Shown here piece after piece: positions 1-47,239 of a DNA stretch of 47,239 nt. Within the stretch, counting starts at the first letter, position 1. Each line of letters opens with the position of its first letter. The notes beneath the pieces are model-generated. The model saw only the letters and a program-made list of their open reading frames with translations. It searched no databases and was not told the origin of the DNA. The position numbers were made by a program, and so were the translations under genes. The DNA comes from Bacteroidales bacterium (lineage in GTDB: Bacteria > Bacteroidota > Bacteroidia > Bacteroidales > F082), in the NCBI GenBank assembly GCA_017548125.1, contig JAFYNK010000094.1, positions 1 to 47,239 on the forward strand. Reading direction: 5' to 3'.

Positions 1-143
1 CATGCTTTATGTTTTTTCTTGGAATCTTTTCGTCTTTCTTTCAATCACATAGCTCGCTATGTTCTTTCAAGAAAAACAAAAATCTTCTCAAAGAAAAATT
101 CATAAATCATTTGCAAAGCAATTTATAGAAATCCCCTAAAATT

Positions 144-551
144 ATGAATTCTATTTATTTACCCATCTTTTCAAATGAAGAAGAAAAGAAGAAGATGAAA
201 ATCGAAGAGTTATCATTTGACTTTGCTAAAAGGATAGTTTTTCTTCGTAAACATCTGACAACAACTTCTGACAATAAGGAATTTGTTATTTCAAAACAAA
301 TTTTAAGATCAGGTACAAGTATTGGAGCAAATATAGCTGAAGCAGAGCATCCACAATCGACTGCTGATTATTTAAATAAAGTAAGCATTGCCTTAAAAGA
401 AGCTAACGAAACAAAATTTTGGTTGTTATTATTGAGGGACTGTAACTATATCTCCGAAAAAGAATCCGAATCATTATTATCAGACTGCTATAGAATTATT
501 AAAATATTAGTCACTATTGTCGGTAAAATAAAATCAAAAATAAAAAATTAA
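144..551 (+). CDS. four helix bundle protein (S23/IVP family)
   Basis: The 135-residue product belongs to the small S23-like four-helix-bundle family, recognised by the core LRSGTSIGANIAEA (about residues 55-68) followed by ALKEANETKFWLLLLRD. Family members are mostly helical proteins of unknown function, first known from intervening sequences in 23S rRNA genes but common as free chromosomal genes in Bacteroidetes. Here there is no rRNA nearby. The first ATG gives a lysine/glutamate-rich N-terminal extension; an in-frame ATG at 195 (MKIEELSF) matches the usual start of the family better, so the true start is uncertain. A second, diverged member of the family lies at the other end of the window. 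Confidence 0.85.
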   Translation: MNSIYLPIFSNEEEKKKMKIEELSFDFAKRIVFLRKHLTTTSDNKEFVISKQILRSGTSIGANIAEAEHPQSTADYLNKVSIALKEANETKFWLLLLRDCNYISEKESESLLSDCYRIIKILVTIVGKIKSKIKN

Positions 552-552
552 C

Positions 553-624
553 CTCAGTTCCTCAACTCCTCAGTTCCTCAACTCCTCAGTTCCTCAATTC
601 CTCAGTTCCTCAATTCCTCAATTC
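553..624. repeat. 8-bp tandem repeat, 9 units
   Basis: Nine consecutive 8-bp units of CTCAGTTC, CTCAACTC or CTCAATTC sit between the convergent genes for the four-helix-bundle protein and truA. Units alternate, giving a higher-order 16-bp period. It is intergenic; related 'ctcctaactcctcattcc' strings recur elsewhere in the window. Confidence 0.9.
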
Positions 625-628
625 CCAA

Positions 629-1360
629 TCAATACTCTACATTTTCCAAAAAGAGCGCATGCGCTGGCATTGAGGTTCCTGCGGAGCAGCGGTTTTTGTT
701 TTCTATCACGTCGCGGAACTGTTGCAGTGTAAGTTTGCCTCTTCCCACTTCGAGTAAGGTACCGACAACAGCGCGCACCATGTTTCTCAAAAACCTGTCG
801 GCTTTGATTTCAAACACTAGAAGGTCTTTTTCCTCAAAGAAACGAGCTGCCATTATCTTGCAGTTATTAGTCTTGACCTGTGTATGCAATTTCGAGAAAC
901 TCGTGAAATCGGTGTATTCAAATAATATATCGGCAGCCTTTTGCATCAGTTCGACATCAAGTTTTCCGTAATAATAATATGCATCCTGTGTATGGAAAGG
1001 ATTTTTGTATTGAGAGATATAATAATGATAAGTCCTTGATTTAGCATCGAAGCGAGCGTGAAATTCCGCATCCACTTCCCAGCATTTAAACACCACGATA
1101 TCTTCTGGCAAGAATATATTGAGACGATGAACGAACGACTCGCAGTCGGCTATCGTCTTTTCCGTATCGAAATGAGCGTAGAAGTTGCGTGCATGGACGC
1201 CGGTATCGGTACGTCCGCAGCCTGTAATGCTAATCTTCTCTCCTATCTTCAAACTGACACATTTTTCCAACTCTTCTTGAACAGAGACAGCGTCCGGCTG
1301 AATCTGCCAGCCATGATAACGAGTTCCGTTGTAAGCCAAATGCAAGAAATACCTTTTCAT
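629..1360 (-). CDS. truA: tRNA pseudouridine(38-40) synthase TruA
   Basis: TruA converts uridines 38-40 of the tRNA anticodon arm to pseudouridine in the cytoplasm. The 243-residue length is typical. The catalytic motif GRTDTGVHA is at residues 49-57 with the nucleophilic aspartate at D52; the opening YNGTRYHGWQ and the later RFLRNMVRAVVGTL block (around residue 190) are also characteristic. It is transcribed divergently from aat; a minus-strand -7 box TATTTTTG lies about 45 bases upstream of the start. The gene appears complete and ordinary. Confidence 0.96.
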   Translation of the reverse strand: MKRYFLHLAYNGTRYHGWQIQPDAVSVQEELEKCVSLKIGEKISITGCGRTDTGVHARNFYAHFDTEKTIADCESFVHRLNIFLPEDIVVFKCWEVDAEFHARFDAKSRTYHYYISQYKNPFHTQDAYYYYGKLDVELMQKAADILFEYTDFTSFSKLHTQVKTNNCKIMAARFFEEKDLLVFEIKADRFLRNMVRAVVGTLLEVGRGKLTLQQFRDVIENKNRCSAGTSMPAHALFLENVEY

Positions 1361-1403
1361 AATTCATAATTCACAATTCATAATGCATAATTATATTTTG
1401 ACA

Positions 1404-1411
1404 CAAAAATA
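1404..1411 (-). promoter_or_regulatory. -7 box (TATTTTTG) for truA
   Basis: A minus-strand match to the Bacteroidetes -7 consensus TAnnTTTG upstream of truA. No convincing -33 TTG was found, so this is tentative. The bases between it and truA consist of a short palindromic repeat of the 'aattcataattcacaattcat' kind. Confidence 0.45.
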
Positions 1412-1423
1412 ATAAAAATAATG

Positions 1424-1454
1424 TTGCTTTTTAGAAAATTATCGTATAACTTTG
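1424..1454 (+). promoter_or_regulatory. promoter of aat (TTG-N20-TAACTTTG)
   Basis: TTG at 1424-1426 and TAACTTTG at 1447-1454 are separated by 20 bases, matching the Bacteroidetes -33/-7 arrangement. The aat start codon lies 37 bases downstream. Confidence 0.7.
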
Positions 1455-1491
1455 TAACGACAAAATATTTATTAACCAAATATTTATTGCC

Positions 1492-2208
1492 ATGTCGATA
1501 TATCTATTAGCAGATGATGTTTTTGATTTTCCGTCTGCGAACCTTGCCACCAAAGACGGTCTTCTTGCCATAGGCGGAGACTTGTCGCCTGAGAGACTCA
1601 TCATCGCCTATTCATCAGGCATTTTCCCTTGGTATTCGGAAGGCGAGCCTTTGCTATGGTGGTCGCTCGACCCTCGTATGGTAATGAAACCTACGGAACT
1701 AAAGATAACGAAATCGTTAAGAAAGATGATTGATTCCAACAGATATTCATGTTCCATCGACACCAATTTCGACAAGGTCATTGAGATGTGTGCCAGCGTC
1801 GAGAGGAAAGACCAGGACGGAACGTGGATCTGTTCCGACATGATAGCCGCCTACAAGGAGCTGCATCGCATTGGTTTCGCTCATTCCGTTGAGACTTATT
1901 GCGACAACGAATTGATTGGTGGTTTGTATGGCGTTTCTATTGGCAGCGTCTTCTGCGGCGAGTCGATGTTCCACACCAAGACCGACGCTTCCAAAGTAGC
2001 CTTGAATCATCTGTGCGAGTTTTTAATCAGGAACAACTTCGACATCATCGACGTTCAGCAAGACACGCCTCATTTCAGGAGAATGGGAGCCTACACAATT
2101 CCCAGAAAAGATTTCTTGAAATTATTGAAGACATACGTCAAACATCCTTCATTGGTCGGCAACTGGGGCGACGGCACAGCAACATGGAAACAGGTAGTGA
2201 TTAGTTAG
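1492..2208 (+). CDS. aat: leucyl/phenylalanyl-tRNA--protein transferase
   Basis: Aat transfers Leu or Phe from aminoacyl-tRNA to the N-terminus of proteins starting with Arg or Lys, marking them for ClpAP-type degradation (N-end rule). The 238-residue protein has the family blocks GIFPWYSEGEPLLWWSLDPR (about residues 44-63) and GGLYGVSIGSVFCGESMF (about 142-159), then DVQQDTPHFRRMGA. The length is typical of the family. A well-spaced promoter precedes it, and it faces the operon of exported PEGA proteins across a shared terminator hairpin. Confidence 0.96.
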   Translation: MSIYLLADDVFDFPSANLATKDGLLAIGGDLSPERLIIAYSSGIFPWYSEGEPLLWWSLDPRMVMKPTELKITKSLRKMIDSNRYSCSIDTNFDKVIEMCASVERKDQDGTWICSDMIAAYKELHRIGFAHSVETYCDNELIGGLYGVSIGSVFCGESMFHTKTDASKVALNHLCEFLIRNNFDIIDVQQDTPHFRRMGAYTIPRKDFLKLLKTYVKHPSLVGNWGDGTATWKQVVIS

Positions 2209-2212
2209 GAGT

Positions 2213-2263
2213 GAAAAAAAACCGTTAGCTAATAGGCACTAATACAACCAATAGCAAACGGTT
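2213..2263 (-). terminator. terminator of the PEGA operon
   Basis: AACCGTTAGC and GCAAACGGTT arms (extending into ctaatagg/ccaatag) form a hairpin between the convergent genes aat and the PEGA/FISUMP gene. On the minus strand it is followed by eight T residues, so it mainly terminates the minus-strand operon. Confidence 0.7.
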
Positions 2264-2289
2264 CTTCATCAATTATTCATTCATCAGAA

Positions 2290-5220
2290 CTACTCCATAA
2301 CAGCACGTATGCTCAGACCATCATACCGCCATGTGTCTTCTAGCTCTTTTCTATAAGGTGAATAATATATATTATAAGCAACACCATTCCATCGAGAAGA
2401 AGGAGTTGATGTCCAATATTCCAATTCCACCCCACCTATATTATAATTTTTATTACCATATTCAATACAGCCAGCAGCAGGAAGGAAGATGTAATTGCCA
2501 TTAGGTCCTGTCACCTTATAACCTTTCACACCGTTTAGTTTAGTTTCTTCCCACTTACACTTACCCAACAACTCATGCATCTCAACCATTGTCGGCATTC
2601 GCCAGTCGCCGCCCCAGTTGGCTGTGGCTGCATCATACTTAACATTACCTGAAATATCACCCATGGTCTTGCAATACGTCAGACTATTTTTTTCCGTATA
2701 TCTACGCTTAGGCATTGTCTCACCCCATGCGAAATAATCACCATATTGTTCTGGAGCATTTGCACCCACATTGTATGTCGCCCATTTAACGCTTAAACCC
2801 AGGTCAACAAATTGACGGCCATTTGTCTTACGAAGTATTAGCTCCATATTTACAACACCAGAACAATGTTGATCAACCAATATATTCTGTGTTTGAAGAC
2901 CTTCCTTGTGATCTACCTTGACAACATGTGTACCGTATGCCAAAAGTATTTTCAATGGTGAATTACCAGCATAGCTTCCATCAACATATACCTTAGCGCC
3001 ATTATAGTTGGTATTTATAGTAATTTCTTTATAGTATTTCCAGTCCTGCACCTGTTCTATTGTCAAACATTCATCCCTCTTTACCGTAATAGATTTAGTC
3101 TTGGTTGGGAAACCAATTTTCATAAGTTTTAATTCATATTCACCTGTTTTAATTTTAGGTATAAGCAATGGTGTTGTACCATAGTGTTTGCCATTTATAT
3201 ACACATCTGCTCCCTCTAGAACATTTTTCACTTCAATGCTTCCACAAGCATCAATAACAGGACGCACAGGAATACCATATTCTCTATTTTCTTCATCAAC
3301 ATAGCTATCTTTATTCAATACATACGCATCTCCATTAAAATAATCATCAGTTGTAGAAGTCCAAAATAATATATTCCTACCTTGGACATATCTTCCAGAA
3401 ATATAACCTGTTTTCGGTATAAATATACTATTGCCATTAGGTCCTGTCACTTTATAACCTTTCACATCGTTTAAAAAAACCTCTTCCCAATTACATTTAG
3501 CATACAGTTCTATCTTCTCAGTTCTTGTTGGCATTCTCCATATTCCACCCCAGTTAGCCGTAGCGGCGTCATATTGTGCATTTCCTGAGATATCAGTCAT
3601 TTTTTTACCACAAGTCTTGCTATTTTCCTTCGAATATTCCTCTTTTGTCTCAGTCTCTCCCCAAGCATAATAGCCACCAGATTCTTCAGGAATATTGGCA
3701 CCCACATTACAAGTTGCCCACATGACGCTTAGTCCTAAGTCAACGTATTCGTGTCCGTTATATTCATTCCATTTGACATCAACTACATTTACATTTTTAT
3801 TTACATTACTTAAATTAATTCTTTTCAAGAGCGTCTTGCCATCACGTTCTATCTTAAGGTCATGATAGTCGTACGACACATTGACTTTCACGGGGCTAAG
3901 GCCAACATATTTACCGTCAACATAAACTTTATCGCCGTTTATTTCTGTTTTTATGACCACATCCTTTCCAGACTGGAGTTTCTCATTCAAGTTCAAGGTC
4001 TCGCCTTCTTTTATCGTTATCGTCTTTGTAATGGTAGCGCAGCCTTGTTTTTCCAACTTCAAGGTATGTGTTCCTATCAAAATAGGATCTATATATATAG
4101 GTGTCTGTCCGTAATTCTTTTCATCTATATAGACCGTTGCGCCAGATGGCGAGCTGCTGACGTTCAACATACCGTTTATCGCAACAGGAGTACCGAACAG
4201 CACATTTGTCTTTTTGCCAGCAACAAGTTCTATTGTTTTTTGCTCCGTCCTATAATTTGCCTTTCTCATCTCTACGACATGATTACCTTCAATGAGTTTT
4301 CCTGTCCAGTTGCCTTTTGACTTATACTCATCATCAATATACACCTCAGAAGAATTGTCTGCCACCGACACTGTCACATCAACAAAGACCGACAACATCT
4401 CCATATCAGCTCTTGTCGTTTCTTTATCATATACATCCACCGTTTTTTCTGTTGTCTTAAACTGGTCTTTAACTACTTTCACTTTATATTTACCGACGGA
4501 CATTTTATCCGACTTATACGGTGTTTCTCCCACCAGATTTTCATCGATATATACTTTTGCACCAGTCTCTTTACCTGTAGTGACATAAACGAATCCATAC
4601 TCTGGTACCAAACTTAAGTCCAAGACTTTTTCCTCATTTGTTATGGTAAGACTTCCTGATTCTGTATGAAACAGATTGCACTTCACTTTCCAGGTATGAG
4701 TTGAACCAACAGCAAGTTGTTTATGCACAAATTGTTTTCCAGCATATTCATTGTCGATAAATATTTCTGCATCTGGCTGATCCGTCTTAATGATAAGATA
4801 CGCATTTTCTGAAACAGAAGACATCGGCACATACTGCAGCACCATCTCATATACGCAATAGTCACATAATCTTTCTGGCAAGAGATATTTACATGTTCCG
4901 TAGTCTGGATGTTTTATATTGACGAAAGTAGCGGCTTCGGCTGAGATGTAAATCCACATCTGGCCTGTCTTTGGCACTTTTCTTATCTGCGTTTCTCTAT
5001 TACCGTTAAACAAAAGCTTCATTCTTTCTTGTTCCGGAATATTCTCCGTAGAAATCTTTATCAAAGCCATCGGCATCTCGTTGTCATCTTTATACTCTTC
5101 CGTATCTTCAATAACGCCGCCATGGACATGCTTAAAACTTCCTTCTTTCACTTGAAGCTGAGAGAAAGCGTTTAATGAAATCAATGCAAATAACACAAAT
5201 AAAATTCTCTTCATAACCAT
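2290..5220 (-). CDS. exported PEGA-repeat protein with two FISUMP domains
   Basis: A 976-residue protein with a signal peptide (MKRILFVLFALISLNAFS; M3 is an equally good start). After an N-terminal domain, about five PEGA-type beta modules follow (motifs such as KVYIDENLVGETPY, TVYIDEKNYGQTPI, KVYVDGKYVGLSPV), then a FISUMP module (YVDLGLSVMWATCNVGAN, YYAWGET, WRMPTRTE), two more PEGA modules, and a second FISUMP module (FVDLGLSVKWATYNVGAN, YFAWGET, WRMPT). PEGA modules are thought to bind surface polysaccharide or peptidoglycan; FISUMP is a Bacteroidetes/Fibrobacter surface-protein domain of unknown function. It is the last gene of a tight operon (12 bases after its neighbour). No C-terminal sorting signal was recognised. 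The binding role is inference. Confidence 0.85.
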   Translation of the reverse strand: MVMKRILFVLFALISLNAFSQLQVKEGSFKHVHGGVIEDTEEYKDDNEMPMALIKISTENIPEQERMKLLFNGNRETQIRKVPKTGQMWIYISAEAATFVNIKHPDYGTCKYLLPERLCDYCVYEMVLQYVPMSSVSENAYLIIKTDQPDAEIFIDNEYAGKQFVHKQLAVGSTHTWKVKCNLFHTESGSLTITNEEKVLDLSLVPEYGFVYVTTGKETGAKVYIDENLVGETPYKSDKMSVGKYKVKVVKDQFKTTEKTVDVYDKETTRADMEMLSVFVDVTVSVADNSSEVYIDDEYKSKGNWTGKLIEGNHVVEMRKANYRTEQKTIELVAGKKTNVLFGTPVAINGMLNVSSSPSGATVYIDEKNYGQTPIYIDPILIGTHTLKLEKQGCATITKTITIKEGETLNLNEKLQSGKDVVIKTEINGDKVYVDGKYVGLSPVKVNVSYDYHDLKIERDGKTLLKRINLSNVNKNVNVVDVKWNEYNGHEYVDLGLSVMWATCNVGANIPEESGGYYAWGETETKEEYSKENSKTCGKKMTDISGNAQYDAATANWGGIWRMPTRTEKIELYAKCNWEEVFLNDVKGYKVTGPNGNSIFIPKTGYISGRYVQGRNILFWTSTTDDYFNGDAYVLNKDSYVDEENREYGIPVRPVIDACGSIEVKNVLEGADVYINGKHYGTTPLLIPKIKTGEYELKLMKIGFPTKTKSITVKRDECLTIEQVQDWKYYKEITINTNYNGAKVYVDGSYAGNSPLKILLAYGTHVVKVDHKEGLQTQNILVDQHCSGVVNMELILRKTNGRQFVDLGLSVKWATYNVGANAPEQYGDYFAWGETMPKRRYTEKNSLTYCKTMGDISGNVKYDAATANWGGDWRMPTMVEMHELLGKCKWEETKLNGVKGYKVTGPNGNYIFLPAAGCIEYGNKNYNIGGVELEYWTSTPSSRWNGVAYNIYYSPYRKELEDTWRYDGLSIRAVME

Positions 5221-5232
5221 ATTATTTATTTT

Positions 5233-7053
5233 TTATTCCAAATCCTTCAAATTAACGAGTTCGTTTATATCAACCTTTTCAGGCTGCCATGCTCTCACAT
5301 GAATTACAGGACGCTGCTTGTCTCGAAGGTCAACCATAAGGAAAAGATAGCCGACATCGCCATAAGTCGTTGAATGATATTCTTGCAGAAGTCGTACGCC
5401 GAAGATGTCTTCTCCATTAATTTTACTTTCATCATTTGAATACATCTGACGCTTGAAGTCAGTCTCTGTAAACCTTATATTGATATATTCCTGCGACTTG
5501 AACACTCTAGACAATCTTTCGAAATAAGCGTTCTTATTCATTCTGAGCAGCTGTATTTCATTTTCAGAAAGGTTAAATTTCTTTATGTCTTTCACCTCGT
5601 CGTTATTTTTTTTAAGGACATGTCCTACGATAATGAGGGCGTCGTCGGAGAATATGCTTTCGAGATAATCGTAACGTTTAAGAGCATAGGCAGTCTGATA
5701 ATCTTCCAAGAAGCTTATGAGTGAGAGCCTGCAATTATTATCCCATCTGTTTTTACTTGCTATATCATTTTCTGCCACGGAAGACAGACGAAATGCCAGA
5801 GATGTTATGAGTTTGGTTTTGCTATCGAATCGGAACACCACTTCTCTGATGAAGGAAGCGTAATTCTTATACTCGAACTTAAGGTCTATATCACGGCATA
5901 TAGTTGTATTTTCGTATGTAATAAATTCATACTGCTGATTTCCAACGACAGAAATATTAGCATCTCTGACCAAGGTATCGAGCATAGCGTACGATTCTGT
6001 CGTAAAATATTTCTTCACGGAAAGATAATTTTTATCACGGAAAGCCTTTTCTAATTCCAGCATAACTTTAAGATAATACTTCTCACTTTCATTCAAAGCA
6101 TTAGGATTTGCTGCTGGCGGATTATTATTTCCTTTAAAATATTGAACATAAGGAGTTATGTTAATTTCTCTTTTTGTATTTTCCTTTAAAATTATTTTAT
6201 CCATAACATTAACTACATTATGAATTTCCGGATGAGCTATCATTTCATGAGAGAAGTCATATTCAATTTTAATGTCAAAATCTCTCATTCCCTTGTCTCT
6301 CAGCTGCACTTCAGCCTTGCCGTTGTTAGCCATCGTCCTAATGTAATCGTCGCCGTTATAATATCTGAACTGCAATCCTGAGACGTCGTTATCGTCAGCT
6401 CTTACATTAAGAATCACAGAGACACCTTCTTCATTAAATTCACCGGGGTTGTTTTTCGACACTGAGAAGGTGAAAGAATCCAGCACTTCCGATACTTTTC
6501 CTTGCAAATACTCATAAGCGAGCACCGTCTCATCATCTATTTCTATTTTCACGTTTTTACCTTGAGGATGAGCCACGCACAACATCATTCCCCAATAATA
6601 AGATCGAAGAGCATCCACCATCAGATGATCGTCTTCCTTTTGTTTTCCGTTATTAACATAACGTTGTATTTCGTCAACTCTCTCATCACAAATCGACTTA
6701 AAGTCAGCTTTGCTGATATATGCCATGCAAGAATACTCATCGTTTTTGGTATCTCTGACAACATTTATCATTTTGCGTTTATATGATATTTTAACTTCAA
6801 AAGTTTGCAATATCTTCATCATATACTCTTCAGGGTCAGACACTTGCAGCTCTACTGGAGAGAAGCTTGTTTTTTCAGCAATATTTTTCAGCATCAAATT
6901 CACAGCTGAGTTCTTTGCTTTCTCATAAGTGTCATAAACTTGACTTTGTCCCCAATAATAATCATTACTTTTCTTTATTTGATCTTTATCCTGCGCTTTG
7001 ACAGACACAGAAACAAACATCAAAAACAACACAAATATTTTTCTCATCATCAT
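5233..7053 (-). CDS. exported hypothetical protein, LPP20-like N-terminus
   Basis: A 606-residue protein starting with a clear signal peptide (KIFVLFLMFVSVSVKA, cleavage near A-QD). Residues about 25-140 (YYWGQSQVYDTYEKAKNSAVNLML, then SCMAYISKADF) resemble the LPP20/FlgT-type fold seen in many Bacteroidetes exported proteins, where an ALMOST-invariant 'Y..A...A...L' helix precedes a two-strand core. The middle holds a beta-rich segment (about 190-300) and the C-terminal half two NTF2-like stretches (LEKAFRDKNYLSVKKYFT and LEDYQTAYALKRYDYLESIFSDDALIIVG). It lies between two PEGA-domain genes with gaps of 9 and 12 bases and is almost certainly co-transcribed and co-functional with them. Function unknown; domain calls are by eye. 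Confidence 0.7.
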   Translation of the reverse strand: MMMRKIFVLFLMFVSVSVKAQDKDQIKKSNDYYWGQSQVYDTYEKAKNSAVNLMLKNIAEKTSFSPVELQVSDPEEYMMKILQTFEVKISYKRKMINVVRDTKNDEYSCMAYISKADFKSICDERVDEIQRYVNNGKQKEDDHLMVDALRSYYWGMMLCVAHPQGKNVKIEIDDETVLAYEYLQGKVSEVLDSFTFSVSKNNPGEFNEEGVSVILNVRADDNDVSGLQFRYYNGDDYIRTMANNGKAEVQLRDKGMRDFDIKIEYDFSHEMIAHPEIHNVVNVMDKIILKENTKREINITPYVQYFKGNNNPPAANPNALNESEKYYLKVMLELEKAFRDKNYLSVKKYFTTESYAMLDTLVRDANISVVGNQQYEFITYENTTICRDIDLKFEYKNYASFIREVVFRFDSKTKLITSLAFRLSSVAENDIASKNRWDNNCRLSLISFLEDYQTAYALKRYDYLESIFSDDALIIVGHVLKKNNDEVKDIKKFNLSENEIQLLRMNKNAYFERLSRVFKSQEYINIRFTETDFKRQMYSNDESKINGEDIFGVRLLQEYHSTTYGDVGYLFLMVDLRDKQRPVIHVRAWQPEKVDINELVNLKDLE

Positions 7054-7062
7054 TTAACTGTC

Positions 7063-10000
7063 TTATTTGTTATATCCCAACTCTCTTAATTTTTGGAAAG
7101 CATAATCATCGCCTTGTATTGCAGCTTTTTCGTACCATTCCACTGCCTTTTTAATGTTTCTCTCAACGCCTTGTCCAGTCTGATAGCAGTAAGCCAACAA
7201 GCACTGAGCCTTAGCGCTGCCTTGTTCAGCAGCTTTACGGAAGCAATCCACTGCGGCTGCATAGTTTTGTGCCACTCCCTGACCCAACTGATAGCTATTT
7301 CCAAGTATGCAAAGAGCGTCAATATTACCTTTTTCAGCTGTCTTTTTAAACCAATCCACGGCAATTTTATAATTCTGTTCCACGCCTATTCCATAGTAAT
7401 AACAAGAACCGAGTTTGAACTGAGCGTCAGGATTGCCCTGTTTAGCCGATCTGGTAAACCATTCTACAGCCAATCCGTAATTTCTTTCGACGCCTATTCC
7501 GTAATAATAATATCTAGCGAGATTATATTGCGCCACATCATCTCCGCCCATAGCTGATTTCTTGTACAATTCAAAAGCCTTGAAGAAGTCCATCTCCATA
7601 CCGAGTCCTTTTTCCATACAAATACCGAGAGCTGTCTGAGCCTTAACATTACCATTTTCTGCCGATTCAGAATACCATTTCAAAGCCATTTCAATATCTT
7701 CATCAACGCCATGACCGTTAAAATAGCAATTACCCAAGTCATATTGAGCTTCAGCATTACCTTGTTCGGCAGCTTTAGTGAACCACTCCACAGCCTGCAC
7801 AAAACACGTGTCAACACCTTGACCGTTATAATAACATTTACCGAGGATATACTGAGACTTCACATGGTTTTGGTCAGCAGCTTTTGCATACCAACTCACA
7901 GCTTCTTCATAGTTTCTCTCAACGCCTTCACCATTGAAATAGCTGTTAGCCAAATTAAACTGTGAAACGACATTACCTTTTTGAGCTGCTTTTGTGAACA
8001 ATTCGACCGCCATCGCTTTATCAGCATCATTATCTGACTTCAGATATATCGTAGCCAATGTATTCTGAGCGTCAACGACATCCTGTTCAGCGGCTTTGTT
8101 TAAGAGTTCCATTCCTTTGTTGACATCCTGTTCCAAGCCATATCCATAATAATAGCACAAGCCAAGGCCATATTGAGCGCCAGCATGTCCTGTTTTAGCT
8201 GCCTTTTGATAATATTCCACTGCTAATTCATAGTTTTGGATAACGCCTTTGCCTTCGTAGAAAATGTCACCCAACGACTTTTGCGCTTCGACATTACCTT
8301 CGTCGGCGAATTGCGTCAACAGGCCGATAGCCTTAACATAATCTCTTTCAACGCCTTCTCCGCGATAATACATAAGACCTAGCTTTCCTTGAGCTGATAC
8401 ATTTCCTTGAGCAGCAGCCTTTGAGTACCATTGTACGGCTTGTACATAATTCTTTTCCGTCACAACACCTTCATAATATAAATTACCCAAGGCGTTCTGA
8501 GCGTCAGAATTGCCAGCCTCTGCCGACACTTCAAAACAGCTTAATGCCATCACGTAATTCTGTTCTTTACCCAAAGCATTATAATAGCAATGTCCCAACA
8601 TATACAAAGCATTGGCGTTATTTTGTTCGGCTGATCTCTCATAGTAAATCACTGCTGTATCGTAACTTAGCTCAACTCCATATCCATAGAAATAGCAGTC
8701 GCCGAGACAACACTGAGCATCTGCGTTACCATGTTCTGAAGACTTCAAGAACAGCTGAACTGATTTTCCATAATCCTGTTCTGTTCCGTGTCCATTATAG
8801 TAGCAGCTAGCAAGATTATATTGAGCATCGACATCGCCCTGTTCTGCTGATTTTTGGAAATACTCAAATGCTTTTTTATAATTTTGCTTCACGCCCAATC
8901 CGTTGTAATAGCATAGACCCAAATTATTCATCACATCATAATAATCGTTATCGGCAGCTTTCTGATAATACAACACTGCCAACTCATAATTTTGCTCGAC
9001 GTCTCTGCCTTCATAATAAATATCGCCCAATTCCTTCTGTGCCTTTACGTTACCCTGTTCAGCAGATTTTTTCAAAAGCTCTATTGTCTTGCTATCATCC
9101 TGCGACACGCCCTTACCTTCAGAATACATCAGAGCAAGTCTTTCCTGAGCGATGCTATTGTTATGTTCAGCAGCCTTTGAATACCATTCAATTGCCATGT
9201 CATAGTTTTTCTCAACGCCTTGGCCGTGATAATAGCAATCAGCGATATAAACACAAGCTTCGACATGTCCATATCCAGCGGCAACATTAAAATATTCAAG
9301 AGCTTTTACATAATCATTATCAACGTCATTTCCCTCATAATGATTTTTTCCCAACACGAATTGTTCTTCCGCATAATCAGATACTTTTAACAATGTGTCG
9401 CATAACACCAAGGTCTCGTTTTCAGAAATTACTATCGTTTTTTTATGTTCAAAATAGCCGTTATTTTCTATTCTAACTTCATATTCACCAGGCATTACAT
9501 TCTTGATTTTCAATGGCGTTTTACCTTTAAGTTTATCATCGACATAAACATTAGCCTTTTTAGGCAAAGATTTGATTGTGAGATATGACTGTAAATCCTT
9601 AGATTTCATCATATCATCGGAAGCCATTTCACCAACGATTTTTTGTAAAGTATCAGAAATCCTGAAGGATTCATTTTCAGCTATTGATATAGTTTTATTT
9701 ATTTCCTCATAGCCTTTCTTTTCAATTCTCACCTCATATTCATCAGGCATCAAGCCTTTGATTTTCAGCGGAGTTGTTCCTTTCAGTTCGTCATCGACAT
9801 AAACATCAGCTTTTTTAGGAGTTGTCTCCACATGAAGAGAGCTCTTTGATTTTGGCGATTTTGTCTCTTTTGTTTCCTCTGCTGCGATTTCTTCTGGAGC
9901 TGCAATATCTGCGTTTTCATCTTCAGCCACAACGACTTCGTTTAAAGTCTCGTTAAGTTCAAAGGCCTCGTTTTCTGCTATTGATATCGATTTAAAGATT

Positions 10001-10632
10001 TCATCGTAGCCTTCTTTTTCTATTCTTATTTCATATTCGCCTGGCACTATATCTTTGATTTTCAGCGGAGTCTTTCCTCTCATCTCTTCATCGACATAAA
10101 CATTAGCTTTTTTAGGAGTTGTCTCCACATAAAGAGAGCTCTTTGATTTTTTAGATTTTGCTTCTTCGACAAGCACTTCTGCTGTTTCCATCACTACGCT
10201 TTCAGCTTCTGCCACAATGATTTTTTGCAATATCTCATCAAAAACGAAGTCCTCGCCTTCATCAATAGATATGGTTTCACTTATCTCTTCGTAGCCTTCT
10301 TTTTCTATTCTTATTTCATATTTATCAGGAACTATATTTTTGATTTTCAACGGAGTAGTTCCTTTATACTCTTCATCAATATAAACCTTTGCCTTTTTGG
10401 GGACAGTCTGCACCACGAGAGAGCTTGGTTCAGCCATCATTTCCTCATACTCATCTATATCAACAGATTTTTTCTTTTTGCTTTTAATAGTATCTGTCGC
10501 GACTTCTTTAAATCCATCACTTTCATTTCTAAGCAAATCACTGTTTTTCAACAGATTATTATTTTTTGCACTTATAAACAGAGTGCTAAGACATATTACA
10601 ACAAGCAAAAAAAAGGCAAATATTTTTTTCAT
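7063..10632 (-). CDS. exported protein with four PEGA domains and about 21 Sel1 repeats
   Basis: A 1189-residue protein. A signal peptide (IFAFFLLVVICLSTLFISA) leads to four near-identical PEGA modules within residues about 70-410 (each with P-K-K-A-x-V-Y-(I/V)-D-x-x-x-(K/R)-G-(T/K)-TPLKIK and an E(I/V)RIE..GY block), separated by charged Lys/Ser/Glu linkers. From about residue 415 to the end, around 21 Sel1-like repeats of 36 residues follow (LGxCYYNGxGVExNYxxAVxWYxKAAEQGNxxAQ). Sel1 solenoids bind proteins; PEGA modules probably anchor the protein at the envelope, so an extracytoplasmic scaffold is plausible (inference). The high DNA identity of repeats makes this gene prone to recombination and to assembly error. 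First of three exported-protein genes in one operon; 9 bases from the next. Confidence 0.88.
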   Translation of the reverse strand: MKKIFAFFLLVVICLSTLFISAKNNNLLKNSDLLRNESDGFKEVATDTIKSKKKKSVDIDEYEEMMAEPSSLVVQTVPKKAKVYIDEEYKGTTPLKIKNIVPDKYEIRIEKEGYEEISETISIDEGEDFVFDEILQKIIVAEAESVVMETAEVLVEEAKSKKSKSSLYVETTPKKANVYVDEEMRGKTPLKIKDIVPGEYEIRIEKEGYDEIFKSISIAENEAFELNETLNEVVVAEDENADIAAPEEIAAEETKETKSPKSKSSLHVETTPKKADVYVDDELKGTTPLKIKGLMPDEYEVRIEKKGYEEINKTISIAENESFRISDTLQKIVGEMASDDMMKSKDLQSYLTIKSLPKKANVYVDDKLKGKTPLKIKNVMPGEYEVRIENNGYFEHKKTIVISENETLVLCDTLLKVSDYAEEQFVLGKNHYEGNDVDNDYVKALEYFNVAAGYGHVEACVYIADCYYHGQGVEKNYDMAIEWYSKAAEHNNSIAQERLALMYSEGKGVSQDDSKTIELLKKSAEQGNVKAQKELGDIYYEGRDVEQNYELAVLYYQKAADNDYYDVMNNLGLCYYNGLGVKQNYKKAFEYFQKSAEQGDVDAQYNLASCYYNGHGTEQDYGKSVQLFLKSSEHGNADAQCCLGDCYFYGYGVELSYDTAVIYYERSAEQNNANALYMLGHCYYNALGKEQNYVMALSCFEVSAEAGNSDAQNALGNLYYEGVVTEKNYVQAVQWYSKAAAQGNVSAQGKLGLMYYRGEGVERDYVKAIGLLTQFADEGNVEAQKSLGDIFYEGKGVIQNYELAVEYYQKAAKTGHAGAQYGLGLCYYYGYGLEQDVNKGMELLNKAAEQDVVDAQNTLATIYLKSDNDADKAMAVELFTKAAQKGNVVSQFNLANSYFNGEGVERNYEEAVSWYAKAADQNHVKSQYILGKCYYNGQGVDTCFVQAVEWFTKAAEQGNAEAQYDLGNCYFNGHGVDEDIEMALKWYSESAENGNVKAQTALGICMEKGLGMEMDFFKAFELYKKSAMGGDDVAQYNLARYYYYGIGVERNYGLAVEWFTRSAKQGNPDAQFKLGSCYYYGIGVEQNYKIAVDWFKKTAEKGNIDALCILGNSYQLGQGVAQNYAAAVDCFRKAAEQGSAKAQCLLAYCYQTGQGVERNIKKAVEWYEKAAIQGDDYAFQKLRELGYNK

Positions 10633-10655
10633 AGCAGATAGTTTATATTTATTTA

Positions 10656-11099
10656 TTAGTCTTCATCAGTAAGGCTGTCGAGATAATCCTCTTCCCAATT
10701 ATCAGGAATACCTTCTGCCCAATCTTCATCATAATGATCACCGACTAATTTCTTGTCCTCTTCCACGTCAATATCAGCGCCAACGAAAAGCTGTTTCATT
10801 GTGAGAGCTGGGATTGGCAGCATTTGTCCTCCGTCGCCTGTTGACACAGCGATACCTATTTCATCTTCATGAAGTTCTCTCATCCATCCGACGAACTCTT
10901 CTATATTCATGTTTGTCACTGAATATTCTTCCCAGTCATCGCTGAGATTATTCACAGCATCAGCCTCATTACTCCACACCGGGATATAAGAATTTTCTTC
11001 ACCATCTTCAACCATAGCAAAAAGTCCAGGTTTAGCTTCAAGCAACCATAACAAATCGTTTTGTCTTACTTCTGAAATAAAGTTTTTTAAAAATTCCAT
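10656..11099 (-). CDS. DUF2750 family protein
   Basis: A 147-residue acidic cytoplasmic protein that matches the DUF2750 pattern: GLFAMVEDGEE, IPVWSNEADAV, then FVGWMRELHEDEIGIAVSTGDGG. The family has no established biochemical role. It ends 23 bases upstream of the PEGA/Sel1 gene on the same strand, so it may be the first gene of that operon, although the products differ in location. The C-terminus is strongly acidic. No clear -7 box was seen upstream. Confidence 0.75.
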   Translation of the reverse strand: MEFLKNFISEVRQNDLLWLLEAKPGLFAMVEDGEENSYIPVWSNEADAVNNLSDDWEEYSVTNMNIEEFVGWMRELHEDEIGIAVSTGDGGQMLPIPALTMKQLFVGADIDVEEDKKLVGDHYDEDWAEGIPDNWEEDYLDSLTDED

Positions 11100-11169
11100 T
11101 TTCTATATTTTTTAAAGTTTAAATCTATGTAAATTAAAATCTTACGACTCTGTTTTTTTTACGTTTCAT

Positions 11170-13056
11170 TTAAGATATTTCATCAAGTTCCAGCCAGCGC
11201 AATTCTTTCTCATCGACAAGATCAGTTATCTCAGCTATTCTATTTCCGATTTTTTCAATTTCCTGATAGTCGAGCTGCTGTTCCAATTTAGCTGTAAGCT
11301 CATGTTTTTCATTCTCAAGCATTTCAATATCTTTGGCAAGCTGTTCGTATTCCTGCTGTTCTTTATAAGTTCTTTTCTTTTTACGTTCCGTCGATGTTGG
11401 ACGTTCAACACGAACCTCTTGTTTTTGAGCAGCCAGTTCTCTTTTTTCCTCTTTAGCTTTATTTTCCAGATAATCATGATATTGAGAATAGTTACCCATA
11501 AAGCCTTTAACTCTGCCGTTGCCTTCAAAAACGAACAGCTGGTCAACTGTTTCGTCCAGGAAGAACCTATCGTGAGACACCACGAGCAAGCAACCTTTAT
11601 AAGAACGGAGATAATCTTCCAGTTTCTGTAATGTCAACAAGTCCAAGTCGTTAGTTGGTTCGTCGAGAATCAGGAAGTTAGGATTAGACACCAGCACAGT
11701 AAGAAGATACAGGCGTCTTTTCTCGCCGCCGCTAAGCAAAGCCACCTGTTGGCGATGCATTGAATAAGGGAACATGAAATGAGCCAGGAGCTGGTCAGCG
11801 GTATATACCCTATCTTTTCCATAATGAATGACTTCCGCAATATCCTTTATTGTTTCAATCACCGTTTTACGCTCATCGAATTTGATTCCTTTTTGAGTGT
11901 AATATCCGTAAGCGACAGTCTGTCCTGTCACTATAGTTCCAGAATCAGGATTTTCATTGCCGGTAATCATGTTAAGGAAAGTTGACTTTCCTATTCCATT
12001 TTTACCAATGATGCCAATACGTTCTCCTTTTTTGAATATATAATCAAAATCCTTAAGAACGGTCATATCGCCATAAGATTTTGACACTCTGTCCATTTCA
12101 AGAATCTTACCTCCGAGACGCTGCATATCGGCACCGAATTGCAGTTCGCTGTTATCGCGGCGCATCTTAGCCTTTTCCTGAAGGTCGTAGAACGCATCGA
12201 TACGAGCCTTCGCCTTACCTGTACGAGCCTGCGGCGTGCTGCGCATCCATTCAAGCTCATGTTTCAGAAGCTGTCCTGCACGTTCAGCTGCCACACGTTT
12301 ATTCTCCTCTCTCTCACGGCTTTTCCTGACATAATAATCATAATTTCCATTATGCACATACATCGTTCCCTGATAAAGCTCAAAAATCTTATTACACACT
12401 CTATCAAGAAAATAACGGTCGTGTGTCACCATGAACAGAGTCTTGGTTGATTGAGTGAGATATTTTTCGAGCCATTCAATCATCCCCATATCGAGGTGGT
12501 TGGTCGGCTCATCAAGGAAAAGAATATCAGGGTCATCGAGAAGGACGAGAGCCAGCGCGAGACGTTTCACCTGACCGCCAGACAATGTCCCAATCTTCTG
12601 CGAGAGATCTGTTATTTCGAAAGTGAACAGAAGCTGTTTAAGACGCTGCTCATACGACCAAGCCTGAAGTCCGTCCATCTGGGCGATGGCTTGCTCAAGC
12701 TCTCTCTTCGTCACGACATTATTATCGTCAACATGTTCGAGCAAGGCGTTCTCATATCTCTGTATCACTGACATAATATCCGTATGGCCAGTCGAAATGA
12801 CATCCTGAATCGTCAAATCCGGATCAAACTGAGGAAGCTGTTCGAGATAACCAATTCTGATATTTTCATTATAAGCTATTGATCCTTTGTCGCTCTCTTC
12901 TTTACCAACCAGAATTTTCATCATCGTTGACTTACCTGTGCCGTTAGCCGCGACAAGAGCCGTCTTCTCCCCCTTTTCTATTCCGAAACTGATATTTTCA
13001 AACAAAAGTTTATCACTAAAAGCCTTAGATATATTGTCAATAGAAATATAATTCAT
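11170..13056 (-). CDS. ABC-F family ATP-binding protein
   Basis: A 628-residue soluble protein with two ABC ATPase domains and no membrane segments, hence ABC-F: these act on the ribosome (translation factors or antibiotic protection), not in transport. Domain 1 has NGTGKST (about residues 39-45), LSGGQVKRLALA and LFLDEPTNHLD; the linker has the paired helices with REREENKRVAAERAGQLLKHELEW; domain 2 has GKNGIGKST, LLSGGEKRRLYLL and LILDEPTNDLD. The C-terminus (from about 545) is a Lys/Glu coiled coil of the Uup/ABC_tran_CTD type, which suggests the Uup-like group. It has its own promoter, divergent from the chromate transporter genes. Confidence 0.92.
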   Translation of the reverse strand: MNYISIDNISKAFSDKLLFENISFGIEKGEKTALVAANGTGKSTMMKILVGKEESDKGSIAYNENIRIGYLEQLPQFDPDLTIQDVISTGHTDIMSVIQRYENALLEHVDDNNVVTKRELEQAIAQMDGLQAWSYEQRLKQLLFTFEITDLSQKIGTLSGGQVKRLALALVLLDDPDILFLDEPTNHLDMGMIEWLEKYLTQSTKTLFMVTHDRYFLDRVCNKIFELYQGTMYVHNGNYDYYVRKSREREENKRVAAERAGQLLKHELEWMRSTPQARTGKAKARIDAFYDLQEKAKMRRDNSELQFGADMQRLGGKILEMDRVSKSYGDMTVLKDFDYIFKKGERIGIIGKNGIGKSTFLNMITGNENPDSGTIVTGQTVAYGYYTQKGIKFDERKTVIETIKDIAEVIHYGKDRVYTADQLLAHFMFPYSMHRQQVALLSGGEKRRLYLLTVLVSNPNFLILDEPTNDLDLLTLQKLEDYLRSYKGCLLVVSHDRFFLDETVDQLFVFEGNGRVKGFMGNYSQYHDYLENKAKEEKRELAAQKQEVRVERPTSTERKKKRTYKEQQEYEQLAKDIEMLENEKHELTAKLEQQLDYQEIEKIGNRIAEITDLVDEKELRWLELDEIS

Positions 13057-13072
13057 CGCGAATGATTTTTGG

Positions 13073-13080
13073 CAAAGATA
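13073..13080 (-). promoter_or_regulatory. -7 box (TATCTTTG) for the ABC-F gene
   Basis: A minus-strand match to TAnnTTTG 16 bases upstream of the ABC-F start codon. Confidence 0.6.
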
Positions 13081-13204
13081 ACATTTTTTTAATTAGGAAT
13101 GAAGAATAAAAAACGAGTAATTTGGCTTTTAACCAAAAATTATTTTTCACCTAAAAATTTCACAAAAGGAACGATAATACAATCAAATTTCGCAGTCTTT
13201 TATG

Positions 13205-13212
13205 TATCTTTG
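13205..13212 (+). promoter_or_regulatory. -7 box (TATCTTTG) that fixes the chrA start
   Basis: TATCTTTG lies 18 bases upstream of ATG 13231. It falls inside the 44-codon in-frame 5' extension, so transcription starts after any earlier ATG and the extension cannot be translated from this promoter. Confidence 0.65.
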
Positions 13213-13230
13213 CATAGGAAAATTCACACT

Positions 13231-13782
13231 ATGAAGACTTGCTGGCAACTTTTCGTAACATTCTTAAACATAGGCGCTTTCACCATCGGCGGCGGCTATG
13301 CCATGCTTGACATGATAGAGCGTGCCGTGGTAAAAAGACGCCGCTGGATCGAGCATGACGAGTTCTGGGAATCAATTGCAATAGTGCAGTCGCTCCCTGG
13401 AGTGTTTGCCGTCAACTGCGCGCTTTATGCAGGATACAAAATCAAAGGCACAAAAGGAGCCATCGCCTCATGCCTCGGCGCCATGATACCATCAATCGTG
13501 ATAATGCTGCTCATCGCGATGTTCTTCACCGATTACAAAGACAACTCCACCATCGAAAAAATTTTCAGAGGGATACGTCCTTGCGTTGTTGCATTGATAT
13601 TATCACCTGCAATAAAGATGTGCATTTCTGCAAAAGTCAACTGGAAGACAGCCATATTACCAATAGCGACGGTCATACTGATATGCTGGCTCAAGGTATC
13701 GCCTGCGTATATCATTTTGTCGGCCATCGCAATTTGCATAGGACATTCACTACACCTCAAAAAAATCACGAATAAATTATGA
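13231..13782 (+). CDS. chrA: chromate transporter, N-terminal-half subunit
   Basis: A 183-residue membrane protein of the short-chain CHR family, which works as a pair with the next gene (together equivalent to one full-length ChrA). The family signature is present: FLNIGAFTIGGGYAML, EFWESIAIVQSLPGVFAVNCALYAGYKIKG, then several hydrophobic segments (GAMIPSIVIMLLIAMFF, AILPIATVILICWL). The start was placed at ATG 13231 because the reading frame upstream contains the promoter -7 box and has no family similarity. The stop overlaps the start of the second subunit by four bases (ATGA). Whether it exports chromate or another anion here cannot be told from sequence. Confidence 0.9.
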   Translation: MKTCWQLFVTFLNIGAFTIGGGYAMLDMIERAVVKRRRWIEHDEFWESIAIVQSLPGVFAVNCALYAGYKIKGTKGAIASCLGAMIPSIVIMLLIAMFFTDYKDNSTIEKIFRGIRPCVVALILSPAIKMCISAKVNWKTAILPIATVILICWLKVSPAYIILSAIAICIGHSLHLKKITNKL

Positions 13783-14318
13783 TATACATACAGCTATTCC
13801 TTGTCTATCTAAAAATCGGTCTCTTAGGTTTCGGTGGAGGCTACGCCATGCTTTCGATGATACAGTTTGAAGTCGTCGAAAAACACGGCTGGATGACGAT
13901 GAGCGAATTTGCCGATGTCGTAGCCTTATCACAGATGACGCCAGGTCCAATTTCCATCAACTGCGCCACATACGTCGGCTATCAGGTCGGCGGAATATTA
14001 GGCTCTCTATTAGCTTCATTTTCAATAGTATTACCATCACTAGTCTTATTATATTTCGTCTTGAGATTCCTGTTCAAGAACAACGACAACTTCATTGTAA
14101 GGACAACATTAAAAAACCTCAAGCCATTCATAGCCGGACTCATTTTCGCAGCCGCTGTGATGATGATGAACGCTGCCAATTTCCCTGACGCAGGCTTGGG
14201 CGACAACAACATCAGCGTCTTGATATGCGCGGCGTCGTTCGTTTGCGTTTTCTTCTTCAAAACAAACCCAATGCTCTTGATTGCCTTGTCAGGAATAGCA
14301 GGACTCCTTTTCTTTTAA
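13779..14318 (+). CDS. chrA: chromate transporter, C-terminal-half subunit
   Basis: The 179-residue partner of the preceding protein. It repeats the CHR signature (LKIGLLGFGGGYAMLSMIQ, then VVALSQMTPGPISINCATYVGYQVGG) with about five further hydrophobic segments. The two genes are translationally coupled through ATGA, which fits a heterodimeric transporter in the inner membrane. The gene appears complete. Confidence 0.9.
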   Translation: MIYIQLFLVYLKIGLLGFGGGYAMLSMIQFEVVEKHGWMTMSEFADVVALSQMTPGPISINCATYVGYQVGGILGSLLASFSIVLPSLVLLYFVLRFLFKNNDNFIVRTTLKNLKPFIAGLIFAAAVMMMNAANFPDAGLGDNNISVLICAASFVCVFFFKTNPMLLIALSGIAGLLFF

Positions 14319-14454
14319 AGGCAAAAAACATCGACATTCCGGCTTCATCGAAGCATCAGAAATATTTTTAACATAAAATAGCGTTTTCACGTCATTGTTT
14401 TGTAAAAAAGATATATCTTTATAGTCTAAATTAAAACCAATAATTTTGTTAGAT

Positions 14455-15699
14455 ATGGAAACAAAACAAATGATATCCGAGTACGGACTTCCATTGGAAG
14501 TAGAACTCAGCACACAGATTTATAACGCTTTACAAGGCAACGTTGTTGAAGAAATAATAAAACTAGCAAAGATTCCATTCTCCGACAATTATTATCGCAG
14601 CATGCTCGAAGGTCACAGCTTTAAAGTTGAAGAAGGCACACTCTCTCGTTATTACAAAATTTTCAACGAGATAAAGGAAGCCCTCGAATTCACTGAACCT
14701 ATCGATTTCTATATCACCGGCGACCCTTCCGTCAACGCTTTCGCAATCGCTTCTCAGGAAGAAGGCGAGCCTAACATCATCAACGTCAACTCTTCTCTCA
14801 TCCAGTTGATGAGCGACGACGAGCTTCGTTTCGTCATCGGCCACGAGATGGGACACCTGATAAACAAAAACGCTACTTTGGTGAAACTCATCAACTTCGT
14901 TTTCCCTCACGGCGCTCCTATCCCAATCACATTACAATATAAGATAAGATTATGGCAACAGCTCTCCGAACTCGTCGCCGACCGCTTCGGATTCATGGCA
15001 ATGCCTAACTTAAACGTATGCATCTCTGCTTTCTTCAAGATGTCATCAGGATTGGATTTCAATAAGATGGATATGAAAGTAGATGCTTTTCTGGAAGACA
15101 ACAAGAAACGTCTTGAATATTTCCGCAACGACAAAGGAATCAACTTCGCGACACATCCAATAAATCCAATAAGAGTCGAGGCCTTGAACCAATTTTCAAA
15201 AAGTGTGTTCTTTAAGGAAAATGGCGAAAGCAAAGAAGAATTGGAAAACGGCATGAACGACCTCATCGACATCTTGTTAAAAGTAAGAAACTCTGAATTA
15301 GATTCCAACATGGCTAACTTCATAGCCACTGCAGGCTTGATTATCGCCAACAGCGACAGCCAGATAACCGAAGACGAAATGGAAATGATTCTCAGCGAGT
15401 TGTCCGTATTGGAAATATTCCCTAAGAGTTTCATGGAAGAAATCGTTAAAGAAGACATTGTTAAAATATTTAAAGATTCCATCAAGAGATTGATTGAGAT
15501 AAATCCAGAGACACGCGAAGGAATGCTGCGTTATCTGATGTCGATTGCGTTGGCCGACAAAGACATAAGCGTCAACGAAGTGGAATTGATATTCAACATC
15601 GCTGCGACAGAACTCGGTTACTCGTCCGTTGAAACAGCACAGATTTTCTCACAGATGATTCAGATCGACTTCACGCCAAGCATGAATGCGCTTTGTTGA
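14455..15699 (+). CDS. M48 family metallopeptidase with TerB-like C-terminal domain
   Basis: A zinc peptidase domain is shown by HEMGH (about residues 129-133) and the third ligand motif ELVADRFGF (about 172-180), preceded by ITGDPSVNAFAIA as in M48 enzymes. There are no obvious membrane helices, unlike HtpX. From about residue 285 the protein changes to an all-helical, acidic region (FIATAGLIIANSDSQITEDEM, then ALADKDISVNEVE) that resembles a TerB/tellurite-resistance-type domain; this is a known Bacteroidetes domain pairing but its role is not established. A TTG nine bases upstream is in frame; ATG 14455 is the natural start. It stands alone downstream of the transporter pair and is followed by a palindromic repeat. 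Confidence 0.85.
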   Translation: METKQMISEYGLPLEVELSTQIYNALQGNVVEEIIKLAKIPFSDNYYRSMLEGHSFKVEEGTLSRYYKIFNEIKEALEFTEPIDFYITGDPSVNAFAIASQEEGEPNIINVNSSLIQLMSDDELRFVIGHEMGHLINKNATLVKLINFVFPHGAPIPITLQYKIRLWQQLSELVADRFGFMAMPNLNVCISAFFKMSSGLDFNKMDMKVDAFLEDNKKRLEYFRNDKGINFATHPINPIRVEALNQFSKSVFFKENGESKEELENGMNDLIDILLKVRNSELDSNMANFIATAGLIIANSDSQITEDEMEMILSELSVLEIFPKSFMEEIVKEDIVKIFKDSIKRLIEINPETREGMLRYLMSIALADKDISVNEVELIFNIAATELGYSSVETAQIFSQMIQIDFTPSMNALC

Positions 15700-15735
15700 G
15701 ACGACAAGACTACGAGACAACAAGACAACAAGTAG

Positions 15736-15781
15736 AGACGCGTCAATGATTCCTTAAAAATAAACAATCATTGACACGTCT
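15736..15781. repeat. REP-like palindrome AGACGCGTCAAT, copy 1
   Basis: Arms AGACGCGTCAATGAT and ATCATTGACACGTCT around a short AT-rich loop. Two further copies with the same architecture lie at 18159-18208 and 42313-42362. All are intergenic and just downstream of genes, so they may serve as terminators or mRNA ends. Confidence 0.8.
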
Positions 15782-15795
15782 AAAAAGTTTAAAAT

Positions 15796-16689
15796 ATGAT
15801 TTGTTTTAAAGATATCACATTAGAAGACAAAGAGATAATAACATCTCGTATATTCCCAAACGACTGCTGTAATTGTGAGCTGTCGTTTGCCAATCATGTG
15901 TCGTGGCGATTTCTGTATCAGACGAAATATGCCATCGTGGAAGATTTCCTGGTGCTTAAATATCTAAGCGAAGGCAAAGAGATTTTCATGATGCCTATAG
16001 GCAAAGGCAACGCTGATCATATCGTGGAGATATTGATAAAAGACGCTGAGTCACAAGACATTCCTTTTGCGATGCACGCAGCTTGTCATTTCGTAGAGAA
16101 CCAACTCAGCGATGAGATGAGAGAAAGATTCAACCTCATGCCAAACCGCGACTTCTTTGATTATGTGTATCTTAGAGAAGACCTCGCAACATTGAAAGGC
16201 AATAAGTTCCAGCAGAAGAGAAATCACGTCAACAGATTCATGAAGACATACCCCAACTGGGAATATAAGTCAGCGACGCCGGAACTCATTAAATTATGTA
16301 TAGAAAAAGAACACGAGTGGTACGAATCAAACGAGGATTACAGACATCAAAACATTGACAGCGAACGACAAGCGCTGTTGTATGCGATGAATCATGCCGA
16401 AGAAATAGGCATCAAAGGAGGCGTTTTGTTTGTGGATAATAATGTAGTCGCTTTCACTTTCGGTTTTCCTATAAACCATAAGACATTCGGCGTTCATTTT
16501 GAGAAAGCCGACATCAATTACACAGGAGCGTTCGCTATGATTAACAATATGTTTGCGAAAGACATTCCAGAAGAATTCATATATATTAATCGTGAGGAAG
16601 ACCTCGGAATTGAAGGACTTAGAAAAGCGAAGATGTCATACAATCCAGAGTTTATGATTACAAAAGGATTGTTGACAATTAGGAGTTAG
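15796..16689 (+). CDS. DUF2156 domain-containing protein
   Basis: A 297-residue protein whose architecture matches the DUF2156/phosphatidylglycerol lysyltransferase C-terminal (GNAT-fold) family: an N-terminal block with CNCELSFANHVSWRFLYQ, a middle block DYVYLREDLATLKGNKFQQKRNHVNRF (about residues 131-157) and a C-terminal FGVHFEKADINYTGAFAMINNMFA, then YINREEDLGIEGLRKAKMSY. These proteins transfer an acyl or aminoacyl group; no membrane segments are present, so it is the stand-alone soluble form with unknown substrate. Another GNAT-fold gene lies 1.5 kb downstream, beyond the toxin-like trio. Confidence 0.85.
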   Translation: MICFKDITLEDKEIITSRIFPNDCCNCELSFANHVSWRFLYQTKYAIVEDFLVLKYLSEGKEIFMMPIGKGNADHIVEILIKDAESQDIPFAMHAACHFVENQLSDEMRERFNLMPNRDFFDYVYLREDLATLKGNKFQQKRNHVNRFMKTYPNWEYKSATPELIKLCIEKEHEWYESNEDYRHQNIDSERQALLYAMNHAEEIGIKGGVLFVDNNVVAFTFGFPINHKTFGVHFEKADINYTGAFAMINNMFAKDIPEEFIYINREEDLGIEGLRKAKMSYNPEFMITKGLLTIRS

Positions 16690-16738
16690 GAATTAGGAAT
16701 TAGGAATGATTAAAGTCATTTGCCTTTAGACTTTTTGT

Positions 16739-16746
16739 TATTTTTG
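16739..16746 (+). promoter_or_regulatory. -7 box (TATTTTTG) directly before the DUF6922 gene
   Basis: TATTTTTG ends four bases before ATG 16751, so the expected transcription start coincides with the start codon: a leaderless mRNA, or a later start codon, is implied. Confidence 0.55.
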
Positions 16747-16750
16747 CATT

Positions 16751-17071
16751 ATGGTATTTTTAGACAAATATAAATCAGGAAATCATAGTATAAATCGTTC
16801 TCTACTATGGGAATACGACATTGATAATTTTGATTGGCATAATTCTAAATCATTAGTTGTTCAAAGAATTATAGAATTAGGAACGCCAGAAGATTATTAT
16901 GCGGCTTTTGATTTGTATGGAGGTATAGAAGGTTTCAGAGAAATTATCAAAACAGTACCTTATCTTAATAATATCGATATAAATTTTGTATGCATATTTT
17001 TTAATCTAAAAAGAGAAGAATTGAGATGTTGTACAAAGAGACAATTGAACCAAAAACGCTGGAACTTTTAA
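16751..17071 (+). CDS. DUF6922 protein, likely antitoxin partner of AbiEii
   Basis: A 106-residue protein with the DUF6922 pattern: LLWEYDIDNFDWHNSKSLVVQRIIELGTPEDYYAAFDLYGG, then a helical C-terminus resembling a small DNA-binding region (CCTKRQLNQKRWNF). In Bacteroidetes such genes are regularly found directly upstream of AbiEii/AbiGii-type nucleotidyltransferases. It overlaps the next gene by 46 bases in another frame, which points to translational coupling. The role as antitoxin or repressor is inferred from position and from known AbiE pairs, not shown here. Confidence 0.7.
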   Translation: MVFLDKYKSGNHSINRSLLWEYDIDNFDWHNSKSLVVQRIIELGTPEDYYAAFDLYGGIEGFREIIKTVPYLNNIDINFVCIFFNLKREELRCCTKRQLNQKRWNF

Positions 17072-17661
17072 TTGATTTACAGAAAGAAGCTTTATTATCA
17101 TCTTTCAATCTTGTTGGAGGTACAGCCTTATCTTTACATTTGGGTCATCGTAAAAGTATTGACCTTGATTTCTTTACATCCGAAACATTTGATTTGGAAG
17201 AGGTTAAAACGATGTTAATTAAAAAATACGATTTTAAAGTTTCATACTCAAGATTACAGACACTTAAAGGTTTTATCAATGGCATAAAAGTCGATTTTAT
17301 TAAATTTGATTACCCTCATTTATATAATTGTGATATTATTGACGATATACGATTAGAAAGTATTCCAGATATAATTGCGATGAAGTTATTAAGTATCACA
17401 GATAACGGTTCAAGAATCAAAGATTTTATTGACATTGCTTATTTATCATCACAGTTTTCATTAGAGGAAATGCTTCAGTTTTTTGTCAAGAAAATCACCA
17501 ATTCCAACATCTTGATGCCAATCAAAGCATTGACATATTTTGATGATATTAATTTTAACGAATCAATAGTGATGCTCAATAGTGATTTTAATTGGAATAA
17601 AATTACTAAACGCTTGATTGATATGATAAAAGAACCAAATATAATATTTAAAAAACTTTAA
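17026..17661 (+). CDS. AbiEii/AbiGii-type nucleotidyltransferase (toxin family)
   Basis: The 211-residue protein has the minimal nucleotidyltransferase motif: GGTALSLHLGHRKSIDLDFF, with Gly31-Gly32 and the metal-binding pair D46/D48. This is the COG2253/AbiEii fold; characterised members (AbiEii, MenT) modify tRNA 3' ends to block translation in type IV toxin-antitoxin or abortive infection systems. The product here is short but has the catalytic core and the conserved SIPDIIAMKLLSITDNGSRIKDFIDIAYL helix (about 118-146). It begins inside the DUF6922 gene and is followed after 11 bases by the DUF3990 gene. Whether it is an active toxin is inference. Confidence 0.85.
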   Translation: MLYKETIEPKTLELLIDLQKEALLSSFNLVGGTALSLHLGHRKSIDLDFFTSETFDLEEVKTMLIKKYDFKVSYSRLQTLKGFINGIKVDFIKFDYPHLYNCDIIDDIRLESIPDIIAMKLLSITDNGSRIKDFIDIAYLSSQFSLEEMLQFFVKKITNSNILMPIKALTYFDDINFNESIVMLNSDFNWNKITKRLIDMIKEPNIIFKKL

Positions 17662-17672
17662 CTAATATAAAA

Positions 17673-18146
17673 ATGAACATTACAGTATATCATGTTTCTT
17701 GTGCGGAAGTAAAGAAACCATCAGTTGATGCCAACGGCGAAAATCTTGGTTTCGGACAAGGATTTTATCTTACGAATTCAAAAGTCGAAGCTGAGACTAA
17801 AAGAACAGCTGACAAATCTGTTATAAGCGTTTATGAATTTAACTATTTCAAAACCAAAAACGTAGGATATCGTTTCAACGAGTTTGAAACCTACAATAAA
17901 GAATGGCTGAATTTTGTCGTCGATTGTCGCAAAGGCAAAGACGTCGCTGCTGATTATGACATCGTTATTGCTGGCGGATTAGACAACGAAATCGCTGATA
18001 TTGTCGCAGATTACGAAAATAACAATATCACTGCAGAAGAAGCTGTCGAACAGTTAAGATATAAAGACGTGAAATTCCAGATCTGCATTTTGAATCAAGA
18101 GATAATCGATTTTAATCTGGAATTTGTGGATGCAATTAGGAATTAG
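17673..18146 (+). CDS. DUF3990 protein, ADP-ribosyltransferase-like
   Basis: A 157-residue protein with the DUF3990 signature: YHVS at residues 6-9 and LGFGQGFYLT at 25-34. Pfam places this family in the ADP-ribosyltransferase clan, where the His/Tyr of the first motif and the G-x-G-F-Y-L-T segment form the NAD-binding site. Enzymatic activity has not been shown for most members. Its start is 11 bases after the AbiEii-type gene, so the two are probably co-transcribed; the codons are less AT-rich than those of its two upstream partners. The C-terminus (QICILNQEIIDFNLEFVDAI) is typical; the last residues run into a 'gcaattaggaattagg' repeat. Confidence 0.8.
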   Translation: MNITVYHVSCAEVKKPSVDANGENLGFGQGFYLTNSKVEAETKRTADKSVISVYEFNYFKTKNVGYRFNEFETYNKEWLNFVVDCRKGKDVAADYDIVIAGGLDNEIADIVADYENNNITAEEAVEQLRYKDVKFQICILNQEIIDFNLEFVDAIRN

Positions 18147-18158
18147 GAATGAATGTAG

Positions 18159-18208
18159 AGACGCATCAATTACACCAATAAAACAAACAACCTGTAATTG
18201 ATGCGTCT
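18159..18208. repeat. REP-like palindrome AGACGCATCAAT, copy 2
   Basis: Perfect arms AGACGCATCAATTAC and GTAATTGATGCGTCT around a 20-base loop, preceded by gtag and followed by aaaaatt. Same family as 15736-15781 and 42313-42362. Confidence 0.85.
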
Positions 18209-18234
18209 AAAAATTAACATTTGATAAATAATTT

Positions 18235-19341
18235 ATGGATAACAATATAAAGAATCAGACCAAAACGCTTTGGGATACATGCTTCAGCGAAGAAGACAAA
18301 CGATTCGTTGATTTTTATTTTGAGAAACGATATAACGAACAAGACAATATTCATATCGAAAAAGACGGCAAGGTAGTCTCAGCGATGCAGCTCATCTCCT
18401 ACCCTTTCTCTTATTATGGAAAGACAATAGGCTGCTCCTATTTCTCAGGCTGCTGCACCGATCCAGACTATCGCTCGCAAGGATTGATGAACGATTTAAT
18501 TATCAAAGCATTAAATCAGGCGAAGAACAACGGTGCTTGTTTCGCTGCGCTCATCCCAGCATCGGAAAGTCTCTTCAACTATTACGAAGGAACCAACTTT
18601 ATCCCGACATTCGACTATTCTAAGATTAGAATTAAGAGACAACAAACGGATAACGGACAACAGACTGCTTCGGGATGTCAGATTATAAGTCACCGAGTCT
18701 CCAAGTCACCGAGTCTCCAAGAAGATGGAGAACTTGACTTTTACCAAGTATATGAATATTTCAACACTAAGATGAGAGCTCGTAACTGTTGTGTTCAGCA
18801 TGACGAATATGACTTCAGCGTCATCACTGAAGACCTTGAATTGTTTGACAATCATCTTCTTGTCGCGAAATACGGTGAAGACATCTGCGGATTGGCATTC
18901 TGTTATTTAAGAAACGGCGAAATCTTCATCAAAGATGTCTTTGCAGAATCCACTGCCATTTTCAGCGATTTGATAACAGCAGCGGCAAATATCTTCGACA
19001 ACGAGACCATCAACATCATCATCCCACCAGTACCAGGACAAAAGACACATAAACTTGGCATGGCGAGAATCATCGATGCAGAGACAATGCTTCGTATATA
19101 TGCCATGACACATCCAAAGATGAAGATTGAGATTTCTATCGTTGACCCTATCATCACACAGAACAACGGCACATATTATATCAGCAACGGCGAACTCGAC
19201 AAGAGAAACTCCATCGGCGCCAATGTCGTTGATATTGAACAACTCACACAAGCATTATTCGGATATAACATCGAAAACCTTCCTGAAAAACTCCAAGCGT
19301 TCAACAAGCAAGCAGCGTTTATGAGCTTGATGTTAGATTGA
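18235..19341 (+). CDS. GNAT family N-acetyltransferase with a repeat-derived internal insert
   Basis: A 368-residue protein of the Eis-like GNAT group. The acetyl-CoA site is DPDYRSQGLMNDLI (about residues 76-89), and FAALIPASESLFNYYEGTNF follows. The remainder resembles the two-GNAT plus sterol-carrier layout of this group. Between about residues 136 and 164 (QQTDNGQQTASG...SHRVSKSPSLQ) the sequence is low complexity and its DNA consists of intergenic repeat families found elsewhere in this window: 'ggacaacagac' and a 16-bp tandem 'gtcaccgagtctccaa'. The reading frame continues through it, so the gene may still be functional. Substrate unknown. Confidence 0.82.
   Translation: MDNNIKNQTKTLWDTCFSEEDKRFVDFYFEKRYNEQDNIHIEKDGKVVSAMQLISYPFSYYGKTIGCSYFSGCCTDPDYRSQGLMNDLIIKALNQAKNNGACFAALIPASESLFNYYEGTNFIPTFDYSKIRIKRQQTDNGQQTASGCQIISHRVSKSPSLQEDGELDFYQVYEYFNTKMRARNCCVQHDEYDFSVITEDLELFDNHLLVAKYGEDICGLAFCYLRNGEIFIKDVFAESTAIFSDLITAAANIFDNETINIIIPPVPGQKTHKLGMARIIDAETMLRIYAMTHPKMKIEISIVDPIITQNNGTYYISNGELDKRNSIGANVVDIEQLTQALFGYNIENLPEKLQAFNKQAAFMSLMLD
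18636..18722. repeat. dispersed-repeat insert inside the GNAT gene
   Basis: The stretch contains 'caacaaacggataacggacaac' (cf. 20840-20865 reversed and 45394-45420) followed by two 16-bp copies of GTCACCGAGTCTCCAA (cf. the reverse complement in the 78-bp repeat at 45503-45757). Length keeps the frame open. Confidence 0.75.
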
Positions 19342-19379
19342 AGTTTGAAATTCGATTTCTCCAAAGCATCAATCTGATA

Positions 19380-19441
19380 GTTGAAATTTGAAAATTGAAA
19401 GTGGAAAATTAACTTTCAGTTTTCAAATTTCAATTTTCAAC
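19380..19441. terminator. long AT-rich hairpin after the GNAT gene
   Basis: Left arm GTTGAAATTTGAAAATTGAAAGT and right arm starting ACTTTCAGTTTTCAAATTTC form a long imperfect stem. It lies between the convergent GNAT and ORF6N genes and probably terminates one or both. The rest of the 337-base gap (to 19677) is AT-rich with several TTAACA/TTAATCA words and no gene that I can support. Confidence 0.55.
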
Positions 19442-19677
19442 TCAAAAAAGTTCTCGTTTACGTTAATTTGAAAATAGTTTAGAACTATTTACAGGTTTCA
19501 TGCTGCAAAACTAAGTTCTTTGATATTGGTTTCCAAATATTTTTAGTTAATAATCATTAACATTATCAATATTTTACAGATTTTAAGGATTTATTAACAT
19601 CTTTACTTAAAATATATTAACAAAAGAACTGGATTTTTCACACTGCCTTAAAAAATCTATTGATTCAAAAAAACACT

Positions 19678-20550
19678 TCAAATTTTTTGCAGTATCTCAT
19701 CTGGTGAAATGTCTTTCATCAATGTAAAGGCAAACCATTTCTTGCCTAAATCTTTTATTGATGCTCCTATATGGTAAAGCTCTTCATCAATTATCAAAAA
19801 TCTGTCATGAGATTTTGAAAAACATTTTACTGAAATTTCAGGATACTGTTCATTATGTCGTTTAATATCAAGTTTTAGTTGTTCTGATATTTTCTGAGTA
19901 TATATCGTTGCACTAACATTTAACTTACGTTTATCTAGCAATGTCAATACGCTATCATCTATGTAATTATCTATCAAAATTATAGTATTAGAGGCTTTTC
20001 TTATCAAATTTGAAACAAAATGATAGGCATCAAAGACTTGTCCATCAAAGAATATTCCTTGTTGAGTTTGATTTGGTTCTAGTTTCTCAAGGACTTCATC
20101 AATGCGTTTATCCATCTCTATTTGATGATATTCCAAATTTGATATTCTTTGGAAAAGCATCTCATTATTAGCGACGAAATGCCGCATTGCAGTAAATGTT
20201 CTCATTATGCGAATATTCATTTCTATTGCTGTCTGAGAACGAAGCACACTGCTAAGCATTGCGATGCCATTTTCTGTAAAAGCATAAGGAAGATACTTAA
20301 AGGTCACAATTTGTGACCTTATACACTCCTCTTTTGTAAGCTGAAATCTAAAATCATCAGGGAATCTCTCTATGTTACGTTTTACTGCTTGGTTTAAGAC
20401 TTTAGTTTCAACACCATAAAGCGATGCCAAGTCTCTGTCTAGCATAACCTGACGACATCTAACATTTACTATTAGTTGTTCTATATTTTTACAATCAGAA
20501 GAGTCTTCAGTAATATGTATTAAACTAAAATCATCTTTGTTAGTCTCCAT
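19678..20550 (-). CDS. ORF6N domain protein with PLD-like C-terminal domain
   Basis: A 290-residue protein. The N-terminal ORF6N domain (about residues 25-105) is shown by VNVRCRQVMLDRDLASLYGVETKVLNQAVKRN, ERFPDDFRFQLTKEE and YLPYAFTENGIAMLS; ORF6N is a phage-type DNA-binding domain related to KilA-N. The C-terminal part (about 175-285: DGQVFDAYHFVSNLIRKA, IILIDNYIDDSVL, SHDRFLIIDEELYHIGASIKDLG) looks like a single PLD-superfamily unit with a degenerate H-x-K motif (HDRF). The frame is open to a GTG at 20574, but the promoter -7 box directly abuts it, so ATG 20550 is the start. A perfect 10-bp-arm palindrome sits within the gene at 20300-20320. Function unknown; an accessory mobile gene. Confidence 0.85.
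   Translation of the reverse strand: METNKDDFSLIHITEDSSDCKNIEQLIVNVRCRQVMLDRDLASLYGVETKVLNQAVKRNIERFPDDFRFQLTKEECIRSQIVTFKYLPYAFTENGIAMLSSVLRSQTAIEMNIRIMRTFTAMRHFVANNEMLFQRISNLEYHQIEMDKRIDEVLEKLEPNQTQQGIFFDGQVFDAYHFVSNLIRKASNTIILIDNYIDDSVLTLLDKRKLNVSATIYTQKISEQLKLDIKRHNEQYPEISVKCFSKSHDRFLIIDEELYHIGASIKDLGKKWFAFTLMKDISPDEILQKI
20300..20320. repeat. perfect palindrome inside the ORF6N gene
   Basis: AAGGTCACAA-T-TTGTGACCTT, 10-bp arms and a 1-base centre, encoding the variable segment just before LPYAFTENG. Comparable in-gene palindromes occur in the two DUF1016 genes and RhuM. Confidence 0.9.
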
Positions 20551-20573
20551 AAATTCTCTTTTTGGTCTCACCA

Positions 20574-20606
20574 CAAAAGTATAAAGAAAAATCTCAGTTT
20601 TTACAA
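20574..20606 (-). promoter_or_regulatory. promoter of the ORF6N gene
   Basis: On the minus strand TTG (20604-20606) and TACTTTTG (20574-20581) are 22 bases apart. The upstream region carries several GTTAAAA/TTAACA words, as do the DUF1016 promoters. Confidence 0.6.
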
Positions 20607-20650
20607 TTTTAACACTTTTTAACTATTGTTAAAATTTATTAAGAGTAGTT

Positions 20651-20930
20651 CTAAACAAGTCCCGTTAGGCACGACAGAGATGTTGTTTTTAATTTCTCGC
20701 AAAGACGCAAAGAACGCAAAGGGAAATACGCTTTGTCTCCACGTATCTCGAGTATCTCACGGAGTTCTGAGTTTTGAATCTATAACTTTAAACTGCCAAC
20801 TGTCAGTTTTCAATTTTCAATTTTCAGTTCAAAAGTCTGTTGTCCGTTGACTGTAGTCTTACACACTTCGAACTTGATACGAACTTGATAGGACTGTGAT
20901 AGGAACTTGACAGGAAGGGTATTCCGTTTT
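20651..20930. repeat. cluster of dispersed intergenic repeats
   Basis: This gap (20582-21137) has no convincing gene. It contains several Bacteroidetes-type repeat words in a row: 'gtcccgttaggcacgacagag', 'tcgcaaagacgcaaagaacgcaaaggg', 'ctttgtctccacgtatctcgagtatct' (again at 22727-22752), 'ttttcaattttcaattttcag', 'gtctgttgtccgttgactg', and a degenerate 'gaacttgata' tandem (about 20868-20920). A -7 box TATTTTTG at 21031-21038 could serve the next gene. Confidence 0.7.
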
Positions 20931-21137
20931 TGTTGGTATATTGTTTTTTAGTCTGATTAGGCAATGTGGAGCAAAATAGCGCAACATAAGGTTTTTAAAA
21001 CTTATTCTGAAAAGGGCTTGTTTTGGTGGTTATTTTTGCATCGTAAGATTCAATGTGGAATTGGTTGTTATTGGTTTATAATTAACGATTTACATTGTTT
21101 CTATTTGGATTTTTAATAACTTTTTAATTTTTTAGCA

Positions 21138-21777
21138 ATGGGTAACATAAAGCAAGGTATCCTGGGCGGATTCTCAGGAAAGGTCGGAACTGTGATAGGT
21201 TCTAGTTGGAAGGGTATCACTTATATGAGGGCTATCGCTCCTAATGTGAAGGATGCTCGTACTGCAAAGCAGTTGGCTCAGCGTGAGAAGTTTGTGCTTA
21301 CGCTTGGTTTTCTAAGGTCGTTGCAGTCGTTTGTGCGTGTTGGCTTTAAGATGTATGCTACACGTCAGACTGCTTTTAATGCGGCAATGTCGTACACTTT
21401 GAAAAACTGCATCAAGGGTATGTCGCCAAATTTTTCTATCGATTATGCCAAAGTTATGGTTTCTAGGGGGCAGTCTAGTGCTGCCTCTGAATATCCATAG
21501 GTTGAATAACGATGGTGAGATTGCAATCTCGTGGAGTGACAACAGTGGCGTTGGCAATGCTCTTGATACTGACTTCGCTATGCCGTTGGCTTATAATGCT
21601 GACAAACATGAGGTTGTGTATGACATGGTGTCAGCTTGCCGAGGTGATGAGGGTGTCAGTTTGAATTATCCTTCAAACTGGTCTGGCGACACTGTCCATG
21701 TGTATTTGGGTTTTGTGTCGGAGAATGGTTCTTTAGTCTCGGATTCTGTTTATTTGGGTGAGGCGGTTATTGAATGA
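21138..21777 (+). pseudogene. DUF6266 family protein, split by a frameshift in a G5 run
   Basis: The first frame (to 21500) starts MGNIKQGILGGFSGKVGTVIG and carries the N-terminal half of a DUF6266 protein; the second frame (from about 21471 to 21777) carries the C-terminal half (SLVLPLN, ISWSDNSGVGNA, WSGDTVHVYLGFVSENG, SDSVYLGEAV). Removing one G from GGGGG at 21466-21470 joins them as ...VSRG-SLVLP..., the normal family sequence, for a product of about 212 residues. Without that, the first frame ends 10 codons later. It may be a sequencing indel, a phase-variable homopolymer, a programmed frameshift or a true pseudogene. DUF6266 proteins are of unknown function and common in Bacteroidetes. 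A strong terminator follows. Confidence 0.85.
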
Positions 21778-21818
21778 TTGTAATATGTCATTTGCTATTG
21801 CTTTTACTTAAAACGGCT

Positions 21819-21856
21819 AAGCCTCAGCATTCGCTTTTTTTCGGGTGCTGAGGCTT
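21819..21856 (+). terminator. terminator after the DUF6266 gene
   Basis: AAGCCTCAGCA and TGCTGAGGCTT form a perfect 11-bp stem about 40 bases after the stop codon, followed by gttttt. A related hairpin (AAAGCCTCGGTACTT) lies at 23511-23548. The rest of the gap up to 22125 is AT-rich without a supported gene. Confidence 0.8.
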
Positions 21857-22125
21857 GTTTTTGGGATTTGAGGAACTGAGGATTTGAGGAGATAAAATCA
21901 CTCCTAACTCCTCATTCCTAACTGAAAAAGCGATTTGTCTTTTTTAAAAAAACTTAAACAATTTTATGTTAAAAAAAAGCAAAAAAAAATTAGTGGAATT
22001 TGTTAATTGTGGCGCATATTTTGAGGTTGGTTTTTTAATTGGTTTCGTGTCATGTGTCTCGATCTATGTGATTGAGATGAAGACGGATAGCCGAGTTGCA
22101 TTTTATAAACTTAATTTATTTCATC

Positions 22126-22710
22126 ATGAAAGAAATTATTGAATTAGAAGACTCTTTGATTGTAAGAAAGAGTCCTATTATGTATTTGGACAATGCGGTT
22201 TCCTTTAGGGATCCTTATCGTGATTTGCTTGATTTGTTTTTGGAGCGGATTAAGGATGTTGAGGGTGTCTATGGCAAGGTTTGCAGTCTGTACTATGTGC
22301 TGACGGTTTATTTTGGGCTTGAGTTTCATAGGCGTTGTGGCGGCAGGTTTTTCTCTGCAGGATTTAAGGGAGTATTGTTCTATTATTATTTTCTAACTTT
22401 ATTAAAAAGGCTTGTTATGCGCAGTGATGATAAATTGATAGCAGAAGATTGTGTTAATGTTGAATATGGCGGTGAGGTTGCGATGACGCCTTTGGAGGAT
22501 TGGATTGACAACAGTGATGTTATGAGGATGCTTAATATAAGCCGGAGGACGTTGCAGACGCTGCGGTCTAACGGCAAGATTCCGTTCTCGCGCATTGGGA
22601 ACAAGATTTACTACCGACGACAGGACATACAGAATATGCTTGCTCGGAATTACGTGAGGTTTGAAATACAGAATGAATACGGCAAGAAAAGGGAGAAAAA
22701 GACGGCGTAG
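22126..22710 (+). CDS. helix-turn-helix (HTH_17/excisionase-like) protein
   Basis: A 194-residue protein. The C-terminal third holds a MerR/excisionase-like winged helix: WIDNSDVMRMLNISRRTLQTLRSNGKIPFSRIGNKIYYRRQDIQNML (about residues 127-173). The N-terminal two thirds (DPYRDLLDLFLERIKDVEGVYG, then YYVLTVYFGLEF) are helical and match HTH proteins that accompany DUF6266 genes in Bacteroidetes; no function is established. A TTG-initiated extension of ten codons exists, but ATG 22126 is preferred. The final codons (gggagaaaaagacgg) lie in a 19-bp direct repeat found again at 23471-23489. Confidence 0.8.
   Translation: MKEIIELEDSLIVRKSPIMYLDNAVSFRDPYRDLLDLFLERIKDVEGVYGKVCSLYYVLTVYFGLEFHRRCGGRFFSAGFKGVLFYYYFLTLLKRLVMRSDDKLIAEDCVNVEYGGEVAMTPLEDWIDNSDVMRMLNISRRTLQTLRSNGKIPFSRIGNKIYYRRQDIQNMLARNYVRFEIQNEYGKKREKKTA
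22688..22706 (+). repeat. 19-bp direct repeat, left copy
   Basis: AAAGGGAGAAAAAGACGGC, the last codons of the HTH gene, is repeated exactly at 23471-23489; beyond it the similarity continues imperfectly for about 15 bases (tagggtcttgcc / tagcgtcttgca). Confidence 0.9.
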
Positions 22711-22995
22711 GGTCTTGCCTTGAAGCTTTGTCTCCACGTATCTCGAGTATCTAACGGAAGACTTGCTTGTTGACTAAAAAACTTTTTAATCCCTCCACTC
22801 CTATTCTTTAATTGAACAGTGGAGTTGGTACGGAGCAGGTACAAGGAAGGTGTGGAGGGGGAATATGAGAAGAAACATTGAGTGTTTGAGGAGTTTTTAC
22901 AAAAAAATGTTAAAATTTTATTAACTTTGAATAAAACAATTACAAAAAATGATTGTTAATCATATGTAAATACATAATAAAAAAATATTTATCTT

Positions 22996-23430
22996 ATGAA
23001 TAATTTTATCCATTGTATAAAACAAGAATACACAGAAACACCGCAGATTATATTTAATAGAATTATCAACACCAACATCATTGTATCTCCTTTAATCAGA
23101 ATTTTAGGCATATGGGGATGGGCGAATATTGCCGCTGACATACTGAGTCTAAAAGATTATATTTCATATGTTAACAATGGTCTTGTACTTTGTACATTTG
23201 GTATTAGGATTATTGCAAATGATAATAATGCCAAGATTGCAAAAACAGATCTAGAATTAGGAACTGAATGTTTAAAATCTTTAGCAGATTACAAGATTGA
23301 AAATGACTTTTCTTTAGACATTGATGAAAAGGAACGCATTAAACAATGGATTAAAACATTCCTTGATATTTGGAAAAATTATATGGAGAAAGAAATTGAA
23401 AAAGATAAATTGATAATGAGGACCTTTTGA
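22996..23430 (+). CDS. hypothetical protein between direct repeats
   Basis: A 144-residue protein that I do not recognise. The N-terminal half contains a hydrophobic stretch (IIVSPLIRILGIWGWANIAADIL, about residues 28-50) and a second weaker one (GLVLCTFGIRIIA), so one or two membrane segments are possible; the C-terminal half is charged and helical (DEKERIKQWIKTFLDIWKNYMEKEIEKDKL). The coding region is markedly more AT-rich than the HTH gene before it, and the segment is bounded by a 19-bp direct repeat, suggesting a recent insertion. Start ATG has no clear promoter; the gene is plausible, not proven. Confidence 0.55.
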   Translation: MNNFIHCIKQEYTETPQIIFNRIINTNIIVSPLIRILGIWGWANIAADILSLKDYISYVNNGLVLCTFGIRIIANDNNAKIAKTDLELGTECLKSLADYKIENDFSLDIDEKERIKQWIKTFLDIWKNYMEKEIEKDKLIMRTF

Positions 23431-23470
23431 TCTTTTTATACTATCAATTTTACATTTCACAAATAGCAAT

Positions 23471-23489
23471 AAAGGGAGAAAAAGACGGC
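23471..23489 (+). repeat. 19-bp direct repeat, right copy
   Basis: Exact repeat of 22688-22706; directly followed by the terminator that probably once belonged to the HTH gene. Confidence 0.9.
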
Positions 23490-23510
23490 TAGCGTCTTGC
23501 ATTAAAACAA

Positions 23511-23548
23511 CAAAGCCTCGGTACTTGAATTAAGTACTGAGGCCTTTG
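23511..23548. terminator. strong bidirectional-type hairpin
   Basis: CAAAGCCTCGGTACTT and AAGTACTGAGGCCTTTG form a near-perfect stem around GAAT with T-rich flanks. It isolates the HTH/orphan region from the defence island. Confidence 0.85.
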
Positions 23549-23687
23549 TTTATTACTATTAATTTGCATTAGAGATATAATGTTCGTAAAAATATGTCCA
23601 CTTATTTGAATATATATACCCAAAGTTAGGCTGTTTTTTATTTTTCAGAAAAAAAACTACGAACAAAATTTAATATTAAAAAATATG

Positions 23688-23695
23688 TAACTTTG
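23688..23695 (+). promoter_or_regulatory. -7 box (TAACTTTG) of the GHKL-nuclease gene
   Basis: TAACTTTG lies 27 bases before the start codon of the GHKL ATPase gene. Confidence 0.6.
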
Positions 23696-23722
23696 TAAAG
23701 TTGTTTTTTAAGAACTAACATT

Positions 23723-25618
23723 ATGGACAATGTCTTATTTCCATCATTATATGAGGAAGATTATATTCTTCGATCGTTAGGAAGTATAGTAAATCAACCA
23801 GATATAGCGTTAACAGAACTTGTTGCAAATGCCTGGGATGCTGGTGCTTCTAATGTTAATATATTCATACCAGATGAAAAAGGTCAGATTCTTTACATTG
23901 AAGATAATGGCATAGGAATGTCAGAATCTGAATTTCAGAATCATTGGATGAGATTACGTTATAATCGTTTAAAAGAACAAGGCCGTAAAGTAATATTTCC
24001 TAATGGAACTAATGGCAATAGATACGCATTCGGTCGCAATGGTGTTGGACGACATGGTTTGTTTTGCTTTGGCTCCGAATATAAAGTAATAACATCTAAA
24101 GATGGGAAAAAACTAACATTAATAGTGAAACCTAATGTTAATTCACAACCATTTGCTGTTGTTGAAAAAAGTGAGGAAAGTACTACAGAAACAGGTACTA
24201 GATTGGAAGTTTTAGTAACAAAAAACCTTCCAAAAACAGAAAAAATTACAGAAATATTATCTGCCAGATTTTTACACGACCCTCAATTTGTAATAACTGT
24301 AAATCATGTAACTCTTAGCTTAAACGATCTTATTGGCGAAAATGAACCTGTTGAAATTGATATAGAAGGAACTAATATACATTTGACAGCTTATTTTATT
24401 GATACTACAAAAGTTGGTAGAAAAAGTGTTTTTCAAGGTATTGCTTTTTGGCAATCAGGCAGACTCGTTGGAGAGCCATCTTGGTCTTTAGGTAAAAATC
24501 TAATTTTAGATGGAAGAACTACATTAGCAAAAAGATATACTTTCATCATAAAATCTAATAATTTAGACGAATTCATAAAAGAAGATTGGAGTGGTTTTAA
24601 AATATCCGAAGATATGGAAAAAGTATACAAGGCCGTTGAAGATTTTGTAAACAAATCACTTGACAGCATCTCATCCACTACAATTACAAATATAACAGAA
24701 AATCTTGACACTCCCATCAAGCAATCTCTAGAAAAATCAAATCCATTAGTTCGAGAAGAAGTTAAGAATATTATTAATGAAATAGTAAAAAATAATCCAA
24801 AGGTAAAACAAGAATCTGTAGACTTAGTAGTACAGACCGTCATTAATTTGGAAAATTCTAAAAATGGACATGAACTATTGGAAAAATTATCCACATTAAA
24901 TTCAGACGATATTGAGGGATTGAACAAGTTATTAAGTAAATGGACTGTAAGTGATGCTTTAGTCGTACTTAATGAAATTGACCGAAGATTGTCAATTATA
25001 ACTGCAATTAAAAAACTTGGAAGAGACAAAAATAAAGATGAATTACACGTTTTGCATCCTATGATTGCAGAGTCAAGATGGTTATTCGGACCAGAGTATG
25101 AATCTTCAGAATATATATTTAACCAACAGATGAAAAGTGCTGTAGAAAAAATATTTAAAGATATAAAATACTTAACTACTGATGCAAATTATAAAAAGAG
25201 ACCTGATTTAATATGTTTGCCTCAAAGTACTATGAGTGTAACCGGAATAGAAGACATTCCTTCTGACTTAGGACTTGTTAAAGTCCGCAAATTATTACTT
25301 GTAGAATTAAAAAAAGGCGGATATAAAATAAAGAGAGATGAACGTAATCAAGCTCAAGGATATGTTGAAGATTTGTTGAATTCAAATTTAGGAACAGATT
25401 GTCAAATTACAGCATATGTTGTTGGAGATTCGATAGCTGATAATTTAACTTTTTCTACAACAGTTGGAGAAGGACGTGGAATCCTCTATGTAACAACATA
25501 TGATCAATTAGTTGATACTGCCGAAAGAAGAATGTTTGGTCTTAGAGAAAAGATAGCATCTCGTTATGACGATATACCAGGTATGGAATTATATGCTCAA
25601 TCAAAGTTGAATATATAA
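23723..25618 (+). CDS. GHKL (MORC-like) ATPase fused to a probable PD-(D/E)XK nuclease
   Basis: A 631-residue protein. The N-terminal GHKL ATPase has the N box ELVANAWDAGA (E32, N36, D39), G1 box DNGIGM (61-66) and G2 box GRNGVGRHG (104-112), the layout of bacterial MORC/HSP90-like ATPases. A transducer-like region follows, then a long helical stretch (about 300-450). The C-terminus has KRPDLICLP (about 490-499) and LLLVELKKGGYKIKRDERNQAQGYVEDLL (about 522-550): an Asp, then E-x-K and a downstream Gln, as in PD-(D/E)XK nucleases. Related ATPase-nuclease fusions were described by Aravind and co-workers among restriction-associated genes. Its own promoter and a shared terminator with the convergent NACHT gene make it a stand-alone unit. 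A phage-defence role is inference. Confidence 0.82.
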   Translation: MDNVLFPSLYEEDYILRSLGSIVNQPDIALTELVANAWDAGASNVNIFIPDEKGQILYIEDNGIGMSESEFQNHWMRLRYNRLKEQGRKVIFPNGTNGNRYAFGRNGVGRHGLFCFGSEYKVITSKDGKKLTLIVKPNVNSQPFAVVEKSEESTTETGTRLEVLVTKNLPKTEKITEILSARFLHDPQFVITVNHVTLSLNDLIGENEPVEIDIEGTNIHLTAYFIDTTKVGRKSVFQGIAFWQSGRLVGEPSWSLGKNLILDGRTTLAKRYTFIIKSNNLDEFIKEDWSGFKISEDMEKVYKAVEDFVNKSLDSISSTTITNITENLDTPIKQSLEKSNPLVREEVKNIINEIVKNNPKVKQESVDLVVQTVINLENSKNGHELLEKLSTLNSDDIEGLNKLLSKWTVSDALVVLNEIDRRLSIITAIKKLGRDKNKDELHVLHPMIAESRWLFGPEYESSEYIFNQQMKSAVEKIFKDIKYLTTDANYKKRPDLICLPQSTMSVTGIEDIPSDLGLVKVRKLLLVELKKGGYKIKRDERNQAQGYVEDLLNSNLGTDCQITAYVVGDSIADNLTFSTTVGEGRGILYVTTYDQLVDTAERRMFGLREKIASRYDDIPGMELYAQSKLNI

Positions 25619-25671
25619 AATGGTTATCTGGTATTTGACAGTATCGTACTTGTTGTAAATTTATTAATAAA

Positions 25672-25706
25672 AAAATTACAGAGTCCTTTTTAAACTCTGT
25701 AATTTT
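25672..25706. terminator. shared terminator between GHKL and NACHT genes
   Basis: AAAATTACAGAGT and ACTCTGTAATTTT form a perfect 13-bp stem around nine bases, with A/T runs on both sides; it serves both convergent genes. Confidence 0.85.
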
Positions 25707-25756
25707 CATTTACACAAAATCATGGATAGTGTACATAATTTATATCCAATTGCAAA

Positions 25757-27706
25757 TTAAATTCCATCCAATAATATTGATGAGTCCTCACTATTCTTAA
25801 TCATAATGTTAATTCGTGTTACCTCTTCACAACATTTCTGATAATCCAAATATAAATAATTTAAATTTTGCGCTGTAACCAATAAATAATTTATTTCAAT
25901 ATACAGTTCTTTATTATTATCTCCAGATAGAACGTCTATAACTTTCATTTGATCAAATGGATTATTCTTTGAATCCACATGACTCTCTTGAGATATTATG
26001 TTGAATAAATTTTTATTACGACTCGTTAATATATTTATTATTTTTCGACATGGTTTAATGTTTGTTGCAATAAAACGTTTATTCATATTGAGCATTAAGG
26101 AACTAAAAGTAAGACCTGTTACTTTTTCTATATTTTTTTTCAATTTTTTAAAATATGTAAAATCCATTATGTCAAATTCTTCAGATGTGTCAATGTTTCC
26201 GACACATATCGATTGCGCAAATAAAAGGCCTATTCGTTCTTCAACATATTGTTTATCAATTACGGATGATTCAAATATGTTGTCATTATAAAATTGTATA
26301 TATTCTTCAAGTAGAGGGTATATGATATTTTTAGTAAACCCAATGTTATCAATGTCGTAATAGATATCAAAAATATTTATGTATTCATCCATATGTATAC
26401 TTTCATACATTTTTTTTAATATATGTTCTTGGTTCTTTTTGGCATCCTTAAAAATAAACTGTGCTGCAAAATATTCTTGTAATGACTTATGCACCCATTT
26501 ATAATAATGTCCATCTTTACAAAACAATGGAACTGTTAATAATAAATCATGAAGATAATCTGAAGATTGAAAATCAAGATCTTTACAAAATTGTTTTGCC
26601 TCCTCTATAATACCTAACAAGGAAGACTTTTCAAATTCAATTTTTTGTTGTTTTAAACACAGAAAACCTATATGTCTTAAAACTCTATCAAAATCATCTA
26701 TATCAAGACCTGATTTCTTATCATGCACATAACTATCTCCTTTAGATAAATCATGAGAATCAAAATAAGCATCATATACTTGTCTATAAAAAATATGTTT
26801 TTTTAAAGGAATGGTTTGCTTGTGGTCAAATGCAGCATATAGTAAAGACACAAGAAGAGGATTCTTTAAGAAATCATCTATCATCGAATATTGTCCATTT
26901 TTTAATGTATCAATTAGTAATTTCGATGTATTACCTTGTTTATCATACTTTCTTAACAATTCATATGCCTCTTTTTTGTTGAGTGGATTTATACTAAATT
27001 TTTGAAAATCTCCAAAACTTGCAATGGCCTGCTCTGGTCGAGATGTAAGAATAAAATAATTGTTACTAGTCCTAGAAATAAAATCTTGTATATTAGTTGT
27101 AACAACATTTCTATCATTTAGTGCAATCTCATCAAAACCATCAAGAAAAAAGACAAATCCCCCAATACTTATAAATTCATATAATAATCTTATGTCAAAA
27201 TTCTTATTTAATGAGTTTACTTGTTCAATAATTTCTTGTAATATTGTTCTATCTCTATTTAACCTTCGTAATTCTATAAAAATTGGAATACCAACGCCAT
27301 TATCAATAACATCTAAAAACAAACGTTTTGCTAATGTTGATTTCCCCATACCTGCAGTATCAGTTATTAGTATTTTATTATATTTTTTCAACACATCTAT
27401 AGGGAAAGATGTTATTTTAACTTGTTCATGAGTTCCATCATGTTCATTTTTTTTGACTAATGTCAATGGTAAATACAGATCTTTTAATAATTTTTGTTCA
27501 TTTTTTAAGGCAATAGTATTGATGATACTATATTTTTTATATGTTCTATGTAAATATTCTTCAAAATGTTCCCCGCGAGGTATTAGTATTTCATTATATT
27601 TAATTTCAAGTTTGTCAGCAAATTTTTTTATTTTAGGAGTAATAAAATCATTCACTAATGCTGAAATAGCGGGCTTTGCCGTTTCTAATAGTATTTCAGA
27701 TATCAT
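25757..27706 (-). CDS. NACHT-domain STAND NTPase
   Basis: A 649-residue protein. After a helical N-terminus, the NACHT core shows Walker A ITDTAGMGKSTLAKRL (about residues 114-129), Walker B FFLDGFDEIA (186-195, with the extra acidic pair typical of NACHT) and ILTSRPEQ (219-226, sensor). The winged-helix region includes NPLKNPLLVSLLY-like DFLKNPLLVSLLYAAF and W-HKSLQEYFAAQFIF, a hallmark of NACHT proteins. The C-terminal 180 residues lack LRR, TPR or WD repeats and are not recognised. Bacterial NACHT proteins (bNACHT) protect against phages; the effector here may be the short N-terminal region (ETAKPAISALVNDFITPKIKKF) or unknown. It has its own promoter and is flanked by defence genes. Confidence 0.88.
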   Translation of the reverse strand: MISEILLETAKPAISALVNDFITPKIKKFADKLEIKYNEILIPRGEHFEEYLHRTYKKYSIINTIALKNEQKLLKDLYLPLTLVKKNEHDGTHEQVKITSFPIDVLKKYNKILITDTAGMGKSTLAKRLFLDVIDNGVGIPIFIELRRLNRDRTILQEIIEQVNSLNKNFDIRLLYEFISIGGFVFFLDGFDEIALNDRNVVTTNIQDFISRTSNNYFILTSRPEQAIASFGDFQKFSINPLNKKEAYELLRKYDKQGNTSKLLIDTLKNGQYSMIDDFLKNPLLVSLLYAAFDHKQTIPLKKHIFYRQVYDAYFDSHDLSKGDSYVHDKKSGLDIDDFDRVLRHIGFLCLKQQKIEFEKSSLLGIIEEAKQFCKDLDFQSSDYLHDLLLTVPLFCKDGHYYKWVHKSLQEYFAAQFIFKDAKKNQEHILKKMYESIHMDEYINIFDIYYDIDNIGFTKNIIYPLLEEYIQFYNDNIFESSVIDKQYVEERIGLLFAQSICVGNIDTSEEFDIMDFTYFKKLKKNIEKVTGLTFSSLMLNMNKRFIATNIKPCRKIINILTSRNKNLFNIISQESHVDSKNNPFDQMKVIDVLSGDNNKELYIEINYLLVTAQNLNYLYLDYQKCCEEVTRINIMIKNSEDSSILLDGI

Positions 27707-27751
27707 AATTTACAAAATTAGAAATTTAAAATCATTCATTTATATATATCG

Positions 27752-27759
27752 CAAATATA
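27752..27759 (-). promoter_or_regulatory. -7 box (TATATTTG) of the NACHT gene
   Basis: Minus-strand TATATTTG 45 bases upstream of the start. A second possible box TAATTTTG is only about 8 bases from the ATG. Confidence 0.5.
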
Positions 27760-27846
27760 TACATAAATTTTAACATGTAATTTTTTTCATAAAACTTGTT
27801 TAAATATTAATAGTGTTAACTTATATATACATCAAACTAATATTTC

Positions 27847-29760
27847 TCACTTCCCCTCCACTACCCTAATTTCCTCCTCCGTCAATCCGTATAATTTATA
27901 GACTAATTTGTCAATTTCTTGTTCTAATAATGAAGCGTCTGCGCCACTATCGTTTTTCTTGATTTGAAGAATATCATCTACTATATCAATGATTTCTTTT
28001 TGTAAAGATTGACTTGTTTGCGGTATTGGCAACTGTTCATATAAATACGTTTGTATCTCAGGAAATACATCTTCCTTTTTTGTAGAGAATTTCTTTTTGT
28101 AATAAAAATCCAAAAGTTTTGAGTTAAGCAAACCTAAAACGAATTTTGTTTTAAATCCTTTCTTTTCATCTATTTTTATTCCATATACGTTTTTATTAAA
28201 TCCGTATGGAATGTCTGATACCGTTGCTTCTAAACATACATCTACTCTCCTAAGATAAATCAACTCGTTGTTAAAAAAAGATGCGAGTCTGCCAAATTCT
28301 TTGTGCTTTATATCAATATAGGTGTTATCCCATTGAATAGAATACTTCTTCATATCTTGTCCAATAAGTGAAGGTATTCCCACCATAGTGTCTCGCATAT
28401 TCTTTTTTGAGATTTCAGCTCCTCTTTTGGATGTTGATATTTCTTTGAGTTTTATATTATTGCTCAACTTGGATAACAAGGTTATAATACTTTTATCAAT
28501 ACCTATTGTCCATTCATAATGAAGATTCGTTAAACAATATTCAATATCAATAGGTGTATTTTCTTCAAATAATCGAGATTCATTGTTGTATTTGTACAAT
28601 GGAATTTCTTTTTGAATATCGTGTTTATTGGTAAATAATATTATACTATTTTCAGTAACTGCTGTTTCAAAAGGATTACATAATGAGATATGTTTGATAA
28701 ACATATTATTCGAAAAATATTTTCGCATTAGTTCATCTTCTAAATTCAACATCCAAAATTTGGGTGTTATAAAATTTAGACATCCATTACAAGCTAGTAG
28801 TTTCTTAACACCTAACTCATAAAACATTTTATATAAATCAGTATTCCATTCATATTGTGGATAATCCTTTTTATTTACAACCACATACGGCGGATTTCCT
28901 ATCACAATATCAAATCCTTTCTTGGCGTATGTCAGCTTACTGAGGTCGAGACCGCGATAACTCTCTATGAGCGAGTTGCCCTGCATAATCTTGTAATCCA
29001 AGTTTGGCAATGGAGATGGCGTTTCTTCATCTACCACTATGGAGAGCCAGAATCTCAGACGTGCTATATCGACGGCTCCTTTCTCTATGTCAACACCATA
29101 GATGTTGTTTTGGATGATATCTTTTTTAATTTGGGAACGGGAATTGGGGACGAGATATGGGGATGGAAACGATGGTTGTATGTTTTTTATCTCGTTCTCA
29201 TATTTTATACTTGTTTCCATAATCCCGTTCCCTGTTCTCGTTCCCAGCAATGCTTCACGGCATTTCAATAATTCGTTAAGTAATCCCATTGGGAATGCGC
29301 CGGAGCCGATGGCGGGGTCGCAGATTTTGACGTCTTTCAATGCGTCGAGGAGCTTGCCTTTTTTGTTTTCGGGTATGTCGGATACGCCTTCTTCTGGTGT
29401 GATGACGAACTTGCGTATCTTCTCAGCAGCGATGGAAGTGGCGGTGTCTAAATATGCTATCAGGGATTCCTGGCACATGTAACGGACAATCTCTTTCGGT
29501 GTGTAGAAAGCTCCTTTGTCTTTGTTGTCTTCCAAGAGGTTCTCGAAGATCTTGCCGAGCATCTCTGGGTCAACACCTACTTCAGCGTCGTTAGGGTCGT
29601 TCTCGTCGATGGTGAAGTTATACTCGCTGAAGAAGTTAAACAATCGTCTGAAGAGTTCCGCAGGGAACTTGCTCTCGGGTTCGTCGTTTTCGTCACGCTC
29701 GAAGAGTCCGCCGTTGAGATATGGTATGTCGCTCCATTCGGCGAGCAGTGATTTGTCCCA
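27847..29760 (-). pseudogene. Eco57I-type DNA methylase, N-terminally truncated
   Basis: The open frame encodes about 638 residues. It begins abruptly at TGG GAC AAA directly after an in-frame TAA, with clear family sequence (WSDIPYLNGGLFERDE, FNFFSEYNFTIDEND) but no start; the first usable codons are inside (e.g. TTG at 29643). Present are the adenine-methylase motifs GAFYTPKEIVRYMCQESL, motif I DPAIGSGAFPMGLL (about 148) and motif IV NPPY (about 290), and a C-terminal target-recognition region ending QLPIPQTSQ...LDD. Full-length relatives of this type II/BREX-like methylase are roughly 1000 residues or more, so the N-terminal third is gone. The break lies at the edge of the inserted cassette (29764 onward), and the start of the usual partner helicase remains at 33779-34132. 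Confidence 0.85.
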
Positions 29761-29875
29761 TTAGTACGAACATACATTCGTTTTTGTTTGTTAAGATGAT
29801 ATACTAACGAATAATTGTAATCAAAGTTAGTTGAAAATTAAAAATTAAAAATTAAACTTATAATGATATATTTTT

Positions 29876-29883
29876 TAACTTTG
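29876..29883 (+). promoter_or_regulatory. -7 box (TAACTTTG) of the AAA/TOPRIM cassette
   Basis: TAACTTTG 37 bases before the AAA ATPase start; identical to the box of the GHKL gene. No good -33 TTG at the normal distance. Confidence 0.55.
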
Positions 29884-29920
29884 CAAAGTTTACATTATAA
29901 TCAACAAGGTCGCAGTAACA

Positions 29921-30955
29921 ATGTTTAATAGAATTGAAATAGAGAGATTTAGGGGAATACGTTATGCCTCTATTGATGGATTCAAGCAGATTAATTTATT
30001 TTTTGGGAAAAATAATTGCGGCAAATCTTCATTGTTGGAATCTTTGTTTTTAGCTAGTGGTTTGTCGAATCCGTTATTGCCAATACATGTTAATATAATG
30101 CGTGGTTACGGCAAAGTTCGTTTAAATGACCTTAAATTAGATTTCTACAATTTAGATTCAAGTCTGCCAATTCATATTATGATGAAAAATGAAGAAAAGC
30201 GAGATTTGAAGATTAGCCTAATTGAACAAAATCAAAACAATATATCTTTGAATGCAAGTGATGCAAATATTTTGTCGAATGTGGAAGAAGGAAAGTATGG
30301 GTTGAAATTTGATTTTATGATTGATGACAAACCTTTTGAGTCACAAATAAACTTTAATTCCTCGGATTCCCAAAATATAACTCGCAATGTACCTAATGAT
30401 TATGTAGAATCATTACAATGTATATATTTAAATCCCAAATATGATTTTAATGCATCAATACAAGGACTAAATAAAATTCTTCAAAACAAGGATGAACATT
30501 TCATTGTGGATGGTCTCAGGATAATAGAGCCACGTGTTAAGGATTTTATTTTTACAGATAATGATGTACTTGTTGATATAGGCCTCAAAAAGCGTATACC
30601 TGTAAATATGATGGGTGATGGTGCAAGAAAAATGGTCTCACTCCTTACGGCAATATATGATTGTAAAGATAGTGCATTGTTGATTGATGAAATTAGCAAT
30701 GGTTTCCATTATTCTGTAATGTGTGATTTATGGAAAGTCCTTATAAATGCTGCGATTAGAAATAATACACAATTGTTTGTGACAACTCACGATGTTGATT
30801 CTATAAAAGGATTAAGAGATGCTGCACTTGAGAATTATAGAGATATTGTTGCCACTTTTAAATTATTGAAAACTTCTTCTGATGAATTAAAAGCATATCA
30901 CTATTCTTTAGAAAGTTTGGACTATTCTATTAACCAAGAAATAGAAGTTAGGTAA
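29921..30955 (+). CDS. AAA/ABC-type ATPase (AAA_15/AAA_21, OLD-like)
   Basis: A 344-residue SMC/ABC-like ATPase. The opening IEIERFRGIRYASIDGF and Walker A FGKNNCGKSS (29-38) are typical of OLD, Gabija and AriA ATPases; GDGARKMVSLLTAIYD (about 232-247) corresponds to the signature region, ALLIDEISNGFHY (about 251-263) is Walker B plus D-loop, and TTHD (about 286-289) is the H-loop. Its stop codon is one base from the start of the TOPRIM-type gene, so the two are coupled. In PARIS the ATPase AriA senses phage and holds back the TOPRIM nuclease AriB; a similar division of labour is proposed here by analogy only. Confidence 0.88.
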   Translation: MFNRIEIERFRGIRYASIDGFKQINLFFGKNNCGKSSLLESLFLASGLSNPLLPIHVNIMRGYGKVRLNDLKLDFYNLDSSLPIHIMMKNEEKRDLKISLIEQNQNNISLNASDANILSNVEEGKYGLKFDFMIDDKPFESQINFNSSDSQNITRNVPNDYVESLQCIYLNPKYDFNASIQGLNKILQNKDEHFIVDGLRIIEPRVKDFIFTDNDVLVDIGLKKRIPVNMMGDGARKMVSLLTAIYDCKDSALLIDEISNGFHYSVMCDLWKVLINAAIRNNTQLFVTTHDVDSIKGLRDAALENYRDIVATFKLLKTSSDELKAYHYSLESLDYSINQEIEVR

Positions 30956-30956
30956 T

Positions 30957-31598
30957 ATGACTAAGATTTTTATTGAAGCCGAAAAAAGAGATACACCAGA
31001 ACACTACTTTCTTCAAAGTATTATAAATGTCTTCTTTCCAGAAAAAGATGTGGATTTTATATATATGAAAGGAATTGGCAATCTATTTAATCAAGCAATC
31101 ATTAATCAGATAAAGTTAGCACAAGAAACGGGTGAGCAGGTCATAGTTATCGTTGATGCAGATACTGTTGCTAAAGGATATGGATATAATAAGCGTAAAG
31201 AAGAAATAGAAAAAGGAATGGCAACTAATTCAATATCATTTTCTTATTTTATTTATCCTAATAATAACGACAATGGTGATGTAGAAACCTTAATGGAAGC
31301 AGCTGCTCTTTATGCTCCGAACAAAGTTTTTTTTGATTGTTATAATGATTACGAAATCTGTCTTAGAGGTGTAAAAGACGACAATGGTGAATCTATATAT
31401 AATATCCCAAACTTAAAAGGAAAAGTGTATGCTTATGCAGCAGCACAAACAATTTACGACACACAACAAAAACAGCGTAAACCATTAATTAAGAAAATGA
31501 GCGGTGGTAATTGGTTATTTGACAACAAAGACTATTGGAACTTAAATGTTGATGTATTACAGCCTTTAAAAGATTTTTTGAAAGAAAATCTTAAGTGA
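30957..31598 (+). CDS. DUF3226-like TOPRIM protein (putative nuclease partner)
   Basis: A 213-residue protein with TOPRIM features in order: IFIEAEKRDTPE with the first acidic residue E7, VIVIVDADTV with D67 and D69, and FIYPNNNDNGDVETLME at 98-114, the segment usual in DUF3226/TOPRIM proteins. TOPRIM domains coordinate Mg2+ and cleave or nick nucleic acids. A conserved LIKKMSGGNWLFDNKDYWNL block lies near the C-terminus. It begins one base after the upstream ATPase stop. The arrangement ATPase plus separate TOPRIM equals PARIS (AriA/AriB) in design, although AriB is DUF4435, not this family. Assignment as nuclease/effector is inference. Confidence 0.8.
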   Translation: MTKIFIEAEKRDTPEHYFLQSIINVFFPEKDVDFIYMKGIGNLFNQAIINQIKLAQETGEQVIVIVDADTVAKGYGYNKRKEEIEKGMATNSISFSYFIYPNNNDNGDVETLMEAAALYAPNKVFFDCYNDYEICLRGVKDDNGESIYNIPNLKGKVYAYAAAQTIYDTQQKQRKPLIKKMSGGNWLFDNKDYWNLNVDVLQPLKDFLKENLK

Positions 31599-31669
31599 GC
31601 ATTTAGATTATGACAATATAAGGTAGCATTTGTATAAATCAAATATTTATAACCTCTATATCCAATTAT

Positions 31670-32524
31670 ATGGAAAAACATTTCAACTCTATAGAATATG
31701 TAAAGGGACTTTCTGAAGAACTGATAGACAGTTTTAAAAAAGCGAATAAAGCTACAACTCCCGTTTTAGTTGGTAATGCAAAAGAAAAAGCTGTTAGAAA
31801 TAAATTGGAAAAGATCTTTCCTCAATCGATAGGAATTTCTACTGGGTGTATAATTGATGTAAACGGACATACTAGCAAACAAACAGATATTGTGATATAT
31901 GAAAAAGATATATGTCCTGTTTTTTCAATAAATGATACACCTGAGAGTACATATTATCCATGCGAAAGCGTAATTGCTATCGGAGAAATTAAAAGCACAT
32001 TAAATACAAATACAATTGAAGATTCTTTTAGTAAAATAAAATCTGTCAAAGAATGCATCAGACATTCTTCTGATAATATGTATTGGAGAAAATATTGTTC
32101 ACGCCAAATTATTTATGGTTCAGAATCTGAAATTTATAATCAGGAAGCGAATGCTTTTGATCAAATATATGGTTTTATATTATGTGAAAAAATAGAATTA
32201 AAAATAGAAACATTTACCAACCAATGTATTGATTTGATTAAAAATACATCTGCACATTTATTACCCAATATTATAGTTTCATTGAATGATGGAATACTAG
32301 TATATATAGATACATCTTGTACAAATAATTATTTTATAAGAGAAGACAAGCATAATGCAGATAGCATTTATTTTATTGAAGTTCCAAGTGGAAATTTTCA
32401 ATATTTATTACATGAACTTAATAAATTTATAAATAGAGGTCGCTCTTCTAATATTTTACCATTTAACAAATACATCATAGGAAGTAGCTCTTTGCCAGGA
32501 ACTGGATTAATATGTCAGATATAA
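31670..32524 (+). CDS. DUF6602 protein, PD-(D/E)XK-like
   Basis: A 284-residue protein matching DUF6602: GNAKEKAVRNKLEKIFPQSIGISTGCIID, then SKQTDIVIYEKDICPVF and YYPCESVIAIGEIKSTL (residues about 33-115). The spacing E...D-I-V-I-Y...(V/I)-x-E-I-K is the pattern of a PD-(D/E)XK-type nuclease or nucleic-acid-binding fold. The C-terminal half (about 150-284) is not recognised. It follows the TOPRIM gene by 71 bases on the same strand and could be a third member of the cassette or an independent gene; DUF6602 genes often occur near defence genes. Function unproven. Confidence 0.78.
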   Translation: MEKHFNSIEYVKGLSEELIDSFKKANKATTPVLVGNAKEKAVRNKLEKIFPQSIGISTGCIIDVNGHTSKQTDIVIYEKDICPVFSINDTPESTYYPCESVIAIGEIKSTLNTNTIEDSFSKIKSVKECIRHSSDNMYWRKYCSRQIIYGSESEIYNQEANAFDQIYGFILCEKIELKIETFTNQCIDLIKNTSAHLLPNIIVSLNDGILVYIDTSCTNNYFIREDKHNADSIYFIEVPSGNFQYLLHELNKFINRGRSSNILPFNKYIIGSSSLPGTGLICQI

Positions 32525-32535
32525 AATCATCTATA

Positions 32536-33693
32536 TTATTTATCAAACAACCTTTGCCTAATTTCTTTAATTCTATGTTTAGCAATATTTAAATGATTGA
32601 TAATATCGTCACATTCTTCTTTGCTATATATTGGCAATTTATAATGGCTAAGACACAATTCTATGCTATTCTGTGAAACTATAATATTCATATCCATTTC
32701 ACCGCATTTAAATTCAGTATTCGTGCCTAATACTTTCTTTCGAAGTTCTTCTGCTGTTTTCCAATTGTTTTTATAAGCATTTATGTATTTGTCTATTTCA
32801 TTTTCTTGTATGGAAATGAATGTACCTTTATATCTGGCATCTGGACCAGGAAAATAAAATTCTATGAATGCATGAGTTGAACCAATACGCAATGTACCAT
32901 AATTATCCATAAATTCTTCAGTGTATTCCCCATTTATTTTAGGAATAGTTAAATTATGTGTATTGTCAAATTGCTGATTATTATTTAAGTCATTGTGCTT
33001 ATGTTTTTTATCATTACTAAATTTTGTTAATGATGATTTTGATTTAGACTCAAAATCTGTTTTTGGACGATTGCGAACATAAAATATAGATCTTATATCT
33101 TTTTTCACATCTTTTTTATTCTGAAATAATTGAGGAATACCACCAGCCCCAATTAATAATGTTTTAAAACCAATCATTCCTAATACTATACCTCCACCAA
33201 ATTCAGGATCCCATTCCCATGTAAAGAAAAGTATCAATGGGTAACTCCAATTCAATATTATCATTCCAATAAGTAGCGTAATAATTATATTTTCATTTTT
33301 ATTATATTCATTGGAAACAATATCTGTTTCATCTTGATATATGTATTTATTATCTTTCAATCCTATTATTATAACTGAAATTATAATTTCAATAATACCA
33401 AAAACAAGTACAGAGAAGAACATAAACCAATCAAAGAAATAAAAAGTAACAAAACCACCAATAGGGCATAATAGATCTAAAATACCACCAATTATAATCC
33501 CAATCTTATGTTTCTTAGAACTATAATGTTTAGGATCTCCTGGAATGTATGTAGAATGGCCAGAACTGCTCATGCTATCTAATGCTGCAAATGGTGCCAA
33601 CAATCCATAAGCCATCGTTTTAGACACCAAAGAGGTCATTTTTTTATTTGATCTTGTCTTAAATATGTTACTGCCTGTTCTTCTATATCCCAT
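32536..33693 (-). CDS. membrane protein with cytoplasmic C-terminal domain, hypothetical
   Basis: A 385-residue protein I do not recognise. Residues about 60-200 hold roughly four to five membrane segments (IGIIIGGILDLLCPIGGFVTFYFF, FMFFSVLVFGIIEIIISVIII, IIITLLIGMIILNWSYPLILFF, GGGIVLGMIGFKTLLIGAGG). A charged linker rich in Lys, Ser and Asn leads to a soluble C-terminal domain of about 150 residues (EEFMDNYGTLRIGSTHAFIEFYFPG, ELCLSHYKLPIYSKEECDDIINHL). It is convergent with the DUF6602 gene, with 11 bases between stops, and lies inside the cassette that interrupts the restriction locus, so a defence role, for instance as membrane effector, is possible but unsupported by homology. Confidence 0.7.
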   Translation of the reverse strand: MGYRRTGSNIFKTRSNKKMTSLVSKTMAYGLLAPFAALDSMSSSGHSTYIPGDPKHYSSKKHKIGIIIGGILDLLCPIGGFVTFYFFDWFMFFSVLVFGIIEIIISVIIIGLKDNKYIYQDETDIVSNEYNKNENIIITLLIGMIILNWSYPLILFFTWEWDPEFGGGIVLGMIGFKTLLIGAGGIPQLFQNKKDVKKDIRSIFYVRNRPKTDFESKSKSSLTKFSNDKKHKHNDLNNNQQFDNTHNLTIPKINGEYTEEFMDNYGTLRIGSTHAFIEFYFPGPDARYKGTFISIQENEIDKYINAYKNNWKTAEELRKKVLGTNTEFKCGEMDMNIIVSQNSIELCLSHYKLPIYSKEECDDIINHLNIAKHRIKEIRQRLFDK

Positions 33694-33715
33694 AGTTATA
33701 TGTTTTTGTGTTTCG

Positions 33716-33723
33716 CAAATTTA
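33716..33723 (-). promoter_or_regulatory. -7 box (TAAATTTG) of the membrane-protein gene
   Basis: Minus-strand TAAATTTG 22 bases upstream of the start codon. Confidence 0.55.
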
Positions 33724-33778
33724 TAAAATTATTCTAATTCTTTTAAGATGTTTGAACGGTTAATTATGCTTCAATTAT

Positions 33779-34132
33779 TCAATTAGCATGTATGCACATC
33801 TGCAGTATCCCCTCCTCTACTTCCTGGGAATATTGCGCGTTGACGATGTCGTCTTTGAAGTCTTTATTGTAAATTTCCTTTGCCTTCTCCTGGTTGGAGA
33901 GCATCAGCAGAGCTTTGTTGTGTTTGCGGAAGATATCGTCGATGTTGATACCGACGAGAATCTTTATCTCTGATATGTCGCCCAATTCCTTGCGTAGCTT
34001 GAAGTAACCCGACGAGCGGAAGAAACCTACCACTGCGAGGAAACTATCGAACGACGACATACCATTGGCAATGCCTTTGAGTTTGTCAAAGAGCGTATTG
34101 CCAGGTTCGTTGTTGAAGAACTTGGTACTCAT
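33779..34132 (-). pseudogene. 5' fragment of a PLD/SNF2-type helicase gene
   Basis: The 117-residue product is the N-terminus of a large helicase with a leading PLD-like nuclease domain: MSTKFFNNEPGNTLFDKLKGI, FLAVVGFFRSSGYFKLRKEL, IKILVGINIDDIF, IVNAQYSQEVEEGILQM. Family similarity stops at about residue 112 and the frame ends after five foreign codons (CIHAN), whereas relatives are roughly 1000 residues. Such helicases are normally encoded directly upstream of an Eco57I-type methylase like the truncated one at 27847-29760. The base composition is also higher in GC than the cassette next to it. Confidence 0.8.
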
Positions 34133-34197
34133 GCGCTATATTTTTGCGAGCGGCTACTTATTTGGCAAAACGGGCTTTTCTGCAGAGCACAAAAAAA

Positions 34198-34316
34198 CGT
34201 GGGCGATAATCTTGTCCACGTCCTGAGGCCCTGAGAACTGCCCGCATTAACAAACAAGTCACGCCCACGCTATAAGCGCAGACATTCACGACTTGTTCGA
34301 GTTAATGCATTTTTTG
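34198..34316. other. structured intergenic element (possible small RNA or mobile-element remnant)
   Basis: Several long complementary segments are nested here: GCATTAAC (34244-34251) with GTTAATGC (34301-34308) and, directly inside, ACAAGTC (34254-34260) with GACTTGT (34290-34296); CGTGGGCG (34198-34205) can alternatively pair with CGCCCACG (34262-34269); CCTGAG (34222-34227) matches CTCAGG at 34323-34328. On the plus strand the main hairpin is followed by ATTTTTTG, a terminator-like end. The GC content exceeds that of the flanks. I do not recognise it as a known RNA family. Confidence 0.5.
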
Positions 34317-34467
34317 AAATTTCTCAGGTTTCAAGGACGTTACCGAACAAATAGCAAACGCTATGATTAATAATTATATGTCAGTTTAAGATATTTCTGT
34401 TTTTTAGTGTTTGTTTAAATGTTAAAAGTGTTAAATGTTGTGTGGCAAAGATAAGAAAAAAAGTATA

Positions 34468-34738
34468 TCACATCGCATGTCCTCCCGACACTTTAATCAC
34501 TTGTCTGGTGAGCATCCTCGCTTGTTCGCTTGAGAGGAACAATATCGTCTCTGCAATGTCTTCCGGCTGTATCAACTTGCCCATCGGTATCAAAGGAATG
34601 ACTGCTTTTTCCAGGTCGGCGTCAATCCATCCTGTCTGCGTCTGGCGCCACGCAATTCACTGTGATGCCGTACTTTGCCACTTCAAGGGCGATGCTACGA
34701 GTGAGCGTCTCCATCGTCGCCTAGTATCTCGCGGAAAG
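34468..34738 (-). pseudogene. short-chain dehydrogenase/reductase remnant
   Basis: The minus strand encodes the C-terminal third of an SDR, broken by a frameshift. In one frame METLTRSIALEVAKYGITVNC-VAP follows a damaged active-site region (Tyr, then a stop, with the Lys missing); in the next frame QTGWIDADLEKAVIPLIPMG, QPEDIAETILFLSS and VIKVSGGHAM end at a stop codon at 34468. The first two thirds of the gene are absent. It is a decayed FabG-like gene with no function expected. Confidence 0.8.
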
Positions 34739-34745
34739 GTATTTT

Positions 34746-34876
34746 CTTAACAAATCTTAACACCATTTCTTAATTTTTCACCGCTTTTATGTTAAAAATT
34801 GTTAAAATAGAAACAATTCCTTTACAAACGCTTGACAAATGATTAGCGGCGTTGTAATTTTGTGGGACCAAAATTT
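34746..34876 (+). repeat. duplicated upstream region, copy 1
   Basis: About 130 bases starting CTTAACAAATCTTAACA and running through ATGTTAAAAATTGTTAAAA, the -33/-7 promoter and CCAAAATTTA closely match 37183-37313, upstream of the other DUF1016 gene. Confidence 0.85.
34832..34862 (+). promoter_or_regulatory. promoter of DUF1016 gene 1
   Basis: TTG at 34832-34834 and TAATTTTG at 34855-34862, 20 bases apart. The position places transcription start after the earlier in-frame ATG (34839), so translation begins at 34884. Confidence 0.75.
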
Positions 34877-34883
34877 ATGTTAC

Positions 34884-36068
34884 ATGAAAAAAGTCATTAA
34901 TAGCAAAGAGGAAAGTATTTTCCTCGATTCATTAAAGGATATCGTTAAGTCAGCTAGAAAACTTGCTTATTCATCTATTTGTTTTGCACAAGTCCAATCG
35001 AATTGGCTATTAGGGAAACGTATTGTTGAACAAATACAGAAAGGCAACGACAAAGCTGAATATGGAAAGCATATTTTAAAAATTGCCTCTGAATCTCTTA
35101 CTGAAGAATTTGGTAAGGGATATTCCACAACCAATCTAAGAAGTTTTAGAAAGTTTTATTTGATTTTCAAAGATTATGCAATTGGTCAGGCAGTGCCTGA
35201 CCAATTCGAAAAACCAAAAGGGCAGACACTGTCTGCCGAATTCGATGAGTCAAAAAGGCAGGCAATGCCTGCCAAATTTGAAAACTCAAAACAGCAGACA
35301 GCGTCTGCTAAATTGGAAAACGAAAATCAGCAGGCATTGCCTGCTATATTGAGTTGGACTCATTACGAGCGCCTTATGAGAATTAAAGAAAAAGAAATCA
35401 GAGATTGGTATATGAGAGAAGCTTCAAATCAAATGTGGAATTACAGAACATTAAATAGAAACATCAACACACAATATTATGAAAGGATGTTGATTTCTCA
35501 AAAGAAGACTGTTGTTGAAAATGAGATGAAAGCAAAAACAAATTCTTTTCAGAATGACAAACTAGAATTCATCAAAAATCCCACGGTTTTAGAATTTTTA
35601 GGATTACCTAATAATCAATCGTATTTAGAAAAGGATTTGGAAAAAGCTATTTTGTCAAATCTCAGCGATTTCCTTATGGAACTTGGAAAAGGTTTTGCTT
35701 TTGTTGCACGACAACAACTTATAAGGACAGAATCAGAGGATTATTATATCGATTTGGTTTTCTATAATTATATTCTGAAAGCTTTTGTCCTGATTGATTT
35801 AAAAGTCGGCAAAATCACTCATCAAGATGTCGGTCAAATGGATATGTATGTGAGAATGTATGATGAATTAAAAAAATGTAATGATGATAATCCTACTATC
35901 GGAATTTTACTTTGTTCTCAAACAGATAAAGATATTGCTAAATATTCAATATTAAAAGGGAATGAACACATTTTTGCATCCAAATATAAATTGATTTTAC
36001 CAACAGAAGATGAATTGGCAAATGAAATAAAAAAACAGAAAGATATATATTTTGATTCAATATCTTAA
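34884..36068 (+). CDS. DUF1016 (YhcG-type) PD-(D/E)XK nuclease, copy 1
   Basis: A 394-residue protein. The N-terminal DUF1016_N domain (SARKLAYSSICFAQVQSNWLLGKRIVEQ, GYSTTNLRSFRKFY) is followed by LSWTHYERLMRI, then the nuclease domain with FAFVARQQLIRTESEDYYIDLVFYNY (D-L-V-F-Y) and FVLIDLKVGKITHQDVGQMDMYV (the usual E/D-x-K is D-L-K here). Characterised relatives are Holliday-junction-like or restriction-associated nucleases; cellular function is not settled. Between the two domains (about residues 100-155) lie five in-frame 12-residue repeats (GQAVPDQFEKPK, GQTLSAEFDESK and so on) whose DNA forms five palindromes. The promoter region is shared with the paralogue at 37320. Confidence 0.88.
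   Translation: MKKVINSKEESIFLDSLKDIVKSARKLAYSSICFAQVQSNWLLGKRIVEQIQKGNDKAEYGKHILKIASESLTEEFGKGYSTTNLRSFRKFYLIFKDYAIGQAVPDQFEKPKGQTLSAEFDESKRQAMPAKFENSKQQTASAKLENENQQALPAILSWTHYERLMRIKEKEIRDWYMREASNQMWNYRTLNRNINTQYYERMLISQKKTVVENEMKAKTNSFQNDKLEFIKNPTVLEFLGLPNNQSYLEKDLEKAILSNLSDFLMELGKGFAFVARQQLIRTESEDYYIDLVFYNYILKAFVLIDLKVGKITHQDVGQMDMYVRMYDELKKCNDDNPTIGILLCSQTDKDIAKYSILKGNEHIFASKYKLILPTEDELANEIKKQKDIYFDSIS
35181..35345. repeat. five palindromes in 36-bp tandem repeats inside DUF1016 gene 1
   Basis: Palindromes are centred at 35193, 35229, 35265, 35301 and 35337, exactly 36 bases apart: ATTGGTCAGGCA-G-TGCCTGACCAAT, GGCAGACA-C-TGTCTGCC, GGCAGGCA-A-TGCCTGCC, AGCAGAC-AGC-GTCTGCT and AGCAGGCA-T-TGCCTGCT. 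Arms differ between units (GGC/GCC versus GAC/GTC) with matching changes on the other arm. The units are 12 codons, so the frame is kept. Confidence 0.95.
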
Positions 36069-36097
36069 TACGTCGGAATCTCCTACACCCAAATCAA

Positions 36098-36127
36098 TAA
36101 AAAAACCGCTCCGATTTCTCGAAGCGG
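36098..36127 (-). terminator. terminator of the DUF1295 gene
   Basis: Minus-strand CCGCT...AGCGG stem followed by seven T residues, 31 bases after the DUF1295 stop and also downstream of the convergent DUF1016 gene. Confidence 0.75.
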
Positions 36128-36158
36128 ATTATTAAGCTCATTTTAATATTAATTATCT

Positions 36159-36962
36159 TTACGCTTGCAACCACTCATATTTAGCGAGACTATATATCGG
36201 CAAGAATGGAATCAATATCGGGGTCTTGCTGACATATTCCTGAAATTCAGGATTGTTGCCGTAGGTGACTGCTTGTCTTAATTCAAGTCGGCGAGCTCCG
36301 CTGAACATGACATACACGATTCCGATATAACCTATCAATGCTATGATCCATTGCCATGCAGAACATGACGCTCCGATGCAGACAACGAAAGAACCGGTCC
36401 AGATCACCAATTCGCCGAGGTAGTTAGGACAACGAACTATTCTGTATAAGCCGGTATCGACATAACGATTGATATTTTTCTTCTTGACTGCTTTCTTTTG
36501 TGCGTCGGCGACTGACTCCAAGATGACGCCCAATGCCATGAGACCAGCGCCAACCCAAGTCCATAACTCATTGACAGCTACACCATCAGCGGCGTTTGCA
36601 AGATAGAAAGCGACAGGACTTACCTGACCGACGTACAATAATGCGCAGAAAATCCACACAAAGACAACGACGAAAATAGGTTTTTTCTTTGCTGCATCAG
36701 GGCCATAGAGAATCTTCTTATATTCGGCAGATCTCTTCTCTCGAGTCGCGAGATAAAGACCGAGACGCATTCCGAAGATAAACATAACTACGCAAAGAAG
36801 CGCTGTCGGGATTGTCAGCACATCGCGGAAGATGACAGCAATAGCGATAGCCAATGCAGAAACGCCGAAGCCGTAGCCCAGACTGAAGAAATAAATGAAA
36901 TAAACCCATCCTAATGCCGAAACAGCAAGAGAGACAATTAGTAAGATTAAGAGATAATGCAT
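36159..36962 (-). CDS. DUF1295 / steroid 5-alpha-reductase-type membrane protein
   Basis: A 267-residue integral membrane protein with about seven hydrophobic segments. The C-terminal signature is RYVDTGLYRIVRCPNYLGELVIWTG (about residues 167-191), then LELRQAVTYGNNPEFQEYVSKTPILIPFLP, as in DUF1295 proteins, which are related to steroid 5-alpha-reductase C-terminal domains and isoprenylcysteine methyltransferases. Substrate unknown. Base composition and codons resemble the core genes, not the accessory genes on either side, so this is probably resident chromosome between two insertions. Confidence 0.88.
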   Translation of the reverse strand: MHYLLILLIVSLAVSALGWVYFIYFFSLGYGFGVSALAIAIAVIFRDVLTIPTALLCVVMFIFGMRLGLYLATREKRSAEYKKILYGPDAAKKKPIFVVVFVWIFCALLYVGQVSPVAFYLANAADGVAVNELWTWVGAGLMALGVILESVADAQKKAVKKKNINRYVDTGLYRIVRCPNYLGELVIWTGSFVVCIGASCSAWQWIIALIGYIGIVYVMFSGARRLELRQAVTYGNNPEFQEYVSKTPILIPFLPIYSLAKYEWLQA

Positions 36963-37012
36963 GATAGTATTTATTTAAACAAGCAGATAACAATTGAATA
37001 TGAAATAAGTTT

Positions 37013-37107
37013 GGGCGTTCCGCTACGCGTCGGGCTTTCCGCTATATCTTTGCTCGCTCCGCTAACGCTTCACTCGCAAAGGATGCCGCTCCAATCCCTA
37101 ACGCAGA
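37013..37107. repeat. dispersed Bacteroidetes repeat (gggcgttcc...ccctaacgcaga), copy 1
   Basis: About 95 bases, matching 45762-45869 nearly word for word (CGTCGGGCTTTCCGCT, TCTTTGCTCGCTCCGCTAAC, GCAAAGGATGCCGCTCC). This family is widely seen in Bacteroidetes intergenic DNA. It contains a chance-like -7 box TATCTTTG. Confidence 0.85.
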
Positions 37108-37182
37108 CGGCTACGAGTAACGAACAGCTAGCTTTGAACAAAACTGCTCACAACTCATAGCTCACAACAAAAAGCAAACACT

Positions 37183-37313
37183 TAACAAATCTTAACATCA
37201 TTTCTTAATATTTCGTCGGTTTATGTTAAAAATTGTTAAAAGCGAAATATTTCCTTTGCAAACGCTTGACAAAAGGATGTTGGTTATTGTAGTTTTGCAT
37301 CAACCAAAATTTA
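37183..37313 (+). repeat. duplicated upstream region, copy 2, with promoter
   Basis: Counterpart of 34746-34876 with about 80% identity by eye. It carries TTG at 37266-37268 and TAGTTTTG at 37290-37297, 21 bases apart, so the DUF1016 copy 2 promoter is conserved within it. Confidence 0.85.
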
Positions 37314-37325
37314 GAAATCGTGGAA
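37295..37325 (+). repeat. 31-bp direct repeat, left copy
   Basis: TTGCATCAACCAAAATTTAG followed by AAATCGTGGAA, ending in the GTG start and second codon of DUF1016 copy 2. An exact copy lies at 38375-38405, at the head of RhuM. Confidence 0.95.
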
Positions 37326-38354
37326 AACAACATTTTAAGTTCATCTGAAAATTACGATGAAAAGGATTATCAGGAATTACTGCACGATACCATTGCAGTT
37401 ATAGAATCTTCACGCATACATATTGCCAAACAAATCAATATGCATGTCATATCTTCTCATTGGGAGATTGGAAAACTTTTAGAAGAACGCAAACTCGACA
37501 GCAAACACGGAGATCAAATTGTCAAAAGATTGTCAGGAGATCTGAAAGGAAGATATCCTAATATGGGATTATCTCCAAGAAACCTATGGGATATGAAACG
37601 ATTTTATCTTCGTTATTATCAAGATGATATAAAACTGCGACAAGCTGTCGCAGTTTTGCCATGGGGACATAATCTACTATTATTAAACAACGATTTATCA
37701 TCCGAACATATTCTTTTCTACGCCAACGAAGTCATCTCAAAGAATTGGTCTCGTAGTATGCTACTTCTCGCTTTGAAATCTGAATATCATCTTTCAATAC
37801 AGGCTAGCGAAAAATCTAACAATTTCGCAATTACCATGTCTGAAGAAAATGCAGAATATGCCAATGAGATTTTCAGAAGCCACTATCATCTCGGATTCAT
37901 TGATGCCATTGAGCCTCTAAAAGAATTGGATTTAGAACGACATCTTGTCAATAAAATCACCTCTTTTATTATGGAATTAGGTAACGGTTTTAGCTTTATC
38001 GGAAATCAACACACATTATCATATAACAATAAGGAATATCACGTTGACTTATTGTTTTTCCACCGTAAACTACGTTCTATGATTGCTATTGAATTGAAAA
38101 TCGGCGAATTCAAACCTGAATATATTGGCAAGATGAATTTTTATTTGTCGTTGTTAGACAAATTGGAAAAAGCGCCAGATGAGAATCCTTCCATTGGCAT
38201 TATCCTTTGCGCTGGCAAGGATCATTTAGAAGTAGAACTAGCTTTACAAGACATCAACAAACCAATAGGAGTCGCTGAATTTCAATATCTATTACCACAA
38301 AACAAACTTGAAACAATGATCACCAATGAAATAAAGAAAAGAAATATGAAATAG
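37320..38354 (+). CDS. DUF1016 (YhcG-type) PD-(D/E)XK nuclease, copy 2
   Basis: A 344-residue paralogue of the protein at 34884. Features: HVISSHWEIGKLLEERKLDSKHGDQIVKRLSGDL, PNMGLSPRNLWDMKRFYLRY, LPWGHNLLLL, and the nuclease motif FIGNQHTLSYNNKEYHVDLLFFHRKLRSMIAIELKIGEFKPEYIGKMNFYL with D (in VDLLFF) and E-L-K. The catalytic residues are intact. It begins with GTG: the promoter lies just upstream and there is no earlier in-frame ATG. It lacks the five 12-residue repeats of copy 1 but has one 12-bp-arm palindrome at the equivalent place, before LPWGHN. RhuM follows after 15 bases. Confidence 0.88.
   Translation: MENNILSSSENYDEKDYQELLHDTIAVIESSRIHIAKQINMHVISSHWEIGKLLEERKLDSKHGDQIVKRLSGDLKGRYPNMGLSPRNLWDMKRFYLRYYQDDIKLRQAVAVLPWGHNLLLLNNDLSSEHILFYANEVISKNWSRSMLLLALKSEYHLSIQASEKSNNFAITMSEENAEYANEIFRSHYHLGFIDAIEPLKELDLERHLVNKITSFIMELGNGFSFIGNQHTLSYNNKEYHVDLLFFHRKLRSMIAIELKIGEFKPEYIGKMNFYLSLLDKLEKAPDENPSIGIILCAGKDHLEVELALQDINKPIGVAEFQYLLPQNKLETMITNEIKKRNMK
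37631..37657. repeat. perfect palindrome inside DUF1016 gene 2
   Basis: AAAACTGCGACA-AGC-TGTCGCAGTTTT, 12-bp arms, encoding KLRQAVAVL just before PWGHN; the same position relative to the protein domains as the palindrome array in DUF1016 gene 1. Confidence 0.95.
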
Positions 38355-38369
38355 AATCCGACTCTAAAA

Positions 38370-39071
38370 ATGAATTGCATCAACCAAAATTTAGAAATCG
38401 TGGAAGGAAAAGTCATAATATATCAGACTAAAGACGGTGCGTCAGCTATTGACGTGAGATTGGATGGAGAAACGGTTTGGTTGTCAGCAAACCAGATGGC
38501 AGTTTTGTTTGGCAGAGATGAAAAGACTATCAGAAAGCATATTAATAATGTTTTCCTTGAAGGCGAATTACCAAAAGAGAACAACACGCATTTTTTGCGT
38601 GTTGATAATGTAAAACAAGCAATAGCATTTTACACTCTGGATGTAATAATTTCCGTTGGATACCGTGTCAAAAGTCAACGTGGCACTCAATTCAGAATAT
38701 GGGCAAACAAAGTTCTCAAGGAGTATCTTATTAAAGGTTTTGTCATCAACGATAAAATAACTCAAAGAAAGTATGAAGAACTTTCTCAATTGGTTCATAT
38801 TCTCGGTCGTACAATCAACTCGCAACCGGAATTGTCAAGTCAAGAGAATCTGGATTTGATAAATCTCGTAACTAAAGCCCCCATCATCGCTGCTCCACCG
38901 AAATTCAGCTCTTTTAAATATGGAATCTTGTCAATGGTGACGCCGCCTAATGCCACGACTTTATTATCAATAATGTTTTTACTACTGGCTTCTCTTAAGA
39001 TTTCGTCAGTGAATGCCGACTTATACCCCACTTTTGAAATGCTGTCGAAAATGGGACTTAAAAACAAATAA
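38370..39071 (+). CDS. RhuM family protein with antisense-derived C-terminus
   Basis: The first ~165 residues are typical RhuM: VIIYQTKDGASAIDVRLDGETVWLSANQMAVLFGRDEKTIRKHINNVF, YTLDVIISVGYRVKSQRGTQFRIWANKVLKEYLIKGFVIND. RhuM is a phage/pathogenicity-island accessory family of unknown biochemical function. From about residue 168 the frame runs antisense through thiE/tenI (38840 on), so the last ~65 residues are not RhuM; the family normally continues further and the gene is probably truncated. ATG 38370 lies in a copied leader sequence; GTG 38400, at the position used as the start in the upstream gene, is a likely alternative. A 9-bp-arm palindrome lies at 38582-38604. Confidence 0.75.
   Translation: MNCINQNLEIVEGKVIIYQTKDGASAIDVRLDGETVWLSANQMAVLFGRDEKTIRKHINNVFLEGELPKENNTHFLRVDNVKQAIAFYTLDVIISVGYRVKSQRGTQFRIWANKVLKEYLIKGFVINDKITQRKYEELSQLVHILGRTINSQPELSSQENLDLINLVTKAPIIAAPPKFSSFKYGILSMVTPPNATTLLSIMFLLLASLKISSVNADLYPTFEMLSKMGLKNK
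38375..38405 (+). repeat. 31-bp direct repeat, right copy
   Basis: Exact copy of 37295-37325. Upstream of this copy the -7 box is not preserved (gaattg in place of gttttg), so RhuM probably depends on the promoter of the preceding gene. Confidence 0.95.
38582..38604. repeat. palindrome inside the RhuM gene
   Basis: CAACACGCA-TTTTT-TGCGTGTTG, 9-bp arms, encoding NTHFLRVDN in the variable loop before YTLDVIISVGYR. Confidence 0.9.
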
Positions 39072-39406
39072 TCATAATCGTTTTTGTATTTCATTACTTC
39101 TTCAAAAGAATGACACGAACGTGTCTTAAATCCTTTATAATCACCAGGTACAATCGTTATATTCTTATTAAAATGCAGTCCTTTCAACTCAAATTCATTT
39201 ATCAGTTCATGATGGTCGTGTATCACTATTTTTCGTCTTTCTTCATCGGACAATTCTCTCAATAAACGTCTGCATTGCTCGATGTCTGCATCTGGTTTTC
39301 TGAGATGTACAATATCAATTCCTGACTCAAACAATCTACAAATGTAACTCGATTCGCCCTCTATTATCGATGGTTGTGTTATTGCTATCAGTTTCATTTT
39401 TGTCAT
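38840..39406 (-). CDS. thiamine phosphate synthase family protein (ThiE/TenI)
   Basis: A 188-residue TIM-barrel protein of the ThiE/TenI family: IDIVHLRKPD, GLHFNKN, SCHSFEEVMKYKNDYDYLFLSPIFDSISKVGY, VVALGGV, FGGAAMMGALV. It is the second such gene of this operon, shorter and more diverged than the one at 40246; it lacks the QLR(x)KD and D-D-N-x signatures of true ThiE, so a TenI-like or accessory role is possible. It ends in VTRFIKSRFS, close to where antisense RhuM sequence begins, so its 3' end may have been altered by the insertion. A hairpin separates it from thi4. Confidence 0.8.
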   Translation of the reverse strand: MTKMKLIAITQPSIIEGESSYICRLFESGIDIVHLRKPDADIEQCRRLLRELSDEERRKIVIHDHHELINEFELKGLHFNKNITIVPGDYKGFKTRSCHSFEEVMKYKNDYDYLFLSPIFDSISKVGYKSAFTDEILREASSKNIIDNKVVALGGVTIDKIPYLKELNFGGAAMMGALVTRFIKSRFS

Positions 39407-39412
39407 ATTTAA

Positions 39413-39444
39413 TTAAGGTGACTTCCTCACAGAAATCACCTTAA
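39413..39444. promoter_or_regulatory. intercistronic hairpin between thi4 and the second thiE
   Basis: TTAAGGTGA and TCACCTTAA, perfect 9-bp arms. No T tract follows on the minus strand, so an mRNA processing or stability element is more likely than a terminator. Confidence 0.5.
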
Positions 39445-39469
39445 TGATTTAAATCAAAATCCTTAGTCA

Positions 39470-40249
39470 TTAGTCTTTAGCCATTTGTCTCTCTAAGATA
39501 AGTTCAGCTACTTTCTTACCTGACAATAGCATTCCGCCGAAGATTGGTCCCATGCGAGGAGTGCCGCTTACTGCAGATGCTGCCATACCACAGACGTAGA
39601 GTCCTGGATAAATTTCTTTGGTTCCATTCACGACTTCATTCTCGCCAGTGACGACGTCCAAAGAACGCTCGCCAATCACATCGCCAGTGTCGGTTGCAAG
39701 ACGAATTCCATTCTTGCGTGCCACGGTCTTGCACATCTCACTGTCATGACCAGTGCCGTCAACAACGCATTTTGCCATAATATTGAGCGGATCAACATGG
39801 AGTCCTTCTCTCAATACAGGAGTCCAATTGACGACAACGCCACTTACTTTATCATCTTTAAAGACAACATCTTCAACGGAATAGCAATTAAAAACCGTTG
39901 CGCCAGCATGTACAGCCTTGTAAAGCAATGCCGAAGTGCTTTCAACAGAATCCATGACAAACAAATCATCGTTGTATTGTTCGTAGTTGATGTCAAATTC
40001 CTTGATGATATCGAGTGCTTCTTTCTGCACCACGATTTGGTTGAACATCATCGCTCCTCCCCACATGCCTCCACCTGGAGATATTTTTCTGTCAAACAAA
40101 GCTACTTTTTTACCTGCTTTCGCGAGATAATACGCTGCAACAATACCCGAAGGACCGCCACCGACAATAGCGACGTCTAATTCCAAATTCTTTTCTAACT
40201 TGCTGAAATAGGTACTAATAATACCTTGTGATACATTCTTTTCAATCAT
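39470..40249 (-). CDS. thi4: Thi4 family thiazole synthase, His type
   Basis: Thi4 makes the thiazole precursor ADP-thiazole from NAD and glycine with Fe. The 259-residue protein shows the dinucleotide site DVAIVGGGPSGIVAAYYLAKAGKKVALFDR (about residues 25-54), GGGMWGGAMMFN (59-70), and CGMAASAVSGTPRMGPIFGGMLLSGK. At the position of the sulfur-donating Cys of the yeast suicide enzyme there is His (H151 in GLHVDPL), as in archaeal sulfide-dependent, catalytic Thi4; this suits an anaerobic, sulfide-rich habitat (inference). Its start overlaps the end of thiE by four bases. The last residues (QMAKD) are encoded by a dispersed 'cttagtcattagtctttagcc' repeat. Confidence 0.92.
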   Translation of the reverse strand: MIEKNVSQGIISTYFSKLEKNLELDVAIVGGGPSGIVAAYYLAKAGKKVALFDRKISPGGGMWGGAMMFNQIVVQKEALDIIKEFDINYEQYNDDLFVMDSVESTSALLYKAVHAGATVFNCYSVEDVVFKDDKVSGVVVNWTPVLREGLHVDPLNIMAKCVVDGTGHDSEMCKTVARKNGIRLATDTGDVIGERSLDVVTGENEVVNGTKEIYPGLYVCGMAASAVSGTPRMGPIFGGMLLSGKKVAELILERQMAKD

Positions 40250-40920
40250 TGTTTTAAGTTTTTAATTGTTGATACTATATTTTTCATTTTTTCAATTGGA
40301 TTTTCAGCTCTCAAAATAGTGCTGCTTAACGCTATGCCGTCAATGCCTGTTTCAAGGATATGAGGTATATCTGCATTAGCAATTCCACCGATTGCGACAA
40401 TAGGAATTTCTATATTATGTTCGAGTTTCTTTTTGACAATTTCCTTATATCCTTCAATGCCAAGTATGGGAGAAAGTTTTTGCTTCGTATGCGTAAAACG
40501 AAAAGGACCGCAACCGAAGTAATTTACCATTGGCTTTGGGCTATTGGCTGTTGATCTAAGGCTATTAGTTATTTTCAAAATATCCTCAAATGTATTGACA
40601 GTTCCGCCGATGATGAAGTCATCTCCTAATATTCCGCGTGCTTCTGTTATTGGCATATCGTTTTTACCAAGATGCACGCCGTCCGCATTGATCTTCTTAG
40701 CAAGAAAAACATTATCATCAATAATGAATGTTGCGCCGTATTCCTTACACATTTCCTGTATTATCAAGGCATGATGTTCCAATGTCGTTTCCGATACATC
40801 TTTCATTCTCAATTGAATCCAACGACAGCCGCCGTCCAATGCTATTTTTGCAGAATCTATATAGGAATATTTCTCAGTATAATGTGTAATAAATTGTAAA
40901 TGTATATTTTGCAGATTCAT
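40246..40920 (-). CDS. thiE: thiamine phosphate synthase
   Basis: ThiE joins HMP pyrophosphate and the thiazole phosphate to thiamine phosphate. The 224-residue protein has WIQLRMKD (about residues 34-41), FIIDDNVFLAKKINADGVHLGKND, YFGCGPFRFTHTK and IVAIGGIANADIPHIL. A short segment (NSLRSTANSPKPM, about 118-130) looks foreign; its DNA is the dispersed 'ctaatagcc...caatagcccaaagccaatgg' repeat, inserted in frame in a surface loop. It overlaps thiD by four bases upstream and thi4 by four bases downstream, so the operon is translationally coupled. Confidence 0.93.
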   Translation of the reverse strand: MNLQNIHLQFITHYTEKYSYIDSAKIALDGGCRWIQLRMKDVSETTLEHHALIIQEMCKEYGATFIIDDNVFLAKKINADGVHLGKNDMPITEARGILGDDFIIGGTVNTFEDILKITNSLRSTANSPKPMVNYFGCGPFRFTHTKQKLSPILGIEGYKEIVKKKLEHNIEIPIVAIGGIANADIPHILETGIDGIALSSTILRAENPIEKMKNIVSTIKNLKQ

Positions 40921-41750
40921 AACACTATCATTTTTTGAGGATTGAAAGAATGGTTTATCGGACCATGACCATTGCCGATAGCGATATCCGCCCCATAAAA
41001 TATCGCGTCAGAAACATATTGTTTAGCTTTTGCCACTGATTCTTCAACAGAAAAACCTTTTGCGATGAATGAGGCAATCGCTGATGACAAAGTACAACCT
41101 GTTCCATGAGTGTTTGGGGTGACTATCATCTCAGACGAAAACGTCTTTGTCACCAAGCTATCCGAATCATAATAAAAAAGGAAATCTGTCTTTATATTGC
41201 CATCTTCATGTCCGCCTTTAAGCAGTACATATCTTACGCCGAAATCAAGAAGATGTTTCGCTGCAGTTTCTTTATCTGTAATATTTAAAAGATTCATACC
41301 AGTTAACTCTATCATTTCCGGAATGTTAGGTGTAATGATTGTTAACATTGGAAGAAGTCTTTCTTTAATGACATCACGAGCTTCCACCGATAACAATCTG
41401 TGTCCTGATGTTGACACCATCACCGGATCTAGTACGATAGTGACATTATATTTGCTTAATGCATCTGCTACAGAATGTACGATTTCGGCATTAGCCAACA
41501 TCCCGATTTTCACCACGGAAGGATGCAAATCATCCATGACGCAGCATATCTGTTCATAGACAAGTTGCGGATTAAGATGTAATTGAGAGAAAACACCTAA
41601 TGTGTTTTGTGCCGTTATTGCAGTGATGGCAGTCGCGCCATACACTCCGAGTGCTGAAAACGTCTTGATATCAGCTTGAATGCCTGCTCCTCCCGAGGAG
41701 TCAGAGCCTGCAATAGACAATACGATTGGATAAGATTTTGTTGATTCCAT
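40917..41750 (-). CDS. thiD: hydroxymethylpyrimidine/phosphomethylpyrimidine kinase
   Basis: ThiD phosphorylates HMP and HMP-phosphate to HMP-pyrophosphate. The 277-residue ribokinase-fold protein shows SIAGSDSSGGAGIQADIKTFSALGVYGATAITAITAQ-type sequence at the start, VLDPVMVSTSGHRLL, TPNIPEMIELTG and NTHGTGCTLSSAIAS (catalytic Asp-equivalent region with GTGC). It is the first gene of the operon, directly behind the TPP riboswitch. No thiC was found in this window, so HMP must be salvaged or made elsewhere. Confidence 0.95.
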   Translation of the reverse strand: MESTKSYPIVLSIAGSDSSGGAGIQADIKTFSALGVYGATAITAITAQNTLGVFSQLHLNPQLVYEQICCVMDDLHPSVVKIGMLANAEIVHSVADALSKYNVTIVLDPVMVSTSGHRLLSVEARDVIKERLLPMLTIITPNIPEMIELTGMNLLNITDKETAAKHLLDFGVRYVLLKGGHEDGNIKTDFLFYYDSDSLVTKTFSSEMIVTPNTHGTGCTLSSAIASFIAKGFSVEESVAKAKQYVSDAIFYGADIAIGNGHGPINHSFNPQKMIVL

Positions 41751-41810
41751 ACCACTTTTTTTAACAAATTACAATTGCTCAAAATAGTGGTACGGCAAGT
41801 ACCTATATAG

Positions 41811-41915
41811 GGAACTCCAAACTTCCAGCGTCAGCATTATCTGTACTGGTGCAATGTGTATAATCTCAGACACGGCAGCCTAAAAGGCATTGCCGGACAC
41901 CACCTTTCGAGTATG
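41811..41915 (-). promoter_or_regulatory. TPP riboswitch (THI box)
   Basis: On the minus strand, within about 90 bases before thiD, are the conserved riboswitch cores: CTGAGA, then ACC...GATAATGCTGACGCTGGAA, equal to the TPP consensus CUGAGA ... ACCUGAUCUGGAUAAUGCCAGCGUAGGGAA, with a variable P3 stem GGCAATGCC...GGC(T)GCC before it. It should shut off thiD-thiE-thi4-thiE2 when TPP is plentiful. Confidence 0.93.
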
Positions 41916-41919
41916 GGCG

Positions 41920-41952
41920 CAAAAGTAGTAAAAAACTTTCGATTCTACACAA
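41920..41952 (-). promoter_or_regulatory. promoter of the thiamine operon
   Basis: Minus-strand TACTTTTG at 41920-41927 with TTG (41950-41952) 22 bases upstream; transcription would start just before the TPP riboswitch. Confidence 0.65.
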
Positions 41953-41967
41953 AAGCATTAAATAAAA

Positions 41968-42033
41968 ATGTTAATGACTCTATCAGATTGACATAAAATG
42001 ATATATGTTAATGAATATTAACTGAAATAATTT
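41968..42033. repeat. 66-bp dispersed repeat, copy 1
   Basis: Starts atgttaatgactctatcag and contains ATATGTTAATGAATATTAAC, closely matching 46367-46431. It contains the inverted repeat GTTAAT-GAAT-ATTAAC. Otherwise this 480-base gap holds no supported gene. Confidence 0.8.
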
Positions 42034-42248
42034 GTGGTAAATTGACAACATACATTAATCTTGTCACTGAAACAGAAATCAATTCTCCCTGAATTCAAGG
42101 AAATTAAAATTCAGCGCAATCTTAGCGTTTTAGTGATAAATTCACTGACTGAAAGTGTATAGTTGTTGAAAACTGCAAATGGAAAGTTCAAAATTTTCTG
42201 TGGTTTTGAGGTTCTGGTATTCAAAAAAATCATTCCTCACTCCTAACT

Positions 42249-42290
42249 AAAAAAGTCTCCCAACGGATCGCTCCATCGGAAGACTTTTAT
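42249..42290 (-). terminator. terminator of the transketolase operon
   Basis: AGTCT(c)CC...GGAAGACT hairpin; on the minus strand it ends in TTTTTT. It lies 120 bases beyond the transketolase stop, with a REP-like palindrome between. Confidence 0.65.
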
Positions 42291-42312
42291 ATTGTGGAAA
42301 TTTGGGGTTTCA

Positions 42313-42362
42313 AGACGCAGCAATTACATATTGTTTATTTTTTCGGTGTAATTGACAAGTCT
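42313..42362. repeat. REP-like palindrome AGACGCAGCAAT, copy 3
   Basis: Arms AGACGCAGCAATTAC and GTAATTGACAAGTCT, same family as 15736-15781 and 18159-18208. A second small palindrome, GGACGCGATAAATCACGTCC, follows at about 42369-42388. Confidence 0.8.
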
Positions 42363-42412
42363 TTACATTGGACGCGATAAATCACGTCCCTACAATCATT
42401 CCTAATTCCTAA

Positions 42413-43363
42413 TTATTTTCTAGCAACAGCTTTCTTTGCTGCTTCGACGATATCTTCTGTATCTAAGTGATAGTGTTTCATGAGTTCGTCTGGTGTACCG
42501 CTTTGACCGTAAACGTCGAAGATAGCGACTGGTTCGATAGGTGTTGGGCAGTTCATTGAGAGAACTTGTGAGATGCTGTCGAAGAGACCGCCGTTGAGTT
42601 GGTGTTCTTCTGCTGTGACAACACAACCTGTCTTCTTAGCTGATGCTAAAACAGCTTCTACGTCTAATGGCTTAATTGTGTGGATGTTGATAAGTTCAGC
42701 GTTGATACCCATTTCTTTCAAGATTGGAAGTGCTTGAACTGCTTTCCATACCAAGTGACCGCATGCGAAGATAGTTACGTCTGTGCCTTCTTGCATCATT
42801 TGTGCCTTGCCGATTACGAATGGCTCGTCAGCTGGTGTGAAGTTAGCTACTTTTGGACGACCGAAACGGAGGTAAACTGGACCTTCGTGTTCTGCTACAG
42901 CGATAGTAGCTGCTTTTGTTTGGTTGAAGTCACAAGGAACGATGACTGTCATGTTAGGTAACATCTTCATCATGCCGATGTCTTCAAGAGTTTGGTGTGT
43001 TGCACCGTCTTCGCCTAATGTGATACCAGCGTGTGAAGCGCAGATCTTGACGTTCTTGTTTGAATAAGAAACGACTTGACGGATCTGGTCGTAAACGCGT
43101 GCTGTTGAGAAGTTAGCGAAAGTGCCTGTGAAAGGAACATAACCGCCGATGCTCAAACCTGCTGCGATACCAATCATATTAGCTTCTGCAATACCGATTT
43201 GGAAGAATCTCTCTGGGAATTCCTTTTGGAAAGCGTCCATCTTGAGAGAGCCGATTAAGTCAGCACAGAGACCAACGACTTTTGGATTACGTTTGGCTGC
43301 TTCTAAGAGACCTTCGCCAAAACCTGATCTTGTATCTTTATAATTTTGTACTGTGAAATCCAT
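42413..43363 (-). CDS. transketolase, C-terminal subunit
   Basis: The 316-residue protein corresponds to the pyrimidine-binding and C-terminal domains of a split transketolase: GFGEGLLEAAKRNPKVVGLCADLIGSLKMDAFQKEFPERFFQIGIAEANMIGIAAGLSIGG-type sequence at the start (catalytic Glu in GIAEANM), then HAGITLGEDGATHQTLEDIGMM and the C-terminal VTAEEHQLNGGLFDSI. With the next upstream gene it moves two-carbon units between sugar phosphates in the non-oxidative pentose phosphate pathway, using TPP. Codon choice is that of a highly expressed gene. The subunits are 27 bases apart. Confidence 0.93.
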   Translation of the reverse strand: MDFTVQNYKDTRSGFGEGLLEAAKRNPKVVGLCADLIGSLKMDAFQKEFPERFFQIGIAEANMIGIAAGLSIGGYVPFTGTFANFSTARVYDQIRQVVSYSNKNVKICASHAGITLGEDGATHQTLEDIGMMKMLPNMTVIVPCDFNQTKAATIAVAEHEGPVYLRFGRPKVANFTPADEPFVIGKAQMMQEGTDVTIFACGHLVWKAVQALPILKEMGINAELINIHTIKPLDVEAVLASAKKTGCVVTAEEHQLNGGLFDSISQVLSMNCPTPIEPVAIFDVYGQSGTPDELMKHYHLDTEDIVEAAKKAVARK

Positions 43364-43390
43364 GATAATGTGTTTTTAAGGTTTAATAAA

Positions 43391-44233
43391 TCAATAATCG
43401 CCGAGAGTCTCTTTGAGTTGTGACAATGCACTAGCAGCTTGTTCGTCGTTTGGAGCGACGCCGTGCCATTTGTGTGTGCCCATCATGAAGTCAACGCCCA
43501 TACCCATCTCTGTGTGTGCGAGGAGTACTTGTGCCTGACCTTTGTGTGCGTTTTCACGCATCTTTGTCAATGTGTCAACGACTTCTTCCATATTGTTGCC
43601 GTTGCATTCCCAGACTTTCCAGCCAAAAGATTCGTATTTAGCTCTGAGGTCGCCGAGGTTCATGACATCGTCTGTTGAACCATCGATTTGCTTCTTGTTA
43701 TAGTCAACGATAGCGATGATGTTGTCAACTTTCTTTGCAGGAGCGTACATCGCTGCTTCCCAGATCTGACCTTCTTCTTGTTCGCCGTCACCCATCAAAA
43801 CGTAAACGATATGATCGTCTTTCATGAGTTTCTTTGCTTCAGCGAGACCAACTGCTACAGAGAGGCCTTGTCCTAATGAACCGCTGGCGACTCTGATGCC
43901 TGGAAGACCTTCAGCTGTTGTTGGGTGTCCTTGAAGGCGTGTGCCAAGACGACGGAAGGTTGCCAATTCTGCTACAGGGAAATAGCCGCGACGTGCCAAG
44001 ATGCTGTAAAGCATTGGGCTGATGTGACCGTTTGAAAGGAAAAATGCGTCTTCTCCTGCTGCATCCATTCTGAAGTTTTCAGGATTAATCTGCATTTGGT
44101 CGAAATAAAGAGCTGTTACAATGTCGGTTGCTCCCAATGAACCACCTGGGTGTCCTGACTGACAAGCATGAACCATTCTGATGATATCACGTCTAACTTG
44201 TGATGCTACATCTTTTAACTGATTGATTTCCAT
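43391..44233 (-). CDS. transketolase, N-terminal (TPP-binding) subunit
   Basis: The 280-residue protein carries the TPP diphosphate-binding domain: ACQSGHPGGSLGATDIVTALYF (about residues 24-45), FFLSNGHISPMLYS, GSLGQGLSVAVGLAEA, and the TPP motif GDGEQEEGQIWEAAMYAPAKKVDNIIAIVDYN (about 148-179). It forms the functional enzyme with the C-terminal subunit encoded directly downstream. The location next to the thiamine operon is apt, since TPP is the cofactor, but the two operons are separated by a terminator and a promoter. Confidence 0.94.
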   Translation of the reverse strand: MEINQLKDVASQVRRDIIRMVHACQSGHPGGSLGATDIVTALYFDQMQINPENFRMDAAGEDAFFLSNGHISPMLYSILARRGYFPVAELATFRRLGTRLQGHPTTAEGLPGIRVASGSLGQGLSVAVGLAEAKKLMKDDHIVYVLMGDGEQEEGQIWEAAMYAPAKKVDNIIAIVDYNKKQIDGSTDDVMNLGDLRAKYESFGWKVWECNGNNMEEVVDTLTKMRENAHKGQAQVLLAHTEMGMGVDFMMGTHKWHGVAPNDEQAASALSQLKETLGDY

Positions 44234-44391
44234 ATATTGTATTTTTAAGTTAATTATTTTATTGTTAAGGGCTTTGAGCTATGAGTCGTGAGCTTATTTT
44301 TAAAGTTCAATGCTAATCGCCCAATGACTTATTCTTTTTACCATGAGAATGAATTATGATTATGAGTTGATTTTCTTTGATTTAGAACACT

Positions 44392-44419
44392 GCTCATAGC
44401 TCATAGCTCATAGCTCACA
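44392..44419. repeat. 7-bp tandem repeat GCTCATA
   Basis: Four units (GCTCATA x3, GCTCACA) in the 259-base gap before the RluA-type gene. Similar words occur at 44270-44293 and 37143-37165. No gene is supported in this gap. Confidence 0.85.
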
Positions 44420-44468
44420 GCTTTTTTGCAAATGTAAGGAATTTTGTAATAGTTTTACTTTTTTTTAA

Positions 44469-44476
44469 TAATTTTG
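44469..44476 (+). promoter_or_regulatory. -7 box (TAATTTTG) of the pseudouridine synthase gene
   Basis: TAATTTTG 16 bases upstream of ATG 44493. Confidence 0.6.
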
Positions 44477-44492
44477 CATAAAAGTTTTTACG

Positions 44493-45425
44493 ATGGCAAG
44501 ACACTATAATAATAAATACCAAAAGAAGTCGCAAGAGACTGTTTTTACTGTAAGAGAAGATGCTCTTTTAATGGAGTTTTTAATGAAGGCGATGGACGGC
44601 ATCAGCCGTAGCAAAGTGAAGAAAATGCTCAGCCACGACACTGTTCATGTCAACGACAGAGTCGTCTCACAGCACGACTATCCGCTGAAACCTAACATGC
44701 GCGTTAGCATCAAGAGATCGACAGAAGGAAGCAGATTCAAGAACTTCTGGATCAAGATAGTCTTTGAAGACAACGACATCATCGTCGTGGACAAGAAACC
44801 TGGCATCTTGTCAAGCAGCACAAGTCCTAGAGACGAGAGCGTCAAGAGCATCCTCAACTATTATCTCGACAGCACTCATCAGCATGCCAACGCTCACACT
44901 GTTCACCGTCTCGACAAATTCACTTCCGGATTGATTATCTTCGCAAAGAGCAAGAAAGTGGCTCTTAAATTTGAAGAAGACTGGAAAGAAAGGGTCTATG
45001 ACAGAAGATACGCCGCTTTAGTTCACGGCGAGTTGCCAAAGTCACAAGGCACAGTGGCGTCATGGCTGAAAGACGACAGTCATTACGTGACACATTCAAG
45101 TCAGGAAGACAACGGCGGCAAATATGCTGTCACACATTATAAGAAACTGAAGTCAGGAAACGGCTACTCACTCGTCGAACTGCAACTTGAGACAGGACGC
45201 AAAAACCAGATCAGAGTCCACCTCCAGGATTTAGGCTGCCCTGCTGTCGGCGACTTGAAATACGGCGACGGCAGCGACCCAATACATCGTCTGGGACTCC
45301 ACGCCTATAAGTTATGCTTCAAACACCCGGTCACAGGCGAAGACATGAAGTTCGAGAGCGACATCCCTAAGGCGTTCTATTTCTTTGAAGACAACGGTCA
45401 ACAGTCAACAGACAACAGACGTTGA
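44493..45425 (+). CDS. RluA family pseudouridine synthase
   Basis: A 310-residue RNA modification enzyme. An N-terminal S4 RNA-binding domain (LLMEFLMKAMDGISRSKVKKMLSHDTVHVNDRVV, about residues 26-60) precedes the catalytic domain with VHRLDKFTSGLIIFAK (catalytic Asp near residue 141), YAALVHGELP and LQLETGRKNQIRVHLQDLGCPAVGDLKYG. The family includes RluA, RluC and RluD, acting on 23S rRNA or tRNA; the exact target is not clear. The last dozen residues (EDNGQQSTDNRR) are encoded by the dispersed 'caacagtcaacagacaacagac' repeat, i.e. the C-terminus has been extended by repeat DNA. A terminator follows. Confidence 0.92.
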   Translation: MARHYNNKYQKKSQETVFTVREDALLMEFLMKAMDGISRSKVKKMLSHDTVHVNDRVVSQHDYPLKPNMRVSIKRSTEGSRFKNFWIKIVFEDNDIIVVDKKPGILSSSTSPRDESVKSILNYYLDSTHQHANAHTVHRLDKFTSGLIIFAKSKKVALKFEEDWKERVYDRRYAALVHGELPKSQGTVASWLKDDSHYVTHSSQEDNGGKYAVTHYKKLKSGNGYSLVELQLETGRKNQIRVHLQDLGCPAVGDLKYGDGSDPIHRLGLHAYKLCFKHPVTGEDMKFESDIPKAFYFFEDNGQQSTDNRR

Positions 45426-45445
45426 AACCCACACTCATAGTACAG

Positions 45446-45482
45446 AAAAGACGTATCAATATTTTTGGTACGTCTTTTTTTG
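45446..45482 (+). terminator. terminator of the pseudouridine synthase gene
   Basis: AAAAGACGTA and TACGTCTTTT stem followed by a run of seven or more T residues. Confidence 0.85.
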
Positions 45483-45502
45483 TCAATATTACCAAAATCT
45501 TT

Positions 45503-45757
45503 AGCCTTTTGCTTTTCGTCAATTTTCTTGGTGACTCAGCGTCTCGGTGACTTGGTAACTCTATAAAAACCTTAGTCATTAGCCTTTTGCCTTTAGTCAA
45601 TTTTCTTGGTGACTCAGCGTCTCGGTGACTTGGTGACTCTATAAAAACCTTAGTCATTAGCCTTTTACCTTTAGTCAATTTTCTTGGTGACTCAGCGTCT
45701 CGGTGACTTGGTAACTCTATAAAAACCTTAGTCATTAGCCTTTTGCCTTTAGTCTTT
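45503..45757. repeat. 78-bp tandem repeat, three full units plus a partial one
   Basis: The period is exactly 78 bases (units begin at 45503, 45581, 45659, with a partial fourth at 45737). Each unit contains agccttttgcctttagtc, AATTTTCTTGGTGACTCAGC, GTCTCGGTGACTTGGT and ctctataaaaaccttagtc. Because 78 is divisible by three, a 26-residue repeat is open on the minus strand, but it has no family resemblance and is rejected as a gene. Confidence 0.95.
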
Positions 45758-45761
45758 TTTC

Positions 45762-45869
45762 GGGCGTTCCGGCTCCGCTTCCGCTCCGCCGTCGGGCTTT
45801 CCGCTCTATCTTTGCTCGCTCCGCTAACGCTTCACTCGCAAAGGATGCCGCTCCAATCCCTAACGCAGA
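45762..45869. repeat. dispersed Bacteroidetes repeat, copy 2
   Basis: Second copy of the 37013-37107 repeat, with a slightly longer GC-rich start (gttccggctccgcttccgct). Confidence 0.85.
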
Positions 45870-45916
45870 AGGGCTACCACCACCAAGTTGCGAACCTTGA
45901 ACAAAAAAAATGTTCA

Positions 45917-45924
45917 TATCTTTG
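45917..45924 (+). promoter_or_regulatory. -7 box (TATCTTTG) of the small membrane-protein gene
   Basis: Ends four bases before ATG 45929, so the transcript is expected to start at or next to the start codon. Confidence 0.55.
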
Positions 45925-45928
45925 CCAT

Positions 45929-46153
45929 ATGAAGATTATGTCGTACATATCGTTAGCCTTTCTATCGCCGTTTGCACTTGTTTTTCTTTATACTTTAGGA
46001 AAAGCCTTCTATCTTATGATAACAGGCAAAAACAAGACACCTGAGATGCAATACAAAATAGATGTACAGAAAAGACTCAATGCAATAAGAAAGGTAAGAC
46101 ACAGAAAAAGATTATGGATTAAACCTTGCGGAAGTCCTGATTTTATGGAGTAA
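45929..46153 (+). CDS. small membrane protein, hypothetical
   Basis: A 74-residue protein. One hydrophobic segment (ISLAFLSPFALVFLYTLGKAFYLMI, about residues 7-31) precedes a basic tail (QKRLNAIRKVRHRKRLWIKP). The frame is open further upstream, but that part is dispersed-repeat DNA and lies before the promoter, so the start is ATG 45929 or ATG 45938. I do not recognise the family. The clear -7 box and good coding character support a real gene. Confidence 0.6.
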   Translation: MKIMSYISLAFLSPFALVFLYTLGKAFYLMITGKNKTPEMQYKIDVQKRLNAIRKVRHRKRLWIKPCGSPDFME

Positions 46154-46366
46154 TCTCAAATCCTATTCTTTTTAGACTCCTCTTTCCTTATCCATTCCCA
46201 ACTTTTCAATAAGAATTGAATCCTGTCATTTATCCATTTTAAATGACAACAAAGATCATATATACATGAGAAAAAGATTGCAAATAAAAGTTTTTGACGA
46301 AGAATGATTATATAATACCTCAAAATCATTCCTAATTACCACAACTTAAAATTCATTAACTAAAAA

Positions 46367-46431
46367 AGTTAATAATTCTATCATATTGATACAAAACAAT
46401 ATATGTTAATGAATATTAACTGAAATTATTT
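46367..46431. repeat. 66-bp dispersed repeat, copy 2
   Basis: Counterpart of 41968-42033. Just downstream is a -7 box TACTTTTG (46453-46460) and an ATG at 46486 with a six-codon ORF (MKNTNT), which may be the remnant of a promoter and gene start whose body is gone. The rest of this gap (46154-46590) shows no other gene. Confidence 0.75.
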
Positions 46432-46511
46432 GGAGAGAAAGCCAAACGCTATTACTTTTGCAACATTAACCAAAGTTTATAAATCATGAAAAACACAAAC
46501 ACATAATCACT

Positions 46512-46580
46512 CCAATTACCCCAATCAACCCAATTAACCTAATCAACCCAATTAACCCAATTAACCCAATTAACCCAATC
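46512..46580. repeat. 9-bp tandem repeat CCAATTAAC
   Basis: About seven imperfect copies of CCCAATTAA/CCCAATCAA directly upstream of the last gene, in its expected leader or promoter region; followed by nine A residues. Confidence 0.85.
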
Positions 46581-46590
46581 AAAAAAAAAC

Positions 46591-47145
46591 ATGAAAACCT
46601 TCCTCCAACTTAAAGGCAACTACAAAGACTTAATCGCATACCAAAAAGCAGAATGCATCTATGACATCACTTACTATTTTGCTCATAAATATCTTTCAAA
46701 AAAAGATCGTACCATCGACCAAATGATACAAGCCGCTAGAAGCGGAAAACAAAATATAGCAGAAGGTAATAGCGCTGCTACAACTTCTTTAGAGACAGAA
46801 TTAAAACTCCTCAACGTAGCCCGTGCTAGTCTTCAAGAACTTCTAGTCGATTACGAAGACTATCTGCGAGTTAATGGTCTCAAACAATGGGACATCAATT
46901 CCACTAAAGCTATTCAAACTAGAAAAGCATGCAGTAAACACAATGACTCCGCCTATTACAGAGATGCTATAACAAAACGAAATGACGAAACAATTGCAAA
47001 TATCGCCATAACTTTAATTCATCAAGAAGACGTATTTCTCCGCCGACTAATAGAAACAAAACAAATATCCTTTCTTAAAGAAGGTGGCATCCGAGAAAAA
47101 ATGACCGCCGCCCGCCTCTCCTACAAAAAACAAAATCCCCATTAA
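46591..47145 (+). CDS. four helix bundle suffix domain protein
   Basis: A 184-residue protein related to the S23-like family: YKDLIAYQKAECIYDITYYFAHKYL, MIQAARSGKQNIAEGNSAATTSLETELKLLNVARASLQELLVDYEDYL (about residues 49-96). It continues into the conserved suffix segment ending FLKEGGIREKMTAARLSYK (about 160-179), a Bacteroidetes variant of the family. Function unknown. It sits directly behind a 9-bp tandem repeat with no clear -7 box, so its expression is uncertain. Complete. Confidence 0.85.
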   Translation: MKTFLQLKGNYKDLIAYQKAECIYDITYYFAHKYLSKKDRTIDQMIQAARSGKQNIAEGNSAATTSLETELKLLNVARASLQELLVDYEDYLRVNGLKQWDINSTKAIQTRKACSKHNDSAYYRDAITKRNDETIANIAITLIHQEDVFLRRLIETKQISFLKEGGIREKMTAARLSYKKQNPH

Positions 47146-47239
47146 CCCTATATTATCCTTCCCAAACCAAACCAAACCAACCCAAAACAAAACAAAACAA
47201 AACCAAACCAACCCCAACCAAAAAACAAAACAACCCAAA
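47146..47239. repeat. low-complexity C/A-rich sequence
   Basis: From the stop codon to the window end, irregular repeats of CCAAA, CAAAA and CCAACC. No gene; prone to assembly or sequencing error. Confidence 0.8.

Follow-up and report, generated by a model that had tools for sequence, protein, structure and literature searches.

How did the two ends of a restriction locus come to flank four genes of different base composition? The window (the whole stretch of DNA that was analysed, 47,239 nucleotides of contig JAFYNK010000094.1 of a Bacteroidales bacterium) carries on its minus strand the start of a PLD/SNF2 helicase gene and the end of an Eco57I-type methylase gene. This gut bacterium appears to have exchanged the DNA-cutting half of an old pair of virus-defence genes for other, defence-like ones. 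The features of the locus are as follows.

27847..29760, minus strand: 3′ remnant of the Eco57I-type methylase gene, without about 290 N-terminal and about 95 internal residues; 598-residue open frame from the first in-frame start, a TTG at 29643
27847..28918, minus strand: C-terminal specificity part of the methylase, low in GC (29%)
29761..33785, no strand assigned: replacing cassette, 28.5% GC; its left edge may lie as far as 29790
29921..30955, plus strand: AAA_15 ATPase, AbiLi/PDC-M38A/AriA-like, 344 residues, from model and chain matches
30957..31598, plus strand: DUF3226 partner, putative Toprim protein, 213 residues; E7, D67 and D69 are invariant in four homologues
31670..32524, plus strand: DUF6602 nuclease-like protein, 284 residues, similar to the NucC core at residues 15-134
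32536..33693, minus strand: putative membrane protein, 385 residues, on the same strand as the helicase remnant and 85 bp beyond its stop codon
33786..34132, minus strand: 5′ remnant of the PLD/SNF2 helicase gene, reference residues 1 to about 127 of 1097, with a 33-bp internal deletion at 33794
34188..34314, minus strand: leader RNA core (models R1 and R2), its 3′ end 56 nucleotides before the helicase start codon
34315..34360, minus strand: 5′ extension of the leader RNA, with pseudoknot strand CCTGAGAA and a conserved AGCGTTTGCTATTT block
34839..36068, plus strand: YhcG/DUF1016 PD-(D/E)XK protein adjoining the locus, from model matches

Intact loci and the edges of the remnants

The initial annotation held that the two families are normally adjacent in this order, and the intact loci it proposed to look for in relatives were found: in Bacteroides pyogenes the helicase and methylase genes are adjacent and full length (1097 and 1078 residues), and 73 of the 89 loci given possess both the helicase C-terminus and the methylase N-terminus, 11 to 1172 bp apart. 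When helicase loci with an N-terminus were counted in 99 same-genus genomes (at least 41% identity, E at most 1e-20), the 48 loci comprised 35 full-length open frames, two that are frameshifted, six that run off contig ends and five that are replaced. A survey of 80 named loci gave 70 with a full helicase, nine off a contig end and one replaced (relative G066 again); outside the genus, replacement is almost absent from this survey, with one doubtful case. The predominance of the full-length helicase in relatives indicates that the short forms are derived; short genes conserved on their own where no full locus ever existed, the pattern that would have contradicted the initial annotation, are not what the genus holds.

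The helicase remnant (open frame 33779-34132, 117 residues) is truncated as first described, but not after about 112 codons at 33795. Its BLAST homology to relatives G052 and G066 ends at 33794, past which the alignment reads as a 33-bp deletion between two CTGCAGATGYGC repeats followed by eight matching bases (ATACATGC); the edge is therefore 33786, near reference residue 127. The motor is missing, and no full-length helicase is encoded at the window locus. On the other side, the reported absence of the N-terminal third of the methylase was borne out (about 290 of 1078 residues): protein homology begins at residue 292, DNA homology to three relatives (L141, L137 and L023) ends at 29748-29760, and weak similarity to G066 extends to 29790, placing the methylase edge between 29760 and 29790.

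Model searches found Eco57I and TaqI_C domains in the methylase remnant, which falls short of a whole methylase; the roughly 95 missing internal residues are present in four aligned relatives. The specificity part has its nearest relative found in G076 (77% DNA identity over 27952-28918) and the catalytic part, unlike it, in G046. At conserved catalytic codons the window methylase has five synonymous and no non-synonymous unique changes, which is no proof of function because the branch on which they were counted also spans a period before the event. The window methylase is probably damaged.

The cassette and its genes

With junctions set at base level (flank identity up to 94-95%), about 3.9 kb of helicase-methylase DNA has been lost and 4.0 kb of DNA with 28.5% GC lies in the same place, between a helicase remnant of 45.8% GC and a methylase catalytic part of 46.9%. 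This supports the original proposal that about one and a half genes gave way to a defence cassette. No leftover of the lost parts was found within the window, and besides the window remnants the whole genome has no match to either full-length protein at E at most 1e-20.

The cassette does not recur as a unit: no whole homologous copy was found among 149 relatives or in a plasmid collection, and the longest non-self matches in those relatives are 72% identity over 305 bp (DUF6602) and 68% over 187 bp (ATPase gene), the others being short. The ATPase and DUF6602 do have relatives at unrelated sites in other genomes. In DNA fetched from other genomes, the ATPase-partner pair and DUF6602 were each seen in the absence of the other, so a single conserved system of ATPase, DUF3226 and DUF6602 was rejected; by these sequence comparisons, the cassette is composite. 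Its edges share no joining repeat, terminal repeats or target duplication, and the domain-model search found no recombinase domain in the cargo genes, as would mark a transposon or integrative element. The word ATTAG is present at both edges (29760-29764 and 33782-33786), as the initial annotation had remarked, but it was rejected as a target duplication: it lies outside the sequence that the window has in common with intact relatives and is at chance level, since 11% of random pairs of 12-bp stretches from the cassette have a 5-mer in common.

The different composition of the four genes was upheld, and models support the assignment of three of them. The ATPase matches the AbiLi model over its full length (4.4e-59, residues 1-344 on 1-340 of 340), far better than it matches the PADLOC AriA model (8.9e-21); an AriA chain matches at 4.6e-4 over 77 residues. 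The predicted model of its DUF3226 partner (pLDDT 72) gave no PDB match below E 0.001, leaving the Toprim fold unconfirmed, and no AriB match was found at E 0.01; AriB-type Toprim proteins are DUF4435. No AbiLii match was found among the cargo at 0.01 in a search library that possibly lacks an AbiLii model. The DUF6602 protein has a nuclease core by sequence similarity (NucC model 3e-14, NucC chains 1.8e-8). Its structure model (pLDDT 32) was of no use. The fourth gene had no family match in model searches, and its product may be a membrane protein, judging from hydrophobic stretches read by eye. Genes related to the neighbouring YhcG gene adjoin or sit inside other helicase-methylase loci.

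Five replaced loci and their leader RNA

What had been described as a single cassette event is one of five replacements among 42 resolvable helicase loci in the 99 same-genus genomes, with five different cargos and different helicase breaks. Besides the window cargo (AbiL/AriA-like ATPase, DUF3226, NucC-like DUF6602 and the unmatched putative membrane protein), they are DUF2971 with PLD and a weak zinc ribbon (G066), two complete type II restriction-modification (RM) systems, each with a C5-methylase and an endonuclease (NgoBV-type in G021, HpaII-type in G155), and a single 506-residue protein with no defence match (G079); this last cargo has no known link to defence. Cargo GC is lower in all five (0.285-0.388 against 0.41-0.56 in the remnants). 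The helicase motor is lost in every case and the methylase catalytic region is open in four; in G079 the methylase has been cut again, so that its sparing is not universal.

The breaks fall at about residues 127-243 of 1097 in the helicase, before the motor, and about 64-292 of 1078 in the methylase, before the catalytic motifs. Against a uniform null, and with the window and G066 taken as a single event, their clustering has p about 4e-4 (helicase) and 0.03 (methylase) in a test that rests on assumed detection limits and few events. Window-G066 DNA similarity continues about 30 bp past 29760, to the end of the G066 methylase homology, and 0.1% of 2000 shuffles score equally, suggesting that the two share one old methylase-side break and came to differ by a later cargo swap. 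The common stretch could also be no more than decayed methylase, in which case the shared break would carry less weight. A break at the same codon was dropped, as the G066 protein homology is about seven residues longer.

All five replaced loci keep a pseudoknotted leader RNA, 36-68 nucleotides upstream of the helicase. Its core has a variable closing helix, two further helices, a GGGC..GCCU hairpin and a terminator-like hairpin with a U run; the terminator claim is based on the model-fitted alignment, the hand-drawn helix 6 on alignment A10 being out of register and 34% paired. Among the matches listed there are 106 copies, in 56 of the 99 genomes, and RM genes make up about half of the genes downstream. 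None of 4227 Rfam models gave a gathering-level match (best hit E 3.4), and searches of open-licence PMC papers found no earlier report of this locus or RNA. Tentatively, the RNA could be an uncatalogued cis-acting class of Bacteroidales in which a pseudoknotted sensor and an intrinsic terminator gate RM and other accessory genes, and the helicase-methylase locus behind it could be a leader-anchored slot whose restriction half is repeatedly exchanged for defence systems from outside, the methylase and the leader being retained.

Origin of the replaced loci and known systems

It is probable, with good confidence, that foreign defence DNA replaced the middle of an ancestral helicase-methylase restriction locus, with loss of the motor and the methylase N-terminus: relatives have the locus intact, the breaks and the missing DNA are documented, and five loci show the replacement, each with its own cargo. 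Foreign DNA with other defence modules would have taken the place of the middle of a full PLD/SNF2-helicase and Eco57I-methylase locus, probably by illegitimate or short-homology recombination, and the leader RNA, the PLD N-terminus and the catalytic and specificity parts of the methylase would have been kept. The survivable outcome would be removal of the restriction engine with the methylase spared, because a cell that lost methylation earlier would leave its chromosome open to its own nuclease. The cargo would then take over defence, in the window through an AbiL/PARIS-like ATPase-Toprim abortive module and a NucC-like nuclease.

The same end state would result if cargo had been inserted between the two genes and deletions had then removed the helicase 3′ and methylase 5′ parts outwards. 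Eight of the 73 intact pairs have a gene-sized gap of 727-1172 bp (YhcG in six, ORF6N in one), making insertion first and erosion later possible, and the window has two further in-frame deletions; yet in all five replaced loci the 3′ end of the helicase gene and the 5′ end of the methylase gene are missing, and the genes between intact pairs do not resemble the cargos. This sequence of events is rather unlikely, although the evidence does not separate it from one-step replacement. Assembly chimaeras between co-binned strains might be suspected, since all five replaced loci are on draft contigs of many-contig assemblies, but both remnants, in the right order and orientation with cargo between, are repeated in five assemblies, and the window and G066 methylases end at nearly the same point; such an artefact is improbable. 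More improbable still is a functional variant system in which the cargo is partner to a PLD-only protein and a methylase that is short at its N-terminus. Its mostly open remnant frames and the excess of synonymous changes are met by five different helicase end points, the 35 of 48 genus loci that are full length, a window methylase with a TTG start alone and an internal deletion, and a selection-tested branch that covers pre-event time.

Replacement at these loci shows how one defence system can give way to another at the same place, complete type II RM systems being among the newcomers. The recurrence of breaks that take out the motor but in most cases leave the methylase makes the idea of a safe order of loss for restriction systems testable, and the leader RNA would, provided that it gates transcription, offer a general way into the control of dangerous restriction genes in Bacteroidales.

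Neisseria minimal mobile elements are variable cassettes between fixed flanks and are not known to carry mobility genes, which likens them to the window cassette; their flanks are whole core genes, those in the window broken genes. The DUF6602 core resembles NucC chains in sequence, but by the model search none of the four cargo genes encodes a cyclase or belongs to a type III CRISPR system. PARIS (AriA/AriB), presented as a proposed class 4 OLD system in PMC10568477, and AbiL resemble the window in having an ATPase and a Toprim-like protein on adjacent genes; the window differs in its DUF3226 partner, without an AriB-type hit at E 0.01, and its extra DUF6602 gene. Where other defence genes lie inside type I RM loci, such as DarTG2 between hsdS and hsdR, the RM genes are left whole in the cases that PMC12255303 describes, whereas both genes are cut here. 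A further likeness is to Helicobacter and Campylobacter (hrgA, hrgC, PabI family), for which PMC4615327 describes part of an RM locus replaced by unrelated genes, with fragments left, and, in one instance, the endonuclease gene of one system displaced by an entire second RM system. Unrelated DNA within an RM locus, remnants on both sides and intact relatives are common to both; unlike those cases, the helicase motor and part of the methylase are replaced here, five times in one Bacteroidales genus and mostly by multi-gene cargo.

Remnants and edges of the replaced locus

The minus-strand restriction locus whose centre was replaced according to the initial annotation is listed here with its neighbours in the window.

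34188-34314 (extended to ~34360), minus strand: leader RNA upstream of the helicase remnant
33786-34132, minus strand: PLD/SNF2-type helicase remnant, first ~127 residues
29761-33785: foreign stretch (cassette) between the helicase and methylase remnants
27847-29760, minus strand: Eco57I-type methylase remnant, last two thirds
34839-36068 and 37320-38354: YhcG/DUF1016 genes
25757-27706, minus strand: NACHT protein with a SNaCT5 end
23723-25618, plus strand: HATPase protein similar to type II restriction enzyme models
37024-37116 and 45786-45879, minus strand: two Flavo-1 RNA matches, barely over the Rfam gathering score

Alignment to relatives places the edges at 29760 on the methylase side and 33786 on the helicase side, near the 29764 and ~33795 read initially, and the GC content is 28.5% in the cassette versus 46-47% in the two remnants. 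The helicase edge appears at 33794 by BLAST because 33 bp that separate two CTGCAGATGYGC words are missing from the window; beyond this loss, eight bases (ATACATGC) again agree with the intact helicase gene in a by-eye reading of the alignment, and the edge was therefore set at 33786. The methylase edge is defined against intact relatives, and weak similarity to the replaced locus of another genome, G066, extends to 29790. The methylase bears a second injury, an in-frame loss between LTYAKKG and FDIV of ~95 residues that are present in all four relatives aligned, and its frame has no start codon ahead of TTG 29643. Because the NACHT-SNaCT5 and HATPase proteins adjoin the locus, the window appears to hold a broader defence island.

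In its intact form, the pair consists of an adjacent helicase (1097 aa) and methylase (1078 aa), as in G148 (Bacteroides pyogenes), to which locus L170 is a 100% match. Searching with the helicase N-terminus gave 80 named loci (the best 80 of 317 confirmed, a sample biased to close relatives of the query); among these, the helicase is full-length in 70 (in two pieces in one of them), runs off the contig end in nine and is cut in one, L148, which is G066. Of 89 loci examined, 73 retain both the C-terminal end of the helicase and the N-terminal end of the methylase, separated by 11-1172 bp, in a count that did not demand methylase 3′ ends. Eight of the 73 pairs have gene-sized gaps (727-1172 bp), containing a YhcG gene in six and an ORF6N gene in one; the eighth is L189. 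YhcG/DUF1016 PD-(D/E)XK genes accompany the system, either close to where it starts or placed cleanly between helicase and methylase (L022, L025, L033, L035, L156, L168, L181, L185, L192, L197, L205, L209). Downstream of the methylase, inverted matches to its specificity domain (L142, L143, L144, L156, L159, L170, L178, L198, L208, L216, L219) suggest that specificity may be invertible (phase-variable).

Recurrence and position of the breaks

In 99 genomes of the window's genus, 48 helicase loci that include the N-terminus were counted (E <= 1e-20 and identity to G148 of at least 41%, which excludes more distant helicases): 35 are full-length, two frameshifted, six at contig ends and five replaced.

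Replaced loci: approximate last helicase residue/approximate first methylase residue, and cargo
Window: ~127/~292; ATPase, DUF3226 partner, DUF6602 protein, putative membrane protein
G066: ~243/~285; DUF2971, PLD and weak zinc-ribbon
G021: ~183/~120; C5-methylase and NgoBV-type endonuclease
G155: ~208/~64; C5-methylase and HpaII-type endonuclease, opposite strand
G079: ~141/~89; a single protein of 506 aa that matches no defence family

The breaks are sharp, since flanks are up to 94-95% identical to intact relatives. Alignments indicate that ~3.9 kb was lost and 4.0 kb inserted in the window, 2.9 and 2.5 kb in G155, 3.2-3.4 and 2.7 kb in G021, and 3.4 and 1.7 kb in G079; in all five loci the cargo is lower in GC than its own remnants. 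The methylases of the window and G066 end at nearly one point, and their DNA similarity continues ~30 bp beyond 29760 (score equalled in 0.1% of 2000 shuffles), a stretch in which two intact relatives have no similarity. This pattern agrees with a single ancestral event and a later exchange of cargo; the shared bases could also be decayed methylase sequence. Across 393 genomes of the order, one more short form, doubtful, was found in G321: at L262 (G321:C368, 8264-10741), a 488-aa protein, AlbA_2-like on inspection, stands behind a 333-aa helicase N-terminus where the motor is expected, possibly a sixth, distant replacement.

In all five replaced loci the entire helicase motor is gone (Pfam ResIII begins at 252) and the methylase break precedes the catalytic motifs. 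With the window and G066 counted once, the chance of this pattern is ~4e-4 for the helicase and ~0.03 for the methylase under a uniform null with assumed detection limits (remnants of at least 110 aa and 200 aa, respectively). Away from contig ends, no helicase of the genus loci is cut from residue 250 to the end, two frameshifted genes excepted. The G079 methylase is broken a second time downstream, so the sparing of the methylase has an exception. The surviving events may be those that killed the restriction engine first.

A structured leader RNA ahead of the helicase

The stretch upstream of the helicase folds better than 200 of 200 shuffles (z -3.9), and four close copies already contain eight compensatory pairs. 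The RNA (window 34188-34360, minus strand; models R1 and R2; loci L267-L399) has a covarying pseudoknot, a hypervariable closing helix and a terminator-like hairpin; no Rfam family matches. The model from four close copies finds the RNA in 56 of 99 genus genomes (E <= 0.001), and the second model in 67 of 295 genomes of the order. In an alignment of the 30 best copies fitted to the model, standard pairs fill 96% of pair cells and covariation scores 0.47, versus 0.25 shuffled and at most 0.14 slid. A MAFFT alignment built from 23 of the 30 copies (seven, mostly near-duplicates, omitted), from which the helix had itself been chosen by eye, shows a pseudoknot in which CCUGAGAA is 94% paired with UUCUCAGG, the loop of the GGGC..GCCU hairpin; in 28 cells both partners have changed, and in no cell has one changed alone. 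For the closing helix, 23 different strands occur among the 30 copies, every one of which has TTTT at the 3′ end.

The RNA lies 36-68 nt ahead of the helicase in all five replaced loci. It is also present at 13 other helicase loci of the genus (four at contig ends, two frameshifted), most of which reach E values of only 1e-4 to 3e-3, but its position is always the same. It also precedes the helicase of G092, from a different family; of the 56 helicase loci searched outside the genus, some of which have little upstream DNA, one has a hit (L186, weak, E 0.04). Among the 106 copies extracted, which are all the matches listed, 77 have the start of a same-strand ORF of 150 aa or longer at -25 to +150 nt, versus seven at the mirrored position, and the chosen downstream ORF begins a median of 60 nt past the RNA. 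Restriction-modification components, labelled by clustering and Pfam tallies, make up 52 of the 104 downstream proteins (two copies have none), orthologues not being independent: 14 N6_N4 methylases, 12 PLD/SNF2-type helicases, six EcoRI-type, ten N6/MmeI-type (two under Pfam's cut-off), four D12, three C5, and three HSDR_N or ResIII. The other 52 are mixed, and 22 appear exported by a crude rule. A weak upstream-side control of 95 partial ORFs, shorter than the downstream ones, yielded three BsuBI/PstI endonuclease domains and seven YhcG among the 25 families listed of its 58. An ORF lies downstream in 24 of the 27 leader loci read beyond the genus; about 11 of these seem exported by eye and three are methylases (L374, L378, L381), so the RNA has clients besides restriction-modification genes. 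We lean towards a putative cis-acting attenuator, the alternative being an independent small RNA.

Cargo of the window and relation to known replacements

The cargo ATPase (AAA_15) matches AbiLi over its entire length (4.4e-59), and PDC-M38A and AriA more weakly; its nucleotide-binding loop GKNNCGKSS is invariant in four homologues. The DUF3226 partner has invariant E7, D67 and D69, the pattern of Toprim proteins; a fold search did not confirm a Toprim fold. The two genes occur in tandem in other Bacteroidales, with best identities of 83% and 58%, respectively. Their divergence is unequal (window 29921-31598; L258, L259), relatives in other families having 81-83% identity in the ATPase versus 56-58% in its partner. 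The DUF6602 protein is similar to NucC and occurs in G054 without the pair; the fourth gene has no family match. Judging from these families, the cargo would most likely act abortively, the ATPase sensing infection and then freeing a putative Toprim nuclease.

For the helicase-methylase pair, a literature search retrieved papers whose titles and abstracts concern other subjects; for the leader RNA it retrieved papers on other RNAs, and for cassette exchange in such loci none. Two reports describe defence genes within type I loci of E. coli (PMC12255303) and, in Helicobacter and Campylobacter, restriction genes swapped for other genes with fragments remaining (PMC4615327). The event described here is of the same kind as the latter; it differs in the gene pair, the mostly multi-gene cargo and the recurrence within one genus.
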